DNA from: Hyphomonas johnsonii MHS-2
Lineage (GTDB): Bacteria; Pseudomonadota; Alphaproteobacteria; Caulobacterales; Hyphomonadaceae
Direction of reading: 5' to 3'
Assembly: GCF_000685275.1 (NCBI RefSeq)
Contig: NZ_ARYK01000003.1
Location: 1 to 64,000, forward strand
Length of the DNA: 64,000 nucleotides
The notes beneath the pieces are model-generated. The model made no database searches. It was not told the DNA's origin and saw only the letters and a list, made by a program, of their open reading frames with translations. The stretch's first letter is position 1; the number at the start of each line of letters is the position of its first letter. Of the stretch, positions 1 through 64,000 are shown piece by piece. The translations under genes were made by a program, and so were the position numbers.

Positions 1-141
1 TGAGCCACCTCACAGGGGCAGATTTTTCGCGAGACGGGTATTCGAACCCAAGGTGCGGCCGCGGAAAAATCGGGCACAGGTCGCCAGCGAACACCCCTTT
101 CCGTGGCGAATGCAGAGCTGAAGGCGCCTGCGTGCGCGATG

Positions 142-1287
142 TCAGGTGTTTGCGAGCGGCTCGGGATCGGCGGCGGGGGTGCGCCGGCGGCTGTAGAGGA
201 TCAGCAGGGCAACGAGGCCGATGGATGTGCCCTGGCTGGAGAAGAGTTCCAGCATGCCGGCAAAGAACCAGCTGGGGATCGCCGCACGTGCCTGGGCCTC
301 GATCAGGATATCGCCTTCGCCCTTGCCGAGCAGTTCGGCATTGGCGGCCTCGATCTTGGCCTGCAGCGCGTCGCGGCGGCGGGCGAGGCCGAGTTCGTTC
401 TGGGCATCGCGATAGGGTTTCTGTTCGGTGCGGCCGACGCGTTCGACTTCCGAAATATAGGCTTCCAGGCCTTCGACGGAGCGCGTTTCCGGCGGGATGC
501 CGGCCAGCTGGACCCGCCAGTCGGCAAGCTGTTGCTGCAGCAGGGCGCGGTTTGTTCCGGCCGTGGTGATTTCTGCCTCGGAGGCCTGGTTGTTGGCCGC
601 GATATACATCTGCGTGCCGAGAATGCTGGTGCCGGCGCCGGCAAGGGCGAAGAGCAGGGCGCGGACACCTTCCTTCATGCGCTTGTTGGCCGTGTGCCAG
701 TAGAAGAAGGTGAAGCCGCCAAACGAGATGACTGACGCGATAACGCCGGTCCAGCCCCAGAGCCCGGCCTGCAACGGGTCTGTCACGGAACTGGAGAAGG
801 CCTGGTAATTGGCAAAGCCGGACAGGGCCGCCGCGCTGAGGCCCGCGCCGAGAAACAAGAGCGCGAGCAGGGTGATGATGATGCGCTCGCCGAGGTTGCG
901 GTGAGGGCGGGGAGGGGGCGGTGGGGGTGGAAGAACGCGGTCTTCAGCGCGGAGAGGCAGGACTTTGGGTTGCATGGCCGGCTGGAGGGCGCCTGACTCC
1001 GCCTTGGTAACTTCCGTGAACTCTGCGTCCTGCACGGCGGCATTGGTTGGCACCCCGGATGACTCCAGGGCGACGATCAGGTCTTCGAGGTCACCCTCAG
1101 TCTTGCAACTTGAGCATTTGAACTGTCCGGCATGGAAGTTCACCGAGAGACTGTAATCGCCCGAATCGACGCAGTCAGGTGTCAGCGAACAGCGAATCCT
1201 GAGCGCCGTCTCATCCTGGCTTGCCTCCGGATCGACCCCAAGCGACACAAGGCGTTCGATCGCTTTCAGGCGGCGTTCTTCCTGCAT
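142..1287 (-). CDS. Membrane protein with N-terminal CHC2/primase-like zinc ribbon and coiled coil
   Basis: Function not recognised; about 381 residues. The N-terminal third holds a Cys pair, a hydrophobic strand and a CSSC knuckle followed by GDLEDLI, which resembles the zinc ribbon of DnaG/phage primases (CHC2), but no primase catalytic domain follows. A proline run comes next, then about three membrane segments, a charged coiled coil of roughly 100 residues and a final membrane segment before an Arg-rich C-terminus. The ATG at 1287 is preferred because GGGG lies about 12 bases upstream; an in-frame start at 1335 would add 16 residues. It is divergent from the desaturase gene. Domain reading is by eye and function is unknown. 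Confidence 0.7.
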   Translation of the reverse strand: MQEERRLKAIERLVSLGVDPEASQDETALRIRCSLTPDCVDSGDYSLSVNFHAGQFKCSSCKTEGDLEDLIVALESSGVPTNAAVQDAEFTEVTKAESGALQPAMQPKVLPLRAEDRVLPPPPPPPRPHRNLGERIIITLLALLFLGAGLSAAALSGFANYQAFSSSVTDPLQAGLWGWTGVIASVISFGGFTFFYWHTANKRMKEGVRALLFALAGAGTSILGTQMYIAANNQASEAEITTAGTNRALLQQQLADWRVQLAGIPPETRSVEGLEAYISEVERVGRTEQKPYRDAQNELGLARRRDALQAKIEAANAELLGKGEGDILIEAQARAAIPSWFFAGMLELFSSQGTSIGLVALLILYSRRRTPAADPEPLANT

Positions 1288-1423
1288 CCCGCTTGTTTCC
1301 CCGATCCTTGGGTTCAAACCCACCGCTGAGCGCATTTATCCGAAACTCGAGCTTTGCGTCACCCCTGCGATCACATATGCGCAATGGATGACAATTCCGG
1401 CTTCCCCGAAGGCGTTGCCGACC

Positions 1424-1438
1424 TTAAGTATGTGTTAA
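1424..1438. promoter_or_regulatory. CtrA-type binding site TTAA-N7-TTAA
   Basis: TTAA at 1424-1427 and TTAA at 1435-1438 are separated by exactly 7 bases (GTATGTG), matching the full consensus of the alphaproteobacterial cell-cycle regulator CtrA. It lies 65 bases upstream of the desaturase ATG, in the gap shared with the divergent membrane-protein gene. It is the only full match I found in the intergenic gaps I scanned. Confidence 0.6.
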
Positions 1439-1503
1439 TCGGCCCGGCCTGAGAATGGCTTGCAGAACGCACGGCCCGTCGGCCGATTGGAGACACTACG
1501 CAC

Positions 1504-2394
1504 ATGATCCCTCGCTCTCTGGCCATCCCGAAAACGTGGAAGACATTCAATTCGGCCAGCTTCTTTTCAGCCTTCGGCTACCCGGCCCTTGGCCTCGCCC
1601 TGTTCATCACAATGGTCGTTCTCGGTTTCGCGCTGAGCGAACTGACGTTCCACTGGTGGTATTTCCCGATCGCGCTCGGCGTGATCGCGCTGTCCGTGTT
1701 CCTGTGCAATGCCGGCATTGGCCCGCTGCACCGCATTCTCCAGCACCGCGCAGGCGAGTTGAAGGCGCCGGCGCAATTCCTCACGATGATGAACCTGATG
1801 CTGGCCATGCAGGGCAACGTGAAGGACTGGGTGAACTATCATTCGCAGCACCACCGCTTTGCCGATGCGCCGGGCGACCCGCACAACCCGTTTGAATCCA
1901 AGCGCTGGGCCTGGGTCGGCTGGATCCTCTGGCGCGACAAGAAGGACACCGACCGCCCGCTAGCCATGTGGCTGAAGGGGCATCCGATCATTGTCTGGAT
2001 GGACCGGTTCTACAACGAGATCAGCCTGGTCGTGCACCTTGTCATTCCCGCGGCTGTCTACCTGATCGTCTGGGCTGCCGGCGGCTCGCTCGTGCTGACC
2101 GCGATCATCCATGCCAGCGTCGTCATCGGCCGCGCCATCCAGTTCCACGCCACCGTCTACGGCATCAACGTGCTCGGCCACCTCAAGACACCGATCTGGG
2201 CAGACCACCTGATGGCGCTGCTGACAGGCGGCGAAGCCTTCCACGATCATCACCATGACGCGCCGCAAAGCGCGCTGCACCGCCCGCGCAAGGGCGTCTG
2301 GAACCGGATCGTCGACTATAACGGCACCATCCTGCTGGCCTTCGAGAAGATCGGTTGGGTGCAGAACCTGAAGATCGCGCCGCAGTTCGCCTGA
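1504..2394 (+). CDS. Acyl-CoA/fatty-acid desaturase (delta-9 type)
   Basis: Integral-membrane di-iron desaturase that would introduce a cis double bond into a fatty acyl chain, keeping the membrane fluid. 296 residues. The three histidine boxes are visible: HRILQH (about residue 78), HSQHH (about 118) and HDHHH (about 247), in the order of the stearoyl-CoA desaturase family, interleaved with about four hydrophobic segments. The ATG has GGAGA 10 bases upstream. A CtrA-type box lies upstream and an intrinsic terminator directly follows, so it is probably monocistronic. The regiospecificity cannot be told from sequence. Confidence 0.9.
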   Translation: MIPRSLAIPKTWKTFNSASFFSAFGYPALGLALFITMVVLGFALSELTFHWWYFPIALGVIALSVFLCNAGIGPLHRILQHRAGELKAPAQFLTMMNLMLAMQGNVKDWVNYHSQHHRFADAPGDPHNPFESKRWAWVGWILWRDKKDTDRPLAMWLKGHPIIVWMDRFYNEISLVVHLVIPAAVYLIVWAAGGSLVLTAIIHASVVIGRAIQFHATVYGINVLGHLKTPIWADHLMALLTGGEAFHDHHHDAPQSALHRPRKGVWNRIVDYNGTILLAFEKIGWVQNLKIAPQFA

Positions 2395-2420
2395 CACGTT
2401 CCTGAATTCATTCTGAACTG

Positions 2421-2447
2421 GCCCGCCCTTCAAAAGGCGGGCTTTTT
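2421..2447 (+). terminator. Rho-independent terminator after the desaturase
   Basis: Stem GCCCGCC (2421-2427) pairs with GGCGGGC (2436-2442) over an 8-base loop and is followed by TTTTT. Confidence 0.85.
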
Positions 2448-2548
2448 CTTGGCTTCGGCACAGGTTGGCCACAGGCGCGCCCCAATGTTTCGCAATCCTG
2501 CCCGTCACGAAGGCTGGGGAGCCGATAGAAATGGGAAGGGACGCCCCG

Positions 2549-3307
2549 ATGAAATCCACACTCTTATCAATCGCCATGACAGGCCTCAGCCTGGCCATGG
2601 TCCTGCCTGCTGCGGCCAAGCCGGCACCGACACCCGCGCCGACCGCCGGGTCCATACACTCCTACATCCTGCTCGACCGCACCGGTTCGATGAGTGACAT
2701 CTGGGACGAGGCACTCGGTTCGGTGAACGCCTATGCAGCCAGCGTCGGCGAAGCCGATGAGGGCGAGACAGAAGGCGAGGACATCAAGACCGCCGTCACG
2801 CTGGCGGTCTTCGACTACCAGGAATCCCTCCAGTTCGACGTCCTGCGCAAGGCGGTCCCGGCAGAATCGTGGACGAATGTCACCAATGACGAAGCCAGTC
2901 CGCGCGGCATGACCCCGCTGTTCGACGCCATCGGCCGGATGGTCTCGCTGGCCGAAGCCGACAAGCCGGAAAAGGCCGTCATCGTCATCATGACGGACGG
3001 CCATGAGAACTCGTCGAAGGAAATCACCCGTGACGGCGCCAAGGCTGCGCTGGAGCGGGCAAAGGCCAATGGCTGGGAAGTTGTCTTTCTCGGTGCCGAA
3101 TTCGCAAGCTTCGGTGACGCCGACGCTGTTGGCATGAGCGCCTCCAAGACCATGGCCGTCGGCCAGGGCCGCATGCAGGATTCGATGTCCGCGCTTGCCA
3201 AGAAGTCCCGTGCCTATGGCAAGGGCGAAGAGGCCGAGATCATCTTCGATGAATCCGACCGCGCCACGGCCGGCGAGGAAGACGTCAAACAGCGCAAAGG
3301 CCAATAG
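2549..3307 (+). CDS. Exported von Willebrand factor A domain protein
   Basis: 252-residue protein with a Sec signal peptide (MKSTLLSIAMTG... ending AAAKPAP) followed directly by a vWA fold. The MIDAS metal site is represented by DRTGS just after the first strand, and ITMTDG-like strand residues (IVIMTDGHENS) follow later. vWA domains bind proteins in a metal-dependent way; the partner is unknown. The start at 2549 is chosen because it begins the signal peptide and has GGGAAGGGA upstream; an in-frame ATG at 2465 would place the signal internally. It is flanked by terminators, so transcribed alone. The final 30 residues are charged. Confidence 0.8.
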   Translation: MKSTLLSIAMTGLSLAMVLPAAAKPAPTPAPTAGSIHSYILLDRTGSMSDIWDEALGSVNAYAASVGEADEGETEGEDIKTAVTLAVFDYQESLQFDVLRKAVPAESWTNVTNDEASPRGMTPLFDAIGRMVSLAEADKPEKAVIVIMTDGHENSSKEITRDGAKAALERAKANGWEVVFLGAEFASFGDADAVGMSASKTMAVGQGRMQDSMSALAKKSRAYGKGEEAEIIFDESDRATAGEEDVKQRKGQ

Positions 3308-3352
3308 GTTTCAGGGGCGGTTTGACCTTCCCGAAGACTGGCCCCTGAAATG

Positions 3353-3380
3353 AAAGCCCGCTCGGTGTGAGCGGGCTTTC
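3353..3380 (+). terminator. Rho-independent terminator after the vWA gene
   Basis: An 11-bp perfect stem AAAGCCCGCTC (3353-3363) and GAGCGGGCTTT (3369-3379) with a 5-base loop. The flanking A and T runs allow function in both directions. Confidence 0.8.
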
Positions 3381-3469
3381 TGATTCCGGCGTTCCCATGA
3401 TCCGGGGCGTGACCTGCAGCAGGTGGAGCGCTAGTCTGCGCGCCTGACTCACGCTGGCTGGTTCCCGAC

Positions 3470-3931
3470 ATGCGCAAACGCACCCGTCTCAGACGCCTTG
3501 TCCCCGGATCGCTCCGGACATTGGTCGTCTATGGCGTGGCGCTGGCGGCCGGTGCCCTGCTGCTGCAGTGGCTGGAATACCAGCGATTTGCGCAATTCCA
3601 TTCCGCTGAACTCCAGATCGGCATTGTTGCCGCCCTGTTCCTCGCACTTGGCGTGTGGGCGGGCTCCAGACTGTTCCGGCGCAGTGCCACGAATGATGCT
3701 GGCGAGGCGCCCGGCAACCCGGCGGCCCGTGCCGCGCTGGGCATCAGCGACCGCGAACATGAAGTGCTGGGCCTGCTGGCAGGGGGGCTGTCGAACAAGC
3801 AGATTGCGGCAAAGCTGGGTGTGTCGCCCAATACGGTGAAGACGCACATTGCCCGCCTGTTCGAGAAACTGGGCGCGCGGCGGCGGACCGAGGCCATCCT
3901 CAAGGCGCGGGAACTCGGACTCGTGGCATAG
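3470..3931 (+). CDS. Membrane-anchored LuxR-family transcription regulator
   Basis: 153 residues: an Arg-rich N-terminus, two membrane segments (about residues 15-35 and 47-66), a short linker, then a LuxR/FixJ helix-turn-helix (about 88-150) with the family pattern LSNKQIAAKLGVSPNTVKTHI. There is no receiver or autoinducer domain, so DNA binding is tethered to the membrane. The next gene encodes a four-helix DUF4199 membrane protein, and I recall this pairing in other alphaproteobacteria. The inference is that the DUF4199 protein senses or modulates the regulator. Targets are unknown. Confidence 0.8.
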   Translation: MRKRTRLRRLVPGSLRTLVVYGVALAAGALLLQWLEYQRFAQFHSAELQIGIVAALFLALGVWAGSRLFRRSATNDAGEAPGNPAARAALGISDREHEVLGLLAGGLSNKQIAAKLGVSPNTVKTHIARLFEKLGARRRTEAILKARELGLVA

Positions 3932-3940
3932 GCCTGATAA

Positions 3941-3969
3941 AAAGGGTGATTTCGCGAAAATCACCCTTT
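3941..3969 (+). terminator. Hairpin between the LuxR and DUF4199 genes
   Basis: A 12-bp perfect inverted repeat (AAAGGGTGATTT, 3941-3952, and its complement 3958-3969) with a 5-base loop. The T tract is only three bases, so termination may be partial, which would uncouple the two genes' levels. Confidence 0.55.
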
Positions 3970-4036
3970 CGGGCGATTGAGCCGAACCGGAGGAAGGCCT
4001 TTGGTCCGGGCATCCAATCAAGGGGAGGAGAGTGAA

Positions 4037-4582
4037 ATGTTGAAACGTATTGCCTGGGCCGGGCTCGGCGGAGGCTTGATAGCAGGCGTGTTCCTGTTCG
4101 GTGTCACGATGGCGCTGAAAGACCTGTCACCGGCCGAGAACAAGTATGGCGCCCTGTTCGGCTATGCGTCCATGTTCCTGGGCTTCAGCCTGATCTTCGT
4201 GGCCGTCAAACAGCAGCGCGACGTTGCGCAGGGCGGCGTCATCAGGTTCCTGCCGGCCCTGGCAATGGGGCTGGGCATCACGTTGATCGCCGGGGTGATC
4301 TATGTGATGGCCTGGGAAGTGACGCTGGCCACGACGGGCATGGACTTTGCCGGCACCTATGGCGACGCGATGATCGAGGCAGCCCGCGCCAAGGGCGTTT
4401 CAGGCGAGGAACTCGCCGCTGTCGAAACCCGGACGCGCAAGTTTGTCGACATGTATCGCAACCCGCTGTTCCGGATGCCGATAACGCTGACGGAGATCGT
4501 GCCGCCGGGCCTGCTCGTGTCGCTGGTTTCGGCATCACTGCTCAGCAACAGCCGGTTCCTGCCGGCGCGCGCAAACGCCTGA
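4037..4582 (+). CDS. DUF4199-family membrane protein
   Basis: 181 residues with about four membrane helices (near residues 5-25, 40-58, 70-95 and 150-172), matching the DUF4199 layout, including a long polar loop between helices 3 and 4 that carries charged, Ala-rich sequence. The ATG at 4037 follows a strong GGGGAGGAGAG ribosome site; an earlier in-frame start at 3977 falls in the preceding hairpin region and is not favoured. It lies just downstream of the membrane LuxR regulator and probably works with it. The biochemical function of the family is unknown. Confidence 0.8.
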   Translation: MLKRIAWAGLGGGLIAGVFLFGVTMALKDLSPAENKYGALFGYASMFLGFSLIFVAVKQQRDVAQGGVIRFLPALAMGLGITLIAGVIYVMAWEVTLATTGMDFAGTYGDAMIEAARAKGVSGEELAAVETRTRKFVDMYRNPLFRMPITLTEIVPPGLLVSLVSASLLSNSRFLPARANA

Positions 4583-4590
4583 AACGGAAA

Positions 4591-4618
4591 AGCCCGCTCC
4601 TGGGAGCGGGCTTTTTTT
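4591..4618 (+). terminator. Rho-independent terminator after DUF4199
   Basis: AGCCCGCTCC (4591-4600) pairs with GGAGCGGGCT (4603-4612), with a run of seven T at 4612-4618. The preceding A run allows it to serve the convergent SDR gene as well. Confidence 0.9.
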
Positions 4619-4641
4619 GTCTGGGCGACGGGGGCAGGCGC

Positions 4642-5421
4642 TCAGCGCGGTGCCATGCGGATGGCGCCGTCGAGGCGGACGTCTTCGCCGTTGAAATAGG
4701 CGTTGCTGCACATCTCGCAGGCCAGCGACGCATATTCTTCCGGATTGCCGAGACGGGCCGGGTGCGGCACCTGTGCCCCGAGGGCCTTGCGGACCGGCTC
4801 AGGCGCACCTGCCAGCAGGGGCGTGTCAAAGATGCCGGGCAGGATCGTGTTGACGCGGATGAACTCGCGGCTGAGGTCGCGGGCGATTGGCAGGGTCATG
4901 CCGACAACACCGCCCTTGGAGGCTGAATAGGCAGCCTGGCCGATCTGGCCGTCTTCAGCGGCAACGGACGCAGTGTTGACGATCGCGCCGCGCTCGCCGT
5001 CGATCGGGTCGAGTGTCATCATGCCGGCAGCCGATTTCGCGATGCAGCGGAACGTGCCGACAAGGTTGATCTGGATAATCAGGTTGAACTTGTCGAGCGG
5101 GAAGTGGCTGATCTCGCCTGTTTCCTTGTGGCGGCTGGCCGTCTTGATGGCGTTACCGGTGCCGGCGCAGTTGATCAGGATGCGCTCCTGGCCGATGGCG
5201 GCACGCGATTTCACGAATCCCGCGTCGACGGAAGCGTCGTCGGTCACGTTGACCTCGCAGAACACACCGCCGAGCTTCTTGGCCAGGGCTTCGCCCTTTT
5301 CAGCGTTGAGGTCGAACAGCGCGACCTTCACGCCCATGCCGGCGAGCTTGGTGGCGGTGGCTGCGCCGAGGCCGGATGCGCCGCCTGTAATGACGGCGGA
5401 TATGCTGGAATCAAGTTTCAT
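4642..5421 (-). CDS. Short-chain dehydrogenase, 3-hydroxyacyl-CoA dehydrogenase type-2 like
   Basis: 259-residue NAD-dependent SDR that probably oxidises a 3-hydroxyacyl-CoA (or related alcohol) in fatty-acid breakdown. The cofactor motif TGGASGLG is at residues 12-19, NCAG near 85 and the catalytic YSASK near 165. Length and the LPGIFDTPLL segment fit the HSD17B10/type-2 HADH subgroup. An AGGGAGG ribosome site precedes the ATG. The gene is divergent from ykvA with 66 bases between and converges on the DUF4199 terminator. Substrate assignment is by family resemblance only. Confidence 0.85.
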   Translation of the reverse strand: MKLDSSISAVITGGASGLGAATATKLAGMGVKVALFDLNAEKGEALAKKLGGVFCEVNVTDDASVDAGFVKSRAAIGQERILINCAGTGNAIKTASRHKETGEISHFPLDKFNLIIQINLVGTFRCIAKSAAGMMTLDPIDGERGAIVNTASVAAEDGQIGQAAYSASKGGVVGMTLPIARDLSREFIRVNTILPGIFDTPLLAGAPEPVRKALGAQVPHPARLGNPEEYASLACEMCSNAYFNGEDVRLDGAIRMAPR

Positions 5422-5464
5422 GGGGCACTGCCCTCCCTGGTTTTCGTCTGACTGGCCATGTGTC

Positions 5465-5470
5465 TATAAT
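5465..5470 (+). promoter_or_regulatory. Consensus -10 hexamer for the YkvA/YhhN unit
   Basis: A perfect TATAAT lies 17 bases before the YkvA ATG in the short divergent gap, giving a very short leader that still contains a GAGGAG ribosome site. The -35 region is not obvious. Confidence 0.45.
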
Positions 5471-5487
5471 GGTATGAGGAGTTCGCA

Positions 5488-5889
5488 ATGACTGACGCAG
5501 CGGAAATTATAAATACGGTCAGGGGCACGGACGGGACATACCTGCCCAAGTCGATCGAGCGCGACGAGCGCATAGCGCGCGGCCTGGTGCCCAAACTGAT
5601 GCGTGTGATCGGCCGGGTGCCGTTCGCCGACGACCTGGTTGCGGCCTGGTACGCCGCCCGCGACCCGCTGACGCCGATGAAGGCCAAGGCCGTCCTGTTC
5701 GCGGCGGTCGCCTATTTCGTCATGCCGCTCGACCTGTTGCCCGACATGGTCGTCGGCCTCGGCTTCACCGATGATGCGACCGTGCTGGCCACCGCGCTTG
5801 GCGTGGTCGGCATGTATGTGAAGGAGCGCCATCGCCGCATGGCCCGCCGGCTGCTGCGCCTGCCGGAACCTGTCAAAGGGGCCGACTAG
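5488..5889 (+). CDS. YkvA-family (DUF1232) protein
   Basis: 133 residues. The central DUF1232 signature is clear: the stretch near residues 62-90 reads PMKAKAVLFAAVAYFVMPLD and continues LLPD, the conserved P-D-L-[IL]-P-D hairpin that follows one hydrophobic helix. A Lys/Arg-rich C-terminus follows. Family members are small membrane-associated proteins of unknown role. GAGGAG precedes the ATG. The YhhN gene starts four bases after the stop, so the two are co-transcribed. Confidence 0.85.
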   Translation: MTDAAEIINTVRGTDGTYLPKSIERDERIARGLVPKLMRVIGRVPFADDLVAAWYAARDPLTPMKAKAVLFAAVAYFVMPLDLLPDMVVGLGFTDDATVLATALGVVGMYVKERHRRMARRLLRLPEPVKGAD

Positions 5890-5893
5890 GCGC

Positions 5894-6541
5894 ATGACCG
5901 GGGGGGAGGTTTCAGTCTACGCGGCAATCGCGCTCGGCCTGCTCTATGGTGTCGCCTTCTGCTATCGCGCCAAGGGCCTGACGGGCCTGCTGGTGAAGAC
6001 CGGTTCGACGGCACTGCTGGCGCTGTGGGCGTACCTGGCGGGCGGGCCGCTCCTGCTCGTCGCCGCGCTGGCGCTGAGTTCGCTGGGGGACCTCTTCCTC
6101 GCGAAGGACGGCGAACGCTGGCTGATGCCGGGCATGGCGGCCTTCTTCCTTGCACATGTGGCCTATGTCGCCCTGTTCTGGGGCCTGGACTTTGCGCCGC
6201 GGACTGTCCTGAACCTGACGGCGCAGATCGCGCTGATCTTCGGTGGGGCAGCCTTCGTGCGGTGGCTGTCACCCTGGCTTGGCACCATGCGGGTGCCGGT
6301 GTTTGCCTATGCGGCGGTGATCCTAGTCATGGGCGCAGCGGCCCTGCGGCTTGATGCGGCCTACTGGCTCGTCACGCTCGGTGCGTTGATGTTCATCGCG
6401 TCGGACACGGTCCTGTCGCTGCAGCTTTTCCGCAAGCCCGCAGAAGAACCTGCCGGCGTTAAGTCTTCGCTCGCAGTCTGGACGCTGTATTTCGGCGGGC
6501 AGGCCCTGATCGCCTGGGGCATCCTGCGCGTCCTGGCCTAG
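5894..6541 (+). CDS. YhhN/TMEM86-family membrane protein (lysoplasmalogenase-like)
   Basis: 215 residues with about eight membrane helices. Two family landmarks are visible: SSLGDLFLA in the third helix and ASDTVLS in the seventh, whose acidic residues form the proposed active site in TMEM86B, a lysoplasmalogenase. Bacterial homologues are poorly characterised, so the enzyme activity is inferred. It is the second gene of a two-gene unit with YkvA, and its stop overlaps the convergent dioxygenase stop by 4 bases. Confidence 0.8.
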   Translation: MTGGEVSVYAAIALGLLYGVAFCYRAKGLTGLLVKTGSTALLALWAYLAGGPLLLVAALALSSLGDLFLAKDGERWLMPGMAAFFLAHVAYVALFWGLDFAPRTVLNLTAQIALIFGGAAFVRWLSPWLGTMRVPVFAYAAVILVMGAAALRLDAAYWLVTLGALMFIASDTVLSLQLFRKPAEEPAGVKSSLAVWTLYFGGQALIAWGILRVLA

Positions 6542-7377
6542 CGCGGGCGGTCGCCGTTTACCGTCACGCGGCGCATGTGGCGGCGCTGGCCGGCATAGTC
6601 GTTCAGCGCAAAGTGCCAGGTGCAGCGATTGTCCCACATGGTGACATCGCCTGCCTGCCAGCGCACCCGGCAGGTGAACTGTTCCTGCCGCGAAAGGTCG
6701 AACAGGTAGTTCAGCAGCGGCTTGCTCTCCGCCCGTGTCCAGCCGGCAAAGCGCAGGGTGAAGGCGGGGTTCACATAGAGGCCCTTCCGGCCGGTCTCCG
6801 GATGCGTGCGGATGACGGGATGCTCGTATTCCGGTGCGTCGTCGGCGCGGGTCGCCTGCATCGACTTGCGGTCTTTCGCTGAAATGCCTTTCGCGCCGTA
6901 TTCCTTGCCCGCCGAATGGATGGCGGTCATGCCGGAGAGCGTCTTCTTCAATCCGTCAGACAGCGCGTCATAGGCGGCCTGCTGGTCGGCAAACAGCGTG
7001 TCACCGCCATAGGGCGGGGTCTCGATCGCATGCAGGATCGAGCCGAGGGCCGGTTCCTCGAGGAAGCTCATGTCGGTGTGCCAGCCGCCGCCGAAATTCA
7101 CCGTGTCTTCCGGTTCCTTGATGATTTCGAGGATTTCCGGGTGGCCCGGCATGGCTTCGACATAGGGGTGCACGTTGAGCGTCCCGAAGCGGCGGCCAAA
7201 GGCCTTGTGCTGGTCCGGGGTCAGGGTGTGCTGGCCGCGGAAGACAAGCACCTTGTGGGCCATGAAGGCGCTGTGGATCTGGTCAAATGCCGCGTTCGAC
7301 AGCTCGCCCGAAAGGTCGAGGCCCGTGATTTCGGCGCCAAGTGTGCCGGAAAGGGGAGTGATCTGTATTGCGGTCAC
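6538..7377 (-). CDS. TauD/TfdA-family 2-oxoglutarate-dependent dioxygenase
   Basis: Iron(II)/2-oxoglutarate oxygenase, about 279 residues. The iron triad is visible as H100-x-D102 (GGWHTDMSF) and H255 (TWHFALNDY), with the 2-oxoglutarate-binding Arg at 266 or 270; these positions almost coincide with those of E. coli TauD. The substrate is not predictable: taurine, alkyl sulfonates, or aryloxy acids are all known in the family. No ATG fits. A GTG at 7377 gives a normal N-terminus (VTAIQITPLSG) but its ribosome site is weak, so the start is uncertain. It is divergent from serC. Confidence 0.85.
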   Translation of the reverse strand: MTAIQITPLSGTLGAEITGLDLSGELSNAAFDQIHSAFMAHKVLVFRGQHTLTPDQHKAFGRRFGTLNVHPYVEAMPGHPEILEIIKEPEDTVNFGGGWHTDMSFLEEPALGSILHAIETPPYGGDTLFADQQAAYDALSDGLKKTLSGMTAIHSAGKEYGAKGISAKDRKSMQATRADDAPEYEHPVIRTHPETGRKGLYVNPAFTLRFAGWTRAESKPLLNYLFDLSRQEQFTCRVRWQAGDVTMWDNRCTWHFALNDYAGQRRHMRRVTVNGDRPR

Positions 7378-7461
7378 ACCCTTTTGAAGCAGGTCGCAGC
7401 GCCGACCGCAAGAATGCCGTTTGCTCCCGACCGAGAAATATGAGACAGACGCGGCGGGCCA

Positions 7462-7510
7462 CATGCCCCCAACGGCATGCAGCCTATCTGTAAGGATAGG
7501 AGTAAAACAG
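7462..7510 (+). ncRNA. serC leader RNA (alphaproteobacterial serC motif)
   Basis: Two adjacent hairpins lie just before serC: CATGCC (7462-7467)/GGCATG (7474-7479) and CCTATC (7483-7488)/GATAGG (7495-7500). The second stem covers part of the ribosome site AGGAG (7498-7502). This matches what I recall of the conserved serC RNA motif found upstream of serC-serA in alphaproteobacteria, where masking of the ribosome site is thought to regulate translation. The ligand or signal is not known. Confidence 0.7.
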
Positions 7511-8674
<1,164 letters not shown>

Positions 8675-8691
8675 CTGTTGCCTCCTGCGCT

Positions 8692-8720
8692 CTCGTCCCT
8701 CGACTTCGCTCGGGATGAGG
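8692..8720. repeat. REP-like palindromic element, copy 1
   Basis: CTCGTCCC (8692-8699) pairs with GGGATGAG (8712-8719) around TCGACTTCGCT. It belongs with the second element below to the TCATCCTGAGC...GTCGAAGGA type dispersed in alphaproteobacterial genomes (from memory). Confidence 0.6.
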
Positions 8721-8743
8721 GCGCGCTGACACACCCAATGGAA

Positions 8744-8774
8744 GGCTCATCCTGAGCAACGTCGAAGGAGAGCC
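8744..8774. repeat. REP-like palindromic element, copy 2
   Basis: GGCTCATCCT (8744-8753) pairs with AGGAGAGCC (8766-8774). Its core CATCCTGAGCAACGTCGAAG is the inverted relative of copy 1, so the two face each other between serC and serA. It may affect serA mRNA stability. Confidence 0.6.
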
Positions 8775-8811
8775 GGGCCTCGCGCCCCTGAAATCGCAAA
8801 GAGAAACCGAA

Positions 8812-10407
8812 ATGCCCAAAGTCCTTATCGGAGACAAGCTCTCCCCCGCCGCCGTCGAGATCTTCCACGCACGTGGTATCGAAACCGTCACCAAGGTCGG
8901 TCTGAACACGGAAGACCTGATCAAGGAAATCCCGGACTATGACGGCCTGGTCGTCCGGTCCGCCTGCAAGCCGAATGCAGACGTCATCGCTGCGGCCAGG
9001 AACCTGAAAGTCATTGGCCGCGCCGGTATCGGCGTCGACAATATCGACATCAAGGCGGCCACCGCAAAGGGCGTCGTCGTGATGAACACGCCGTTCGGCA
9101 ACGCCATCACCACAGCCGAGCACGCCATCGCCATGATGTTCGCTGCCGCCCGGCAGATCCCGGCCGCCAACGCGGAAACGCAAGACGGCAAATGGCCGAA
9201 ATCCGGCTATATGGGCACCGAGGTCAGCTACAAGACACTGGGCCTGATCGGTTGCGGCAACATTGGCAGCCGTGTCGCCGAACGCGCTGTGGGCCTGAAG
9301 ATGAAGGTCGTCGCCTACGACCCCTTCCTTACCGAAGAGCGCGCCGTCGAACTCGGGGTCGAGAAGGTGGAACTGGACGACCTGCTGAAACGCGCAGATG
9401 TGATCACGCTGCACGTGCCGCTGACAGACCAGACCCGCAACGTCCTCTCGCGTGAAAACCTGGCGAAGACCAAGAAGGGCCTGATCCTGGTCAACTGCGC
9501 GCGCGGCGGCCTGGTCGACGAGGACGCCGTTGCCGAAATGCTGGACAATGGCCATCTTGCCGGCGCCGCGTTCGATGTGTTTGCCGTGGAGCCCGCCAAG
9601 GAAAACGTGCTTTTCGGCAAGAAGAACTTCATCGCCACGCCGCACCTCGGCGCCGCCACGACTGAAGCGCAGGAAAATGTCGCCCTGCAGGTGGCAGAGC
9701 AGATGTCGGACTACCTGCTGTCGGGTGCGGTCACCAATGCGCTGAACATGCCGTCGATCACGGCGGAAGAAGCCCCGCGCATCAAGCCGTTCGCCAGCCT
9801 TGCCGAAAAGCTGGGCAGCTTCGCCGGGCAGATCTCGGATTTCGGCTATGATGAAGTCGTCATCGAATATGAAGGCGAGGTTGCAGACCTCAATCGCAAG
9901 CCGCTGACGGCGGCCCTGCTGGCTGGCCTGCTGCGCGCCTCGCGCGGTGACGTGAACATGGTGTCGGCCCCGGCGATCCTCGCCGACTCCGGCGTCAAGC
10001 TGACCGAGACCAAGACAGAAGACAGCCCGGTCTATGACAGCCTGATCCGCGTCAAGGTGAAGACCAAGGCGACCAAGAACGCGTCGGAAGGTGGCTGGCG
10101 CACGCTTGCCGGCACGCTGATTGCCGGGCAGCCGCGCATTGTCGAAGTGAAGGGCATGGCGCTGGAAGGCGATTTCTCGCCGGTCACGCTGTACGTCAAC
10201 AATCTCGACAAGCCGGGTTTCATCGGCGCGCTTGGCCAGATGCTGGGCGAGGCGAAGGTCAATATCGCGACCTTCCACCTTGGCCGCACCAAAGCCGGCG
10301 GCGAAGCGATCGCCCTGATCGGCATCGATTCCGTGCCTGGCGATGCGTTCGTGACCAAGCTGCAGGCGCTGCCGCAAGTGCGGTATGCGAAGGTGCTGAC
10401 GTTCTGA
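8812..10407 (+). CDS. serA: D-3-phosphoglycerate dehydrogenase
   Basis: NAD-dependent oxidation of 3-phosphoglycerate to 3-phosphohydroxypyruvate, the first committed step of serine synthesis. 531 residues, the long (type I) form: substrate domain halves, a Rossmann NAD domain (GLIGCGNIGSR near residue 145), the catalytic region with NCARGGLVDE (about 230) and the H in TPHLGAAT (about 281), then an intervening domain (about 320-450) and a C-terminal ACT domain (about 455-531) that in homologues binds serine. It is second in the serC-serA unit and separated from serC by two REP-like hairpins. Confidence 0.97.
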   Translation: MPKVLIGDKLSPAAVEIFHARGIETVTKVGLNTEDLIKEIPDYDGLVVRSACKPNADVIAAARNLKVIGRAGIGVDNIDIKAATAKGVVVMNTPFGNAITTAEHAIAMMFAAARQIPAANAETQDGKWPKSGYMGTEVSYKTLGLIGCGNIGSRVAERAVGLKMKVVAYDPFLTEERAVELGVEKVELDDLLKRADVITLHVPLTDQTRNVLSRENLAKTKKGLILVNCARGGLVDEDAVAEMLDNGHLAGAAFDVFAVEPAKENVLFGKKNFIATPHLGAATTEAQENVALQVAEQMSDYLLSGAVTNALNMPSITAEEAPRIKPFASLAEKLGSFAGQISDFGYDEVVIEYEGEVADLNRKPLTAALLAGLLRASRGDVNMVSAPAILADSGVKLTETKTEDSPVYDSLIRVKVKTKATKNASEGGWRTLAGTLIAGQPRIVEVKGMALEGDFSPVTLYVNNLDKPGFIGALGQMLGEAKVNIATFHLGRTKAGGEAIALIGIDSVPGDAFVTKLQALPQVRYAKVLTF

Positions 10408-10440
10408 TCGTTCGAATGCCGCATAATTGCTATTCAGACC

Positions 10441-10467
10441 GCAGGGCTGCCCGATGGGTGGCCCTGC
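10441..10467 (+). other. Stem-loop between serA and the flavodoxin-like gene
   Basis: GCAGGGC (10441-10447) pairs with GCCCTGC (10461-10467), and an inner GCCC/GGGT adds pairs. No T tract follows, so it is not a standard terminator; it may be an mRNA-end or stability structure. Confidence 0.5.
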
Positions 10468-10504
10468 ACTAGCTAACAGGCTCCAACCAGCAAGGAGCCT
10501 CATC

Positions 10505-11095
10505 ATGGCCAAGATCGCTATCGTCTATCATTCCGGCTATGGTCACACGGCCAAGGTCGCAGAACACGTCCGTATCGGCGCTGCCAGTGTCTCCGGCGCG
10601 GAAGTCATACTCTACAAGGCCGACGACCTCACCAGTCCCGACGCGGGTCCGTGGGATGAACTGGCCGCTGCCGATGCCATCATCTTCGGCGCGCCAACCT
10701 ATATGGGCTCCGCATCGGCCGTCTTTAAGCAGTTCATGGAGGCCAGTTCGAAGGTCTGGTTCTCGCACGGATGGAAAGACAAGATTGCCGCCGGATTCAC
10801 TAATTCCGGCTCATTGTACGGCGACAAGTCCTCGACCCTGCAGCAATTTTCCACCCTCGCGGCGCAACATGGCATGATCTGGACAGGCACCGGCATGCTG
10901 CCCGGCTACAATGCGTCCACCAAGGACATCAATGCGGTGCACAACCGGGCGAGCTTCACGCTGGGCCTCGGCGTCCAGTCGTTGACAGACCAGCCGGCAG
11001 ACCAAACGCCGGATCGCTTCGATCTCGAGACGGCCGAGCAATTCGGCCACCGTGTCTCTGAAGTCACCATTCGCTGGGTTCGCGGCCGCACCTAG
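10505..11095 (+). CDS. Flavodoxin-like NAD(P)H-dependent oxidoreductase (WrbA/FMN-reductase type)
   Basis: 196 residues of flavodoxin fold. The FMN phosphate loop is YHSGYGHTAKVAEH at residues 8-21; GAPTYMGSAS near 62 and TNSGSLYGD near 97 match the isoalloxazine-binding loops of the WrbA and flavodoxin_2 group. It probably reduces quinones or other small acceptors with two electrons. The ATG at 10505 follows AAGGAG. It is preceded by a hairpin and followed by the PagL-like gene 71 bases later. The electron acceptor cannot be named. Confidence 0.8.
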   Translation: MAKIAIVYHSGYGHTAKVAEHVRIGAASVSGAEVILYKADDLTSPDAGPWDELAAADAIIFGAPTYMGSASAVFKQFMEASSKVWFSHGWKDKIAAGFTNSGSLYGDKSSTLQQFSTLAAQHGMIWTGTGMLPGYNASTKDINAVHNRASFTLGLGVQSLTDQPADQTPDRFDLETAEQFGHRVSEVTIRWVRGRT

Positions 11096-11166
11096 TGCGC
11101 AAAGCCTTGACGGCGCGGCAAAAACATTAATTCCCTTCCATCTTACGCCTGACAGGGGAATCATTC

Positions 11167-11745
11167 ATGCGCCGCACTCTACTCACACTTTCCACGCTCG
11201 GCCTGCTGGCCGGGACAGCGTCGGCGGACCTCCTGGAGGAGGTCCGTTTCGGCGTCCTGCAACACAATATCTGTGTTCAGGACTGCAATAATGCCGACAA
11301 GGAAGACGGGCCCAACATCAACGGGGAACTGGTGTTCAAGTCCCCGAATTTCCTGTCGATCATCTGGTCGCCACGCCCTTATGTGATGGGCAGCGCCAAC
11401 ACGGCCGGTAATACCAGCTTTGGCGCCGTTGGCCTCACATGGGACTGGGAATTCGCCGACGGCTGGTCGCTGGAACTGGGAGAGGGCTATGCGATCCATA
11501 GCGGCGAACTGGAAAGCCCGTTCCCGCAAGGCGATCCGCGGGGCGATGCCTTCACGGAAAAGCACGTCCTGCTCGGTTCGCGTGACCTGTTCCGGACCTC
11601 GTTTGGGCTGAACTACGAATTCTCCGACAGCTGGGGTGGCCAGATCCTGTACGAGCATCTCAGCCACGGCCAGATCATCGGCAGCGGCCGCAATCAGGGC
11701 CTCGACAATCTCGGCGTGCGCGTCATCTACAAATTTGGTGGCTGA
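11167..11745 (+). CDS. PagL-like lipid A 3-O-deacylase (acyloxyacyl hydrolase family)
   Basis: 192-residue outer-membrane beta-barrel that would remove the 3-O acyl chain from lipid A. A signal peptide (cleavage after TASA, residue 20) leads into strands with alternating aromatic residues and ends KFGG, giving the C-terminal aromatic typical of barrels. The catalytic His-Ser of PagL is matched by H164 and S166 in YEHLSHG. The acidic residue of the PagL triad is not certain: the equivalent region reads NQGLDNLG, with Gln/Asp rather than a clear Glu. The gap after the gene before purA is 146 bases. Confidence 0.75.
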
Positions 11746-11891
11746 GGCACCGTCGCCGGAAGCGACATTTTCGCCCGCATCGGCAACTTGGGCATGATTG
11801 CGCGCGCACGCCACGCCAACCATGTCGGCAGGGCCTTGCAATTACCGGCCAAATCCTGCCCATGTCGCGGCGGCTGAATAGGGAGCAGGAC

Positions 11892-13184
11892 ATGTCAGGT
11901 GTGGTCGTCGTCGGGGCCCAGTGGGGCGATGAAGGCAAGGGCAAGATCGTCGACTGGCTGTCGAGCCGGGCCGATGTGGTCGTGCGTTTCCAGGGTGGCC
12001 ACAATGCCGGTCATACGCTGGTCATAGACGGCAAGGTGTTCAAGCTGGCGCTGCTGCCGTCGGGCCTGGTGCGCGGCGGCAAGCTGTCGGTGATCGGCAA
12101 TGGTGTCGTGGTGGACCCCTGGCACATGCTGACCGAGATCGAGGGCATCCGGGCGCAGGGCGTCGAGGTGACGCCGGAGAACCTTGTTCTCGCTGACAAT
12201 GCGTCGCTGATCCTGCCCTGGCACAAGGACATTGATGCGGCGCGGGAAGGGGCCCTAGGCGCCGCTCAGATCGGCACCACCAAGCGCGGCATCGGCCCGG
12301 CCTATGAAGACCGCGTCGGCCGGCGCGCCATCCGCGTTGCGGACCTGGCTGATCCGGCTGCGCTGGACATGAAGATCGAGCGGCTGCTCGCCCATCACCG
12401 GCCCCTGCGCACCGGCCTCGACCTGCCCGAACCGGACGGCGCGCAGCTCAAGACCGACCTCCTGGCCATTGCGCCGCAGATTCTCGCGTATGCCCAGCCC
12501 GTCTGGAAGCTGCTGGACGAGCAGGTCAGGCGGGGCCGCCGCATCCTGTTCGAGGGCGCTCAGGGCGTGATGCTGGATGTCGACCACGGCACCTATCCGT
12601 TCGTCACCTCGTCCAATGTCGTCGCCGGGAATGCATCCGCCGGAAGCGGCGTCGGTCCGGGCGCCATTTCCTATGTGCTGGGCCTTGCCAAGGCCTACAC
12701 GACACGGGTCGGCGCCGGCCCGTTCCCGACCGAGCTGCATGATGAAACCGGCGAGCGGCTTTGCCGCATCGGCAAGGAAGTCGGCGTCAATACCGGCCGG
12801 CCCCGCCGCTGCGGCTGGTTCGACAGCGTCATGGTGCGCCAGGCCTGTGCCACGAGCGGCGTGAACGGCCTGGCCCTGACCAAGCTCGACGTGCTCGACG
12901 GATTTGACGAGATCAAGGTCTGCATCGCCTATCGCCTGCACGGCAAGGAGATCGACCACTACCCGGCCGGCCTGACCGACCAGGCGGCCGTTGAGCCGAT
13001 CTACGAGACCATCGAGGGCTGGAAGGGGTCCACCGCAGGCGCCCGCAGTTGGGCCGACCTGCCGGCCGAGGCGGTGAAATATGTCCGCAGGCTCGAAGAG
13101 CTGGTGGGCAAGCCCTGCGCGCTCGTGTCGACCTCACCCGAACGCGAAGACGTCATCCTGATGCGCGATCCGTTCGAATTGTAG
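11892..13184 (+). CDS. purA: Adenylosuccinate synthetase
   Basis: GTP-dependent condensation of IMP with aspartate to adenylosuccinate, first step from IMP to AMP. 430 residues, the normal length. The N-terminal [14 protein letters not shown] (catalytic Asp and phosphate loop), GGHNAGHT with the catalytic His near residue 41, [11 protein letters not shown] near 130, and the GTP-binding TKLD near 335 are all present. The ATG at 11892 follows GGGAGCAGGA; an in-frame start at 11862 would add ten residues without homology. It is flanked by unrelated genes. Confidence 0.97.
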
Positions 13185-13270
13185 GACTACGCAGACTCCC
13201 TTAGTGACAAGGGGCGCGCGATTTGACCTCTTGCGGGCCAGAAGCCCATTTGACGAGGAGGTCATCGCCA

Positions 13271-13507
13271 ATGTCCCACACACCCCACGAACTCGCCGAG
13301 GAATTTCCTGACGCGGTAGACAAGATTCATGAGCTGAAGGCCAGCAATCCGCATTTCGCCCGCCTGGCGGATGAATACCATGATGTGAACCGGCACATTC
13401 ACCGTCATGAATCGGGAATCCAGCCGACCACGGACGCGCACGAGACGGAATTGCGCAAGCGCCGGCTGGTCCTCAAGGACGAAATTTACGCGATTCTGAA
13501 GGGCTGA
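13271..13507 (+). CDS. YdcH family (DUF465) small protein
   Basis: 78 residues and mostly helical. The DUF465 pattern is visible: an N-terminal helix ending FARLADEYHDVNRHIHRHE, a short turn, then a helix LRKRRLVLKDEIYAIL. Homologues such as YdcH and SlyX-like proteins are small coiled-coil proteins without known activity. A strong GAGGAGG ribosome site precedes the ATG at 13271. It sits alone between purA and the MASE1 kinase. Confidence 0.85.
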   Translation: MSHTPHELAEEFPDAVDKIHELKASNPHFARLADEYHDVNRHIHRHESGIQPTTDAHETELRKRRLVLKDEIYAILKG

Positions 13508-13643
13508 CCGGTCCGGCCTGGGTGGCCCGCGGGGCACCTTTGAACCGCCAAGGTAGCAGCGGCGCACACGCAGCCCGAGTAAGATATCGTAAATTGTATA
13601 GTGAATAGGGTCTTCCAGGAATCGATCTTGAGGACCTGAATGT

Positions 13644-16600
13644 ATGACTCTGTCAACACTTGAAGAGCCAGCTGCAGCCGAGCGGAGCGGGGGGGCACGC
13701 CTCTCGGCCTTCATCCGCCGGCCAGGGATTGTTCATGCCCTGTTGGTTCTCGCCTCGTGTTCATTGTCTGCCGGTGCGGTCCTGCTGACACGTGGCACTG
13801 GCGACGTTGCAGCCGTCTGGCCCGTCAACGCGATCCTGCTGGTCGTGGTCCTGAAGTGGCCCAGGGCCGAATGGCCTTCATTGTTCGGGTGCCTGATCCT
13901 CGGCAACCTGCTGGCCAATTTCCTCATCGGCGACCCGTGGCTGCGCTGTGTCATCCTGGCCGGCGCGAATAGCCTTGAAGTGCTCATCGTGGCGCTGATT
14001 ATGACCCGGAATTTCAAGCCAAGAATTACCAGCAAGGCCGGCATCATCCGCCTGTGCGCAGCATCCCTGATCGCGTGCAGTGTTTCGACCCCGCTGGCAC
14101 TTGCAGGGCTTGCCATCACCGGCGCGACACTTCCCTTGCAGAACACGGTTCTCTGGTTTTTCGGGGACATTCTCGGCCTGCTCCTCTTCACTCCGCTGCT
14201 GTGGGCGCTGTTGGCGAAGCGCGATCATGTCGGACAGGCGCTGAGCTGGAAGTCTGTGGTCGAGGGGTTTCTTGTTGTCGCCGTCACGATTGGCGTGTTC
14301 GCCCAGTCGAGCTTTCCGCTGCTCTTCCTCGTTCCGCCGGTTGTCGTGCCATTCACGTTTCGCCATGGGGTTCGCGGGGCCGCCGTTGCGCTGCTTGTCG
14401 TAACGGCGATCTCCATCGGATTCACCTATGCCGGAATGGGGCCGACAATGCTGGCAACAGGGGGTGTCGTCGAGCACATGCTGGTGCTTCAGGCGTTCCT
14501 TGCGGCGAACTCGTACATGGCGCTGACGCTCGGGGCGTCGGTTGTGGAGCGGAACCGCCTGAACCAGCGCCTGCGCAATTCGCGGCGCCGGATTGTCGAG
14601 CGATCTACACGGGAAAACGTGCTTCTCAGCCAGGCCGAAATGGCAGACGAGATCTTGCACGTCGGCCACTGGACGGTGGAGGCGGGCACGGGCGACATTT
14701 ACTGGTCGCCGGAAGTTTACCGGATTCACGGCGTGACGCCTGAAACGTTTGATCCGATGCTGGGAGCTGCGCTGGATTTCTTTGCTCCGGAGGATCGCGA
14801 ATGGGTTTCGGACATGATTGATCGCCATATGGCAACCGGGGAGGACTGGGACTTCGAGGCGACCCTCATTCGACGCTCTGACGGACAGCGGCGGCGGGTG
14901 AGGTCGATTGCGAAATGCCAAGTCAACCGGTCGGGGTCGGTTGAGAGCATATTCGGCGTATTCAAGGATATCACGCAGGAACACGAACTCTATGCGGCGC
15001 TCGCCGCGAAGGAAGAGCAGTATCGCCTCCTGGCCGAACACTCGACCGACATTGTTCTCAAGTTCGGTCTCGATGGCATCATCAATTACGCATCGCCCTC
15101 GGCCTCCGTGATCGCGTCGCCGGAAGAGTCGATTGGCAAGCGGACGGTCGACTTCGTCATCCCTGAAGACCGCGACTACGCGATCGCAATCACGCAGGAC
15201 CTGTTCACGGACAAGGAATTCGACCACAGCGTACAGCGCGAATTCAGGGTGCGTCTCGCTGACGGTTCGATCGTCTGGCTGGAAGGCAAGCCGCAGATCA
15301 TTTCTGACGCCGACGGAAATGCGGTTGAAGTTGTGTCGACCTATCGCGATGTCAGCGAGCGCCATGAGCGCGAGAAAGCGCTCGCCGAAGCGCGCCTGGA
15401 AGCTGAATTGGCAACTGTCGCCCGCACGGAATTCCTGTCCAACATGAGCCATGAAATCCGTACACCCCTGAACGGTGTTCTCGGGTTTACCGACATCCTG
15501 AAGACAACGGCGCTGACGGATGACCAGCTGACCTATGTGCAGCGGATTTCATCTGCGGGCCGCACGCTGCTCGAAATCGTCAATGATATTCTGGATTTCT
15601 CGAAGATCGATGCTGGCCACATGGATGTCGAAAAGCGCCCTTATGATCTTCGCGCGGTCATCGACGATGTCGTGAGCCTGATCGCGGCGGCGCGGCCAAA
15701 CCCGAACGTCAAGATCTCCTGCCAGGTTTCGCCTGATGTGGCTGCGGCGGTGGTGGGAGACGAGACGCGCGTACGCCAGATTCTCACCAATATCGTCGGC
15801 AATGCCGCCAAGTTCACGGAGGCTGGTCATGTCCGGCTGGACGTGCGGGTGAGAGACGGGCGGCTCTGCATGATTGTCGCCGATACCGGGCCGGGCATTC
15901 CAGCCGACAAGATCGCCCATATCTTTACCGGCTTTTCGCAGGCCGATTCGACAATCACCCGGCGTTTCGGCGGCTCCGGCCTCGGCCTGTCGATCAGCCG
16001 GTCGCTGGCATTGCTGATGGATGGTGATCTGGAGATCGTCAGTGAGGAAGGGGAGGGCACGAACGCAATCGTCACCCTGCCTTACATTCCTGATCGGCGC
16101 ACAGGCCGTGCCGAGACACCGGACATGGTCGAAGACCGCCGGGCGCCCACTGCCGCCCGCGTGATGGTCGTCGACGATGTCGAGATGAACCGGGCCCTGA
16201 TCGAAGTCGGCCTGCGCAATGCCGGCCATGAAGTGACGAGCTTTTCGTCTGCGCCCGAGGCGATCCTGTCGCTGCTGGAAGGCACGCTGTATGACATCAT
16301 CCTGATGGATGTGCAGATGCCCGAGATGGACGGTCTGACTGCGACGCGTCGCATCCGTGAAATGCTCGGGCCTGCATCCCGGCTTCCCATCGTTGCCCTT
16401 ACGGCCAATGTGCTGGCCAGCCAGGCGGAAGAATGTATCGCGGCCGGCATGGACGCGCATTTCGCCAAGCCGATCAACATGGTGGGCCTGAACGGCCTGA
16501 TCGACCGGCTGTTGCGCAAGAAAGGGACCGAAGATGCCGAGCGGGCCGCTGCGGCGGATGCGCAGATCGAAGCGCTGAAGGAAGACTGCCGCCGCGATAT

Positions 16601-16850
16601 CCTCAACCTTCCCGGCCAGTTGGGCGCGCTGTTGCGCATCAGTGCACCGGAAGAACGTGCGCGCGCAGTTGCGGCCCTTGCACATTCCGTTGCGGGAACA
16701 TCCGGCAGCCTGGGCTTCAAGGACGTGTCGGACGCCGCTTTCAGGCTGGAGTCAGTCGCGAAGGAAATTGTTGTCACCGGCACGCCTGTCAGCGGGTCGC
16801 TGGAAGGCGCGGTCGATCGCTTCGTAAGTGTCGCCCAAGCTGCGGCCTGA
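13644..16850 (+). CDS. MASE1 hybrid sensor histidine kinase with receiver and Hpt domains
   Basis: 1068 residues in one polypeptide: a MASE1 integral-membrane sensor (about 25-310, eight to ten helices), two PAS domains (about 335-450 and 465-580), a HisKA dimerisation domain with the phospho-accepting H603 (SNMSHEIRTPLNG), an HATPase with NIVGNAAKF and GGSGLGL, a receiver with D889 (ILMDVQMPEMDG), and a C-terminal Hpt with H1014 (ALAHSVAGTSG). The Hpt lacks the usual Lys after the His (HSVAG instead of HxxKG). This is a complete intramolecular phosphorelay; the output partner is not nearby. An unusual feature is the weak ribosome site (GAGGACC). Confidence 0.9.
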   Translation: MTLSTLEEPAAAERSGGARLSAFIRRPGIVHALLVLASCSLSAGAVLLTRGTGDVAAVWPVNAILLVVVLKWPRAEWPSLFGCLILGNLLANFLIGDPWLRCVILAGANSLEVLIVALIMTRNFKPRITSKAGIIRLCAASLIACSVSTPLALAGLAITGATLPLQNTVLWFFGDILGLLLFTPLLWALLAKRDHVGQALSWKSVVEGFLVVAVTIGVFAQSSFPLLFLVPPVVVPFTFRHGVRGAAVALLVVTAISIGFTYAGMGPTMLATGGVVEHMLVLQAFLAANSYMALTLGASVVERNRLNQRLRNSRRRIVERSTRENVLLSQAEMADEILHVGHWTVEAGTGDIYWSPEVYRIHGVTPETFDPMLGAALDFFAPEDREWVSDMIDRHMATGEDWDFEATLIRRSDGQRRRVRSIAKCQVNRSGSVESIFGVFKDITQEHELYAALAAKEEQYRLLAEHSTDIVLKFGLDGIINYASPSASVIASPEESIGKRTVDFVIPEDRDYAIAITQDLFTDKEFDHSVQREFRVRLADGSIVWLEGKPQIISDADGNAVEVVSTYRDVSERHEREKALAEARLEAELATVARTEFLSNMSHEIRTPLNGVLGFTDILKTTALTDDQLTYVQRISSAGRTLLEIVNDILDFSKIDAGHMDVEKRPYDLRAVIDDVVSLIAAARPNPNVKISCQVSPDVAAAVVGDETRVRQILTNIVGNAAKFTEAGHVRLDVRVRDGRLCMIVADTGPGIPADKIAHIFTGFSQADSTITRRFGGSGLGLSISRSLALLMDGDLEIVSEEGEGTNAIVTLPYIPDRRTGRAETPDMVEDRRAPTAARVMVVDDVEMNRALIEVGLRNAGHEVTSFSSAPEAILSLLEGTLYDIILMDVQMPEMDGLTATRRIREMLGPASRLPIVALTANVLASQAEECIAAGMDAHFAKPINMVGLNGLIDRLLRKKGTEDAERAAAADAQIEALKEDCRRDILNLPGQLGALLRISAPEERARAVAALAHSVAGTSGSLGFKDVSDAAFRLESVAKEIVVTGTPVSGSLEGAVDRFVSVAQAAA

Positions 16851-16919
16851 CAGCGGCGCAGCGCCCGCGAAGGCGAGGCATTCGCTGACCGCCTGACCTG
16901 AGACGGGGCCAATTATAGG

Positions 16920-16947
16920 AAAGCCGGCTCCCAAGGGAGCCGGCTTT
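16920..16947. terminator. Bidirectional terminator between the MASE1 kinase and ccr
   Basis: A 13-bp perfect stem (16920-16932 with 16935-16947) beginning AAAGCCGGCTCCC. A and T runs at both ends serve the two convergent genes. Confidence 0.8.
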
Positions 16948-16970
16948 GCCTGCTCGTGAGGTCGTAACGG

Positions 16971-18242
16971 CTAAGTTTGCCCGCTGACGGCCAGGACGTC
17001 TTCTACCGTGCGCAGGCCGGGTTTCGGGCTGGTGACGAGGACGGCCATGTTGCCGGGCAGGTGCTTGTTGTCGAGCATCTTGTCATGGGCGGCCGGGATC
17101 TGATCCCAGGTGAAGACTTCCGACATGCCAGGGTCAATCCGCCGGTTGATGACGAGATCGTTGGCGGCGCTTGCCTGTTTCAGGTGCGCGAAGTGGCTGC
17201 CCTGAACGCGTTTCTGGCGCATCCACAGGAAGCGGGCATCCATGGTCAGGTTGAAGCCGGTCGTGCCGGCACAGATGACCACCATGCCGCCGCGCTTGAC
17301 CACGAAGACCGAGACCGGGAACGTGCTCTCGCCCGGATGTTCGAACACGATGTCGACATCCTTCTTGCCGGTGATGTCCCAGATCGCTTTGCCGAACTTG
17401 CGCGATTCCTTCATGTAGTCGGAGAATTCCGGACCGTTGACCGTGGGCAGCTGGCCCCAGCAATTGAAGTCCTTGCGGTTGATCACGCCCTTGGCCCCAA
17501 GGCTGAGGACGTGTTCGCGCTTCTCGTCGCTTGAAACGACGCCGATGGCGTTCGCCCCGGTGACGGCGCAGAGCTGGACGCCGAAGCTGCCTAGGCCGCC
17601 GGACGAACCCCAGACGAGCACGTTGTCGGCTGGTTTCACGATGTGCGGGCGGTGGCCGAACAGCATGCGATAGGCGGTGGCCAGCGTCAGCATGTAGCAG
17701 GCGCTTTCTTCCCAGGTGAGGTGCTTCGGGCGGGGCATGCACTGGCGGGCCTGGACGCGGGCGAACTGGGCGAAGCTGCCGTCCGGCGTCTCATAGCCCC
17801 AGATGCGCTGGGAGGGCGAGAACATCGGGTCGCCGCCATTGCATTCCTCGTCGTCGCCATCGTCCTGGTTGCAGTGGATGACGACTTCGTCGCCGGGCTT
17901 CACACGCGTGACCTTGCGGCCGACCGCCCAGACGATGCCGGCAGCATCGGACCCGGCGACATGGAAGTCCTGCTTGTGCACGTCGAACACGGAAATCGGG
18001 TCACCCAGCGCGGCCCAGATGCCGTTATAGTTCACGCCAGCCGCCATCACGAGGACGAGGACTTCGTCGGAATCGATTTCCGGCACCGGAACCTGTTCCA
18101 GTTGCATCGCCGTCGAAGGGCGGCCGTGGCGCTCGCGGCGGATCGCCCATGCGTGCATGAGCTTGGGCACATGGAACTCCGGCGGTATCTCGCCGAGCTC
18201 GTAGATGTCCTTGATTTTGCGGGCGGGGCTGTCTTTAGCCAT
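16971..18242 (-). CDS. ccr: Crotonyl-CoA carboxylase/reductase
   Basis: Reductive carboxylation of crotonyl-CoA with NADPH and CO2 to ethylmalonyl-CoA, the signature step of the ethylmalonyl-CoA pathway for C2 assimilation. 423 residues, close to the usual 428-430. It is a medium-chain reductase with the characteristic N-terminus (HAWAIRRERHGRP), GVNYNGIWAALG, the CNGGDPMFSP insert specific for Ccr, the Rossmann GSSGGLGSFGVQL and FEHPGESTFPVSVFVVKRGG. The ATG at 18242 follows AGGAGGAAGG; a longer reading frame upstream has no homology. The matching mutase ecm lies 2 kb away on the other strand. Confidence 0.95.
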   Translation of the reverse strand: MAKDSPARKIKDIYELGEIPPEFHVPKLMHAWAIRRERHGRPSTAMQLEQVPVPEIDSDEVLVLVMAAGVNYNGIWAALGDPISVFDVHKQDFHVAGSDAAGIVWAVGRKVTRVKPGDEVVIHCNQDDGDDEECNGGDPMFSPSQRIWGYETPDGSFAQFARVQARQCMPRPKHLTWEESACYMLTLATAYRMLFGHRPHIVKPADNVLVWGSSGGLGSFGVQLCAVTGANAIGVVSSDEKREHVLSLGAKGVINRKDFNCWGQLPTVNGPEFSDYMKESRKFGKAIWDITGKKDVDIVFEHPGESTFPVSVFVVKRGGMVVICAGTTGFNLTMDARFLWMRQKRVQGSHFAHLKQASAANDLVINRRIDPGMSEVFTWDQIPAAHDKMLDNKHLPGNMAVLVTSPKPGLRTVEDVLAVSGQT

Positions 18243-18344
18243 GGGATTGCCTTCCTCCTGGGGTCGTACCGGGGACCCGAGCGCCTTTATGGCATCTTCA
18301 CAGCCCCCCCAATTGCGGCCACACTGGCCTGTGAACTGCACCAG

Positions 18345-18362
18345 TGCAAGAAAATTGTTGCA
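18345..18362. promoter_or_regulatory. TGCAA-N8-TTGCA inverted repeat between ccr and the aminotransferase
   Basis: TGCAA (18345-18349) and TTGCA (18358-18362) flank GAAAATTG in the divergent gap, about 103 bases upstream of the ccr ATG. TTTGCAAA half-sites are used by acyl-CoA-responsive RamB/PccR regulators of C2/C3 assimilation (from memory), but the spacing here is two bases larger than that consensus. Confidence 0.35.
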
Positions 18363-18397
18363 GCGCACAAACGAGATCCAAGGGAGCGCGCTGCGCC

Positions 18398-19282
18398 ATG
18401 ACTGTCTGCAAGACCGCCTATCTGGGCAACGCTTTCTGCGATGTCGAGTCGGCCAGGATTTCACCGTTTGACCGCGGATTCCTGTTTGCGCACGCTGCAT
18501 ATGAGGTAACGGCGGTCTATGCTGGACACCTTGTCGATTTTGGCGGCCACATGGCGCGGCTCGATCGGACCCTGAAAGGAATAGGGGTGCCGAATCCCCT
18601 GTCTGGTGAGGGCTGGACGAAGATTCACCGCGATCTCATCGCCATCAACAGCCTGACCGAGGGCCTGATCTACCTTCAGGTTTCAGCCGGGGCCTATGGC
18701 CTGCGGGACTTTGCCGGCCCGGAGACATTCCAGCCCACCGTATTTGTCTATGCCGACGCCCGGCGCCTGATCGGCGATGCCGCGCGGGACGGGATTCGCG
18801 CGATCTTCCTTGACGATTCCCGCTGGAAGCGGCGTGACATGAAAACCACACAGTTGCTGTCTCAGGCGCTGGCCTACCGGACGGCGCGGGAATCAGGGGC
18901 CGATACGGCGTTCCTTGTGGAAGATGGCCATGTGACGGAGGCGGCATCCGCGAATGCCTGGATCGTGAATGGGGAGGGGCAGCTGGTGACGCGGGACCTG
19001 TCGCCATCCATCCTGCCGGGGATCACGCGGGCGGGTGTGCTCGATTTGCTGGAAGGGTCAGGCCTTCATCTTGTCGAGCGGGCCTTCACGCCGGACGAAG
19101 CGCTGAGCGCGAAGGAAGCGTTCACGACGTCTGCGGGCGCGATGATTGCGCCGGTCGTAGCGATTGACGGACAGGCCATCGGTACGGGCCGGCCGGGACC
19201 GGTGACGCGGCAGATCCAGCGGCTGTACTATCAGGCGATGGGCGCGGACGTGGCGGCAGTGGCTCCTTGGGCGATGGGCTGA
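18398..19282 (+). CDS. Class IV aminotransferase, D-amino-acid aminotransferase type
   Basis: PLP enzyme of 294 residues. The fold-type IV signature is present: the Schiff-base lysine is K149 in WKRRDMKTTQLLSQALA, and the glutamate of TEAASANAWIVNGEG binds the PLP pyridine. DMKT-TQ-LL and the GITR motif (about 210) resemble D-alanine aminotransferase, so D-amino-acid transamination is the best guess; aminodeoxychorismate lyase or branched-chain types are less likely. The ATG at 18398 follows AAGGGAG. Its last 52 bases overlap the convergent SemiSWEET gene. Confidence 0.8.
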   Translation: MTVCKTAYLGNAFCDVESARISPFDRGFLFAHAAYEVTAVYAGHLVDFGGHMARLDRTLKGIGVPNPLSGEGWTKIHRDLIAINSLTEGLIYLQVSAGAYGLRDFAGPETFQPTVFVYADARRLIGDAARDGIRAIFLDDSRWKRRDMKTTQLLSQALAYRTARESGADTAFLVEDGHVTEAASANAWIVNGEGQLVTRDLSPSILPGITRAGVLDLLEGSGLHLVERAFTPDEALSAKEAFTTSAGAMIAPVVAIDGQAIGTGRPGPVTRQIQRLYYQAMGADVAAVAPWAMG

Positions 19283-19539
19283 CGCGCTGCCAGGACGGCG
19301 CGGGTCTTGAGCGTCAGGATGGTGCCGGCAAGGCCAAGCGTCACGGCGTTGGCCAGGATGATCGGCAGGCTGGCGAGCAGCAGGCCATAGACCAGCCAGG
19401 CCGTTATTCCCAAAGTGAACAGAACGTACATGACGAGGGAAATGCCGCCGGTTTCGCGGGTGCGCAGGATGTGCACGGCCTGCGGAACGAACGAGATTGT
19501 CGTCAGGATGGCCGCAAAAAATCCAATATATTCAGTCAT
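19231..19539 (-). CDS. SemiSWEET sugar transporter
   Basis: 102 residues with three membrane helices and the PQ-loop motif FVPQAVHILRTRE in helix 1, the half-transporter architecture of bacterial SemiSWEETs, which dimerise to move sugars across the inner membrane. The 3' end overlaps the convergent class IV aminotransferase by 52 bases, so the last 17 codons of each are antisense to one another. The C-terminal tail after helix 3 is polar and Ala/Thr-rich. Confidence 0.85.
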   Translation of the reverse strand: MTEYIGFFAAILTTISFVPQAVHILRTRETGGISLVMYVLFTLGITAWLVYGLLLASLPIILANAVTLGLAGTILTLKTRAVLAARQPIAQGATAATSAPIA

Positions 19540-19578
19540 TTGAAGAGGCCCTGGGGGTGGCGATGCTGCTGGTCGCAG

Positions 19579-20178
19579 TCAGCGGCGAGGAGGCGAGTTC
19601 GGATCGGTTTCCGGATCGTAGAATTCACCTTCGATAATCTCGCCATCTGCAATGCCTGAAGCAGGACCGCTGTTACGGAACGATGCGTTCAGGCTGGACA
19701 GGACGCCGCTCATCTCGGTTGTCGCGATGCGGGCGCTGATCGCGTTGACGGCCAGGGCGAAACCGCTGATTCCGAAGAAAATAGCTGCATCTTCAAGGCC
19801 CAAGCCGCGCGCGAGCGAGGTGTCGCGAAACAGGGCAAGGATGCCAAGCAGGATGATGAACAGGCCTGCAAGGCCGCCGAGGCGCACCGCAAACCCGGGC
19901 AGGAGCGGCGCAAGGGCGACAGGGGCCGGCGCGCCGGCCAGGCTGGCAAGGCGCAGCCGTTCGACCAGGCTGACACCGATCATGCCGGCCGCGAGCACCG
20001 CCACCATCAGGGGGCTGCGCTGCATCACGGCCACCAGGAACACGCCGAACGGAAAGGCGAGCAGGCCGGCGAGGCGCAAGGTAAGTGCGGTCTGGAGGGG
20101 GGAAGTCGCTGAGGGCAAGGCGGGGTCCGCGGGGTGGAGTGAAGGTGTGGTGGGTCCGTTCCGATGTGGCCATACCAA
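19579..20178 (-). CDS. Hypothetical membrane protein
   Basis: Not recognised. About 199 residues with a Pro-rich N-terminus, about four to five hydrophobic helices (near residues 33-52, 55-70, 88-115 and 128-150) and an acidic, unstructured C-terminal tail (EGEFYDPETDPNSPPRR). The longest start is a TTG at 20178, so the true N-terminus may be further in. It is divergent from ecm and 39 bases downstream of the SemiSWEET start, so it could be transcribed in series with that gene. Confidence 0.55.
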   Translation of the reverse strand: MVWPHRNGPTTPSLHPADPALPSATSPLQTALTLRLAGLLAFPFGVFLVAVMQRSPLMVAVLAAGMIGVSLVERLRLASLAGAPAPVALAPLLPGFAVRLGGLAGLFIILLGILALFRDTSLARGLGLEDAAIFFGISGFALAVNAISARIATTEMSGVLSSLNASFRNSGPASGIADGEIIEGEFYDPETDPNSPPRR

Positions 20179-20267
20179 TGCGTCAACACAAGGGCGCGCG
20201 GCGGCGCTTGCGCTGGGCCGCGTCGCGCGGCATGTTGCGCCGCAACAATAAAAGGGGACCTCCCGGC

Positions 20268-22262
20268 ATGGCCGACACAGACCGACCCATCCAGCACGCG
20301 CCGGACAGACCGTGGATTTTCCGCACCTATGCCGGCCATTCGACAGCGCAGAAGTCCAACGAACTGTACCGCGGAAACCTGGCCAAGGGGCAGACAGGCC
20401 TCTCCATCGCCTTCGACCTGCCGACGCAGACGGCCTATGACGCCGACCATATCCTGGCGCGCGGCGAAGTCGGCAAGGTGGGCGTACCGGTCAAGCATAT
20501 GGGCGACATGGCCCTGCTGTTCGACCAGTTGCCGCTGGAAGAGATGAACACGTCGATGACGATCAATGCGCCGGCGGCCTGGATGCTGGCCATGTATGTG
20601 GCGCTGGCTGACGAGCGCGGAGACGACCGGCACAAGCTGCGCGGCACGACGCAGAACGACATCGTCAAGGAATACCTGTCGCGCGGCACCTATGTGTTCC
20701 CGCCGGAACCGTCGATGCGGTTGATCTCGGACATGGTTAGCTGGTGCTATACCGAAGTTCCGAAATGGAACCCGATGAATGTCTGCTCCTACCACCTGCA
20801 GGAAGCCGGTGCGACCCCCGAACAGGAGCTGGCTTATGCGTTGGCAACCGCGATTGCCGTGCTGGACCGCGTGAAGGCGGGCGGACAAGTTCCGGAATCA
20901 GACTTTGAAACCGTGTTCGGGCGCATTTCGTTCTTCGTGAATGCGGGTGTGCGTTTCGTTACGGAACTTTGCAAAATGCGGGCGTTCGTCGACCTGTGGG
21001 AAGAGATCGGCCGCGAACGCTATGGCGTGACCGACCCGAAGGCGCTGCTGTTCCGTTATGGCGTGCAGGTGAACTCGCTGGGCCTGACCGAGCCGCAGCC
21101 AGAAAACAATGTCTATCGCATCCTGATCGAGGCACTGGCCGTGACCCTCTCGAAGCGGGCTCGCTGCCGCGCGCTGCAATTGCCGGCGTGGAACGAGGCG
21201 ATGGGCCTGCCGCGCCCGTGGGACCAGCAATGGAGCCTGCGCCTGCAACAGATTTTGGCCTATGAAACCGACCTGCTGGAATTCGAGGACATTTTCGACG
21301 GCAGCCATGTCATCGACGGCAAGACCGAAGAGTTGAAAGACAAGGCGCGGGCGACTCTCGCCGAGATCGACGCGCTGGGCGGGGCAACCAATGCCATTGG
21401 CCATATGAAAGAGAGTCTGGTCGGCGCGCATATCGACCGGATCAAGGCGATCGAAAGCGGAGCCCTGAGCGTTGTCGGCGTGAACAAGTATACCTCGACC
21501 GAGGAAAGCCCGCTGGGCACGGGCGATGGCGCGATCATGACGGTCGACCCGGCCGAAGAGGCCGCCCAGGTGCGCGACCTGAAGGCGTGGCGGGCGAAAC
21601 GGGACAATGCGGCGGTCGAGGCGGCGCTGGCGAACCTGAAGGCGGCGGCAGCGAGTTCGGTGAACATCATGGAGCCGTCGATTGCCTGCGCCAAGGCGGG
21701 GGTGACGACCGGCGAATGGGGCACGGCGATGCGCGAAGTGTTCGGCGAATTCCGCGCACCGACAGGCGTGGCCATGGTTATCAGCGGCGGCGGCGACGAG
21801 GAAATCGACGCGGTGAAGGCCGAGGTCGACCGGGTGTCTGATGCGCTGGGCCGGCGCCTGACCTATGTGCTGGGCAAGCCCGGCCTCGACGGGCATTCCA
21901 ATGGTGCCGAACAGATTGCGGCGCGGGGGCGGGAAGTAGGCATGGATGTCGTCTATGAGGGCATCCGGTTTACGCCAGCCGAGATTGCCGCACAGGCGAA
22001 AGAGGCCAACGCGCACGTGATTGGCCTGTCGATCCTGTCCGGCAGCCATCTGGACTTGGTGCGCGAGACGATTGCCGAGATGCGCAAGGCGGGGCTTGAA
22101 AATGTGCCGCTGGTGGTGGGCGGCATCATCCCGCCGGAGGACGCGCGCGCCCTGCGCCAGATGGGCGTGGCCCGCATCTACACACCGAAGGATTTCAAGA
22201 TCACCGGCATCATGGGCGACGTGGTGAAAGTGGTCGAGAAGGCCTGGCTGGCGACGACATAG
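20268..22262 (+). CDS. ecm: Ethylmalonyl-CoA mutase (B12-dependent)
   Basis: Adenosylcobalamin-dependent rearrangement of (2R)-ethylmalonyl-CoA to methylsuccinyl-CoA in the ethylmalonyl-CoA pathway. 664 residues, one chain carrying the acyl-CoA TIM-barrel (about 1-520) and the C-terminal cobalamin domain, with DGHSNG (D541, H543, G546) as the DxHxxG base-off B12 motif and GLSILSG near 585. The length is shorter than typical methylmalonyl-CoA mutase (about 710), and the N-terminus RPWIFRTYAGHSTAQKSN supports ecm. Together with ccr 2 kb away this gives two of the pathway's dedicated enzymes. Start at 20268, upstream frame is not conserved. Confidence 0.9.
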   Translation: MADTDRPIQHAPDRPWIFRTYAGHSTAQKSNELYRGNLAKGQTGLSIAFDLPTQTAYDADHILARGEVGKVGVPVKHMGDMALLFDQLPLEEMNTSMTINAPAAWMLAMYVALADERGDDRHKLRGTTQNDIVKEYLSRGTYVFPPEPSMRLISDMVSWCYTEVPKWNPMNVCSYHLQEAGATPEQELAYALATAIAVLDRVKAGGQVPESDFETVFGRISFFVNAGVRFVTELCKMRAFVDLWEEIGRERYGVTDPKALLFRYGVQVNSLGLTEPQPENNVYRILIEALAVTLSKRARCRALQLPAWNEAMGLPRPWDQQWSLRLQQILAYETDLLEFEDIFDGSHVIDGKTEELKDKARATLAEIDALGGATNAIGHMKESLVGAHIDRIKAIESGALSVVGVNKYTSTEESPLGTGDGAIMTVDPAEEAAQVRDLKAWRAKRDNAAVEAALANLKAAAASSVNIMEPSIACAKAGVTTGEWGTAMREVFGEFRAPTGVAMVISGGGDEEIDAVKAEVDRVSDALGRRLTYVLGKPGLDGHSNGAEQIAARGREVGMDVVYEGIRFTPAEIAAQAKEANAHVIGLSILSGSHLDLVRETIAEMRKAGLENVPLVVGGIIPPEDARALRQMGVARIYTPKDFKITGIMGDVVKVVEKAWLATT

Positions 22263-22348
22263 GCTTACAGCTTTCTTCTTCTTGCGGGGCCGGGACAAGG
22301 CGTTTAAGGGCGGCGATCACTTACAATCCAGCCTGATCGGGAACCGCC

Positions 22349-23758
22349 ATGGGACAGTTTGAACTCGGTTGGGAAGAGTGGCTGGCGCTGCCGGACCTCG
22401 GCCTGCCTGCCATCAAGGCCAAGGTTGATACCGGCGCGAAAACCTCGGCGCTGCATGCCAGCGTGATCGAGCCGTTCGGGCCGAACACCAAGCCGCAGGT
22501 GCGCTTCCTGATCCAGCCGGACCCGGCAGACCCGAACCTCGAAATCACCTGTTCGGCGCGGGTAATCGACCGGCGCGAAGTGACGAGCTCGAACGGCGAC
22601 ACCGAACTGCGCTACGTGATCGAGACCGAGGCGGAGATGGGCGGGCGACGCTGGCCGATCCAGCTGACCCTGACGAACCGCGAGAACATGACCTACCGGA
22701 TGCTGTTTGGCCGCGGCGCCATCCAGCCCGACATGATCGTCAATCCGAACGCCTCGTTCAGCCAGCCCTTGCTGGACTATGCGCGCTATAATGGCCTGCC
22801 GAAGCGGACGCCGGTGAAGCGGCCCCTGCGGATCGCCCTGCTGACGCGCGAGCCGAACAATTATTCCTCCAGACGCCTGGTGGAAGCTGCCGAGGCGCGC
22901 GGCCACGTCATGGAGATGATCGATACGGCGCGCTGCTACATGCAGATCGGCACGCTGGACCCCGAAGTGCATTATGACGGCAAGGCACTGGCCCGGTTCG
23001 ATGCCGTGATCCCGCGCATCGGTGCATCGATCACCGATTACGGCATGGCCGTGCTGCGCCAGTTCACCAATACCGGTGCGTTCTGCCTGAACGGGGCAGG
23101 GGCGATCGGACGCTCGCGTGACAAGCTGTTGGCGCACCAGTTGCTGGCGCGGGCCAAGATCGGCATGCCAATCACCGCCTTTGCGCACAGCCCGAAGGAC
23201 ACTAAAGACCTGATCTCGCTCGCCGGCGGGGCGCCGGTCGTGGTCAAGCTGCTGTCGTCGACGCAGGGCAAGGGCGTGGTGCTGGCCGAGACGCGCAAGG
23301 CGGCCGAAAGCCTTGTCGATGCCTTCCGTGGCCTTGAGGCGAACTTCCTGGTGCAGGAGTTCATCAACGAGGCGGCAGGCGCCGACACGCGCTGTTTCGT
23401 CATCGGCAACAAGGTGGTTGGCGGCATGAAGCGCCAGGCGGCCAAGGGGGAGTTCCGGTCCAACCTGCATCGCGGCGGAACGGCAACCGCGGTGAAGCTG
23501 ACGCGGGCCGAACGGGATATCGCGCGTGAGGCGGCGAAAGTGCTGGGCCTGCGTGTGGCAGGGGTGGACCTGTTGCAGACCGATGACGGCCCGAAAGTGC
23601 TGGAGGTCAATTCCTCGCCCGGCCTGCAGGGGATCGAAGGCGCGACCGGAAAGGACATCGCCGGCATGATCATCGAACACCTCGAGCGTCAGGTGCGCCC
23701 ATTGGCCAAGGTGCGCGAAACGGGCGCCAAACCGCGCCGCCGGGTCAACGTGAACTGA
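22349..23758 (+). CDS. RimB-like retropepsin fused to RimK-like ATP-grasp ligase
   Basis: 469 residues. The N-terminal domain (about 1-150) is a COG4067/Zn_protease-type aspartic protease with the signature [11 protein letters not shown] (D27-T-G-A). The C-terminal domain (about 165-450) is a RimK ATP-grasp ligase with [33 protein letters not shown] and the metal-binding [11 protein letters not shown]. RimK adds glutamates to ribosomal protein S6 in other bacteria, and RimB trims them, so this fusion may edit its own product. A basic C-terminal tail follows. It converges on the MFS gene with a 14-base overlap. Confidence 0.85.
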
Positions 23759-25013
23759 ACAGCTTGCCCTTTTCGGTGATCAGGATGATGACCAGAGATA
23801 TGACGCCGAGGCTGACAAAGCCCAGCATGATCGGGACCGTTGTTCCGTTATACTGGTTGGCAATGGCCATGGCGATCAGGCTGGAAACCGTGGTCGTGGC
23901 AAAGCCAAGGGCCGCAGACGCCGTGCCAGCGATCTTGCCGAGCGGTTCCATGGCCAGTGCACTGAAATTCGATCCCATCAAGCCAAAGCAGCCAAAGCAG
24001 AGCGCGAAGATCGGGAAGAAGACATAGAGATTGTCGGTCGTGAAATGGGTGACCACAGCCAGGATCGCCGACATGATGGTAAAGACCAGCAGCGCGGTAT
24101 GGCTGATGCGGCGCATGCCGACCTTTTCGACGATGCGGGAGTTCAGGAAATTGGCGCAGGCGAGCGTGCCGGCGACGCCAGCAAACCAGAGCGCAAAGGT
24201 TTCCTTCTGTCCGAAGACCTCGCGGAAGATCTGTTCCGACGAGGCGATGAACGAGAACAGGGCGCCGAAGATGACGCCGGAAGCGCACATGTAGCCGAAC
24301 GTGACGCGTGACTTGATGATCTGCTCATAGGCACCGAGGGCGGCGCCGAGATTGAGCGGCTGCCGGGCGTCTTCCGGAAGCGTCTCGGGCAGGCGGTACC
24401 ATGTCCAGATGAGCATCACGATGCCGAACGCGGCGAGGACGACGAAGATGGCCTCCCATGGCGCAACGAGCAGCACGATCTGGCCAATCCCCGGCGCGAG
24501 GATGGGGACGACCATGAAGATGGTCATCACGAGCGACATGAACCGCGCCATCTGGCGACCGGCAAACAGGTCTCGTACGACCGACACGGCGACGAGCCGG
24601 CCGCCGGAAGCAAACACGCCTTGCAGGAAACGCATGATCAGCAGGGCCATGAAGTCGCGCATCACGATGCAAGCCAGGGCGGTGATGCTATAGCCGACAA
24701 GGGCGACGAAGAGGGGACCGCGGCGACCAAACCGGTCGGAGACGGGCCCCCAGATGATTTGCGGTGCGCCAAAGCCGAGCACGTAGGAGAAGATGATCAT
24801 CTGCTGGCGGTTGTCGCTTTCCATGCCGGGCGCGGTCAGGCCCACCGCATGGGCAATTTCGTTAAGCGCGGGCAGCATGATGTCGATGCCGAAGGCATTG
24901 AGCGCCATCAGGCCGGCGATCATGACGACGAGTTCGCTTCGGCCGGGAACGGGGCGCTTTGCCACGGGCAGGACACCTGATGGTGGAATCGCGGTGGGTT
25001 CGGTGTCGGCCAT
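23745..25013 (-). CDS. MFS efflux transporter, Bcr/CflA type
   Basis: 422 residues with 12 predicted membrane helices and a short polar N-terminal tail. The Bcr/CflA pattern is present: IDIMLPAL in helix 1, [14 protein letters not shown] as the loop 2-3 antiporter motif, and a PxxGP-type helix 5. Proton-coupled drug or metabolite export is the family role; the substrate is not predictable. AGGAGAGG precedes the ATG at 25013. Its stop overlaps the end of the RimK fusion by 14 bases. Confidence 0.85.
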
Positions 25014-25111
25014 GAGCCCGCCTCTCCTGTCAGGTGCGGATGGGGAGGGAGCCTATCTGGGGCAAGCATGGGGCCTTGCCTAGGGGCCGGTTGGCATTAA
25101 ATCCGATTGTT

Positions 25112-25141
25112 GCAAAAACGCCGCCCGGGCGGGGCGGCGTT
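25112..25141 (-). terminator. Rho-independent terminator after the lipoprotein gene
   Basis: AACGCCGCC (25117-25125) pairs with GGCGGCGTT (25133-25141). On the minus strand the stem is followed by a T run (the A run at 25114-25118), 17 bases past the lipoprotein stop. Confidence 0.85.
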
Positions 25142-25157
25142 CTGTTGGCAAGGCGAT

Positions 25158-25748
25158 TCAGGATTCAGGTCGCTGGATCTGGGTCCCAAGATTGAAGATC
25201 ACCTGATCGGCGTCGAAATAGGCCGGATCGTCAGGCTTCTCGCCCTTGCTCATCACGATCTCGGCGGATGCGACATAGCTCGTCACTTCACGATATTCCT
25301 GTGGGCCATCCCAGAAGGGATCATAATAGCCGAACCGGGATGCGTAGAACGAGCGCGGATAGGCCCAGCGGCGGTAGGGGTCGTAGAAGTAACCCGCCCG
25401 CGGACCGAAATACCGGTAGTCGAGGGCGAAGTGGTCGTAGAAGGGCGAATAGCCGGATCCGACCGGGATAGCGCGGCTCTTGGAGTCGGTTGTCCGCTGG
25501 ACAACGCGGAAATTGTCGAACCCGTTCTCCTTGGTCAGTTCGGCGGCGCGGTAGAGCATGTAGGTTTCGACTGTCTTGCGGTCAGTCAGGCTGTTGCCAG
25601 CAAACTGGACCTGAAAACGGTTCGATTCGATCTGCTGTTCGGAATACCCGCGATCAGTGTCCATCGCGGCCTGATACGGGGTTGCGGTTGTGCAGGCTCC
25701 GAGCAGGAAAAGTGCTGCAAGGCCTGCAGCCAGGTTCAGTTTTGCCAT
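25158..25748 (-). CDS. CC0125/CC1285-type lipoprotein
   Basis: 196-residue exported lipoprotein. The signal peptide ends in the lipobox FLLGAC, giving C19 as the lipidated residue. The mature part starts polar, then has a tyrosine-rich segment (FYDHFALDYRYFGPRAGYFY, about residues 103-122) and ends with strand-forming sequence. It resembles the CC0125 family of Caulobacter-type bacteria, whose function is unknown. GGAGG precedes the ATG. Two dyads overlap its promoter region. Confidence 0.75.
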   Translation of the reverse strand: MAKLNLAAGLAALFLLGACTTATPYQAAMDTDRGYSEQQIESNRFQVQFAGNSLTDRKTVETYMLYRAAELTKENGFDNFRVVQRTTDSKSRAIPVGSGYSPFYDHFALDYRYFGPRAGYFYDPYRRWAYPRSFYASRFGYYDPFWDGPQEYREVTSYVASAEIVMSKGEKPDDPAYFDADQVIFNLGTQIQRPES

Positions 25749-25790
25749 TGAGCATACCTCCGGGTGGCGTCGACTTTTATATATTTAGTA

Positions 25791-25826
25791 GCGTTCAGTC
25801 TGAACGCCAGTTGAACTGGTGCGTTC
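25791..25826. promoter_or_regulatory. Nested palindromes upstream of the lipoprotein
   Basis: GCGTTCAG-T-CTGAACGC (25791-25807) is a perfect dyad. It abuts CCAGTT-G-AACTGG (25807-25819), which is itself bracketed by GAACGC (25802-25807) and GCGTTC (25821-25826). They lie 42-78 bases upstream of the lipoprotein ATG, beyond an AT-rich TATATA stretch. Confidence 0.6.
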
Positions 25827-25919
25827 CAGTTCTACCATTTGTCATCTGACAGACGAAACCGGGCGCGCTACGTTGTTGTGACGGTCTGTACAGTAATAAT
25901 CATCTGGAGCGATAAGGCC

Positions 25920-27473
25920 ATGCACATCAATGTGAACGTGTCCGCGATGGCCCGGTCAATCCTGCCGGCCATCGGGCTTGCCGCCTGCAGCGGTGGCAGC
26001 GACAGCCCAAGCCCGCCCCCGCCGCCTCCACCACCCGCTGCGAACCGGGCACCGGCCTTTACGTCGCCGGCGCAGGTGACCGTCGCGGAAAATACGACTG
26101 GAACTGTCTACACCTGGGCCGTATCGGACCCGGACGGTGACACGCTGACCGTGTCGGTGGTGCCCGGCGGCGACGAAGGGGCGTTCGATATCGACATCCC
26201 CTCGCGGACGATCCGGGCTGCGACACCGCTCGATTTCGAAACCCCGGCGGATGCCAATGGTGACAATATATATGACGTGACGCTGGAAGCCCGCGACCCC
26301 GGCGGCCTGATGGCGCAGTTGGCGCTCAGCATCACGGTCAGCAATGTCGTCGAGGACATGACGCTGACGCGGGTCGGCACCGGGTTTACCCAGCCGCTCT
26401 ACCTTGTCGGACTTCCGGGCAGTTCACGTGTGCTGGTACTGGAGAAAGGCGGGCGGGTTCGCCTGCTGGATCCTGCGACCGGTGCAATCGATCCGGTCGA
26501 CTTCCTCGATGTGTCGGCTGACACGACGGCGGCCGGGGAGGGCGGGCTGCTGGGCCTTGCATTTTCACCCGACTTCGCAACCGACCGGACCTTCTACATC
26601 AACATGACGAACAATTCCGGCGATACCGAAATCCGGCGCTACACGATGTTTTCCGGATCCAATGTCCAGGCCGATCCTGCGACGTCTGACGTGGTCCTGA
26701 CCTTCGACCAGCCGCAGTCGAACCATAATGGCGGCTGGATCGGTTTTGCGGCCGATGGCCTGCTGTTCGTGCCCACCGGCGACGGCGGCGGTGGGGGGGA
26801 TCCCAGCCAGAATGCGCAGAACCCGAACTCCCTGCTCGGCAAGATCCTGAGGATCGACGTCACTGGCGACGCCTTCCCGGCAGACCCGGAACGTGACTAC
26901 GCGATCCCGCCGGGCAATGCATTCGACGCCGCGAGCGGGCGGGAAGAAATATTTGCCCTTGGCGTGCGCAACCCGTTCCGGTGCAGCTTCGATCCAGTCA
27001 CCGGTGACCTGCTGATCGGCGATGTCGGACAAGGCGCCATTGAAGAAGTGGACCGCCTGCGCATGACGGATGCCGGCACGAATTTCGGCTGGGACATCCA
27101 GGAAGGTACGCAGGATTTTGAAGGGCCAGACCAGCCTGGCCTGACTGATCCGGTTGCAGAATATGCTCATGGCAGCGGGCCGGCCGCGGGCGAGTCGATC
27201 ATCGGCGGATACGTCCATCGCGGCAATGTCGAGACGATCAAGGATTCCTATGTGTTTGCGGATTTTGTCAGCGGTAATGTGTGGGCGATCCCGGTCGACA
27301 ACCTGGTCGTCGGCCAGACGGTGTCGGCCGGTACGTTCCTTCGCCTGAATGATGCCCTGCGGCCCGATGCCGGTACGCTGTCCAGCATTTCAAGTTTTGG
27401 CGAGGACAATGACGGCAATCTCTACATCGTCACCCTGGTGGGTGACATCTTCCGGATTGGCAACGCACCTTAG
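25920..27473 (+). CDS. Lipoprotein PQQ-type sugar dehydrogenase (glucose/sorbosone dehydrogenase family) with cadherin-like domain
   Basis: 517 residues: a lipobox GLAAC (C23), a Pro linker, a cadherin-like beta domain (about 43-155, with DPDGDTL and a DANGDNIYD calcium-type loop), then a six-bladed propeller of the GSDH family (about 160-515), with repeated FSPDF, GDLLIGDVGQG, FGWD and a glycine-rich GDGGGGGDP calcium/PQQ loop. It would oxidise sugars or related aldehydes on the periplasmic side, using PQQ if that cofactor is made or taken up. The ATG at 25920 follows GGAG. Confidence 0.8.
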   Translation: MHINVNVSAMARSILPAIGLAACSGGSDSPSPPPPPPPPAANRAPAFTSPAQVTVAENTTGTVYTWAVSDPDGDTLTVSVVPGGDEGAFDIDIPSRTIRAATPLDFETPADANGDNIYDVTLEARDPGGLMAQLALSITVSNVVEDMTLTRVGTGFTQPLYLVGLPGSSRVLVLEKGGRVRLLDPATGAIDPVDFLDVSADTTAAGEGGLLGLAFSPDFATDRTFYINMTNNSGDTEIRRYTMFSGSNVQADPATSDVVLTFDQPQSNHNGGWIGFAADGLLFVPTGDGGGGGDPSQNAQNPNSLLGKILRIDVTGDAFPADPERDYAIPPGNAFDAASGREEIFALGVRNPFRCSFDPVTGDLLIGDVGQGAIEEVDRLRMTDAGTNFGWDIQEGTQDFEGPDQPGLTDPVAEYAHGSGPAAGESIIGGYVHRGNVETIKDSYVFADFVSGNVWAIPVDNLVVGQTVSAGTFLRLNDALRPDAGTLSSISSFGEDNDGNLYIVTLVGDIFRIGNAP

Positions 27474-27483
27474 GTGCGGGCCC

Positions 27484-27515
27484 AAAAAAAGGGGCGACCC
27501 GGCGGGCCGCCCCTT
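27484..27515 (-). terminator. Terminator of the aldehyde dehydrogenase
   Basis: AAGGGGCG (27489-27496) pairs with CGCCCCTT (27508-27515). On the minus strand it is followed by seven T (27484-27490), so it serves the aldehyde dehydrogenase; the plus-strand dehydrogenase ends 10 bases before. Confidence 0.8.
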
Positions 27516-27543
27516 GTGGATGTTACAGGCCTGATGCGCTGCT

Positions 27544-28974
27544 TCAGGCGGCCTTGTAGCCGATGACTGCCTTCGTCTCGAGGAATTCCTCGAAGCCGAG
27601 CTCGCCCCATTCGCGGCCATTGCCGGACTGGCCGTAGCCGCCGAACGGTGCCGAGAAGTCAGGACCGGCACCATTGACGGTGATCTGGCCGGCGCGGATG
27701 CGATTGGCCACTTCGTGGGCTTCTTTTTCCGGGCCCTGAACATAACCTGCGAGACCGTAGACCGTGTCATTGGCCATCTCGATGGCATCTTCGAGCGTGT
27801 CATATGGCAGGATGCAGAGCACGGGGCCGAAGATTTCCTCGCGCGCGATGGTCATCTGGTTGGTGACGTTGGCGAAGACCGTCGGACGGGCGAAATAGCC
27901 CTTGTTGAAGCCTTCCGGACGGCCGGGGCCGCCTGCAACGAGCGTTGCGCCTTCCTTGATGCCGGTTTCGATCAGGTCCTGTACCTTCTGGTACTGGTTG
28001 CCGTTCGAGATCGGACCGATGGAGCCGGGGGTCGCTTCGCCGGGCATCATCACCTTGACGGACTCGGCAGCTGCCTTTGCGATGGCAATCGCCTGGTCCT
28101 GCTGGCCCTTCTGGACAAACATGCGCGAGGGCGCGTTACAGGACTGGCCGGTATTGGTCATCATCTGACGCACGCCGCCAGAGACGGCTTTCTCGAGGTC
28201 AGCCGTTGGCAGGACGATGTTCGGTGACTTGCCACCGAGTTCCTGGGCAACGCGCTTGACGGTCGGGGCAGCGGCCTGCGCGACAAGGACGCCGGCGCGG
28301 GTCGAACCGGTGAAGCTCATCATGTCGACATCAGGATGTGCCGAAAGAACGGCGCCGACGCTTGGGCCGTCGCCATTGACGAGGTTGAACACGCCCTTGG
28401 GCACGCCGGCTTCATGCAGGATTTCTGCGAAGATCAGCGCGTCGAGCGGTGCGATTTCGGACGGCTTGAGGACCATGGTGCAACCCGCAGCGAGGGCCGG
28501 TGCTACCTTGCAGGCAATCTGGTTGAGCGGCCAGTTCCATGGCGTGATGAAGCCACAGACGCCGATCGGCTCCTTGCGCAGCATGGTCGTGCCTTTCAGC
28601 TCTTCCCATTTGAAATTGCGAAGGATTGCGGCGGCAGTCGCAAAGTGGCCCATGCCGGCCGGAACCTGCGCAGCGTTTGCGAGCCACATCGGGGCGCCCA
28701 TTTCATCGGAAATGGCGCTGGCCAGATCGGGGATGCGCTTCTGGATACCGGCGGTGATCTTGTCGAGCAGGTCAGCGCGGTATTCCGGGGTGGTTTGCGA
28801 GAAGGACGGAAAGGCTGCCTTGGCAGCCGCAACGGCCTTGTCAACGTCAGCTTTCGAGCCGAGCGAGATGCGCGCGAAGGGTTCTTCGGTTGCGGGATTC
28901 TCGACGTCCAGCGTGCGCGGCTCGACCGGATCGACCCACTCACCGTTGATGTAGAATTTGAGATAGTCTTTCAT
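27544..28974 (-). CDS. NAD(P)-dependent aldehyde dehydrogenase
   Basis: 476 residues of the ALDH superfamily. The general base E245 lies in AQELGGKSPN and the nucleophile C279 in NTGQSCNAPSR. GFITPWNWPLN and FTGSTRAG bind the cofactor, and PFGGYGQSGNGRE near the C-terminus is the usual helix. Aldehydes are oxidised to acids; the substrate is unclear, though short or medium aliphatic types are common for this length. A 9-2-9 palindrome lies in its promoter. Confidence 0.9.
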   Translation of the reverse strand: MKDYLKFYINGEWVDPVEPRTLDVENPATEEPFARISLGSKADVDKAVAAAKAAFPSFSQTTPEYRADLLDKITAGIQKRIPDLASAISDEMGAPMWLANAAQVPAGMGHFATAAAILRNFKWEELKGTTMLRKEPIGVCGFITPWNWPLNQIACKVAPALAAGCTMVLKPSEIAPLDALIFAEILHEAGVPKGVFNLVNGDGPSVGAVLSAHPDVDMMSFTGSTRAGVLVAQAAAPTVKRVAQELGGKSPNIVLPTADLEKAVSGGVRQMMTNTGQSCNAPSRMFVQKGQQDQAIAIAKAAAESVKVMMPGEATPGSIGPISNGNQYQKVQDLIETGIKEGATLVAGGPGRPEGFNKGYFARPTVFANVTNQMTIAREEIFGPVLCILPYDTLEDAIEMANDTVYGLAGYVQGPEKEAHEVANRIRAGQITVNGAGPDFSAPFGGYGQSGNGREWGELGFEEFLETKAVIGYKAA

Positions 28975-29018
28975 AGGCCTGAGCCTCCCTGTGAGTTCGG
29001 TTGTTCTTTAATGACTAT

Positions 29019-29038
29019 AGGTGACGCGGGCGTCACCT
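29019..29038. promoter_or_regulatory. Palindromic operator against the aldehyde dehydrogenase -10
   Basis: AGGTGACGC (29019-29027), a 2-base centre, and GCGTCACCT (29030-29038). Reading the minus strand, a TATAGT -10 (29014-29019) touches the downstream edge, so a bound protein would block the promoter. It is 45-64 bases upstream of the ATG. Confidence 0.55.
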
Positions 29039-29102
29039 GCGAGTCCTGACCTTAAGGAAATCTGCGGAGTAACGGGGAATTCATGTGCGCCGGGCCAGGC
29101 GC

Positions 29103-30623
29103 CTAACGCTTCATGCCGCCAAGGATACCCCGCAGGATGTAACGGGTGAATTCACGGGTGGCGGTGCGGGCCGCCTGCTTGCCTGCTGCCTCGAGCGGGG
29201 TCTGGCGCCGCGACCGGGTCGACTTGGCGCGGGTCTTCTTCTTGTTGAGGGCTGCTTTCGCCTTGGATTCCCTGGCTGCGAGCCGTTCGGCTTCCTCGGT
29301 CGCTTCGGCTTCCTTCGCCTCAAGGATCTCATAGGCCGATTCCCGGTCGATCACCGTTTCATACTTGCCGGCGACAGGACTCTCGGCCTGGACGGCGGCC
29401 CGTTCAGCGTTCGTGGCTGGTCCGAGGCGCGAGGACGGAGGCCGGATCATGGTGCGCTGGACCACGCTGGGCGCGCTCTTGGCGTCGAGGGTCGAGACGA
29501 GGGCTTCGCCGGTGCCGAGCTGGGTGATGACCTCGCCGGTATCGAAACGGGGGTTTTCGCGGAAGGATTCGGCCGCGGCGCGGACGCCCTTGCGCTCGGC
29601 CGGCGTATAGGCCCGCAGGGCGTGCTGCATCCGGTTGCCCAGCTGGGCAAGCACGCCTTCCGGCAGGTCGCGCGGGTTTTGCGTGACGAAGAAGACGCCG
29701 ACGCCCTTCGACCGGATCAGGCGGACGACCTGTTCGATTTTCTGGAGCAGTGCGGCCGGGGCGTCATCAAACAGGAGGTGGGCCTCGTCGAAGAAGAAGA
29801 CGAGCTTGGGCTTCTCCGGGTTGCCGATTTCCGGCAGGCGCTCGAACAGTTCCGACAGGAGCCAGAGCAGGAATGTCGAATAGAGCTTCGGACTGTTGAT
29901 CAGGCGCGTTGCGTCGAGCACGTTGATATAGCCGCGCCCGTCGAGCGTCGTGCGCATCATGTCGGACAGGTCGAGCGCGGGTTCGCCGAAGAAATGGTCG
30001 GCGCCTTCCCGTTCGAGCACGAGGAGGTTGCGCTGGACCGCACCGAGCGAGGCGGATGCGACATTGCCATATTCCCGGCTGATCTCGTCGCGCACGTCTT
30101 TCTGGGCGAGGTGGTTCAGCAGCTTGCGCAGGTCCTTGAGGTCGAGCAGCAGGAGATTGTGGTCGTCGGCGTATTCGAACGCGATGTTGAGCACGCCCTC
30201 CTGCGCATCGGTGAGTCCCATCAGGCGCGAGAGGAGCAGGGGCCCCATTTCCGAAATGGTGGCGCGGACCGGATGGCCGTTCTCGCCGAAGACGTCCCAG
30301 AAGATCGCCGGGGCGGCTGCGTAGCTGTAATTCTCCAGGCCGATCAATTCTGCGCGAGCGACGAGCTTGTCATGCAGCTTGTGGTCGGCGCTGCCGGGCA
30401 CGCAAATGCCGGACAGGTCGCCCTTGACGTCGGCGCAGAAGACCGGGACTCCAGCGTCCGAAAAGCCCTGCGCCAGGATCTGCAAGGTGACCGTCTTGCC
30501 CGTTCCGGTCGCGCCGGCGACCAGGCCGTGCCGGTTCGCCACTTTCAGCAGGAGTTCCTGGGCGACATTCGGCGTGCCAGACCCGTCAGCGTCCGCGCCG
30601 CCGATAAAAAGTGAATCCGTCAT
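29103..30623 (-). CDS. HerA/YjgR-like ATPase (DUF853)
   Basis: 506-residue P-loop ATPase. The Walker A is GATGTGKT (residues 38-45), followed by the DVKGDLSG motif typical of DUF853; the Walker B region is [13 protein letters not shown] (near 255) and an arginine-finger motif lies in [19 protein letters not shown]. The last 130 residues are charged and Lys/Arg-rich, ending in a basic amphipathic tail. Homologues such as YjgR are annotated helicase-like without proven DNA activity. It is divergent from the AI-2E permease gene. Confidence 0.85.
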
Positions 30624-30773
30624 CCTGTCCGAGCCTCCCGCAATGAGGGCAGGACGCTAGTGGTTTCGCAGGATTCGGCAAGGGGGCGGACTGCCACGAA
30701 AAAATCGGGCGCGAAGGCGCTTGACGAAGGGCGTGGCTGCTTACAACCTCCAGCAAATACTCGGGGGAACACG

Positions 30774-31862
30774 ATGGATCGCGCATCAAAGACAGGTATC
30801 TGGATCATCGCGACGGGTGTCATTATCGCATTCCTGTATGTCGGCCGGGGTATCCTTGCGACCTTTGCGATGGCGGTGTTCCTGTTCCTGATCATCGAGG
30901 GATTTGCCACGGTCATCGACAATTGGGCGGGATGGTTGCAGCGGGGCGTGGCCCGCATCGTCGCGATCCTGACCGTTCTGGGTGGATTTATCGGCTTCAT
31001 CGCATTGATGGCAAACGGCATGTCACAATTCGGGCGTGATGCGGCCGACTACGAGATCAAGATCAACGGCCTGATCCAGGACGCTTACGGCGTCGTGAAC
31101 ATGGAAAACGCCCCGACGCTGACGCACCTCCTGTTCAATGAGGGGGGGCAGCGGTTCTTCGCGACCATCGCCAACGCGACCGGCGACTTGTCGGGCGACC
31201 TGATGCTGATCTTCATCTATGTCGCCTTCCTGTTCCTGGCGCAGTCCGGATGGACGCGGAAGCTCGACAACATCTTCCCGGACCCGACGCGCCGCGAGCA
31301 GGTCAAGGTGATCGGGGCCGATGCACGCCGCGGTATCGAGACCTACCTGTGGACCCAGACCGTCATTTCGGCGCTGATCACCGTACTGACCTATGTGTCG
31401 CTTCTGGTGCTGGGCGTGAAGAATGCCCTGTTCCTGTCGGCATTGATCTTTGTCCTGAACTATATTCCGACCGTGGGGTCGATTGCGGCAGCCCTCGTGC
31501 CACCACTTTTCGCGCTCGTTCAGCCCGACATCCCGGCATGGGTTCCGGGCGCGTCACCGCAGGATGTCTACATCTACGCAGCGATTGTTTTTGCAGCTGT
31601 CAGTTTCTGGCAGTTCTCAATCGGCAATTTCCTGCAGCCGCGGATGATGGGCGAGTCGCTCAACCTGTCCGCACTGGTTGTGTTGCTGGCACTCGCAATC
31701 TGGGGTGTTTTGTGGGGCATTCCCGGCATGTTCCTGTCCGCGCCACTGACAGTGCTGATGATGATACTGTTTGCCCAGTCGGAAGGGACGCGCTGGATAG
31801 CGATCCTTCTGTCAGCCGATGGAAACCCGCAGGGCAAGGGGGGGCAAGTAGTCGCAGGTTAA
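30774..31862 (+). CDS. AI-2E/PerM-family permease
   Basis: 362 residues with about eight membrane helices in the TqsA/PerM/YdiK arrangement: paired N-terminal helices, a long soluble loop (about 75-135), then four to five helices containing LNYIPTVGSIAA and GNFLQPRMMGESLNLSALVVLLALAIWG, the family's conserved stretch. Members have been linked to autoinducer-2 export and to Na+/H+ antiport, so the substrate is not determined. A GGGGGAA site precedes the ATG at 30774. A possible -35 TTGACG lies about 50 bases upstream. Confidence 0.85.
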   Translation: MDRASKTGIWIIATGVIIAFLYVGRGILATFAMAVFLFLIIEGFATVIDNWAGWLQRGVARIVAILTVLGGFIGFIALMANGMSQFGRDAADYEIKINGLIQDAYGVVNMENAPTLTHLLFNEGGQRFFATIANATGDLSGDLMLIFIYVAFLFLAQSGWTRKLDNIFPDPTRREQVKVIGADARRGIETYLWTQTVISALITVLTYVSLLVLGVKNALFLSALIFVLNYIPTVGSIAAALVPPLFALVQPDIPAWVPGASPQDVYIYAAIVFAAVSFWQFSIGNFLQPRMMGESLNLSALVVLLALAIWGVLWGIPGMFLSAPLTVLMMILFAQSEGTRWIAILLSADGNPQGKGGQVVAG

Positions 31863-31950
31863 ACTGCCAAAGATCGTGGCAAAAAGGGATGTCGTAAGGC
31901 AACCGAGTGACAACGAGCCGGGCGACACTGTTATATTCAACCTTTGGCTC

Positions 31951-32005
31951 TGTGCTATTAGCACATGGCATAGGTGACATTTCCCGCTTCGTGCATATGT
32001 TGCAC
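31951..32005. promoter_or_regulatory. Two GTGC...GCAC dyads 40 bp apart
   Basis: TGTGCTA-T-TAGCACA (31951-31965, 7-1-7) and GTGCA-TATGT-TGCAC (31991-32005, 5-5-5) have centres exactly 40 bp apart. They lie 200-255 bases upstream of the NAD-glutamate dehydrogenase. No regulator family is identified. Confidence 0.5.
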
Positions 32006-32061
32006 TTATCAAGATCAGGCCTCCGCGTGCGTCCCCCCACCCAGCCTGCGGATCGCCTGTA

Positions 32062-32104
32062 GGGCCCGTCGGACATGTCCCCGTTCGACGGGCCCGTCTC
32101 TTTC
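32062..32104 (+). terminator. Strong GC hairpin followed by CTCTTT
   Basis: GGGCCCGTCG (32062-32071) pairs perfectly with CGACGGGCCC (32086-32095). The T content after it is moderate. It could end a small RNA or the permease transcript, or act as an attenuator in the glutamate dehydrogenase leader. Confidence 0.55.
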
Positions 32105-32205
32105 TGAAAGAGCGGCATTTGGTTCCAGTTGAATCATACTCATTGATGGTCTGCGCGGCTCACAGTAGACCGGATGGATGCCCACCAATCGCCACATGAG
32201 CGCTA

Positions 32206-35200
32206 ATGATGTCCCCAACAATGACTGACGCTGATCCGCTTCAGCAACTGCTGAAGCAGATCGACCTGGAATCGAACAACGAGGACCTTACGGGTCTCAC
32301 GCCCGCCGACCTGAAAAAGCTGTCCACCGACCTGTGGGCCTGGGCCAGCGGGATCGAGGCTGGCACGCAGGGGGTGCGTGTCGTGCCGGTGGCTGAAGGC
32401 GCCAAGGGCGCGCTCAACCGGTCGGTCCTGGAAACGACAGGGCCGGACATGCCGTTCCTGGTCGATTCACTTCTGGGGGAATGCGCGTCCGAGGGGCTGG
32501 AAGTGAAGGCCCTGTTTCACCCAATCGTGAAATTCCCGGACGGGCGTCTTGTGTCGGTTATCCAGATCCACTTGCCGCTGATGACGCCAAAGGAAGCAAC
32601 CCGGCTGGCGGACGGCGTCCGCAAGACCCTGGAAGACACACGCCAGGTGGTGAACGACTTCATCCCGATGCGCGAACGGATGCAGGCCGAGATCAAATGC
32701 ATTGCCGGCCTGCCGACCCATTCCGCCTCCGACAAGGACGAGACGATCGCCTTCCTTGAATGGCTGCTGGAAGAGCATTTCGTGTTTCTCGGCTGTCGCG
32801 AATACAAGTTCGAAACCGACGCGGCGGGCAGGGTGCTGCCCGAAGAGCCCATCATGGTTGAAGGCTCGAACCTCGGCATCTTGCGGGACGAGGCGCTCAA
32901 CGTGCTGTCGCGTGACAGCGAGCCGCTTGTCCTGACACCGGAGATCAGCGACCTGCTGGCCGAGCCGTTCCCCATGCTCGTGGCGAAATCGACGCTTGAG
33001 AGCCGGGTCCATCGCCGGGTCAAATGCGACTATATCGGCATCAAGAAATATGACGCAGCCGGCAAGGTGAATGGCGAGGTCCGTTTCCTTGGCCTGTTTA
33101 CAGCCGAAGCCTATGACGAAACGGCCCGCTCCATTCCGTTCGTTCGCCGCCGGGTGAAAACGGTCATCGAGGCGACGGGCGCGACGCCGGGCGGCCATAC
33201 GGAAAAGACCATAGCGAACCTGCTGGAGACCTGGCCGCGCGATGAACTGTTCCAGACCAATTCGCGTGTCCTGACTCCGATCATGATCGGGGCGCTGCAC
33301 CTGGTCGGCCGACCGCGTACACGCCTGTTCCTGCGCCGTGACCAGTTCGACCGGTTCGTGTCGGCCATCGTGTTCGTGCCGCGCGAAGCCTATGACACGA
33401 CGCTGCGGTTGCGCATGGCGGAGGTGTTGACGCGCGCCTATGCCGGCAAGCTCGTGAAGTTCCAGCCCTATTTCGATTCCGGGCCGCTTGCCCGCGTGCA
33501 TTTCGAGATCGCACTCGAGCGTGGCCATCCCAAACCCGATGCTGTGGCACTCGAACGTGAAATCACCGAACTTGCCCGCACCTGGGACCAGGGCTTCCGC
33601 CAAGCGCTGCTTGCGAGCGATCTCGATCCCGAGCACAGGGACGGCGCCCGCGCCTTTGTCGGCGCGTTCAACGCGGCCTATCGCGAGGCCTTCCCGCCGG
33701 ACGAGGCTCTGCGCGATGTCACCACGATGGCGGAGCTGAATTCCGGCGTGCCGATCCTGGCGCGCGCCTTCCGTTTCGAAGCCGATGATCCAAGCAAGGT
33801 GCGGATCAAGATCTATGCCCGCGACGGTGCGATCCCGCTGTCGCGATGTGTGCCGGTGTTCGAGAACATGGGCCTGTTCGTGAATTACGAGACCGGATAC
33901 CCGGTGCGTCCGTCGGAAAAGCCGGTGTCGGATGCGCCGGAGACCTACTGGATCCACTCGCTCTACATGCGCACCGCTGATGGCAGTCCGATCGAACTCG
34001 ACAGGCTGGCGCGCGGTTTTGAGGATGCGTTCGTTGCAGTGTGGAGCGGCCGTGCGGAGAATGACGGGTTCAACCGTCTGGTACTGACAGCGGGCGCAAG
34101 CTGGCGCGAAGCGGCGCTGATGCGTGCGCTGGCCGCCTATCGCCGCCAGAGCGGACTCGACCAACCCCAGGTCGTGCAGGAACGCGCCCTGTCGGCACAC
34201 CCGCATATTGCGCGGCTGCTGCTTGACCTGTTCGCGGCACGGTTCGATCCGGCACAGGGCCTGGCCCTGGACCAGCGGCAGGCTGCCTGTGCAGCCCTGC
34301 GCAAGGAAATCGACGTGGCCTTGCGAGACGTGTCGTCGCTCGCAGAAGACCAGACGCTCCAGCGCTTTGCCGACCTGATCATCGCCATCCAGCGGACGAA
34401 CTTCTATCAGACCGGAAAGAACGGCGCGCTGAAGCCTTTCATCAGCTTCAAGGTCGCGAGCCGGGAGCTGGAAGAATTGCCGGAGCCCAAGCCGTTCCGC
34501 GAAATTTTCCTGTCGAGCCCGGAAGTGGACGGCGTGCACCTGCGCTTCGGCCCTGTGGCGCGCGGCGGGTTGCGCTGGTCGGACCGGGCGACCGACTACC
34601 GGACGGAAGTGCTGGGCCTGGTCAAGGCGCAGCAGGTCAAGAACGCTGTCATCGTGCCGGTCGGCTCGAAGGGCGGTTTCTTCCCGAAACAGCTGGCAGA
34701 CCGTTCGGACCGCAAGGCGTGGTTTGAAAGTGGCCGTGATGCCTACAAGCAGTTCATCACTGCATTGCTTGAGCTGACCGACAATCTCGATGGAGCGCAC
34801 GTGCTGCATCCGGACGGCACGGTTATCTGGGACGGCGAAGACCCCTACCTGGTCGTGGCCGCCGACAAGGGGACGGCGACGTTCTCCGACACGGCGAACG
34901 CAATCAGCGAAGCGCACGGATTCTGGCTCGGAGATGCCTTCGCGTCGGGCGGATCGGCCGGGTATGACCACAAGAAGATGGGGATTACCGCCCGCGGTGC
35001 CTGGGAAGCGGTCAAGCGCCACTTCCGCGAAGTCGGGAAAGACATACAGACCGAACCTTTCACCGTGATCGGTGTCGGCGACATGAGTGGTGACGTGTTC
35101 GGGAACGGCATGTTGCTGTCGCCGGAAATCCGGCTGCTGGGTGCATTCAACCATATGCACATCTTCCTTGATCCGGACCCCGTCGATCCGAAGAAGAACC

Positions 35201-36933
35201 TGGCGGAACGCCAGCGTCTGTTTGACCTGCCCGGATCGAGCTGGGCAGATTATGATGCCAAGCTGATTTCATCCGGTGGCGGCGTGTTCGAACGCGCAGC
35301 GAAGTCGATCACGCTCAGTGATGCAGCGAAAGCGCTGACGGGGCTTTCCAAGGATGTGGTGACCCCGGATGAACTTATCCACGCCCTGCTCAAGGCGCAG
35401 ACGGACCTCCTGTGGTTCGGCGGTATCGGCACTTACGTGAAAGCCTCTTTTGAATCGCATGCGGATGCAGGCGACCGGGCCAATGATGCCATCCGCGTCA
35501 ATGGCGGCGACCTGAAGGCCAAAGTCGTCGGGGAGGGCGCAAATCTCGGCATGACCCAGGCGGCCCGGATCGAGTTTGCCCTGGCCGGTGGCCGGATCAA
35601 TACGGATGCCATCGACAACTCGGCCGGCGTCGACAGTTCGGACCATGAAGTCAACATCAAGATTCTCGCGGCTGAAGCAATCCGCCTGAAGGCCCTGAAA
35701 GCCAAGGACCGGAACGTACTCCTGGCCGGAATGACCGACGATGTGGCCGCGCATGTGCTGCGCCACAATTACGACCAGACGGCTGCGCTGTCGCTGGCCG
35801 CGACGAATGCCGCTGGCGATCATGAAGCGCTTGAACGGCTGATGGTCTATCTGGAGGACCGCGGGGTTCTGAACCGGGAACTGGAAGGCCTGCCGTCATC
35901 CGCGCAGATGCGGGTGCGCCATGAACATGGCCAGTTCCTGACCCGTCCGGAACTTGCAGTCATCCTCGCCTGGTCGAAGATCACGCTGTTCGACGACATC
36001 ATCGTGTCCGATATTCCGGACGATCCGTATTTCGCCGACGTGGCGAAGGATTATTTCCCGGTACCAATCAATTCGTTCGACACGGCGATCTCGAACCACC
36101 GGCTGAAACGGGAAATCATTGCCACTGTCATTGCCAACCGGACGCTCGACATGGCGGGGCCTGTTCCCCTGCAGCGGCTGCGCGAACTGACCGGCAACGA
36201 CAATGCGGCCGTGGTGCGCGGGCTGGAAGCGGCCCGTGCCGTGCTCGACTTCGATGCGTTCCGCCGCGAGGTCGACGCGCTGGACAACAAGGTGCCGGCG
36301 GACGTCCAGATGGACCTGCGGATGCAGGCTGCCCACGCCATGAGCGAGGCCGCCAGCTGGTTCGTGCACGAGATGCCGAAACGGCGCGTTGGCGAGGCGG
36401 TGGAACTGACCCATGCGCCGCTCAATGAATTCAAGGCAGCCCTTGCGCAGATCCATTCACCTTTCCCGGCGGCCCGGATCGAACGTGCGGCCCGGATACT
36501 GGTGAAACGCGGAACACCGGAAGCGCTTGCCCGCTGGGCCGCGGCCATGAGCCATTTCTCGCAAGGACTGGTGGTGGTCGAACTGGCGCAGGATGCCGGC
36601 GTTGCCGTGCCGGATGCCGGGGCCTGCTTCTACGGGATCGGCGACTCTCTCCGGCTCGACCGGTTGCGCTCCAGTGCCCGCGAAGGCCTGGCCAAATCGG
36701 GCTTCTGGGACCGGGTTGCCGGACGCCGCCTTGTCAGCGAACTGGTGCGCCTGCAGGCGAGTGCCGCGCAGGACGCCCTGGCGAATGGCGGTACCGAAGC
36801 ATGGCTGGCCAGCCATAGCGACGCGCGCAAGGTGCTGATCGCAACGCTGGGTATGCTGAGCAAGGACAAGGACTGGTCGTTTGCCAAGTTTACCCTGTCC
36901 GCAGACGCTGTGCGGCAATTCATGGGCCGGTAA
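32206..36933 (+). CDS. NAD-specific glutamate dehydrogenase, large (about 180 kDa) type
   Basis: 1575 residues, the length of the large NAD-GDH family (GDH_180), which converts glutamate plus NAD to 2-oxoglutarate, ammonia and NADH and mainly serves glutamate catabolism. The N-terminal 700 residues hold the ACT-like regulatory segments; the catalytic core shows GLRWSDRATDYRTEVLGLVK (near 787-806) and the active-site lysine in SKGGFFPKQ (near 822). The cofactor domain follows and a helical C-terminal region completes it. Start: ATG at 32206, with possible later ATGs at 32209 and 32221. It has a long leader containing dyads. Confidence 0.93.
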   Translation: MMSPTMTDADPLQQLLKQIDLESNNEDLTGLTPADLKKLSTDLWAWASGIEAGTQGVRVVPVAEGAKGALNRSVLETTGPDMPFLVDSLLGECASEGLEVKALFHPIVKFPDGRLVSVIQIHLPLMTPKEATRLADGVRKTLEDTRQVVNDFIPMRERMQAEIKCIAGLPTHSASDKDETIAFLEWLLEEHFVFLGCREYKFETDAAGRVLPEEPIMVEGSNLGILRDEALNVLSRDSEPLVLTPEISDLLAEPFPMLVAKSTLESRVHRRVKCDYIGIKKYDAAGKVNGEVRFLGLFTAEAYDETARSIPFVRRRVKTVIEATGATPGGHTEKTIANLLETWPRDELFQTNSRVLTPIMIGALHLVGRPRTRLFLRRDQFDRFVSAIVFVPREAYDTTLRLRMAEVLTRAYAGKLVKFQPYFDSGPLARVHFEIALERGHPKPDAVALEREITELARTWDQGFRQALLASDLDPEHRDGARAFVGAFNAAYREAFPPDEALRDVTTMAELNSGVPILARAFRFEADDPSKVRIKIYARDGAIPLSRCVPVFENMGLFVNYETGYPVRPSEKPVSDAPETYWIHSLYMRTADGSPIELDRLARGFEDAFVAVWSGRAENDGFNRLVLTAGASWREAALMRALAAYRRQSGLDQPQVVQERALSAHPHIARLLLDLFAARFDPAQGLALDQRQAACAALRKEIDVALRDVSSLAEDQTLQRFADLIIAIQRTNFYQTGKNGALKPFISFKVASRELEELPEPKPFREIFLSSPEVDGVHLRFGPVARGGLRWSDRATDYRTEVLGLVKAQQVKNAVIVPVGSKGGFFPKQLADRSDRKAWFESGRDAYKQFITALLELTDNLDGAHVLHPDGTVIWDGEDPYLVVAADKGTATFSDTANAISEAHGFWLGDAFASGGSAGYDHKKMGITARGAWEAVKRHFREVGKDIQTEPFTVIGVGDMSGDVFGNGMLLSPEIRLLGAFNHMHIFLDPDPVDPKKNLAERQRLFDLPGSSWADYDAKLISSGGGVFERAAKSITLSDAAKALTGLSKDVVTPDELIHALLKAQTDLLWFGGIGTYVKASFESHADAGDRANDAIRVNGGDLKAKVVGEGANLGMTQAARIEFALAGGRINTDAIDNSAGVDSSDHEVNIKILAAEAIRLKALKAKDRNVLLAGMTDDVAAHVLRHNYDQTAALSLAATNAAGDHEALERLMVYLEDRGVLNRELEGLPSSAQMRVRHEHGQFLTRPELAVILAWSKITLFDDIIVSDIPDDPYFADVAKDYFPVPINSFDTAISNHRLKREIIATVIANRTLDMAGPVPLQRLRELTGNDNAAVVRGLEAARAVLDFDAFRREVDALDNKVPADVQMDLRMQAAHAMSEAASWFVHEMPKRRVGEAVELTHAPLNEFKAALAQIHSPFPAARIERAARILVKRGTPEALARWAAAMSHFSQGLVVVELAQDAGVAVPDAGACFYGIGDSLRLDRLRSSAREGLAKSGFWDRVAGRRLVSELVRLQASAAQDALANGGTEAWLASHSDARKVLIATLGMLSKDKDWSFAKFTLSADAVRQFMGR

Positions 36934-36944
36934 GGGCTGGCGAG

Positions 36945-36953
36945 TTATACACA
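36945..36953 (+). promoter_or_regulatory. Single DnaA-box match TTATACACA
   Basis: It matches TTATNCACA exactly in the gap after the glutamate dehydrogenase gene. Isolated, so may be chance; a small GGCAGCC/GGCTGCC hairpin (36973-36991) follows without a T tract. Confidence 0.3.
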
Positions 36954-37029
36954 GGGCAGGAGCGCATGTTGCGGCAGCCGGAATGGCTGCCCTGACGGCG
37001 CATGAGACCTGCTATGAGTGAACGCCATC

Positions 37030-37704
37030 ATGAAACGGCTCTACCAGTGGCCCCTTGATCCAGCCGGACGGTTGGTGCGCCTTGTCCTCGCCGAAAAGGG
37101 CGAAGGGTTCGAGCGGGTGGATTCACCGGCCTGGGCCCCGCATCCCGATGTGGCCGCGCTGGGGTACGGGGCGGTGACGCCAGCCCTCGTGTCGTCCGAC
37201 GCGACCGGTCGTGTCGTGGCCTGCGGCACACGGGCGATCTGCGAACACCTCGAGGAGGCGTACCCGTTGCCCGCGCTCCTGCCCGCTGACCCGAACGAGC
37301 GCGCCGAAGCGCGCCGGCTGTGGGCCTGGGTTGAAGCCGGGTGTGAGGAGATCACCGATACGCTGCTGACCGAACGCGTCGTCCAGTGGGTGCGGCGCGA
37401 GCGCCAGCCGGATTCCGAAAAGTTGCGTCGGGGCGCGCATGCCCTGCGCGGACGCCTCACGTTCCTGAACGGATTGGTGGAAATAAACGGTTATCTTGCC
37501 GGGCGGACATTGTCGCTCGCAGACCTCGCCGCCGCCGCGCACCTGTCGGCCTATGACTATTTCGGCGATGTCGAGTGGAACGCTGTGCCAGACCTCAAGA
37601 CCTGGTATGCACGCATCAAGTCTCGTCCCGCATTCCGGCCGCTGCTTGCCGACCGGATCGATGGTACAAGACCTGTACCCCATTATGCCGATCTCGACTT
37701 CTGA
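37030..37704 (+). CDS. Glutathione S-transferase family protein
   Basis: 224 residues with a thioredoxin-like N-terminal domain (about 1-75; [21 protein letters not shown]) and an all-helical C-terminal domain containing the conserved [18 protein letters not shown] segment, where the Asp caps the folding motif. The substrate is unknown. The N-terminal catalytic Ser/Cys is not obvious: the site reads PLDPAGR. A GTG at 37018 would add four residues; neither start has a strong ribosome site. Its stop overlaps the queG start by 20 bases, so the two are coupled. Confidence 0.85.
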
Positions 37705-38824
37705 TCCTGTGGCCGGTTCGCCCGAGGCCTTCCTGAAAACGACCGCACGGGCGATCGGCTTTGACGGCGTGCGCATCGCCCGCGCCGATGCGCCGTGGCA
37801 TGCGGGCGAGCGGCTGGAGGCCTTCGTGGCTGACGGCCGCCACGGACAGATGGCATGGATGGAGACGACGCTGGAGCGGCGCAAGGCACCGACGGCGATG
37901 TGGGCCGGGGCGAAGTCTGCGGTGGTCGTGGCGCTGAACTATGGCCCGGGCCTCGACCCGATGGAGATGCTGGCTGAGACGCGGCTTGGAAACATCTCGG
38001 TCTACGCCCGCGGCAAGGATTACCACGATCTTCTGAAATCGCGCCTGAAACAGCTGGCGCGGGCGTTCGTGGCAGAAACAGGCGCGGAAGTGAAAGTGTT
38101 TGTCGACACAGCGCCGCTGATGGAAAAGCCGCTGGCGGCAAAGGCCGGCATGGGCTGGCAGGGCAAGCATACCAACCTGGTAAGCCGCGACCTGGGGTCC
38201 TGGTTCTTCCTCGGGGTGATGCTGACGGACGCCGAACTCACACCCGATGCGGCTGAAGCCGACCATTGCGGATCATGCCAGGCCTGTCTCGACGTGTGCC
38301 CGACGAAAGCCTTTCCGGCGCCCTACCAGCTCGATGCGCGGCGCTGCATCTCTTACCTGACGATCGAACTTGCCGGGCCCATCCCGCATGAATTCCGCGC
38401 GGCGATGGGCAACCGGATCTATGGCTGCGACGACTGCCTGGCCGTGTGCCCATGGAACAAGTTTGCCGCCGCTGCGTCGGAGGCCGCGCTGCATGCGCGG
38501 GCCGAGCTGAAGGCGCCGGAACTCGATGAACTGGCGGCGCTGGATGATGCGACGTTCCGGGAGGTCTTCTCGGGGTCTCCCGTCAAGCGCAGCGGGCGCA
38601 ACCGGTTTGTCCGCAATGTCTGCATCGCGATCGGCAATTCTGCAGATCCCACGCTTGTTGCCTCCTTGCTGCCCCTGCTTGGGGACGCAGCGCCGGAAGT
38701 GCGCGGCGCAGCGATCTGGGCGCTGGCACGTCTTGATCCTGCCCGATTTGCGGCCGAGAAGTCCGCCCGCCGGGATCGCGAAGCCGATCCGGGCGTTGTG
38801 GCGGAATGGGACCAGACGGCATGA
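37685..38824 (+). CDS. queG: Epoxyqueuosine reductase
   Basis: Iron-sulfur and cobalamin enzyme that reduces epoxyqueuosine to queuosine in tRNA, the last step of queuosine synthesis. 379 residues. Two [4Fe-4S] clusters are marked by [16 protein letters not shown] and by [11 protein letters not shown], in the order of the family, and a HEAT-like C-terminal repeat with [13 protein letters not shown] follows. The preceding residues [25 protein letters not shown] form the substrate/cobalamin face. The ATG at 37685 overlaps the GST gene, and the stop overlaps the mtgA start (ATGA). Confidence 0.95.
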
Positions 38825-39912
38825 CGATGGCAGGCGGGCGACAGCGGGGCGGCAAGGGGCCGGTCAGGGTGTGGCTGGGGCGTGTCGTGAAGGTGCTGGC
38901 CGGCCTGTTCGTGGCGTTTCATCTCTACGCATTGCTGCTCAAGTTCGCGCCCGCGCCTGGCACCATCCTGATGGTCCAGCGCGCGATCAGCGGAGAAACG
39001 ATCCGGCGGGACTGGGTGCCGCTGGAAGACATCTCTCCCTACCTCGTCAGCGCGGTCATCGCGGCGGAAGATACCCGCTACTGCCAGCACCACGGTGTCG
39101 ATCCGGAAGCCATCGAGAAGGCCATCGGGGAGTACAAGAGCGGCAAGGGCGTGCGGGGCGCGTCGACCATCACGCAGCAGACGGCCAAGAACGTGTTCTT
39201 CTGGAATGGCGGCGGGGCACCGCGCAAGGCCGGCGACATGTGGATGGCAACCTTTGTCGATTTTGCCTGGGGCAAGCGGCGCGTGATGGAAGTCTACCTC
39301 AACGTGGCCGAATGGGGGGACGGCATATTCGGCGCCGAAGCCGCCGCGCAGGCCCGGTTCGGAAAGCCGGCATCCGACCTCAGCATGCGTGAAGCGGCCT
39401 TGCTGGCCGCCGTGCTGCCGAGCCCGAACAAATGGCGGGTCGATCCGCCGGGGCCCTATGTGTCGAAGCGGGCTGGCACGCTGCAGGCCCGCATGCGCGT
39501 TGTGCGCCACCAGGGGCTTGATGCCTGCGTCTTTGGCGATGCGCGCCCGGCGGCACTGCCACCCGTGAAGGGTGAGCCGGCGCCGCCAACCGAAACAATG
39601 CCCGACTTGCCGGATGCCCCGGACCCCGCGCCGGATGATTCCGGCCCTGACACGCCGGTGGCGGCGGGCGATCCGCTGAATGACGTGCTGGATGCGGCCG
39701 ACGACACGTTTTCGCGCCCCGCGCCGGCGCCTTCGCCTGACGAAGCGTTGGACCCCGTGGCGCAACCTGACTTGGCACCGGCGGCGGAACCGGAAGGGCA
39801 GGGCGCACCGGAACCAGCCGAGGGTGGCCCGGTGGACCTGCGCCCGCACAATGATCTCGGGCTTGAACCGGAACCGGAACCGGAGCCGGAGGCCGAGCCC
39901 GCACCGCAATAG
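38821..39912 (+). CDS. mtgA: Monofunctional peptidoglycan transglycosylase MtgA with acidic tail
   Basis: GT51 glycosyltransferase that polymerises lipid II into glycan strands at the inner membrane. One N-terminal anchor helix (about 21-42), then the catalytic domain with E83 ([12 protein letters not shown]), [12 protein letters not shown] (near 119) and [14 protein letters not shown] (near 155), ending near residue 240, the usual family end. An additional tail of about 120 residues follows, rich in Pro, Ala, Asp and Glu, with [12 protein letters not shown] near the end; this is unusual. The ATG overlaps the queG stop. Activity is expected; the tail role is unknown. Confidence 0.92.
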
Positions 39913-39921
39913 GCGAACCTG

Positions 39922-41412
39922 TCAGGTGCCCGGCTTGGGCGTGCGCGGCGCGCGGGTGAGGTTCACGTTCAGCGTCGAATCCGGTTCGATCACGATTTCC
40001 TTGCGCCGCAGCGGTGTGCTCATGCCATTCTCTGTGAAGCGCTTCCAGACTTCGCGCAGGATGTTGGAGGCGACATTGGCCGTGCCGTGTTCCGGATCGA
40101 CGATCCAGAACCGCATTTCGAGTTGGATACCTTCATCGGTGAAGTCCTTCACCAGGCAAACCGGCTCCGGCCACTTGATGACGCGCGGCGTGGCCTTGGC
40201 GGCCTCGATGACGATGGCGATCGCCTCTTCAAGGTCGGAGATGTAATCGATACGCAGCTCCTTGGAGATACGCACGCGCCGGTTCGAAAAGCTCCAGTTG
40301 ACCACCTTGTCGGTCACCAGTTGCTCGTTCGGGATGAGGAATTCCTTGCCTTCCTGGGTCGTGACCGACGTGTAGCGCAGGCCAAGCGATTCCACGACGC
40401 CGAACGTGGTGCCCACCTCGATGACGTCGTTCGGTTTGATCGAGCGTTCCGAGAGCAGGATGATGCCGGACACGAAGTTCGAGACGACTTTCTGCATGCC
40501 GAAGCCAAGGCCGAGACCGATGGCGCCGCCGAGTACGGCAAGCCCCTCGACCGGAATGCCGAGGCCGGCCAGGGTCAGCAGCGCTGCGGCAACGAAGAGC
40601 GCAATCTGGATGGTGCTGCCGATCAGGATGCGAATCGACGGTTCGACTTTCGGCAGGGTGTTGACCCGGCGCTTCATCTTGGCGGCCAGCCAGCTGGCGG
40701 CATACATGAACAGGGCGGCGGTAATGACGGCCTGTATGACGAAGATGGGGCTGATCCGTTTGGCGCTGTCGCCGACGCCGAATTTGGGGCCGATTGCCGA
40801 CAGCCAGTCGATCACTTCCGGCAGGACACCGAAGACGAAGAGGATGGCGAATATCCAGGTCAGCGATGCGATCGGCCGGCGCAGTTCGCTGGGCAGGAAC
40901 CCGGTAGCAACCCGGATCGCGGTCCAGGCGACAGCGAGCGACAAGGCAATGCGCACGAGGATTGTCGGCTGGTCGAGCCCTGACAATAATGACAGGGCCC
41001 CGAACAGGAGCAGCGCCCAGAGCGCGGGGCGGACGCCCTTTCGCAGGATGGTGAGCGCTTCACCGCGCGGTGGTTCGAAGAACCTGCGCAGTGAAACCGT
41101 GACGAGGCGCTTCAGCGGCACCGAGAATGTCAGCCCGATCAACAGGGCAAGCAGGATCGCACCCAGTTGCAGCCCGATCGAGATCAGGAAATCCGGTTGG
41201 ACGATCTGGTCATGGATCCAGCCGCCCGGGTCGCTCAGGAATGGCTGCGCCTGCTGGATCTGGGCTTCGAAGGGGTTGTGGGGAAGGGTGTCCAGCGCTG
41301 CCGGTGCAGGGGCGGTTCCCGGCGGAACGGCTCCTGCCTCGACGGGCCGGCAATAGGCGAAGCCATCACTTCCAGTGATGCACTTCTGGAAGGTGACTTC
41401 GCCTTCTTCCAA
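39922..41412 (-). CDS. MscS-family mechanosensitive channel
   Basis: 496 residues. An N-terminal soluble segment with two Cys (about 11 and 21), five to six membrane helices, then the MscS pore helix (GLAVLGGAIGLGLGFGMQKVVSNF, glycine/alanine-rich TM3) and the beta domain beginning IILLSERSIKPNDVIEVG, followed by an alpha/beta C-terminus. It releases solutes on hypo-osmotic shock. The start is TTG at 41412: AGGAG lies 7 bases before it and overlaps the upstream SDR stop, and no closer ATG fits. It is transcribed after the SDR gene with a 9-base gap. Confidence 0.88.
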   Translation of the reverse strand: MEEGEVTFQKCITGSDGFAYCRPVEAGAVPPGTAPAPAALDTLPHNPFEAQIQQAQPFLSDPGGWIHDQIVQPDFLISIGLQLGAILLALLIGLTFSVPLKRLVTVSLRRFFEPPRGEALTILRKGVRPALWALLLFGALSLLSGLDQPTILVRIALSLAVAWTAIRVATGFLPSELRRPIASLTWIFAILFVFGVLPEVIDWLSAIGPKFGVGDSAKRISPIFVIQAVITAALFMYAASWLAAKMKRRVNTLPKVEPSIRILIGSTIQIALFVAAALLTLAGLGIPVEGLAVLGGAIGLGLGFGMQKVVSNFVSGIILLSERSIKPNDVIEVGTTFGVVESLGLRYTSVTTQEGKEFLIPNEQLVTDKVVNWSFSNRRVRISKELRIDYISDLEEAIAIVIEAAKATPRVIKWPEPVCLVKDFTDEGIQLEMRFWIVDPEHGTANVASNILREVWKRFTENGMSTPLRRKEIVIEPDSTLNVNLTRAPRTPKPGT

Positions 41413-41421
41413 GCTGCGCTC

Positions 41422-42339
41422 CTAGACCGGATCGTAGGGGAAGACGCTGGCCGAGGCACCAAGATCGGTGAAGGCGCCCTGCATTGCCGGGAAAGCCTGG
41501 TCGATGAGGCTGTCAGGTGTCCAGCCTTCCATCCGGGCAACGGACTTGATCGGTCGCGGCTGGTTGCAGAGGATTACCTCATTCCCGCGCACGATGAAGA
41601 TCTGGCCGCTAACCAGCTTGGACTTGTCGGCACACAGGGCCACGGCAAGCTGGGCGACCTGGTCGGCCCGCATGGCATTCTTGATCCGCTCGACGCGCTG
41701 GGCGCCGGCCTCGTCCTTGACGGGGATCGACGCGATCATGCGGGTCCACGCGAACGGGGCGATGACATTGGAGCGGACATTCTTGCGTTCGCCTTCCATC
41801 GCGATGCTGCGGGAAAGGCCGACGATGCCCATCTTGGCCGCGGCATAGTTCGCCTGGCCGATATTGCCGATAATGCCCGACGTGGACGTGAACAGCACGA
41901 ACGCGCCATTCTCTTTCTCACGGAACAGCTCGACTGCGGCCCGGGTGACGTTGAAACTGCCGCGCAGGTGGACGTCGATGACGCTGTCCCAGTCACTTTC
42001 TGACATCTTGTGGAACATGCCGTCGCGCAGGATCCCGGCCGGGTTGATGATGGCATCGAGACCGCCGAACGTGTCCTTGGCCTGTTCGACCATGCCCTCG
42101 ACCGCACGCATGTCGGTCACGCTTTCGGAGTTCGACACTGCTTCGCCGCCAGCTGCGCGGATTTCAGCCGCGACCTTTTCGGCCGGGCCGGCATCGCCCT
42201 CGTCGCCGCCCGTCAGGCTGCCGCCGAGGTCATTGACGACGACTTTCGCCCCTTCGCGAGCGGCGAGCAGTGCCGTTTCGCGGCCAATGCCGTTGCCACC
42301 GCCTGTAATCAGTACCGTTTTTCCGTCCAGTACACCCAT
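41422..42339 (-). CDS. SDR oxidoreductase, peroxisomal multifunctional-enzyme-like
   Basis: 305 residues. NAD(P)-binding TGGGNGIGRE (residues 12-21), a DLGGSLTGGDEGD acidic insert, NPAGILRD near 98, and the catalytic YAAAK near 166. The overall pattern (VNDLGGSLTGGD..., ILRDGMFHKMSESDWDSVIDVHLRG) resembles the 3-hydroxyacyl-CoA dehydrogenase domain of the multifunctional enzyme type 2. Probable beta-oxidation or steroid-type substrate. The ATG at 42339 has GGAGG 10 bases upstream; earlier ATGs are too close to it. It precedes the MscS gene. Confidence 0.85.
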   Translation of the reverse strand: MGVLDGKTVLITGGGNGIGRETALLAAREGAKVVVNDLGGSLTGGDEGDAGPAEKVAAEIRAAGGEAVSNSESVTDMRAVEGMVEQAKDTFGGLDAIINPAGILRDGMFHKMSESDWDSVIDVHLRGSFNVTRAAVELFREKENGAFVLFTSTSGIIGNIGQANYAAAKMGIVGLSRSIAMEGERKNVRSNVIAPFAWTRMIASIPVKDEAGAQRVERIKNAMRADQVAQLAVALCADKSKLVSGQIFIVRGNEVILCNQPRPIKSVARMEGWTPDSLIDQAFPAMQGAFTDLGASASVFPYDPV

Positions 42340-42442
42340 AATCATCATTCCTCCAAAATCCATGTGATTGACGGCCACCCTAGATGCGGCCAAGCAATGT
42401 TCAAGGTTTGAAACTCGATTTCAGGCAGGCTAAGGGGGCAGA

Positions 42443-43093
42443 ATGCAAAAGACTTTCAAAGCGGTAATCTGGGATTTCGGGGGCGTTTTCACGTCTTCGC
42501 CCTTCGATGCCTTCACGCGGTACGAAACGGAAAATGGCCTGCCGGTGGATTTCATCCGGTCCGTCAACGCGGTGAACCCGCTTGAAAACGCCTGGGCGCT
42601 GCTGGAGCGCAGCGAAGTCGATGCATCCGGGTTTGACGCCATGTTTCGCGCCGAATCCAGGGCGCTGGGCCATGAAGTGCCCGGGCGGGACGTGCTGTCC
42701 CTCCTGTCAGGCGCTCTCCGGCCCCGCGTGGTGGACGCTTTGAAAGTGTGCAAGGCGCAGGGCAAGGTGGGCTGCATCACGAACAATGCGCCGATCGGAA
42801 AAGGCGCTTCGATGACAAATGATAATGACAAGGCGGCTCAAGTAGCGAAAGTATTCGCCATGTTCGACCATGTGATCGAAAGCTCGAAACTGGGCATCCG
42901 CAAGCCGGATCCGCGCATTTATGCGCTGATGTGCGAGGCGCTGGATGTCGAACCGGCGGACTGTGTCTATCTGGACGATCTCGGGATCAACCTGAAACCG
43001 GCCCGGCAAATGGGCATGACCACGATCAAGGTGCTCAATGAAGGCCAGTTACTGGCCGACCTTGAGTCGGTGACCGGCTATGCGCTGGCATAG
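42443..43093 (+). CDS. HAD-superfamily hydrolase (ACAD10-like N-terminal type)
   Basis: 216 residues, a subfamily IA HAD phosphatase: motif I is DFGGVF (nucleophile Asp, with Gly instead of the second Asp), motif II near TNN (residue 113), motif III KLGIRKPDP (Lys) and motif IV YLDDLGIN. The DFGGV form is characteristic of the acyl-CoA dehydrogenase-associated HADs, where the second Asp is often lost, so phosphatase activity may be altered. It is followed by the lipoprotein gene with a 14-base overlap. Confidence 0.8.
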   Translation: MQKTFKAVIWDFGGVFTSSPFDAFTRYETENGLPVDFIRSVNAVNPLENAWALLERSEVDASGFDAMFRAESRALGHEVPGRDVLSLLSGALRPRVVDALKVCKAQGKVGCITNNAPIGKGASMTNDNDKAAQVAKVFAMFDHVIESSKLGIRKPDPRIYALMCEALDVEPADCVYLDDLGINLKPARQMGMTTIKVLNEGQLLADLESVTGYALA

Positions 43094-43661
43094 AGCGTGC
43101 CTTGCGGCGCTGGTCCTCGGCCTCGCTGCTTGCTCGAAAGGTGCAGAAGAGCCTGTGCCTGTGATCCCCGACCAGAGCCTGACCCGACCGCCGCAGGCGC
43201 CCCAGCATGTTGAGCTGGCCGCGCCTGTCGTGGAAACGCGAGACCGGTTGATCAAGGCTGCCAAGGTCGGCTCGCTGTCGCGGATGGCGCGAATCGCAGC
43301 CGAAAGCGACCAGTTCGTCTCGAATTTTTCCGGCGAATCGCACCGGGACTTCTGGGACCTGCTGAATCGGACCGGCCTCGATCCGACCCGGAAGTTGCGC
43401 CAGTTGTTCGAGGAGCCGGCAGGTGTGAGAATGGTGGACGGGGAGCGCTGGTATGTCTGGCCGGACCTGGCGGCGCTTGATGCTGCCGATCTGATCCCCG
43501 AGAAGCTGTCCTTTCGTGAACGCAGGCGCCTCAGGGAGCTGATCGGCGAGGACGGTATTGCCCTGGTGCGGCAGGGCAGGGGCTATCCGGGAATGCGAAC
43601 GGCCATCGCCGAGGATGGCCGCTGGCTGTATTTTGTGCTCGGACTTGATGGAGAGGACTGA
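43080..43661 (+). CDS. Hypothetical lipoprotein
   Basis: Function not recognised. 193 residues; the signal peptide ends in GLAAC with C18 as the lipid site. The mature part starts with a Pro-rich linker and then a helical region, followed by a compact domain containing [15 protein letters not shown] and [13 protein letters not shown]. No catalytic motif recognised. It overlaps the end of the HAD gene by 14 bases and is followed after 4 bases by the pterin dehydratase gene, so the three are co-transcribed. Confidence 0.7.
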
Positions 43662-43665
43662 GACG

Positions 43666-43959
43666 ATGGCAGGCAAGATCGGCGCGGGCGCGGCCCTCGC
43701 AAGACTGGACGACTGGCGCGCTGGCGACGGCGAGCGGGACACTATCTGCAAGACTTACAAGTTTGCGGACTTCAAGACGGCCTGGGCGTTCATGTCGGGC
43801 TGCGCCCTGAAAGCGGAAGCGATGGACCACCACCCGGAATGGTTCAATGTCTACAACCGCGTCGAGGTGACGCTGACGACACACGATGTGGACGGTGTGT
43901 CGGACAAGGATGTGACGCTGGGCGTGTTCATGGACACGCTGGCAGCAAAGCTCGCCTGA
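43666..43959 (+). CDS. Pterin-4a-carbinolamine dehydratase
   Basis: 97 residues, the compact PCD fold. It dehydrates 4a-hydroxytetrahydrobiopterin in aromatic amino-acid hydroxylase recycling. The signature is [24 protein letters not shown], with the histidine pair at residues 54-55 (DHHPE) and further family His near residue 73. The ATG at 43666 follows GGAGAGG. It is the last gene of the HAD/lipoprotein/PCD unit; no phenylalanine hydroxylase is in the window. Confidence 0.9.
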
Positions 43960-43971
43960 GCGGAAGCTGGA

Positions 43972-45600
43972 TCAGACCGCCTTCGCGACGCGTTCCGGTT
44001 TGGCCGACGCCGTGCCAGCCGCATCCAGGACCCGAATCATTGCCGCGATAAGCTGCTTTTCCTCGATCGGCTTGGAGACATAGTCATCCATCCCGAGGGA
44101 GATGAACCGGTCGCGGTCGCCGGTCATGGCGTCTGCCGTGAGGGCGATTACCGGAATCGCAGCCCAGGCCTCGCCGCAGCTGCGTATCCGGGACAGTGTT
44201 TCCGGACCGTCCATCATCGGCATGTGGACGTCGAGCAGGACGAGGTCGAAGGGCTCGCGTGCCAGCATTTCAAGGGCTTCTTCGCCGCCGGGCGCTTCTG
44301 AAACGATCACGCCTGCCGGTTCGATAACGACCCGTGCAACGCGGCGGTTGATGCCATTGTCATCAACAACCAGGACCCGCTTGCCGGCCAGTTGAGGCTG
44401 TTCGCGATCTGTTGTCGCGCCGCGTGGCGCGACGGCGGCGGGCTTGGTGCCGGCGGGTGGAGCCACGGCAGCCTCGGCCAGACGGGCCTCGAAGGTCAGC
44501 GTGAACACGGATCCCTCGCCCGGCTTGCTGACGCAGGTGACATCGCCGCCCATCATGTTGGCGAGGCGCTTGGTGATCGCAAGTCCGAGCCCGGTGCCGC
44601 CGAAACGGCGGGCTGTCGACTGGTCGGCCTGCTGGAAATTCTGGAACAGCTTGCGGCGTTGGGCCTCCGTCAGGCCTATGCCCGTGTCCGAGACGTGAAC
44701 TGTCGTCAGGAATTTTCCGTCCTTGTCGGGCTTTCCGGCGCGGACGGCGATGAGCACGCCACCCTTGGCGGTGAACTTGAGGGCATTCGACACAAGATTG
44801 TCGATGCACTGGCGCACGCGCAGGCTGTCAAACGCGATATTTTCGGGAAGGTTGGCGTCGACAACGACGCGCAGATAGAGGTGCTTCTTGTCGGCGAGCG
44901 TGCGATAGGCGCGCTCAAGGCGCATGATGCGACTGCGGAGATTGTCGACGACCGGACTGATTTCCAGCTTGCCGGCCTCGATTTTCGAGAGGTCCAGAAT
45001 GTCGTTCAGCAGCGCCAGCAGGGTTTGCGCGCTTTCGGTGATCGTATCGACCATGTCGCGTTCCGCGCCGGGCAGGTTACAATGCGCAAGCGCCTGGGCC
45101 ATGCCGAAGATGCCGTTGAGCGGCGTGCGGATTTCATGGCTCATCGAGGCGAGGAATTCGGACTTGGCCTCGCTGGCCATGACGGCGTGCCGCCGCGCAG
45201 CATTGAGGCTGATCTCTCTTTGCACGAGGTCCGTCACGTCATGGGTCAGACCGATCAGCGCTCCGCTCTTCAGTCGCGTCAGGATCGTCGCCACGTGCCG
45301 GCCATTGGCCGTCACCATGTCGAGGTCCTTGCAGTTCGTGACGGCATCGACGACGAGCGCGATGCGGACGTTCGTGGTTTCCTGATTGAGCTTCGGAAAC
45401 AGTTTGCGCACCTGCACGGCAATGGCTTCGTGGAGTGAAGCCCCCTCGTCCATGCGGGCAAAAAGGTCTGGCCAGTGTTGTCGGGCCAACTCGTTGGCAA
45501 AGCTCAGGTCGTTTTCAGGACTCAGGACAAAAAAACCGCTGCGCAGGGAATCGAGCGATTGCCAGGCGTCTTGGAGCGAGATTTTCCTGGCGTCATGCAT
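43972..45600 (-). CDS. Hybrid histidine kinase with C-terminal receiver
   Basis: 542 residues: an N-terminal PAS-like domain (about 10-128), HisKA with H155 (SMSHEIRTPLNG), HATPase with DNLVSNALKF and FGGTGLGL, a Pro/Ala linker, and a receiver with D457 (LLDVHMPMMDG). No membrane segment is seen, so it is probably cytoplasmic. The N-terminal domain lacks a clear ligand motif. It is convergent with the pterin dehydratase gene and ends 12 bases from it. A TTCCAGA/TCTGGAA dyad (45610-45633) lies just upstream of the start. Confidence 0.88.
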   Translation of the reverse strand: MHDARKISLQDAWQSLDSLRSGFFVLSPENDLSFANELARQHWPDLFARMDEGASLHEAIAVQVRKLFPKLNQETTNVRIALVVDAVTNCKDLDMVTANGRHVATILTRLKSGALIGLTHDVTDLVQREISLNAARRHAVMASEAKSEFLASMSHEIRTPLNGIFGMAQALAHCNLPGAERDMVDTITESAQTLLALLNDILDLSKIEAGKLEISPVVDNLRSRIMRLERAYRTLADKKHLYLRVVVDANLPENIAFDSLRVRQCIDNLVSNALKFTAKGGVLIAVRAGKPDKDGKFLTTVHVSDTGIGLTEAQRRKLFQNFQQADQSTARRFGGTGLGLAITKRLANMMGGDVTCVSKPGEGSVFTLTFEARLAEAAVAPPAGTKPAAVAPRGATTDREQPQLAGKRVLVVDDNGINRRVARVVIEPAGVIVSEAPGGEEALEMLAREPFDLVLLDVHMPMMDGPETLSRIRSCGEAWAAIPVIALTADAMTGDRDRFISLGMDDYVSKPIEEKQLIAAMIRVLDAAGTASAKPERVAKAV

Positions 45601-45696
45601 GCAGGCGGATTCCAGACCATTGTTTCTCTGGAACTAACCGGAATTTGTTGAGAGACTGTAAAGTGCAACCATAACGATCAAACACGCGCCCGGCAT

Positions 45697-47250
45697 CTAG
45701 TGCTTCTGCTTGTTCCAGACAACCTGGTAAAGATCAAAGCGCCGGTCCTTCAGGTTCTGGACTGCGCCGGACTGGCGAGCGGTCAACAGGTCCGACAAGG
45801 ACAGGTCCGCCAGGGCGATTGTTTCGGTATTGGCCGGCGTGTCAGCCGCGATGCCGTCGCGTGAGAAAGGGAAGTCCGACGGGGTCAGGATACAGCTTTC
45901 GGCATAGTGGATATCCATGTTCTCGACATTCGGCAGGTTGCCGACGACACCGGACATGACGACATAGCACTGGTTCTCGACGGCGCGCGCCTGGCAGCAA
46001 TACCTGACCCGGAGATAGCCGCGCCGCTCGTCGGTGCAGAAGGGAACGAACAGAAGGAGCGCGCCCTGGTCGACAAGGTGGCGTGCCTGTTCGGGGAACT
46101 CGCTGTCATAGCAGATCATCACACCGATTGGCCCGCAATCTGTCTGGATCACGGTATTGCCCTTGCCGCCCTGGATATTCCACCAGCGCCGTTCGGACGG
46201 TGTCGGGTGAAGCTTCTGCTGGGTATGAACGGATCCGTCGCGAAGGAACACGTAGGATATGTTCAGGATGTCGCCATTCTCCATCTTGCTGGGATGCGAG
46301 CCGCCGATGATGTTGATATTGTAGGAGACAGCCAGCTTCTCCATGAAGGCGATGTAGCGGGGCGTGTATTCGGAGATTTTCTCGATGGCATCGATGGGCG
46401 CGAGCGGCGTCTTCTCAAGCGACAGCAATTGCAGCGTAAAGAGTTCCGGGAACGCCACGAAATCGGAGCGATAATCTGACGCGATGTCGACGAAATATTC
46501 GACCTGGGTCTCGAACTCGTCGATGGACTGGATCTTGCGCATCTGGAATTGGACGGTGGTGATGCGCACGGTTTCCGGAAGGTTCGTGCCGCCGAAGCTG
46601 GGCTTCGCCTTGATTTCTTCCTGCGCCAGCGGGTTCTTCCACAACATGTGGGTGGCGTGGTTCATCGAAGCAGCATCGCCCGGCAGGTAGTTCTTCAGCA
46701 CACCAATCGGCTCGAAGCCCTGGCGCAACTGGAACGTGATGACCTGATCACGCAGTTTCGACCCGACGACAGCCGCGATATAATCTGCGGGATTGGGATA
46801 TTCCTTCGCGCGCCGCGCATAGCCGGGCATGCGCCCGCCGAACACGATGCCCTTGAGTTCGAGGTGCTGGCAGAGTTCCTGACGGGCCCTGTAGAAGCGC
46901 TGGCCGATTCTCAGGCGGCGGAAGGCCGGGTCGACGCCGACATCCATGCCGTACAGCAGGTCGCCTTCCGGGTCGTGCCGCGCGGCAAATCCGCCGCCGG
47001 TAATCTCGTCCCATGTATGCGGAGCGAACGCCACCGCAGACGTGATCATGAACGTGGCGCAATGGCCGACGATCCGGCCTTCATACTCGGCAACAAACTG
47101 GCCCTCGGGGAACCGGTTGATGTGGCCGAGAAGATTGTCGCGCGTATAGCCCATGCCGGCGCCGTAGATCCGTTCGGACAGGTCTATCATGGCATCGACG
47201 TCGGTCGGCTTGGCGTTTCGGATGATCAGTTTGGCGGGAGAGTTCGTCAT
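45697..47250 (-). CDS. GNAT acetyltransferase fused to nitrilase-superfamily amidohydrolase
   Basis: 517 residues in two domains. The N-terminal GNAT (about 8-205) has the acetyl-CoA-binding VGVDPAFRRLRIGQRF. The C-terminal carbon-nitrogen hydrolase (about 228-510) has the Glu-Lys-Cys triad: E269 (FPELF), K346 (QKLHPT) and C380 (MICYDSEFPE). Both activities look intact. It would acylate an amine and hydrolyse an amide or nitrile, but the substrate is not known. The ATG at 47250 begins the GNAT fold; a longer frame upstream is not conserved. The stop is followed by a 96-base gap. Confidence 0.88.
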   Translation of the reverse strand: MTNSPAKLIIRNAKPTDVDAMIDLSERIYGAGMGYTRDNLLGHINRFPEGQFVAEYEGRIVGHCATFMITSAVAFAPHTWDEITGGGFAARHDPEGDLLYGMDVGVDPAFRRLRIGQRFYRARQELCQHLELKGIVFGGRMPGYARRAKEYPNPADYIAAVVGSKLRDQVITFQLRQGFEPIGVLKNYLPGDAASMNHATHMLWKNPLAQEEIKAKPSFGGTNLPETVRITTVQFQMRKIQSIDEFETQVEYFVDIASDYRSDFVAFPELFTLQLLSLEKTPLAPIDAIEKISEYTPRYIAFMEKLAVSYNINIIGGSHPSKMENGDILNISYVFLRDGSVHTQQKLHPTPSERRWWNIQGGKGNTVIQTDCGPIGVMICYDSEFPEQARHLVDQGALLLFVPFCTDERRGYLRVRYCCQARAVENQCYVVMSGVVGNLPNVENMDIHYAESCILTPSDFPFSRDGIAADTPANTETIALADLSLSDLLTARQSGAVQNLKDRRFDLYQVVWNKQKH

Positions 47251-47305
47251 GCAGGCTCCGGGTGGGTGGCGGCCCTGATATGGGCAGGCGCGGCAGTTGT
47301 TCCGA

Positions 47306-48598
47306 TCAATGGGGCAGGCGCAGGCTTGCCCGCAGCCCGCCAAGGGCGCTGTCGGACAGCCTGAGATCCCCTCCATGCGCCCGCGCGGTGTCGCGTGCAA
47401 GTGTGAGTCCCAGTCCGGTGCCGGACGTGTTCTGCGTGCGGGCCTCGTCGAGGCGTGCGAACGGCCGGAAAGCCTCTTCGCGGCGCTCGGGTGCGATGCC
47501 GGGGCCATCATCCTCGACATGCACTTCCGCCGCACGGGGCCCTGAAACCAGGCTCACGCGCACCTCGGTGGCATATTTGACGCCGTTCGAGATGAGGTTG
47601 TTGACCGCGCGCTTGAGCGCCAGCGGGCGGCCTGTGATCTCGAGCGATGCCGGGCCTGTAACGACGATATGCGGGCCGAAGCCGGCCGCCGCTTCGCGAA
47701 CGAGGACGGCAAGGTCGAGCGGGACCGGTTCGTCCCCGTCCTCGCCCCGGGCGAAGGTCAGGTATTCGTCGAGCATCATCGCCATGTCGTCGAGGTCAGC
47801 GCGTGCGGCCGCCAGTTCCTCGGTCTCTTCCATCATCGCCAGTGACAGTTTCAGGCGCGTGAGCGGGGTGCGCAGGTCATGGCTGACACCGGCCAGCATG
47901 GACGTTCGCTGGTCGGCGAAGGCCGTGAGACGGCTTTTCATGTCGATCAGCGCGCGGGCGGCGTCTCGCACTTCGGTTGCGCCCGAGGGGCGAAAGTCCG
48001 GCGCATCGCGGCCCCGGCCAAAGGCACGTGCCGCTTCGGACAGCCTGAGGATCGAGCGAACCTGCTGGTTGAGGAAGGCCACTGCCAGGCCCAGCATCAT
48101 GAGGGACGAGATGATCACCCAGACAATGAAAAAGTGCGAGTTCACCGTCAGGGCCCGCTTGCGTTCGATCCGGATTTCCACCGTGCCACTGGCGGACGGA
48201 AACCGGAAATGCAGCATTGAAGCGGCGTCGATACTGACATCCACAGGTACGCCGAGGCGGGTTTCCAGCTCTTCCTTGAGGCCCGACCGGTACGCAAAGG
48301 ACCTTTGCAGCCTTGGCCCGCCCCCGGGCGGGTCGACGCGGGCACAGTCGAACGTCATGTCGAGGTCGGCCGCCAGCTGGTCACGGTCGACCGGCAGATC
48401 GGGGCGACCGTCGCAATAGGACTGCACGAGTGCAGCATCGCGGGCGATGGATTGCGCCAGCTTCCGGTTCACCTCTGCCAGATGGCTGCTGTAATAATAC
48501 CATGTCATGAGCGCCAGGATCAGCACGACCGGCGCCACCACCATCAGGAGGCTGCGGGCATAGAGCCCGCGCGGGGTGATGTCTCTCAATCGCATCAT
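47306..48598 (-). CDS. EnvZ-type sensor histidine kinase
   Basis: 430 residues. Two membrane helices (about 15-35 and 155-175) flank a periplasmic sensor of about 120 residues; a HAMP segment follows, then HisKA with H240 (GVSHDLRTPLTRL), the GVSHDLRTPL form used by EnvZ, and an HATPase with NNLISNGVKYA and GTGLGLTLAR. It is the last gene of the marR, response regulator, kinase cluster, starting 13 bases past the regulator's stop. The signal is unknown. Confidence 0.9.
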   Translation of the reverse strand: MMRLRDITPRGLYARSLLMVVAPVVLILALMTWYYYSSHLAEVNRKLAQSIARDAALVQSYCDGRPDLPVDRDQLAADLDMTFDCARVDPPGGGPRLQRSFAYRSGLKEELETRLGVPVDVSIDAASMLHFRFPSASGTVEIRIERKRALTVNSHFFIVWVIISSLMMLGLAVAFLNQQVRSILRLSEAARAFGRGRDAPDFRPSGATEVRDAARALIDMKSRLTAFADQRTSMLAGVSHDLRTPLTRLKLSLAMMEETEELAAARADLDDMAMMLDEYLTFARGEDGDEPVPLDLAVLVREAAAGFGPHIVVTGPASLEITGRPLALKRAVNNLISNGVKYATEVRVSLVSGPRAAEVHVEDDGPGIAPERREEAFRPFARLDEARTQNTSGTGLGLTLARDTARAHGGDLRLSDSALGGLRASLRLPH

Positions 48599-48611
48599 CG
48601 GGCGCGCCGCC

Positions 48612-49292
48612 TCAATCCGGCATCAGGCGATAGCCGACGCCCCGGACGGTCTGGATATGAACGGGCTCGCGGGGGTTGGGCTCGATCTTGCGGCGCAGGC
48701 GGGTCACCTGCACATCGACCGAGCGCTCCATTCCAGCAGAAGTCAGGGCCGCGAGGTCTTCCCGGCTGACCGGTTCGCCGGCCTTGGCCGCCAGCACACT
48801 CAGCAATTGCAGCTCGGCATCGGTGAGCCGGACGCGCCGGTCGCCTTCGCGCAGTTCGCCGCGGGCGGCGTTGAAGACCAGGCCGGACATTTCGACCTCG
48901 TCGGGCGGCGTTTCCTTGTGTGACCGGCGCAGGATCGCAGCACAGCGCAGCGCCAGTTCCTCAGGCTCGAACGGCTTGGGAAGGTAATCGTCGGCGCCGC
49001 TTTTCAGGCCTTCGATCCGGTCACTCGCCTGGCCGCGGGCGGTGAGCAGCATGACGGGGGTTTCCTTTTCGCGGCCGCTGCGGATCGCTGCGAGCAGGGA
49101 CAGGCCGTCCTCGCCCGGCATCATGATGTCGAGGATTGCCAGGTCGAACGTCATGTTGGCCAGGAACCGCCTGGCAGTTTCCGCATCGGGGGCGGCGGTC
49201 ACGCGATAGCCCTCGCGGCTGAGAAAGCGCTTCAGCAGGTCGCGGATGCGGTCATCGTCATCCACGACAAGGATGTGGGCGGGATCGGTCAT
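48612..49292 (-). CDS. OmpR-family response regulator
   Basis: 226 residues: a receiver domain with the phosphorylated D55 (LAILDIMMPGEDG), acidic pocket DDD (11-13) and K near 105, then a winged-helix DNA-binding domain with RSVDVQVTRLRRKIE (near 190). The start at 49292 is chosen because it begins the receiver (MTDPAHILVV). The preceding MarR gene ends 7 bases upstream and the EnvZ-type kinase follows, so this is a three-gene operon. It resembles the PetP-PetR pair of Rhodobacter in layout; the target genes are unknown. Confidence 0.9.
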   Translation of the reverse strand: MTDPAHILVVDDDDRIRDLLKRFLSREGYRVTAAPDAETARRFLANMTFDLAILDIMMPGEDGLSLLAAIRSGREKETPVMLLTARGQASDRIEGLKSGADDYLPKPFEPEELALRCAAILRRSHKETPPDEVEMSGLVFNAARGELREGDRRVRLTDAELQLLSVLAAKAGEPVSREDLAALTSAGMERSVDVQVTRLRRKIEPNPREPVHIQTVRGVGYRLMPD

Positions 49293-49299
49293 GTCCGGG

Positions 49300-49764
49300 T
49301 CACTTTGCCAGCGCCTCCAGCGCAATGCGCATGCCGGCGACGGCATCGGGCCCGGCGGCGCGGAATGCGAGGCGCAGCCGCTCGCGCAGGACGATCGCGA
49401 TCGGCGTGGTCAGGGTGACGCCGGCGTCCGACAGTGTCAGCTTGCGCCGGCGACCGTCATTCTCCTGTCGCTCGCGCTCGATCAGGCCGCGTGTGTCCAG
49501 CGCGCCGATCAGGCGGGCGAATGTCGGCACCGTCATGCCCAGCGCGTCGCGCATCTGGCTGACCGTTCGGCCCGGGTCGAACCGGATTGCTATGAGAATC
49601 TGCATCTCTGGTTTGCTCAGCCCCGCTTTCTTGCGGGCTGTTTCTGCGGCAGAAACAAGCTCACGTGCCCCCGCCATGAGAAGGCCGACACCGCGATCAA
49701 GCTCCTGGTCCATCAGGAACAAGCGAGGATCGAACGGTCTGTTCAGGTTGACGTCAGGGCCCAT
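49300..49764 (-). CDS. MarR-family transcription regulator
   Basis: 154 residues with the MarR winged-helix core: the recognition helix region VPTFARLIGALDTRGLIERE and the wing RQENDGRRRKLTLSDAG. The ATG at 49764 gives MGPDVNLNRPFD; a longer frame reaching 49929 overlaps the divergent ilvE gene and is not favoured. It is the first gene of the regulator-kinase operon and 53 bases from ilvE on the opposite strand, so it may control ilvE as well as its own operon. No ligand is known. Confidence 0.85.
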   Translation of the reverse strand: MGPDVNLNRPFDPRLFLMDQELDRGVGLLMAGARELVSAAETARKKAGLSKPEMQILIAIRFDPGRTVSQMRDALGMTVPTFARLIGALDTRGLIERERQENDGRRRKLTLSDAGVTLTTPIAIVLRERLRLAFRAAGPDAVAGMRIALEALAK

Positions 49765-49817
49765 AGTCTGAAATGAACGCGAATATATAGAAAGTGCAAG
49801 CGAGGAGCGCTGATTCC

Positions 49818-50702
49818 ATGGCAAGTATCCCTTTTGACGACCGCGACGGGTACATCTGGATGGACGGTGAATTCGTGCCGTGGCGGGATACCAAGGTGCA
49901 CGTGCTGACGCACGCACTCCACTATGCATCCGCCGTTTTCGAAGGCGAACGGGCCTATGGTGGCAAGATTTTCCGCTCGCTGGACCATTCCCGGCGCCTG
50001 CACAATTCGGCCCGCATCATGGGGTTCGAGATCCCGTTCACGGTTGAGCAGCTCGAAGAGGCCAAGCGCGAGGCCCTGGCCAAATCAGGACTCGACAGCG
50101 CCTATGTGCGCGCCGTCGCCTGGCGCGGATCGGAAATGATGGGTGTTTCGGCCCAGAACAACACGATCCATCTCGCGGTGGCCGTCTGGGCGTGGGGCGA
50201 CTATTTTGCCGACAAGATGAAGGGCATCCGGATGACGCACGCCGATTGGCGGCGTCCGGCGCCCGACACGGCGCCCTGCCACGCCAAGGCTGCCGGACTG
50301 TACATGATCTGTACGCTGTCCAAGCATGCCGCAGAGAAGGCCGGGTATGCCGACGCGCTGATGCTGGATTATCGCGGCCAGGTTGCCGAGGCGACAGGCG
50401 CGAACATCTTCTTCGTGCGCGACAACGCACTCCACACACCGACGCCGGATTGCTTCCTGAACGGGCTGACGCGCCAGACGACGATCAAGCTGGCCCAGGC
50501 CCGGCAGATCGAAGTGATCGAGCGCGCCATCATGCCCGACGAGTTGGCGACATTCTCGGAATGCTTCATCACCGGCAGCGCGGCGGAGATTACACCGGTC
50601 GCCGAGATCGGCACGCATGTCTACAAACCGGCCGAGATCAGCCATGGGCTGGTCGACGACTATACAAGGCTGGTGAACGGCAAGATGGAATTGGCGCTCT
50701 AG
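49818..50702 (+). CDS. ilvE: Branched-chain amino-acid aminotransferase
   Basis: 294-residue PLP enzyme that interconverts branched 2-oxo acids and Leu, Ile and Val with glutamate. The Schiff-base lysine is K157 (APCHAKAAGLYM). The 2-oxo-acid-binding loop TGSAAEITPV is present near 258, along with LTRQTTIKLA. The start at 49818 follows GAGGAGCG. The short 53-base divergent gap with the MarR gene must hold both promoters. Confidence 0.93.
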   Translation: MASIPFDDRDGYIWMDGEFVPWRDTKVHVLTHALHYASAVFEGERAYGGKIFRSLDHSRRLHNSARIMGFEIPFTVEQLEEAKREALAKSGLDSAYVRAVAWRGSEMMGVSAQNNTIHLAVAVWAWGDYFADKMKGIRMTHADWRRPAPDTAPCHAKAAGLYMICTLSKHAAEKAGYADALMLDYRGQVAEATGANIFFVRDNALHTPTPDCFLNGLTRQTTIKLAQARQIEVIERAIMPDELATFSECFITGSAAEITPVAEIGTHVYKPAEISHGLVDDYTRLVNGKMELAL

Positions 50703-50726
50703 GCTGCTGCTACTGGCAGGACCGGC

Positions 50727-51485
50727 TCAGGCGGCGATTTCGATCGTGCGCCGGGAATTGACCTGGTTGCGGCCTGCGCGCTTGGATTCGAACAAGGCGA
50801 GATCTGCAGTCTCCATGGCCAGGTCGAGTGTCGATCCGACACCGAGCAGGCATGTGCCGAAACTCGCCGTGACCGACAATTGGGTGCCTTTGTAGTCGAT
50901 CGTGAGGGCCGCGATTTTTTCGCGGATGCGTTCGCATACCAGGGTCGACTGTTCCAGGGTCACATTGCTCAACAGGATGACGAACTCTTCGCCGCCCCAG
51001 CGGCCAAGCCGGTCAAACGGGCCGCGCAGTTCGGCAAACGCGATGGCAGCGACTTCCTGCAGCACGGCGTCTCCGGCCTTGTGGCCGTGGCGGTCATTGA
51101 CACGCTTGAAGTGATCTAGATCGAAGATCACGAGCCCCGCAGTCTGCTGGGTGCGCCGCATGCGCTTGAGTTCCTCGTCGACGGTCTGCTTGAAGTAGCG
51201 CCGGTTCGAGATGCCGGTCAGCGGGTCGATCGAAGCCAGCGTTTCGAGCCGGTGCTGGTACATTTTCAGGCGAAACTCGTGCTGGGAGGCCAGCGTGGCC
51301 GTTGGAATGGCAACACAGGCAGAGACCAGCAGGTTGGTCAGCACGAAGGTTTCGGGGTTCTGCGGGATGCCGAAATGATAGACGACCATCGAGAACGTGA
51401 ACGACAGGCAGAGGGCCGTAATCGCGACAAACGCAAAGAATGTCAGCGAGTCGAAAAGATCCTGCTTGTGGTCGTTTATGGCCAT
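50727..51485 (-). CDS. Membrane-anchored diguanylate cyclase (GGDEF)
   Basis: 252 residues: a basic N-terminus, two membrane helices (about 16-37 and 45-66), a short coiled linker, then a GGDEF domain with the active site RWGGEEF and metal-binding FDLDHFKRVNDRHGH. GGEEF is a functional variant, so c-di-GMP synthesis is expected. No canonical RxxD inhibitory site lies upstream (the residues read RGPFD), so product feedback is probably weak. The ATG at 51485 follows GGCGGAGG; an in-frame start at 51551 is not favoured. Confidence 0.88.
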   Translation of the reverse strand: MAINDHKQDLFDSLTFFAFVAITALCLSFTFSMVVYHFGIPQNPETFVLTNLLVSACVAIPTATLASQHEFRLKMYQHRLETLASIDPLTGISNRRYFKQTVDEELKRMRRTQQTAGLVIFDLDHFKRVNDRHGHKAGDAVLQEVAAIAFAELRGPFDRLGRWGGEEFVILLSNVTLEQSTLVCERIREKIAALTIDYKGTQLSVTASFGTCLLGVGSTLDLAMETADLALFESKRAGRNQVNSRRTIEIAA

Positions 51486-51635
51486 GAATACCTCCGCCAA
51501 GCCTGACCTTGCCACGGATTCAGAAAGATACGTGAAATCCGGGAAAGCCAATTTGGCGGGGGTGGTTCATGACATGTTAACGCGTTGGCGCCTGTGCCTA
51601 TTGCAGGTTTGCCAATGCCGCGCGCCGCCGCAGGC

Positions 51636-52274
51636 CTATTTCCCGGGCTGGGGCGTGTAGCGCAGATACGGCTTCGCCGCCTTGTAGCCTTTCGGGAACA
51701 GGCGTTTGATTTCCGCCGGATCGGTCAGGGACGGTACGATGATGACATCTTCGCCATCGCGCCAGTTTACCGGCGTGGCGACCTTGTGTGTGTCGGTCAG
51801 CTGCAGGCTGTCGATCAGGCGCAGGACTTCATCGAAATTGCGGCCGGTGCTCGGCGGATAGACGATCGAGGCGCGAATTCGCTTGTTCGGGTCGATGACA
51901 TAGACTGCGCGGACGGTCAGTTTTGCGTCCGCGTTCGGATGGATCATGTTGTAAAGGGTCGCAACCTTGCGCCCGGTATCGGCGATCATGGGGAACGCGA
52001 CGGTCGCGTTCTGGGTCTCTTCGATATCCTCGATCCACCGCTTGTGATCCTCGATACTGTCGACCGACACGACAAGGGCTTTGGCACCGCGCTTGGCAAA
52101 CTCGTCCTTCAGCTGGGCTGTATAGCCAAGTTCCGTGGTGCAGACCGGCGTGAAGTCGGCGGGGTGGGAGAAGAACACGACCCAGTCCTTGCCGGCCCAT
52201 TCGTGGAAGCGGATACGGCCTTCTGTTGTATCGGCCTCAAAGTCCGGGGCTACGTCGCCGATAAGAAGGCTCAT
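51636..52274 (-). CDS. 1-Cys peroxiredoxin (Prx6 type)
   Basis: 212-residue peroxidase with a single catalytic Cys, C45, in PADFTPVCTTE; no other Cys is present, so an external reductant is needed. The Thr of the TPVC motif and the C-terminal Prx6-type extension (PVNWRDGEDVIIVPSL) are clear. It removes hydrogen peroxide and organic peroxides. The gene is divergent from SixA across 128 bases. Confidence 0.93.
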   Translation of the reverse strand: MSLLIGDVAPDFEADTTEGRIRFHEWAGKDWVVFFSHPADFTPVCTTELGYTAQLKDEFAKRGAKALVVSVDSIEDHKRWIEDIEETQNATVAFPMIADTGRKVATLYNMIHPNADAKLTVRAVYVIDPNKRIRASIVYPPSTGRNFDEVLRLIDSLQLTDTHKVATPVNWRDGEDVIIVPSLTDPAEIKRLFPKGYKAAKPYLRYTPQPGK

Positions 52275-52402
52275 GTTTCAAACTCCTGTCACTTGATTTC
52301 AGGACCGAAAATGGTGCCTAAGAACGACATGACCAATGCGCGGCACCTCATAGTGTCGATCAGTTTTTCTAATGGTCGCCGCAGAGTGAGCAATATTCAT
52401 CC

Positions 52403-52930
52403 ATGAAACGCCTTATCCTGATGCGCCATGCCAAGACCGAACCCTGGACGGAAGGTATCGACGATTTCGGCCGGGCGCTGACGGACCAGGGACGATCGGA
52501 TGCCCGCCGCATGGCCGAGGAAATCGTGGCGATCGGCTGGAGCCCGGAGCGCATTCTCGTCTCGACGGCTCGCCGCGCCCGCGAAACCTGTTCGGAAGTC
52601 GCCAAGGTGGTGGAAGGTGAGAAGGTGCGGCCGATGGAGTCGCTCTACCTGTCCGGTATGCGGGGAATTTCGGAATCGGTGAAACAGAACGATAGTGCCG
52701 GCACGCTGATGGTGATCGGCCACAATCCGGGCTTGCACGATTTCGGCCTGACCCTGCTGCGCGACGGCGGCAGTTCGGACCACGACGCGGCCGTGCGGCT
52801 GACCGAAAAATTCCCGACATCCTGCGTTGCCCTGTTCGAGTCCGATGAGGACGGCGCCTTCGTGCCGGTGCATTTCAGGCTGTCCGAGGTCTTCAGGGCG
52901 CGGGATTTCCGCGAGGCAGACCCGGCCTGA
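52403..52930 (+). CDS. SixA-like histidine phosphatase
   Basis: 175 residues. The phosphohistidine site is RHA (R8, H9), followed by the second conserved Arg in STARRARETC and the catalytic GHNPGLHD. SixA removes phosphate from Hpt histidines of hybrid kinases, and this window contains one Hpt-bearing hybrid kinase, though no link is shown. The gene is alone, with the UrcA-family gene converging on it. Confidence 0.85.
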   Translation: MKRLILMRHAKTEPWTEGIDDFGRALTDQGRSDARRMAEEIVAIGWSPERILVSTARRARETCSEVAKVVEGEKVRPMESLYLSGMRGISESVKQNDSAGTLMVIGHNPGLHDFGLTLLRDGGSSDHDAAVRLTEKFPTSCVALFESDEDGAFVPVHFRLSEVFRARDFREADPA

Positions 52931-53044
52931 ACGAATACGCCGCCCTGCCTTGGAGGGGACAGGACGGCGCAAGAAGCCGAAGGCGATGCAGGGCAGGGGG
53001 AGAGAGGCGGCCTCGCCTTTTTGGAGCGGCTTCCGGGCTCGTGT

Positions 53045-53356
53045 TCAGTGCGCCGTTCTGGCGGCATGAACCTCGGTCAGGCCGGCGTGGTCGATCGCTT
53101 TCACGGCCTTGTTGAGAGTCCGGGCGGTGCAGAGCTTGGTGGCTAACTCGCCGCCGGCCGGGAAGTTGACGTGTTCAGTTGCGCAGCGCTTCGAAATCTC
53201 TTCACGAATGTGCTGATATTCGGCCTGGGCACCTGCGGGCGTATCCATGGCAGCGCGGTTGAAGTCGACGGCGACTTCGAAATTGGTGCTGGTGGCAAGG
53301 GCCGGCATCGCGAAGAGGCTGGCAGCAACGGCGGCGGCGACGAGGGGGCGTTTCAT
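53045..53356 (-). CDS. UrcA-family exported small protein
   Basis: 103 residues: a signal peptide (cleavage after PALA, about residue 21), then a short domain with two Cys, C58 and C76, that would form a disulfide, and a helical C-terminus. It resembles the UrcA family, whose members are small periplasmic proteins of unknown function, common in Hyphomonadaceae-type genomes. It follows the 60-residue hypothetical gene by 93 bases on the same strand. Confidence 0.7.
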   Translation of the reverse strand: MKRPLVAAAVAASLFAMPALATSTNFEVAVDFNRAAMDTPAGAQAEYQHIREEISKRCATEHVNFPAGGELATKLCTARTLNKAVKAIDHAGLTEVHAARTAH

Positions 53357-53449
53357 GGCGGGTCTATCCTTCTTGTGTGGTGGGGAAAGTCCTGCCGGCG
53401 CCGGCCGCCCCAGGGGAGGAAAGGCGGTTAGCGCCAGCAGGCGGGAGGG

Positions 53450-53632
53450 CTAGTGGGCCTCACGGCGGGTGTGACGACGGCGGCGGCGGACCAGCAAGCC
53501 CGGACGGCCTCCGACTGCGACATCATTCGCCGGGTGTGTCCGGACGGTGGCCTCGCCGGTCATCATGGCAAGGGCCATCGTGGCGCGGGGGGCGTTGGCT
53601 TCGACGTCGTTGAGACGGGCGCGGGGGGTCAT
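53450..53632 (-). CDS. Small basic hypothetical protein
   Basis: 60 residues, not recognised. MTPRARLNDVEANAPRAT begins it and a run of Arg/His (RRRRRHTRREAH) ends it, so it may bind nucleic acid. The ribosome site AAGAAGGAC is well placed 9 bases upstream, and it sits downstream of a strong hairpin and AT-rich region, which argues that it is expressed. Low codon bias evidence and no homologue recalled; could be spurious. Confidence 0.45.
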   Translation of the reverse strand: MTPRARLNDVEANAPRATMALAMMTGEATVRTHPANDVAVGGRPGLLVRRRRRHTRREAH

Positions 53633-53657
53633 TTTAATAAGTCCTTCTTGCTGTGTT

Positions 53658-53693
53658 GACTGTCCTTGGCGGACCATTCCGCCGTCGACAGTC
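53658..53693 (-). promoter_or_regulatory. Leader hairpin upstream of the small gene and UrcA
   Basis: GACTGTC (53658-53664) pairs with GACAGTC (53687-53693), and GGCGGA (53668-53673) with TCCGCC (53678-53683), separated by a 3x3 internal loop. It lies 8 or so bases before the ribosome site in the minus-strand leader, so it could affect translation. Confidence 0.5.
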
Positions 53694-53710
53694 TCAAGAT
53701 AGGGAAGGAA

Positions 53711-53741
53711 TTATCGAAAAGCAATAAAAATTTATCGAAAA
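53711..53741. promoter_or_regulatory. AT-rich tandem TTATCGAAAA sites
   Basis: TTATCGAAAA at 53711-53720 and 53732-53741 are in direct orientation, 21 bp apart (two helical turns), within an unusually AT-rich promoter-like stretch 53708-53760 in a GC-rich genome. It is placed to drive the UrcA-side leader. Confidence 0.5.
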
Positions 53742-53879
53742 AAAATAAATATAGAGAAATTCGGGCCTTACGACTTGTTGTTTGTCGATATGATACGCCT
53801 GTGTGGCGTTTCAAGGCCAGTTAACTCTGTTTCATCCAAATCTTTGGGGCGGTCCTGGCTGACTGCCCTGACCATCCGG

Positions 53880-55451
53880 CTAGGCGGAGCGCGACGGGCG
53901 GGTCTGTTCCGGCAGGTCAAGATCGAAGGCGAGCTGGCGGGGCGGCGCAGATGGGCGTCGCAGTGACGCCCTGGCGCGGGGCGTGCGGCCAGTGTCCTGA
54001 CGCCCAATACTGATGGCTGTGGGGGCAGGGGTGGGGCCGTGGCGCAGGGCCTGGATGCGGCCACGGGCCTCGCGCGCCGCAGCCATGTGATCGACAATCC
54101 GCATCGGGTAAGTCTGGCCAAGCACGATCCCGGCGCGGGCCAGCTCCGCCTTCGGGGCGTCCCAGGGGGCGTGAATGAAGGGGGTGGGCAGGCCGGCCAG
54201 CTCGGGCACCCAGCGGCGGATAAAGTCGCCGTCCGGATCATGGTCGAGCGACTGCTTGACCGGGTTGTAGATCCGCGGCGCATGCGAACTGATGATCGCC
54301 GCCTGTGCCATCGCCTGAGGATAGTGGATGGCGGCTTCGAAATCGGTGAACAGCGCGGCCAGCCGGGCGGCGGGCAGGCGTGCGTCGAGCCAGAGATGAT
54401 GCGCGGCAAACGCCATGGTCATGGCGCGCATGCGGAAATTCAGCCAACCGGTCTGGTTCAGCGACCGCATGCAGGCGTCAAGGAAGGGAAAGCCGGTGCG
54501 ACCATGAATCCACGCCTCCAGGCGCGGATCGCCGTCGGCCGCGACCTCGCGCACGCCATCCGGGCCAGGCAGCAGGTTGCGCCTATCGATCGAGGTCTGG
54601 TCTTCAAGCTTCTGGAAGAACTGGCAACGCCATTGCAGCCGCGACAGGAAATTGTCGATCGACGCCGTGAAGGTGGAATCGCCGTCGATATCGTATTCCG
54701 CCCGTGCCCGCCGGGCAGCCTGCCAGGCTTCGCGGACCGATACGGTGCCGAATGCCAGATGGGGCGACAGGCGCGAGCACGCCACGCTCGCCACCAGCGG
54801 GTCCGACATCGACGTCCGGTAACGGCGACCGCGAGAGGCCAGGAAAGACCGCAGCAATTCGACCCCTTCGGCGCGGCCGCCCGGCTGGCGTGCCGTACAG
54901 CCGTCCGGGGCGAGTCGGAAATCCTCGGCGATCGGCCACGGTTCTGACGGAACATTCGCTGCTGCAATCGTGTCGGGCGCCTTGCCGCGTGGTGCTGACA
55001 TCTGGTCTTCCCAGTAGCGCGGCCAGCCATCCCGTACGGACAGGTGCCCGCCGACGCCATTCTGTGCCTGCTCCCGCAGCGCGATTCCGGCCTTCATCGT
55101 CCAGCGCTGGACTGACCGGTCGCGGTCAAACGTCCATTGCAGGCCGGTTTCCCGGTGGACATGGATCGCGGCGATGCCATGGCGTGTGTGGATATCGGCC
55201 AGGACGTCCTCGGCTTTGCCGGTGCGGATGCAGAGGGCCGATCCGCGTGCTTTCAGCGCGTCATCGAGGCTTTGCAGGCATTCGACCAGGAAATCGAACT
55301 GCCGTCCGGAATGCTCCGGCTGGGCCCAGAACCCGGGTTCGAAAATATAGAGGGGCAGCACAGGTGCACCGCTCGCGACTGCGGCGAGCAGTGGCGCGTG
55401 ATCGTGGACCCGAAGGTCCCGCCTGAACCAGACGACATGAAGATCGGTCAT
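53880..55451 (-). CDS. Cryptochrome/photolyase-family protein
   Basis: 523 residues: an N-terminal alpha/beta domain (about 1-130, HVVWFRRDLRVHDH) and a C-terminal FAD-binding helical domain. The FAD contact region SRLSPHLAFGTVSVREAW and the strand with FSLQWRCQF-type residues (RLQWRCQFFQKLEDQ), GFPFLDACMRSLNQTGWLNFRMRAM and the Trp tail are present. It repairs UV-induced pyrimidine dimers with blue light, or acts as a cryptochrome; sequence does not separate them. An added Pro/Arg-rich tail ends FDLDLP. It starts at 55451 with a weak ribosome site. The promoter gap contains a large palindrome. Confidence 0.88.
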   Translation of the reverse strand: MTDLHVVWFRRDLRVHDHAPLLAAVASGAPVLPLYIFEPGFWAQPEHSGRQFDFLVECLQSLDDALKARGSALCIRTGKAEDVLADIHTRHGIAAIHVHRETGLQWTFDRDRSVQRWTMKAGIALREQAQNGVGGHLSVRDGWPRYWEDQMSAPRGKAPDTIAAANVPSEPWPIAEDFRLAPDGCTARQPGGRAEGVELLRSFLASRGRRYRTSMSDPLVASVACSRLSPHLAFGTVSVREAWQAARRARAEYDIDGDSTFTASIDNFLSRLQWRCQFFQKLEDQTSIDRRNLLPGPDGVREVAADGDPRLEAWIHGRTGFPFLDACMRSLNQTGWLNFRMRAMTMAFAAHHLWLDARLPAARLAALFTDFEAAIHYPQAMAQAAIISSHAPRIYNPVKQSLDHDPDGDFIRRWVPELAGLPTPFIHAPWDAPKAELARAGIVLGQTYPMRIVDHMAAAREARGRIQALRHGPTPAPTAISIGRQDTGRTPRARASLRRPSAPPRQLAFDLDLPEQTRPSRSA

Positions 55452-55525
55452 GGAACAAACATAGAACATTTGACCGGAACCTCAAGCAGATTCTGCAAAT
55501 CCGCTTTTGTTCACCTCCACACGGC

Positions 55526-55553
55526 GAAATTGTTTCGGATCCGAAACAATTTC
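55526..55553. promoter_or_regulatory. 28-bp perfect palindrome in the photolyase/glycosyltransferase gap
   Basis: GAAATTGTTTCGGA (55526-55539) is followed immediately by its exact complement (55540-55553), with no spacer. It lies 75 bases before the photolyase ATG and 50 bases before the glycosyltransferase ATG. A homodimeric regulator site is the simplest reading. Confidence 0.75.
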
Positions 55554-55564
55554 AACCTGTGGTT

Positions 55565-55586
55565 TGTGGATACAGGTTTATCCACA
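55565..55586. promoter_or_regulatory. Inverted DnaA-box pair
   Basis: TTATCCACA (55578-55586) is a perfect DnaA box. TGTGGATA (55565-55572) is an inverted partner (one mismatch from the box), giving TGTGGATA-N6-TATCCACA. It is 12 bases after the 28-bp palindrome and 17 bases before the glycosyltransferase ATG. Confidence 0.6.
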
Positions 55587-55602
55587 GGGTTCTTGTTAAC
55601 CT

Positions 55603-57036
55603 ATGGGTGCGGATGGGTTCATATCGTTTGAGCGGCAGCCACGCGTAGGGCGTGCCATTCCGGCTGAACCGGAGCCCGATCCGGCATTGGCGGATATGGC
55701 TGCGATGGGGTTTTCACGCAGTCACCCGGAGGGCTCGGCGATCGTCGCAATAACACCAGGGCAGCGTGGTGCCCTGCGCCGGGTGTTCGTCCTGATCGGC
55801 CTCGCCGGCCTTCTGGCGCCGATCATGCTGGTGCGTGGCGCGCTGGCGGCAGGACTCTTCATATTCGGGGCAACGATAGCGTTCCGGCTCGCCATGGTCC
55901 TGTCGGCATCCAGGTCCCGGCCAGCGCAGCAGGTCCGGGATGCCGACCAGGTTCTCTACCCTGTGTACACCATCCTTATCGCGCTGAAGGATGAAGCGGC
56001 GACTGCGCCGCAACTTGCCCGCGCGATCGCGGCGCTGGATTACCCCGCAGACCGGATCGATCTGAAGCTGCTGGTCGAGACGGGAGATGACGATACGCAT
56101 GCCGCCTTGAGGGCGGAAGACTGGCCGATCGGCACCGAATTGCTCGTCCTGCCCCCCGGATTGCCGCAGACGAAGCCGCGCGCCCTTAACTATGGCCTTG
56201 CCCGTGCGAAGGGGGCCTATGTCGTGGTGTACGACGCCGAGGACCGGCCTGACCCGGCCCAGCTGCGCGCCGCCGCGGAAGCCTTTGCGCGCGACCCGGC
56301 GGGCCTGGCCTGCGTGCAGGCGCCGCTCGTTGGCACACATGCGGGGCACAACTGGCTAGCGGGCCAATGGGCGCTCGAATACGCGATCCAGTTCTCGCTG
56401 ATCCTGCCGGCGCTCGCGCGTTTCAGGCTGCCAATTGCACTCGGCGGCACGAGCAACCATTTCCGGCGCGCACGCCTGGTTGAATCTGGCGGCTGGGACG
56501 CATGGAACGTCACCGAGGATGCCGATCTCGGTCTGCGGCTCGCGCGTCTTGGCATGCAGGTCGGTGTGATCTCGCCGCCGACCGAGGAGGCCCCGCCAAA
56601 CCGGATTCCCGTCTGGCTTGGCCAGCGGTCACGCTGGCTGAAAGGATACCTCCAGACATGGTTCGTGCTGATGCGCCATCCACGGGCATCGGCGCGCCAG
56701 ATGGGCGTTGGCGGGTTCGCTGCCATGCAGCTGACGCTTGGGGCGTCCGTTCTCTCGGCATTCGTTCATGGGCCCTGGGCGCTCTGGTGCCTGGTCTGTG
56801 TCATCAGCCCGGACCTGTCGCTCGGGCCGGTCGGCGCCGGCTTGCTTGCGGCTTCCTACGGGGCGTCACTTGTGACCGGGCTTCTGGCACCCCGCCCGAA
56901 GCAGGCGGGCTACGGGTTCGTCCTGCTGACCGCGCCATTCTATTGGCCATTGCAGACCATCGCGATGATGCGCGCCGTGTATGGCCTGCTCCGGATGCCG
57001 CATTATTGGGCGAAGACGCCGCATGCCCCAGTGTGA
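55603..57036 (+). CDS. Family 2 glycosyltransferase (cellulose-synthase-like)
   Basis: 477 residues: N-terminal soluble segment, two membrane helices (about 58-95), a GT2 domain with the nucleotide-binding DAED (near 207), TEDADLGLR (near 308) and QRSRWLKGYLQTW (near 346), then three C-terminal helices. This is the layout of processive inner-membrane transferases that make polysaccharides. The sugar and product are unknown. It lies divergently from the photolyase. No partner polysaccharide genes are seen, and the 28-bp palindrome and DnaA boxes sit upstream. Confidence 0.88.
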   Translation: MGADGFISFERQPRVGRAIPAEPEPDPALADMAAMGFSRSHPEGSAIVAITPGQRGALRRVFVLIGLAGLLAPIMLVRGALAAGLFIFGATIAFRLAMVLSASRSRPAQQVRDADQVLYPVYTILIALKDEAATAPQLARAIAALDYPADRIDLKLLVETGDDDTHAALRAEDWPIGTELLVLPPGLPQTKPRALNYGLARAKGAYVVVYDAEDRPDPAQLRAAAEAFARDPAGLACVQAPLVGTHAGHNWLAGQWALEYAIQFSLILPALARFRLPIALGGTSNHFRRARLVESGGWDAWNVTEDADLGLRLARLGMQVGVISPPTEEAPPNRIPVWLGQRSRWLKGYLQTWFVLMRHPRASARQMGVGGFAAMQLTLGASVLSAFVHGPWALWCLVCVISPDLSLGPVGAGLLAASYGASLVTGLLAPRPKQAGYGFVLLTAPFYWPLQTIAMMRAVYGLLRMPHYWAKTPHAPV

Positions 57037-57140
57037 CCGGGTGGGCCGGGGCGCAGGTTTTCCCGGCGTCAGGCTTGGCGGGCGGCGCGTGCGGAATTAG
57101 GGTTCCTGCAAGATCATGCCCGACCAGAGGAGCCACCAGA

Positions 57141-58355
57141 ATGGCCTATGACGTCACCGAAGACCTCGAAGCGTTCCGCACCGAAACGCGTGACTGGCTG
57201 GAGGCGAACTGCCCGCCATCCATGCGCACGCCGATGGCCGACGACGAAATCGTCTGGGGCGGCAAACGCGGCGAATTCAAGAATCCCGACTCGAAGGTCT
57301 GGCTGGACCGGATGGGTGAAAGAGGCTGGACCGCACCGGAATGGCCTGCTGCCTATGGCGGCGGCGGCCTGACGAAAGAACAGAACCGCGTGCTGCAGGA
57401 AGAGCTGCGCCGCATCAAGGCGCGCCCGGCGCTGTTCTCCTTCGGTCTCTGGATGTTCGGTCCCGCCTTGCTGGAGTTTGGCAACGAGGAGCAGAAGAAG
57501 CGCTTCCTGCCCGACATCGTGAAAGGCAAGACGCGCTGGTGCCAGGGTTATTCCGAACCGGGTGCGGGCTCTGACCTCGCCGGCCTGCAGACCAGGTGCG
57601 AGGACAAGGGCGACCATTACCTGATCAACGGCCAGAAAGTCTGGACGTCGTATGCTGACCAGGCCGACTGGATCTTCTGTCTCGTGCGCACAGACACGTC
57701 GTCAAAGCACGAAGGCATCAGCTTCATCCTGTTCGATATGGAAAGCCCCGGCGTGGAAGCGCGGCCGATCCTGCTGGTCTCCGGGTCGTCTCCTTTCTGC
57801 GAAACCTTCTTCACCGATGTGAAAGTTCCCAAGGACCAGCTGGTCGGGCGGGTGAATGGCGGCTGGGAAATCGCCAAGCGCCTGCTGCAGTTCGAACGCT
57901 CGTCAATCTCGGCTGGCGGATTCGGCGGTACGGGCGGCTCAGGCATCCTGGGCCCGGAAGAATATGCCAAGATCCATGTCGGCACCGACAGTGAGGGGCG
58001 CATCGCCGATGGCGACCTTCGCGGTCGTATTGCGGACCACAAGATGTACGCAAAGGCGTTCAACCTGACCGTCCAGCGCCAGACCGAGCAGGCCAAGGCC
58101 GGCCAGCAGGTTGGTCACACGGCGTCCATCCTGAAATATGGCGCCGCCAAGATGAACCAGGACCGCCATGAACTCCTCATCGAGGCGCTCGGTACTGAAG
58201 GCCTCGGCTGGGAAGGGGAGGGCTTTGACGAGGGCGCGATGAAGGCGACACGCGGCTGGCTGCGCTCGAAGGGCAACTCGATCGAAGGCGGCACCAGTGA
58301 GATCAACCTCAATGTCGTTGCCAAGCGCGTATTGGGCCTGAAAGACCACCAATAG
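57141..58355 (+). CDS. Acyl-CoA dehydrogenase 1
   Basis: 404 residues of the ACAD family. FAD and substrate motifs: WCQGYSEPGAGSDLAGLQ near 134-151 and IEGGTSEINLNVVAKRVLG at the C-terminus. A helical insert near residues 265-290 is longer than in short-chain ACADs. It would oxidise an acyl-CoA to the enoyl-CoA. The ATG at 57141 follows AGAGGAG; a longer upstream frame overlaps the glycosyltransferase gene and is not used. It starts a three-gene unit with the DsbA-fold isomerase and the second ACAD. Confidence 0.93.
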   Translation: MAYDVTEDLEAFRTETRDWLEANCPPSMRTPMADDEIVWGGKRGEFKNPDSKVWLDRMGERGWTAPEWPAAYGGGGLTKEQNRVLQEELRRIKARPALFSFGLWMFGPALLEFGNEEQKKRFLPDIVKGKTRWCQGYSEPGAGSDLAGLQTRCEDKGDHYLINGQKVWTSYADQADWIFCLVRTDTSSKHEGISFILFDMESPGVEARPILLVSGSSPFCETFFTDVKVPKDQLVGRVNGGWEIAKRLLQFERSSISAGGFGGTGGSGILGPEEYAKIHVGTDSEGRIADGDLRGRIADHKMYAKAFNLTVQRQTEQAKAGQQVGHTASILKYGAAKMNQDRHELLIEALGTEGLGWEGEGFDEGAMKATRGWLRSKGNSIEGGTSEINLNVVAKRVLGLKDHQ

Positions 58356-58357
58356 GC

Positions 58358-58984
58358 ATGGCCGCGATCGAATTCTGGTTCGAGTTTGCATCGACGTATT
58401 CCTATCCCGCAGCGATGCGGGTGGAGAAACTCGCCAGCGCGGCGGGGCTCGACGTCGTGTGGAAGCCGTTCCTGCTCGGGCCGCTGCTACATTCGCAACA
58501 GGGCCTGACCGACAGCCCGTTCAACGCCGTCCCTGTGAAGGGAAAATACATGTGGCGTGACCTTGCCCGCGTTTGCGCGAAAGAGGGCCTGCCTCTGGAG
58601 ACGCCAGCCCGGTTCCCGCAGAACGGACTCCTGGCGGCGCGCTGTACGCTCGCGTTGCCGGAAGCGGCGCGCGCAGGATTCATCAAGGCAATCTATTCGG
58701 AGAACTTCGCGCGCGGTGCGCTGATTTCCGAACCGGATGTCGTTGCCCGCGCGATTGAATCCGTTGGTCACGATGCTGAAGCGATCATGGCGCGTGCGGG
58801 AAGTGATGCGACCAAGGCCGAACTCAAGGCCAATACCGGGGAAGCCATTCACCGCGGCGTGTTTGGCTCACCAACCTTCTTTGCCGGAGACGGCGAAATG
58901 TTCTGGGGCAATGACCGGCTGGAAGATGCCGTTGCGTGGCAGGTCGCGCCTCAAGAGATAATGTCCATTGGAGGGACGATATGA
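58358..58984 (+). CDS. 2-hydroxychromene-2-carboxylate isomerase-like protein (DsbA fold)
   Basis: 208 residues with a thioredoxin-fold start (EFWFEFASTYSYPAA; the Ser near residue 12 replaces the CxxC nucleophile and would bind glutathione), an all-helical insert and a C-terminal FGSPTFFAGDGEMFWGNDRL strand that closes the fold. The NahD group isomerises ring-opened aromatics; here, between two acyl-CoA dehydrogenases, its substrate is uncertain. It starts 2 bases after the first ACAD stop, and the second ACAD starts with an ATGA overlap. Confidence 0.82.
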   Translation: MAAIEFWFEFASTYSYPAAMRVEKLASAAGLDVVWKPFLLGPLLHSQQGLTDSPFNAVPVKGKYMWRDLARVCAKEGLPLETPARFPQNGLLAARCTLALPEAARAGFIKAIYSENFARGALISEPDVVARAIESVGHDAEAIMARAGSDATKAELKANTGEAIHRGVFGSPTFFAGDGEMFWGNDRLEDAVAWQVAPQEIMSIGGTI

Positions 58985-60117
58985 GCTTCGTATTGACTGA
59001 AGACCAGGAGATGCTGCGTGACACGGCGCTGGCATTCGTGCGCGATGAGTTGCCGGTGACGCATTTGCGGGCGCTGCGCGACAAGGGCGCCAACGGCCGT
59101 GACGCGGCCACGCGCCAGAAGCTGGCAGAGCTCGGCTTCTTCGGCGTCATCATTCCGGACGAGCCGGGCGGCGAACATTTCGGGCTTGTCGGCTTGGGAC
59201 AGATCCTCGAGGCGCAGGGCCGCACGCTGGCCGCAACGCCTTTGCTGCAAACAGCACTGATCGCTGCGTCCGCCATCCAGCTTGGCGGCAGCAAGGCGAT
59301 GCAGGCCGAATGGCTGCCAAAGATCGCTGCCGGAGAAACCACGTTTGCGCTGGCGCTCGACGAGTCGGCCCACTTCGCGCCGCTGAATGTGGCGACAGAG
59401 GCGGAGAGCAATGGCCAGGGCTATACGCTGAACGGCATGAAGCGCTTCGTTCCCGGCGGACACGACGCGGAGATGTTCATCGTCGTCGCTCGCACATTCG
59501 GGGAAACCGGTGACCGGCACGGCCTCACGCTGTTCCTGGTGCCTGCCAAGACAAAAGGCGTCACGGTCCAGGAACTGAAGACCGTCGATTCGCATGGCGC
59601 AGCGCACGTGACCTTCGACGACGTCATGGTCGGCCAGAACGGCGTCCTCGGCCCCGTCGACGAGGGAGCAGATGTGCTCGAACCGGTGCTCGATCGCGCC
59701 GCCATCGGCATGGCAGCTGAAATGCTCGGATCGTCAGAGGCTGCGTTCGAGATGACGCTTGAATATCTCCAGAGCCGCAAGCAGTTCGGCCAGCTGATCG
59801 GTTCATTCCAGTCGATGCAGCACCGCGCCGCGAAAATGTTCACCGAGATCGAGATGACCCGCTCCTGCGTGGCAGCTGCCCTGGCGGCGGTTGATTCAGG
59901 CAAGGGCGATGTTGCCGAACTTGCGAGCCTTGCCAAGGCGAAGGCCGGCGAGCTGGTTCACCTCGTGTCGAATGAATGTGTCCAGATGCATGGCGGCATC
60001 GGCATGACGGATGTCGCTGATCCCGGGCTCTACATGAAACGGGCGCGCGTTCAGGAAGCGCTATATGGCAGTGCCAGCTGGCATCGCGACCGTTACGCGC
60101 GTCTCCAGGGCTTCTGA
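58981..60117 (+). CDS. Acyl-CoA dehydrogenase 2
   Basis: 378 residues of the ACAD family, slightly shorter than the first. The N-terminal helical domain, the middle beta domain with NGMKRFVPGGHDAEMFIVVART and the C-terminal helices with SRKQFGQLIGSFQSMQHRAAKM and QMHGGIGMTDVADPGLYMKRA are present. The catalytic Glu of the classic family is not obvious at the usual place. Two ACADs in one operon may form a heteromer, as known for some steroid/side-chain ACADs. The ATG overlaps the preceding stop. A terminator follows. Confidence 0.9.
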   Translation: MSFVLTEDQEMLRDTALAFVRDELPVTHLRALRDKGANGRDAATRQKLAELGFFGVIIPDEPGGEHFGLVGLGQILEAQGRTLAATPLLQTALIAASAIQLGGSKAMQAEWLPKIAAGETTFALALDESAHFAPLNVATEAESNGQGYTLNGMKRFVPGGHDAEMFIVVARTFGETGDRHGLTLFLVPAKTKGVTVQELKTVDSHGAAHVTFDDVMVGQNGVLGPVDEGADVLEPVLDRAAIGMAAEMLGSSEAAFEMTLEYLQSRKQFGQLIGSFQSMQHRAAKMFTEIEMTRSCVAAALAAVDSGKGDVAELASLAKAKAGELVHLVSNECVQMHGGIGMTDVADPGLYMKRARVQEALYGSASWHRDRYARLQGF

Positions 60118-60139
60118 GCCTTCAGATTCCAGACATGAA

Positions 60140-60171
60140 AAAGCCGGGCCAGCAATGCTGAGCCCGGCTTT
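60140..60171. terminator. Rho-independent terminator after the ACAD operon
   Basis: AAAGCCGGGC (60140-60149) pairs with GCCCGGCTTT (60162-60171) around a 12-base loop that itself holds AGCA/TGCT. The A and T runs let it also end the convergent DUF2853 gene. Confidence 0.85.
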
Positions 60172-60198
60172 CCTTTGATCCGCAAGCGGATTGGCAGG

Positions 60199-60651
60199 TT
60201 AGCCCTTGAGGACCGAACCCTTTTTCAGAGCCTTGGCGATGAGATAGTACATCACCGGGCGGTGCTTGGCGCGAACCGACTTGCCGTACTTGGCAATGGC
60301 GTCGGCGATAGCCGCGTCAGCCTTGGCTTCGTCGGTGACGCCGAGCTTCTTGGCGATGAAGCCCTTGCGCACGCGTGCGAGTTCTTCCTTGTCGGAAGAT
60401 GCGACGGTCGCTGTATCCGATTTGTAGATGGTTGGGCCGCAGGCTTTCACGGCAGCGTCGAGCAGCGCCATGTCAGGACGGGCTTCGCCGACTTTTTCTT
60501 TCAGGTCGGCGATGTATTTTTCCACCAGCATTTCTTTCGCTGTTGGCGCCTTGGCAGGTGCAGCGATCTTCGGTGCGGCTGCAGCCTTCTTGGCGACAGC
60601 AGGTTTCTTGGCGGCGGGTTTCTTGGTTTTTGGCTTGGTTGCTTTTGCCAT
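60199..60651 (-). CDS. DUF2853 protein with a histone H1-like N-terminal tail
   Basis: 150 residues. The first 38 are Lys/Ala/Pro-rich (KKPAAKKPAVAKKAAAAPK), like the repeats of bacterial histone H1-type proteins such as AlgP. The remaining 110 match DUF2853 (KYIADLKEKVGEARPDMALLDAAVKACGP..., ending RPVMYYLIAKALKKGSVLKG). DUF2853 is of unknown function, about 105 residues in most members. The inference is a DNA- or RNA-binding adaptor. A strong hairpin terminates the gene; the leader is AT-rich. Confidence 0.8.
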   Translation of the reverse strand: MAKATKPKTKKPAAKKPAVAKKAAAAPKIAAPAKAPTAKEMLVEKYIADLKEKVGEARPDMALLDAAVKACGPTIYKSDTATVASSDKEELARVRKGFIAKKLGVTDEAKADAAIADAIAKYGKSVRAKHRPVMYYLIAKALKKGSVLKG

Positions 60652-61173
60652 GGGATTGTCTCCTCAATGGGCCCGGAAGCGGGCGGTTTTTGTCTTACGC
60701 AAACTGACTACACGAATCTCTTGATACGTGGGGTGCTTAAATCGTGATTTCCACAGGGGGGCAACCCCGGCAGCTGAATTAAAGCACACACTCCATTTTT
60801 ATAAAGTCAGTAAACAGAATAAGTTATTTTTCCCTTTGTGGCGCAGATGGCGCAGACGCCCGATAAGATGGTCTGTCCTGGTTCATCCGAAGACAGGTTG
60901 AGTGGAGCCATGTCGGCTTCCGTGATCGCAACGTGTTTGTCTCCTGTTTAGGCAGCCGTCACAGTTGCAGACTGCGAGTGTTGCGCAAAATAATCCGCTG
61001 GCTTGCTTGCCTGATCAGGCTCGGCGCTGCGGGTGGCAGGCGGAGGTGCATCCGATTGATCCTTTCAGGACAGGACGCCTCGGACCGTTGACGCATATCT
61101 TCCCTTGAAGCGATCCCAAGGCGGGCTAGGGTCGCCATCATTCCAACTATTTCTCTCGACTCAGGAAAACGCA
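60652..61173. other. 522-base gene-free region
   Basis: An AT-rich part (60710-60835) lies in the DUF2853 promoter side, including TTATTTTTCCC. A direct repeat TGGCGCAGA (twice, near 60839 and 60848) and an 8-bp palindrome TTGCGCAA (near 60992) are present. No convincing gene, riboswitch or terminator was found. A possible short minus-strand reading frame (60959-61174) lacks a ribosome site. Confidence 0.6.
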
Positions 61174-62778
61174 ATGACGCGACTATTGCCCTTCGGCCTC
61201 ATCCTCTTGTCTGCAATCGGTTTTGCGCTCGCGCTAATGACTGGCCAGCACATGCCGACATGGGTGGTGATCGGAGGCGGGATCGCGTCTCCACTGGCCC
61301 TGCTTGGCATCTACGATGTCATCCAGCGCCCACACGCCTTGTGGCGCAACTTTCCCGTCCTCGCGCATATCAGATGGATCGCGGAAGAACTGCGGCCCTT
61401 CTTCAGGTCCTACATCGTCGAGAACGACACAGAAGGGCGGCCGTTCAACCACGAGCAACGGGCGCTCGTGTACCGGCGCGCAAAGAACGTGTCCTCGGTC
61501 GAGCCCTTTGGCAGCCAGCTTGATATCGACAAGCCGCCTTATGAATGGCTCGCGCATTCGATTGCTGCCAGGCACAATAGCGATGAGTGCCCGCGCGTGA
61601 GCGTCGGCGCGCCGGGAACAGCGCAGCCTTATGCGGCCAGCGTGTTCAATATCTCGGCGATGAGTTTCGGGTCGCTGGGCGCGCATGCGATTGAAGCGCT
61701 GTCGACCGGTGCGAAGAAAGGCGGCTTCTACCACGACACGGGTGAGGGCGGCGTTTCGAAATATCACCGTGCAGGCGGCGGAGATCTCGTCTGGGAGATC
61801 GGCTCTGGCTATTTCGGTTGCCGTGCACGTGATGGCTCGTTCGATGCGGCGCGGTTTGAAGACGTCGCGAAAGACCCCCAGATCAAGATGATCGAGATCA
61901 AGCTCAGCCAGGGCGCCAAGCCAGGGCACGGCGGCGTTCTGCCGGGCGCCAAGGTGACTGCGGAAATTGCCGAGACGCGCGGCATACCGATTGGCGAGAC
62001 GTGCTTCTCGCCGCCCGGGCATTCTGCCTTTTCCACGCCGCTGGAAATGATGGACTTCGTGGCGCGCCTGCGGGACCTGTCCGGTGGCAAGCCGGTTGGT
62101 ATCAAGTTCTGCGTCGGCAATCGCTGGGAGATCCTCGCACTGTGCAAGGCCATGCTCGAGACGGGTATCCGCACGGACTTCATGGTGGTCGATGGCGGGG
62201 AGGGTGGCACAGGCGCCGCACCGGCAGAATTTCTTGACCATGTCGGTGCCCCCCTGCGCCAGGGGCTGGTGCTGACGCGCAACGCGCTGATCGGCACGGG
62301 CTTGAAGGATGATGTCCGGATTGGCTGCTCGGGCAAGCAGACGAGCGCCTTTGCGCTTGCCGCGTCCATGGCACTGGGCGCGGACTGGGTGAACACGGCG
62401 CGCGGGTTCATGTTCTCGCTGGGATGTATCCAGTCGCTCAACTGCCACAACAATACCTGCCCGACCGGAATTGCCACGACCGACAAGAGCCGTCAGCGCG
62501 GCCTGGTCGTCTCGGACAAGGCCGAGCGCGTCTTCAACTATCATCGCAATACGATCAGGGCGCTCATGGAAGTGGTCGGTGCGGCTGGCTGCGAGCATCC
62601 CAGTGAGCTGACGCCGCGCCACATCATGCACCGGGTGACCGAAGACATGGTGAAGCCGGCCCACCGGGCATATGACCTGCTCGAACCGGACGTCCTGCTG
62701 CACGCGCCGGAAACGACCCTGCTTGGCCGGGAATGGGAAATGGCACAGGCAGCCAGTTTCAAGCCGCTCGTTGTGTGA
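61174..62778 (+). CDS. FMN-binding glutamate-synthase-like protein
   Basis: 534 residues. Two N-terminal membrane helices (about 5-48) anchor a glutamate synthase central domain: FNISAMSFGSLGAHAIEAL, the FMN loop VDGGEGGTGAAPAEFLD, and [3Fe-4S] cysteines CIQSLNCHNNTCPTGI. This domain transfers ammonia to 2-oxoglutarate in GltB; the standalone, membrane-anchored form lacks the glutaminase domain and must take ammonia or another donor from elsewhere. The ATG at 61174 follows CAGGAAAAC. Biological role is not known. Confidence 0.85.
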   Translation: MTRLLPFGLILLSAIGFALALMTGQHMPTWVVIGGGIASPLALLGIYDVIQRPHALWRNFPVLAHIRWIAEELRPFFRSYIVENDTEGRPFNHEQRALVYRRAKNVSSVEPFGSQLDIDKPPYEWLAHSIAARHNSDECPRVSVGAPGTAQPYAASVFNISAMSFGSLGAHAIEALSTGAKKGGFYHDTGEGGVSKYHRAGGGDLVWEIGSGYFGCRARDGSFDAARFEDVAKDPQIKMIEIKLSQGAKPGHGGVLPGAKVTAEIAETRGIPIGETCFSPPGHSAFSTPLEMMDFVARLRDLSGGKPVGIKFCVGNRWEILALCKAMLETGIRTDFMVVDGGEGGTGAAPAEFLDHVGAPLRQGLVLTRNALIGTGLKDDVRIGCSGKQTSAFALAASMALGADWVNTARGFMFSLGCIQSLNCHNNTCPTGIATTDKSRQRGLVVSDKAERVFNYHRNTIRALMEVVGAAGCEHPSELTPRHIMHRVTEDMVKPAHRAYDLLEPDVLLHAPETTLLGREWEMAQAASFKPLVV

Positions 62779-62787
62779 GGGCTGAGC

Positions 62788-63621
62788 ATGTGGCTGAAAC
62801 CCGTTCTCGCCGCCATGCTGGCAGCCTGTGGCGTGTTTGCCCTGGCGGTGGTGACGAAACAGCCCTCGCATGCGCGCGCCTGGCAGCCACACCTGTCCCG
62901 GCTGCCCGTCGTCGCGCGGGACGGCGACCGGTTCTCGATCAGCCAGTACCGGTCATGGGCCTATTCCGCAGATGTGCCCGTGTCCGAAACCTGGCATGAA
63001 CTGGCGCCGCACGATATCCGCGATGTCCGCCGGGCATGGTTCGTTGTCGAGCCGCATCCGGGCCTGGCCGTCATGGCGCATACGCTGGTCCTGTTCGAAT
63101 TCGCCGATGACGACCTGATTGGCCTGACAGTCGAGGCGCGCAAGGAAGCCGGCGAGTCCTATTCCGCGCTGCGCGGTGCGCTCAACGCCTTCGAGCTGGT
63201 CTATGAATGGGCCACACCAAGGGACCTGCTGACGCGGCGCGCCGTCATGATGGATCGTGAGCTGTACATGTATCCGCTCGCACTGAGCCAGGATGAGACG
63301 GAAGCCTATCTGGACGGCCTGCTACAGAAGACCGAGGCCATCGAGCGGCGCGCGCGCTTCTACAATACCGCGACGTCGAATTGCACAAATGAACTGGCCA
63401 AGACAGCCGGCCTGTCCTGGGACCCGGCATTCATCCTGACCGGGTATTCCGCGAAGGCGCTGCATCGCATGCGCCGCATCGCGGCGGACGGCGACTTCGA
63501 GTCAGTCAGGGCACACGCGAGAATCGACAGCAGGGTCCGCGATCTTGCGACCCTGCCGGATGCGGCGTTCAATGCGGAATTGCTGAAGGCATCCCGGGAC
63601 ACCTTCGGCCTGGCCCCCTAG
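62788..63621 (+). CDS. DUF4105 (Lnb-type) periplasmic protein
   Basis: 277 residues with an N-terminal signal/anchor (about 1-25) and a domain resembling the periplasmic Lnb/DUF4105 family, including WFVVEPHPGLAVMAHTLVLFEF and FYNTATSNCTNELAK (C near 195), which contains the proposed nucleophile Cys of the family. Homologues are thought to be peptidases/transferases of envelope substrates; no experiment known to me. It starts 9 bases after the FMN protein stop and is co-transcribed with it. Confidence 0.78.
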   Translation: MWLKPVLAAMLAACGVFALAVVTKQPSHARAWQPHLSRLPVVARDGDRFSISQYRSWAYSADVPVSETWHELAPHDIRDVRRAWFVVEPHPGLAVMAHTLVLFEFADDDLIGLTVEARKEAGESYSALRGALNAFELVYEWATPRDLLTRRAVMMDRELYMYPLALSQDETEAYLDGLLQKTEAIERRARFYNTATSNCTNELAKTAGLSWDPAFILTGYSAKALHRMRRIAADGDFESVRAHARIDSRVRDLATLPDAAFNAELLKASRDTFGLAP

Positions 63622-63634
63622 GCGGCCGGACCGT

Positions 63635-64000
63635 TCAGCCTGCGTTGGCTTCGGACTGCAGCAGGATATAGCGCTCGATGCCGATCCGCTCGATCAGGTC
63701 GAACTGCGTTTCCAGGTAGTCGACATGTTCTTCCTCATTGTGGAGGATCTTGCCGAACAGGTCGCGGCTGACATAGTCACGCACCGATTCGGCATGCTCC
63801 ATCGCGTCGCGAAGCAGGGGGATCGCATCGTTCTCCAGTTTCAGGTCGCACTCGAGGATTTCCTGGACCGTTTCGCCGATATGCAGCTTTCCGAGATCCT
63901 GCAGGTTGGGCAGGCCGCCAAGGAACAGGACGCGCTGGATCAACCAGTCGGCATGCTCCATTTCCTCGATGGATTCCTTGTGCTCGTAATCGCCGAGCTT
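63635..64000 (-). CDS. Bacterioferritin, C-terminal part (5' end outside window)
   Basis: The visible part of 121 codons runs off the right edge. Sequence reads KLGDYEHKESIEEMEHADWL and continues through the ferroxidase residues (EEMEHA, then HNEEEHVDYLE), matching the C-terminal two-thirds of bacterioferritin, an iron-storage nanocage subunit with ferroxidase centre. The heme-ligand Met and N-terminus are not visible. It is convergent with the DUF4105 gene. Confidence 0.92.
   Translation of the reverse strand, partial: KLGDYEHKESIEEMEHADWLIQRVLFLGGLPNLQDLGKLHIGETVQEILECDLKLENDAIPLLRDAMEHAESVRDYVSRDLFGKILHNEEEHVDYLETQFDLIERIGIERYILLQSEANAG

Follow-up and report, generated by a model that had tools for sequence, protein, structure and literature searches.

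Upstream of a family 2 glycosyltransferase (GT) gene of Hyphomonas johnsonii MHS-2, a perfect 28-bp palindrome encloses a dyad that is conserved across the genus and is probably a protein-binding site. The promoters of ccrM, of uvrA (in the gap shared with ssb), and of a PAS_5 gene adjacent to mucR carry near-identical dyads at fixed positions. On the strength of these shared sequences, the dyad is likely to be the operator of one putative dimeric regulator common to the four promoters. The palindrome lies in the gap between the divergent photolyase and GT genes, within the window, i.e., the whole 64-kb stretch of DNA that was analysed. The features of this region are:

53880-55451, minus strand: DNA photolyase (FAD_binding_7, DNA_photolyase)
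55453-55467, minus strand: LexA (SOS)-type box GTTC-N7-GTTC of the photolyase gene, of the same type as the box before lexA
55526-55553, no strand: 28-bp perfect palindrome, with the conserved core TTGTTTCGGATCCGAAACAA at 55530-55549
55530-55569, plus strand: conserved GT-promoter block (ungapped alignment, 21 non-redundant genomes), comprising the dyad and a AATTCAAC..TG.TTT.T.G-type sequence
55565-55573, minus strand: DnaA-box-like GTATCCACA (8/9), 16 bp from the 18-bp dyad core
55578-55586, plus strand: DnaA box TTATCCACA (9/9), in the same place, 44-46 bases from the start of the 16-mer, in 11 of 35 GT gaps
55603-57036, plus strand: family 2 GT, the gene downstream of the conserved dyad
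57141-58355, plus strand: acyl-CoA dehydrogenase, downstream of the GT on the same strand, a possible co-transcribed target

The palindrome, GAAATTGTTTCGGATCCGAAACAATTTC, is spacerless as read in the window, and 11 bases separate it from TGTGGATA-CAGGTT-TATCCACA, which starts at 55565. An earlier note on this DNA had described this arrangement of a dyad and an inverted pair of DnaA boxes, one of them perfect, and it is found as described. The gene distances given there are also right, the photolyase starting at 55451 (or possibly at another in-frame ATG, 55469) and the GT at 55603. The dyad is as rare by chance as that note had held: no other spacerless perfect palindrome in the window reaches 18 bp, and base composition gives an expectation of about 0.0006 for the window and 0.03 for 3.62 Mb. 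In 100 dinucleotide shuffles of the window, the longest palindrome reached 24 bp, in a single occurrence. Counted over the whole genome, the palindrome has one copy, also when up to three mismatches are tolerated, which rules out a common dispersed repeat. Among the GT gaps read, the 28-bp perfection is found in H. johnsonii MHS-2 only, and it is partly luck. It arises from a palindromic spacer (GATC) and matching outer bases.

The part conserved genus-wide is a dyad of ~20 bp, TCGTTNCG-N4-CGNAACGA, with some 20 bp beside it. Far from being absent in relatives, it is kept in GT gaps across the genus. Searched as GTTNCGN4CGNAAC within 170 bp upstream of the GT, it is found exactly in 18 of 37 loci, with at most one mismatch in 28, and with at most two in 34; GT starts were picked as ATGG or GTGGG with the best dyad 40-76 bases ahead, so that these GT counts are not fully independent. 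The 37 loci include G001x (a second G001 locus with only the 3' half of the GT) and G051 (no GT start found), while G005 and some further genomes, in which the GT is reduced to remnants, lie outside them. G001x and G051 were excluded from the DnaA-box count and the GT matrix scoring, both on 35 genomes, and, together with G020, from the 21-genome alignment and the pair count. The 16-bp dyad core begins 69-71 bp ahead of the GT start in 24 genomes. In the alignment, the conserved block spans bases -2 to +37 around the core start, and the flanks outside it are weak, except for single columns and the start-codon region. Within GT gaps, the half-sites are conserved and the spacer drifts. Among 28 distinct GT sites, position 4 is paired in 8, position 7 in 5, and position 8 in 11, the pattern-fixed positions pairing by construction and the spacer and position 4 being free. 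The spacer and position 4 are thus mostly non-complementary, which favours binding by a protein over an RNA hairpin. The proposal of the earlier note that the dyad is the site of a dimeric DNA-binding protein accordingly gains support, as conserved half-sites, an unconserved spacer, and a fixed place before the GT would all be expected of such a site.

In G010 and G001, an FAD-type gene adjoins the photolyase and the dyad, with two mismatches in each, remains with the GT. Because it stays at the GT where another gene adjoins the photolyase, the dyad, judged by its location, belongs to the GT promoter and not to that of the photolyase. The GT itself is broken or fragmentary in at least G005, G011, G015, G017, G020, G021, G023, G045, G051, G053, and G054, and the dyad persists despite a decayed GT in G005, G053, G054, G017, and G045. 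A second dyad is observed 5 bases past the GT stop, before the acyl-CoA dehydrogenase, in four genomes: G043 (L058, 2970-2987), G008 (L066, 3009-3026), G046 (L118, 702-719), and G022 (L119, 569-586). These second dyads suggest that acyl-CoA dehydrogenase genes may be targets too.

The three further promoters came from a pattern search over 42 Hyphomonas genomes, part of whose matches were read in context. Upstream regions were used from 39 of 40 matching genomes for ccrM, 39 of 41 for uvrA, and 33 of 40 for the PAS_5 gene; in the remaining ones, no locus was fetched, the contig ended, or only a weak match was available. Within 170 bp upstream of ccrM, the dyad is exact in 21 of 39 genomes, has at most one mismatch in 24, and at most two in 28. 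The corresponding numbers are 12, 19, and 21 of 39 for uvrA, and 9, 26, and 33 of 33 for the PAS_5 gene. Dinucleotide-shuffled gaps yield 0-0.08% exact matches, 0.4-1.0% with at most one mismatch, and 7-11% with at most two, so that two-mismatch matches mean little without a fixed place. Such places exist: the ccrM dyad lies at -115 to -125 in all 24 genomes having it (in G014 the best pattern match is elsewhere and the dyad is at -115), and the PAS_5 dyad at -121 to -131 (in G041 and G055 the best match is elsewhere and the dyads are at -125). The uvrA dyad is located ~10 to 47 bases ahead of the start codon. The PAS_5 site of H. johnsonii MHS-2 has two mismatches, a level reached by ~10% of shuffled gaps. 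The PAS_5 gene lies between mucR and an orphan Bac_DnaA_C gene, an order seen in L316 and L233 (G002:C8). Its upstream region displays, in the 30 genomes examined, the dyad, a TTAA-type sequence, and several GANTC sites. Upstream of uvrA (L049, L155-L184), a LexA-type box is accompanied in 19 of 39 genomes by the dyad, which lies near the uvrA start.

A matrix built from 54 distinct ccrM, uvrA, and PAS_5 sites, with the GT sites excluded, has the consensus TCGTTTCGGATCCGAAACGA and corresponds to a sharp site of 20 bp and ~25 bits. It gives the window dyad 30.94 bits, above all training sites (maximum 29.58), and the next-best place in the 64 kb scores 6.62 bits. GT dyads reach at least 16 bits in 33 of 35 genomes, and 212 control window stretches at most 6.6 bits. 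Since the other sites were selected with a motif that itself came from GT gaps, this matrix test is supportive and not independent. Among the matches listed, a looser pattern gives 8 in this genome vs 8 for the reversed control. Three of these 8 listed matches are intergenic GTTWCGN4CGAAAC sites (GT, ccrM, and uvrA/ssb), and five lie inside long ORFs. Copies inside long ORFs were not counted as sites (L111, L113, L112, L116, L117, L042, L035, and most of 20 stretches). Those in L111 and L113 sit in a wrbA-like ORF (named by eye), and L042 and L035 come from H. johnsonii MHS-2.

The dyad is missing before ccrM in 15 of 39 genomes and before uvrA (at most one mismatch) in 20 of 39. All 19 uvrA-dyad genomes fall within the 24 ccrM-dyad genomes (19 of the 23 examined); the members of that group devoid of a uvrA dyad are G012 and G056, plus G007 and G018 (one-base deletion). 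In a CcrM tree rooted on Henriciella (38 Hyphomonas rows, 8 partial, G046 left out), 14 of 14 genomes without the ccrM dyad group together on a single branch (support 100/99), which nests among the 24 genomes having it. A UvrA tree of 29 sequences agrees with it (G001 was dropped as too short, and G011 was labelled dyad-less though its ccrM was not found). A single loss of the ccrM dyad could explain its gap; a single branch of loss also implies that few independent events stand behind the counts, related genomes not being independent. The GT and PAS_5 dyads are present on both sides of the ccrM-dyad split. Beyond Hyphomonas, all 10 genomes examined in a second genus of the family (g12) carry the PAS_5 dyad, at 20 bits or more, and five of these ten (L369-L373) have a second copy of at least 11 bits 22-26 bp away. 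The PAS_5 dyad is also present in one g14 genome, and is absent in one g13 genome and in 5 loci from other families. A score of 15 bits is attained by 6 of 80 ccrM loci from various Alphaproteobacteria: five belong to Hyphomonas or close relatives, and the sixth, one of two Henriciella loci, has TTGTCCACA ~15 bp upstream. The named loci closest in ccrM are from Hyphomonas, and L239 (H. pacifica) has the same ccrM upstream sequence as G009, so that the genus searched (g1) is taken to be Hyphomonas.

The DnaA box consensus is TTATCCACA. The earlier note had suggested DnaA control from the boxes beside the palindrome. The place of the perfect box is kept in 11 of 35 GT gaps, and its inverted partner reaches 8/9 only in H. 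johnsonii MHS-2, the best other GT gap having 7/9. None of the sought boxes is found near the dyad in 24 of 35 GT gaps. As TTATCCACA occurs in 11 of 35 gaps and the inverted partner only here, DnaA control of the GT would be at most lineage-specific or local. The orientation of GTATCCACA and its 16-bp spacing are the same as those found at ccrM of H. johnsonii MHS-2. At ccrM, 21 of the 24 dyad-bearing genomes have a DnaA box (8-9/9) at a distance of 16 bp from the 18-bp dyad core, and the remaining three have CTATCCACA at 15 bp. A box is present within 170 bp of ccrM in 24 of 39 genomes, the same number as for the dyad, and box and dyad go together. Joint action of DnaA and the putative dyad-binding factor at ccrM is a reasonable hypothesis. 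Within 170 bp of uvrA and of the PAS_5 gene, DnaA boxes number 0 of 39 and 0 of 33, respectively.

The photolyase has a regulatory element of another type. A GAAC-N7-GAAC sequence (55453-55467), overlooked in the earlier note, abuts its start codon; it is one of two LexA-type boxes in the window, at 25802 and 55453, and a box of this type also precedes lexA of H. johnsonii MHS-2. The alphaproteobacterial LexA box consensus is given as GTTC-N7-GTTC in PMC4211646, and as (T/A)TGTTC(N6)TGTTC in PMC13384398. The photolyase box is present in 25 of 25 genus loci seen, and a strict test that includes the start codon finds it in 24 of 26 photolyase loci; in G002 the box is present and the start codon changed, and L023, from another family outside the genus, has a photolyase without it. 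With this box at its start, the photolyase is probably under its own ordinary LexA/SOS control, separately. A joint photolyase/GT switch of light repair and surface polysaccharide, as imagined in the earlier note, is therefore unsupported, the photolyase having its own box and the dyad tracking the GT. Upstream of uvrA, a LexA-type box is found in 30 of 30 loci read, and within 250 bp in 31 of 39; ssb was confirmed as the other neighbour of uvrA in part of those loci. No LexA-type box is found within 250 bp of ccrM (0 of 39) or of the PAS_5 gene (0 of 33). In L006, L007, L008, L010, L011, and L013, an FAD-type oxidoreductase-like gene (named by eye; start MTIAIVGAGMAGLSAAE or similar) replaces the GT beside the photolyase. 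A UrcA family protein (TIGR04433) is encoded near the photolyase gene, at 53045-53356 on the minus strand.

In the mechanism proposed, a dimeric transcription factor would bind the dyad in the GT promoter, perhaps also governing the acyl-CoA dehydrogenase genes behind. Each subunit would read a half-site (T)CGTTNCG, with 10 bp, or about one turn of DNA, between the centres of the two half-sites. This factor would also occupy the dyads upstream of ccrM, of uvrA (within the uvrA/ssb gap), and of the PAS_5/Bac_DnaA_C genes adjacent to mucR, thereby tying the GT to a set of genome-maintenance and cell-cycle genes. The traits of an operator are found here, namely inverted half-sites kept while the spacer drifts, and a fixed place at several unlinked targets. 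A dimeric transcription factor would fit the one-turn spacing of the half-sites, the freedom of the spacer, the constant promoter positions, and the paired copies in g12, and we infer that one protein binds all these sites, as a dimer, and acts on transcription. A consensus search of the photolyase/GT gap revealed no sigma-70-type promoter, so the sequence is compatible with either sign of control, repression or activation of a weak promoter. The position of the uvrA dyad, ~10-47 bases ahead of the start codon, would be suitable for repressing uvrA or for regulating ssb. The target gene set is without a single evident physiology. A wider proposal is possible but more doubtful than probable: an undescribed global regulator of Hyphomonadaceae would couple ccrM methylation, uvrA/ssb excision repair, the PAS_5 protein with the orphan DnaA-type domain, and the envelope GT to replication initiation, via the dyad located 15-16 bp from the ccrM DnaA box.

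Other explanations account for part of these data. The dyad might be a local operator of the GT and the acyl-CoA dehydrogenase only, its likeness to the ccrM, uvrA, and PAS_5 sites being convergence or chance. The second dyads before the dehydrogenase in four genomes would agree with this, as would dyads that outlast the decay of the GT (G005, G053, G017, and G045). It is nevertheless unlikely, since a matrix made without any GT site separates the GT dyads of 33 of 35 genomes from the controls by a wide gap in scores, and fixed positions recur at four unrelated promoters. Alternatively, the inverted boxes might be the switch of a DnaA-controlled promoter, to which the palindrome is secondary. 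The constant place of TTATCCACA in about a third of the GT gaps and the 15- to 16-bp spacing at ccrM speak for such a promoter; the genome-specific inverted partner, the majority of GT gaps lacking the sought boxes, and the box-free upstream regions of uvrA and the PAS_5 gene make it very unlikely.

An RNA hairpin, or a terminator or attenuator, in which the palindrome or the box pair would form a stem-loop in the transcript, is highly improbable. The plus strand does fold strongly (-22.7 kcal/mol, z -5.3), and the inverted box pair with its T-containing tail (55563-55588) also fits a terminator-like stem. Folding of two relatives, however, gives z values of only -2.1 and -1.8, the relatives retain the half-sites and not the pairing (8 of 28 GT sites at position 4 and 5 of 28 at position 7), no Rfam match appears up to E 1, and the upstream gene is on the opposite strand, leaving nothing to terminate; an RNA element was rejected on the first three of these grounds. 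Finally, a chance palindrome without function would explain why the 28-bp perfection is confined to this genome among the GT gaps read, but it is scarcely credible given the expectation for the window and a core kept genus-wide in both place and sequence.

One perfect and one 8/9 DnaA box adjoin the dyad. The region differs from a replication origin, which is ruled out in the window examined, by the absence of an origin-like cluster of DnaA boxes and of a GC-skew turn at 55.5 kb. With the LexA/SOS system, the dyad shares two divergent gaps, photolyase/GT and uvrA/ssb, in which a LexA-type box is also present. The LexA box, however, is a direct repeat of another sequence, whereas the dyad is an inverted repeat; the dyad contains no GTTC-N7-GTTC and is thus not a LexA box, and a second LexA-type repressor was discarded, the genome having only one LexA (PF01726) match. 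The parS site of ParB is TGTTTCACGTGAAACA, of 16 bp with a CG centre. It has TGTTTC...GAAACA arms in common with the dyad, but the dyad is 18 bp long with a free N4 spacer and occupies four promoter places, and in a direct comparison the two sequences do not match.

The sites of two Caulobacter regulators were also compared with the dyad. The site of the WYL-domain protein DriD, which controls a DNA-damage regulon, is ATACGAC-N7-GTCGTAT, and its named targets are didA, bapE, recJ, dnaG, and driD (PMC12340889). Like the dyad, it is a ~20-bp pseudo-palindrome for a dimer, but its half-site, its spacing, and its named targets are unlike those of the dyad, whose sequence does not match the DriD consensus. 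HigX, linked with SOS and envelope genes, recognises ATGTTASC-GSTACCAT (PMC13384398). This site is an inverted repeat as the dyad is, but it is spacerless with another half-site, and its consensus does not match the dyad either. No literature description of the dyad motif was recognised, and string searches for it, which cover few subscription papers, came back empty.

Hyphomonas is a dimorphic budding relative of Caulobacter. The shared dyad suggests one regulator of genome upkeep, and should a single protein recognise all the sites, ccrM, which encodes the cell-cycle DNA methylase, would be wired in Hyphomonadaceae to a factor unmatched among those described in Caulobacter, with uvrA/ssb and an orphan DnaA-domain protein joined to ccrM under the same factor. 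Hyphomonas would then be well suited to studying how the circuit of the cell cycle was rewired.
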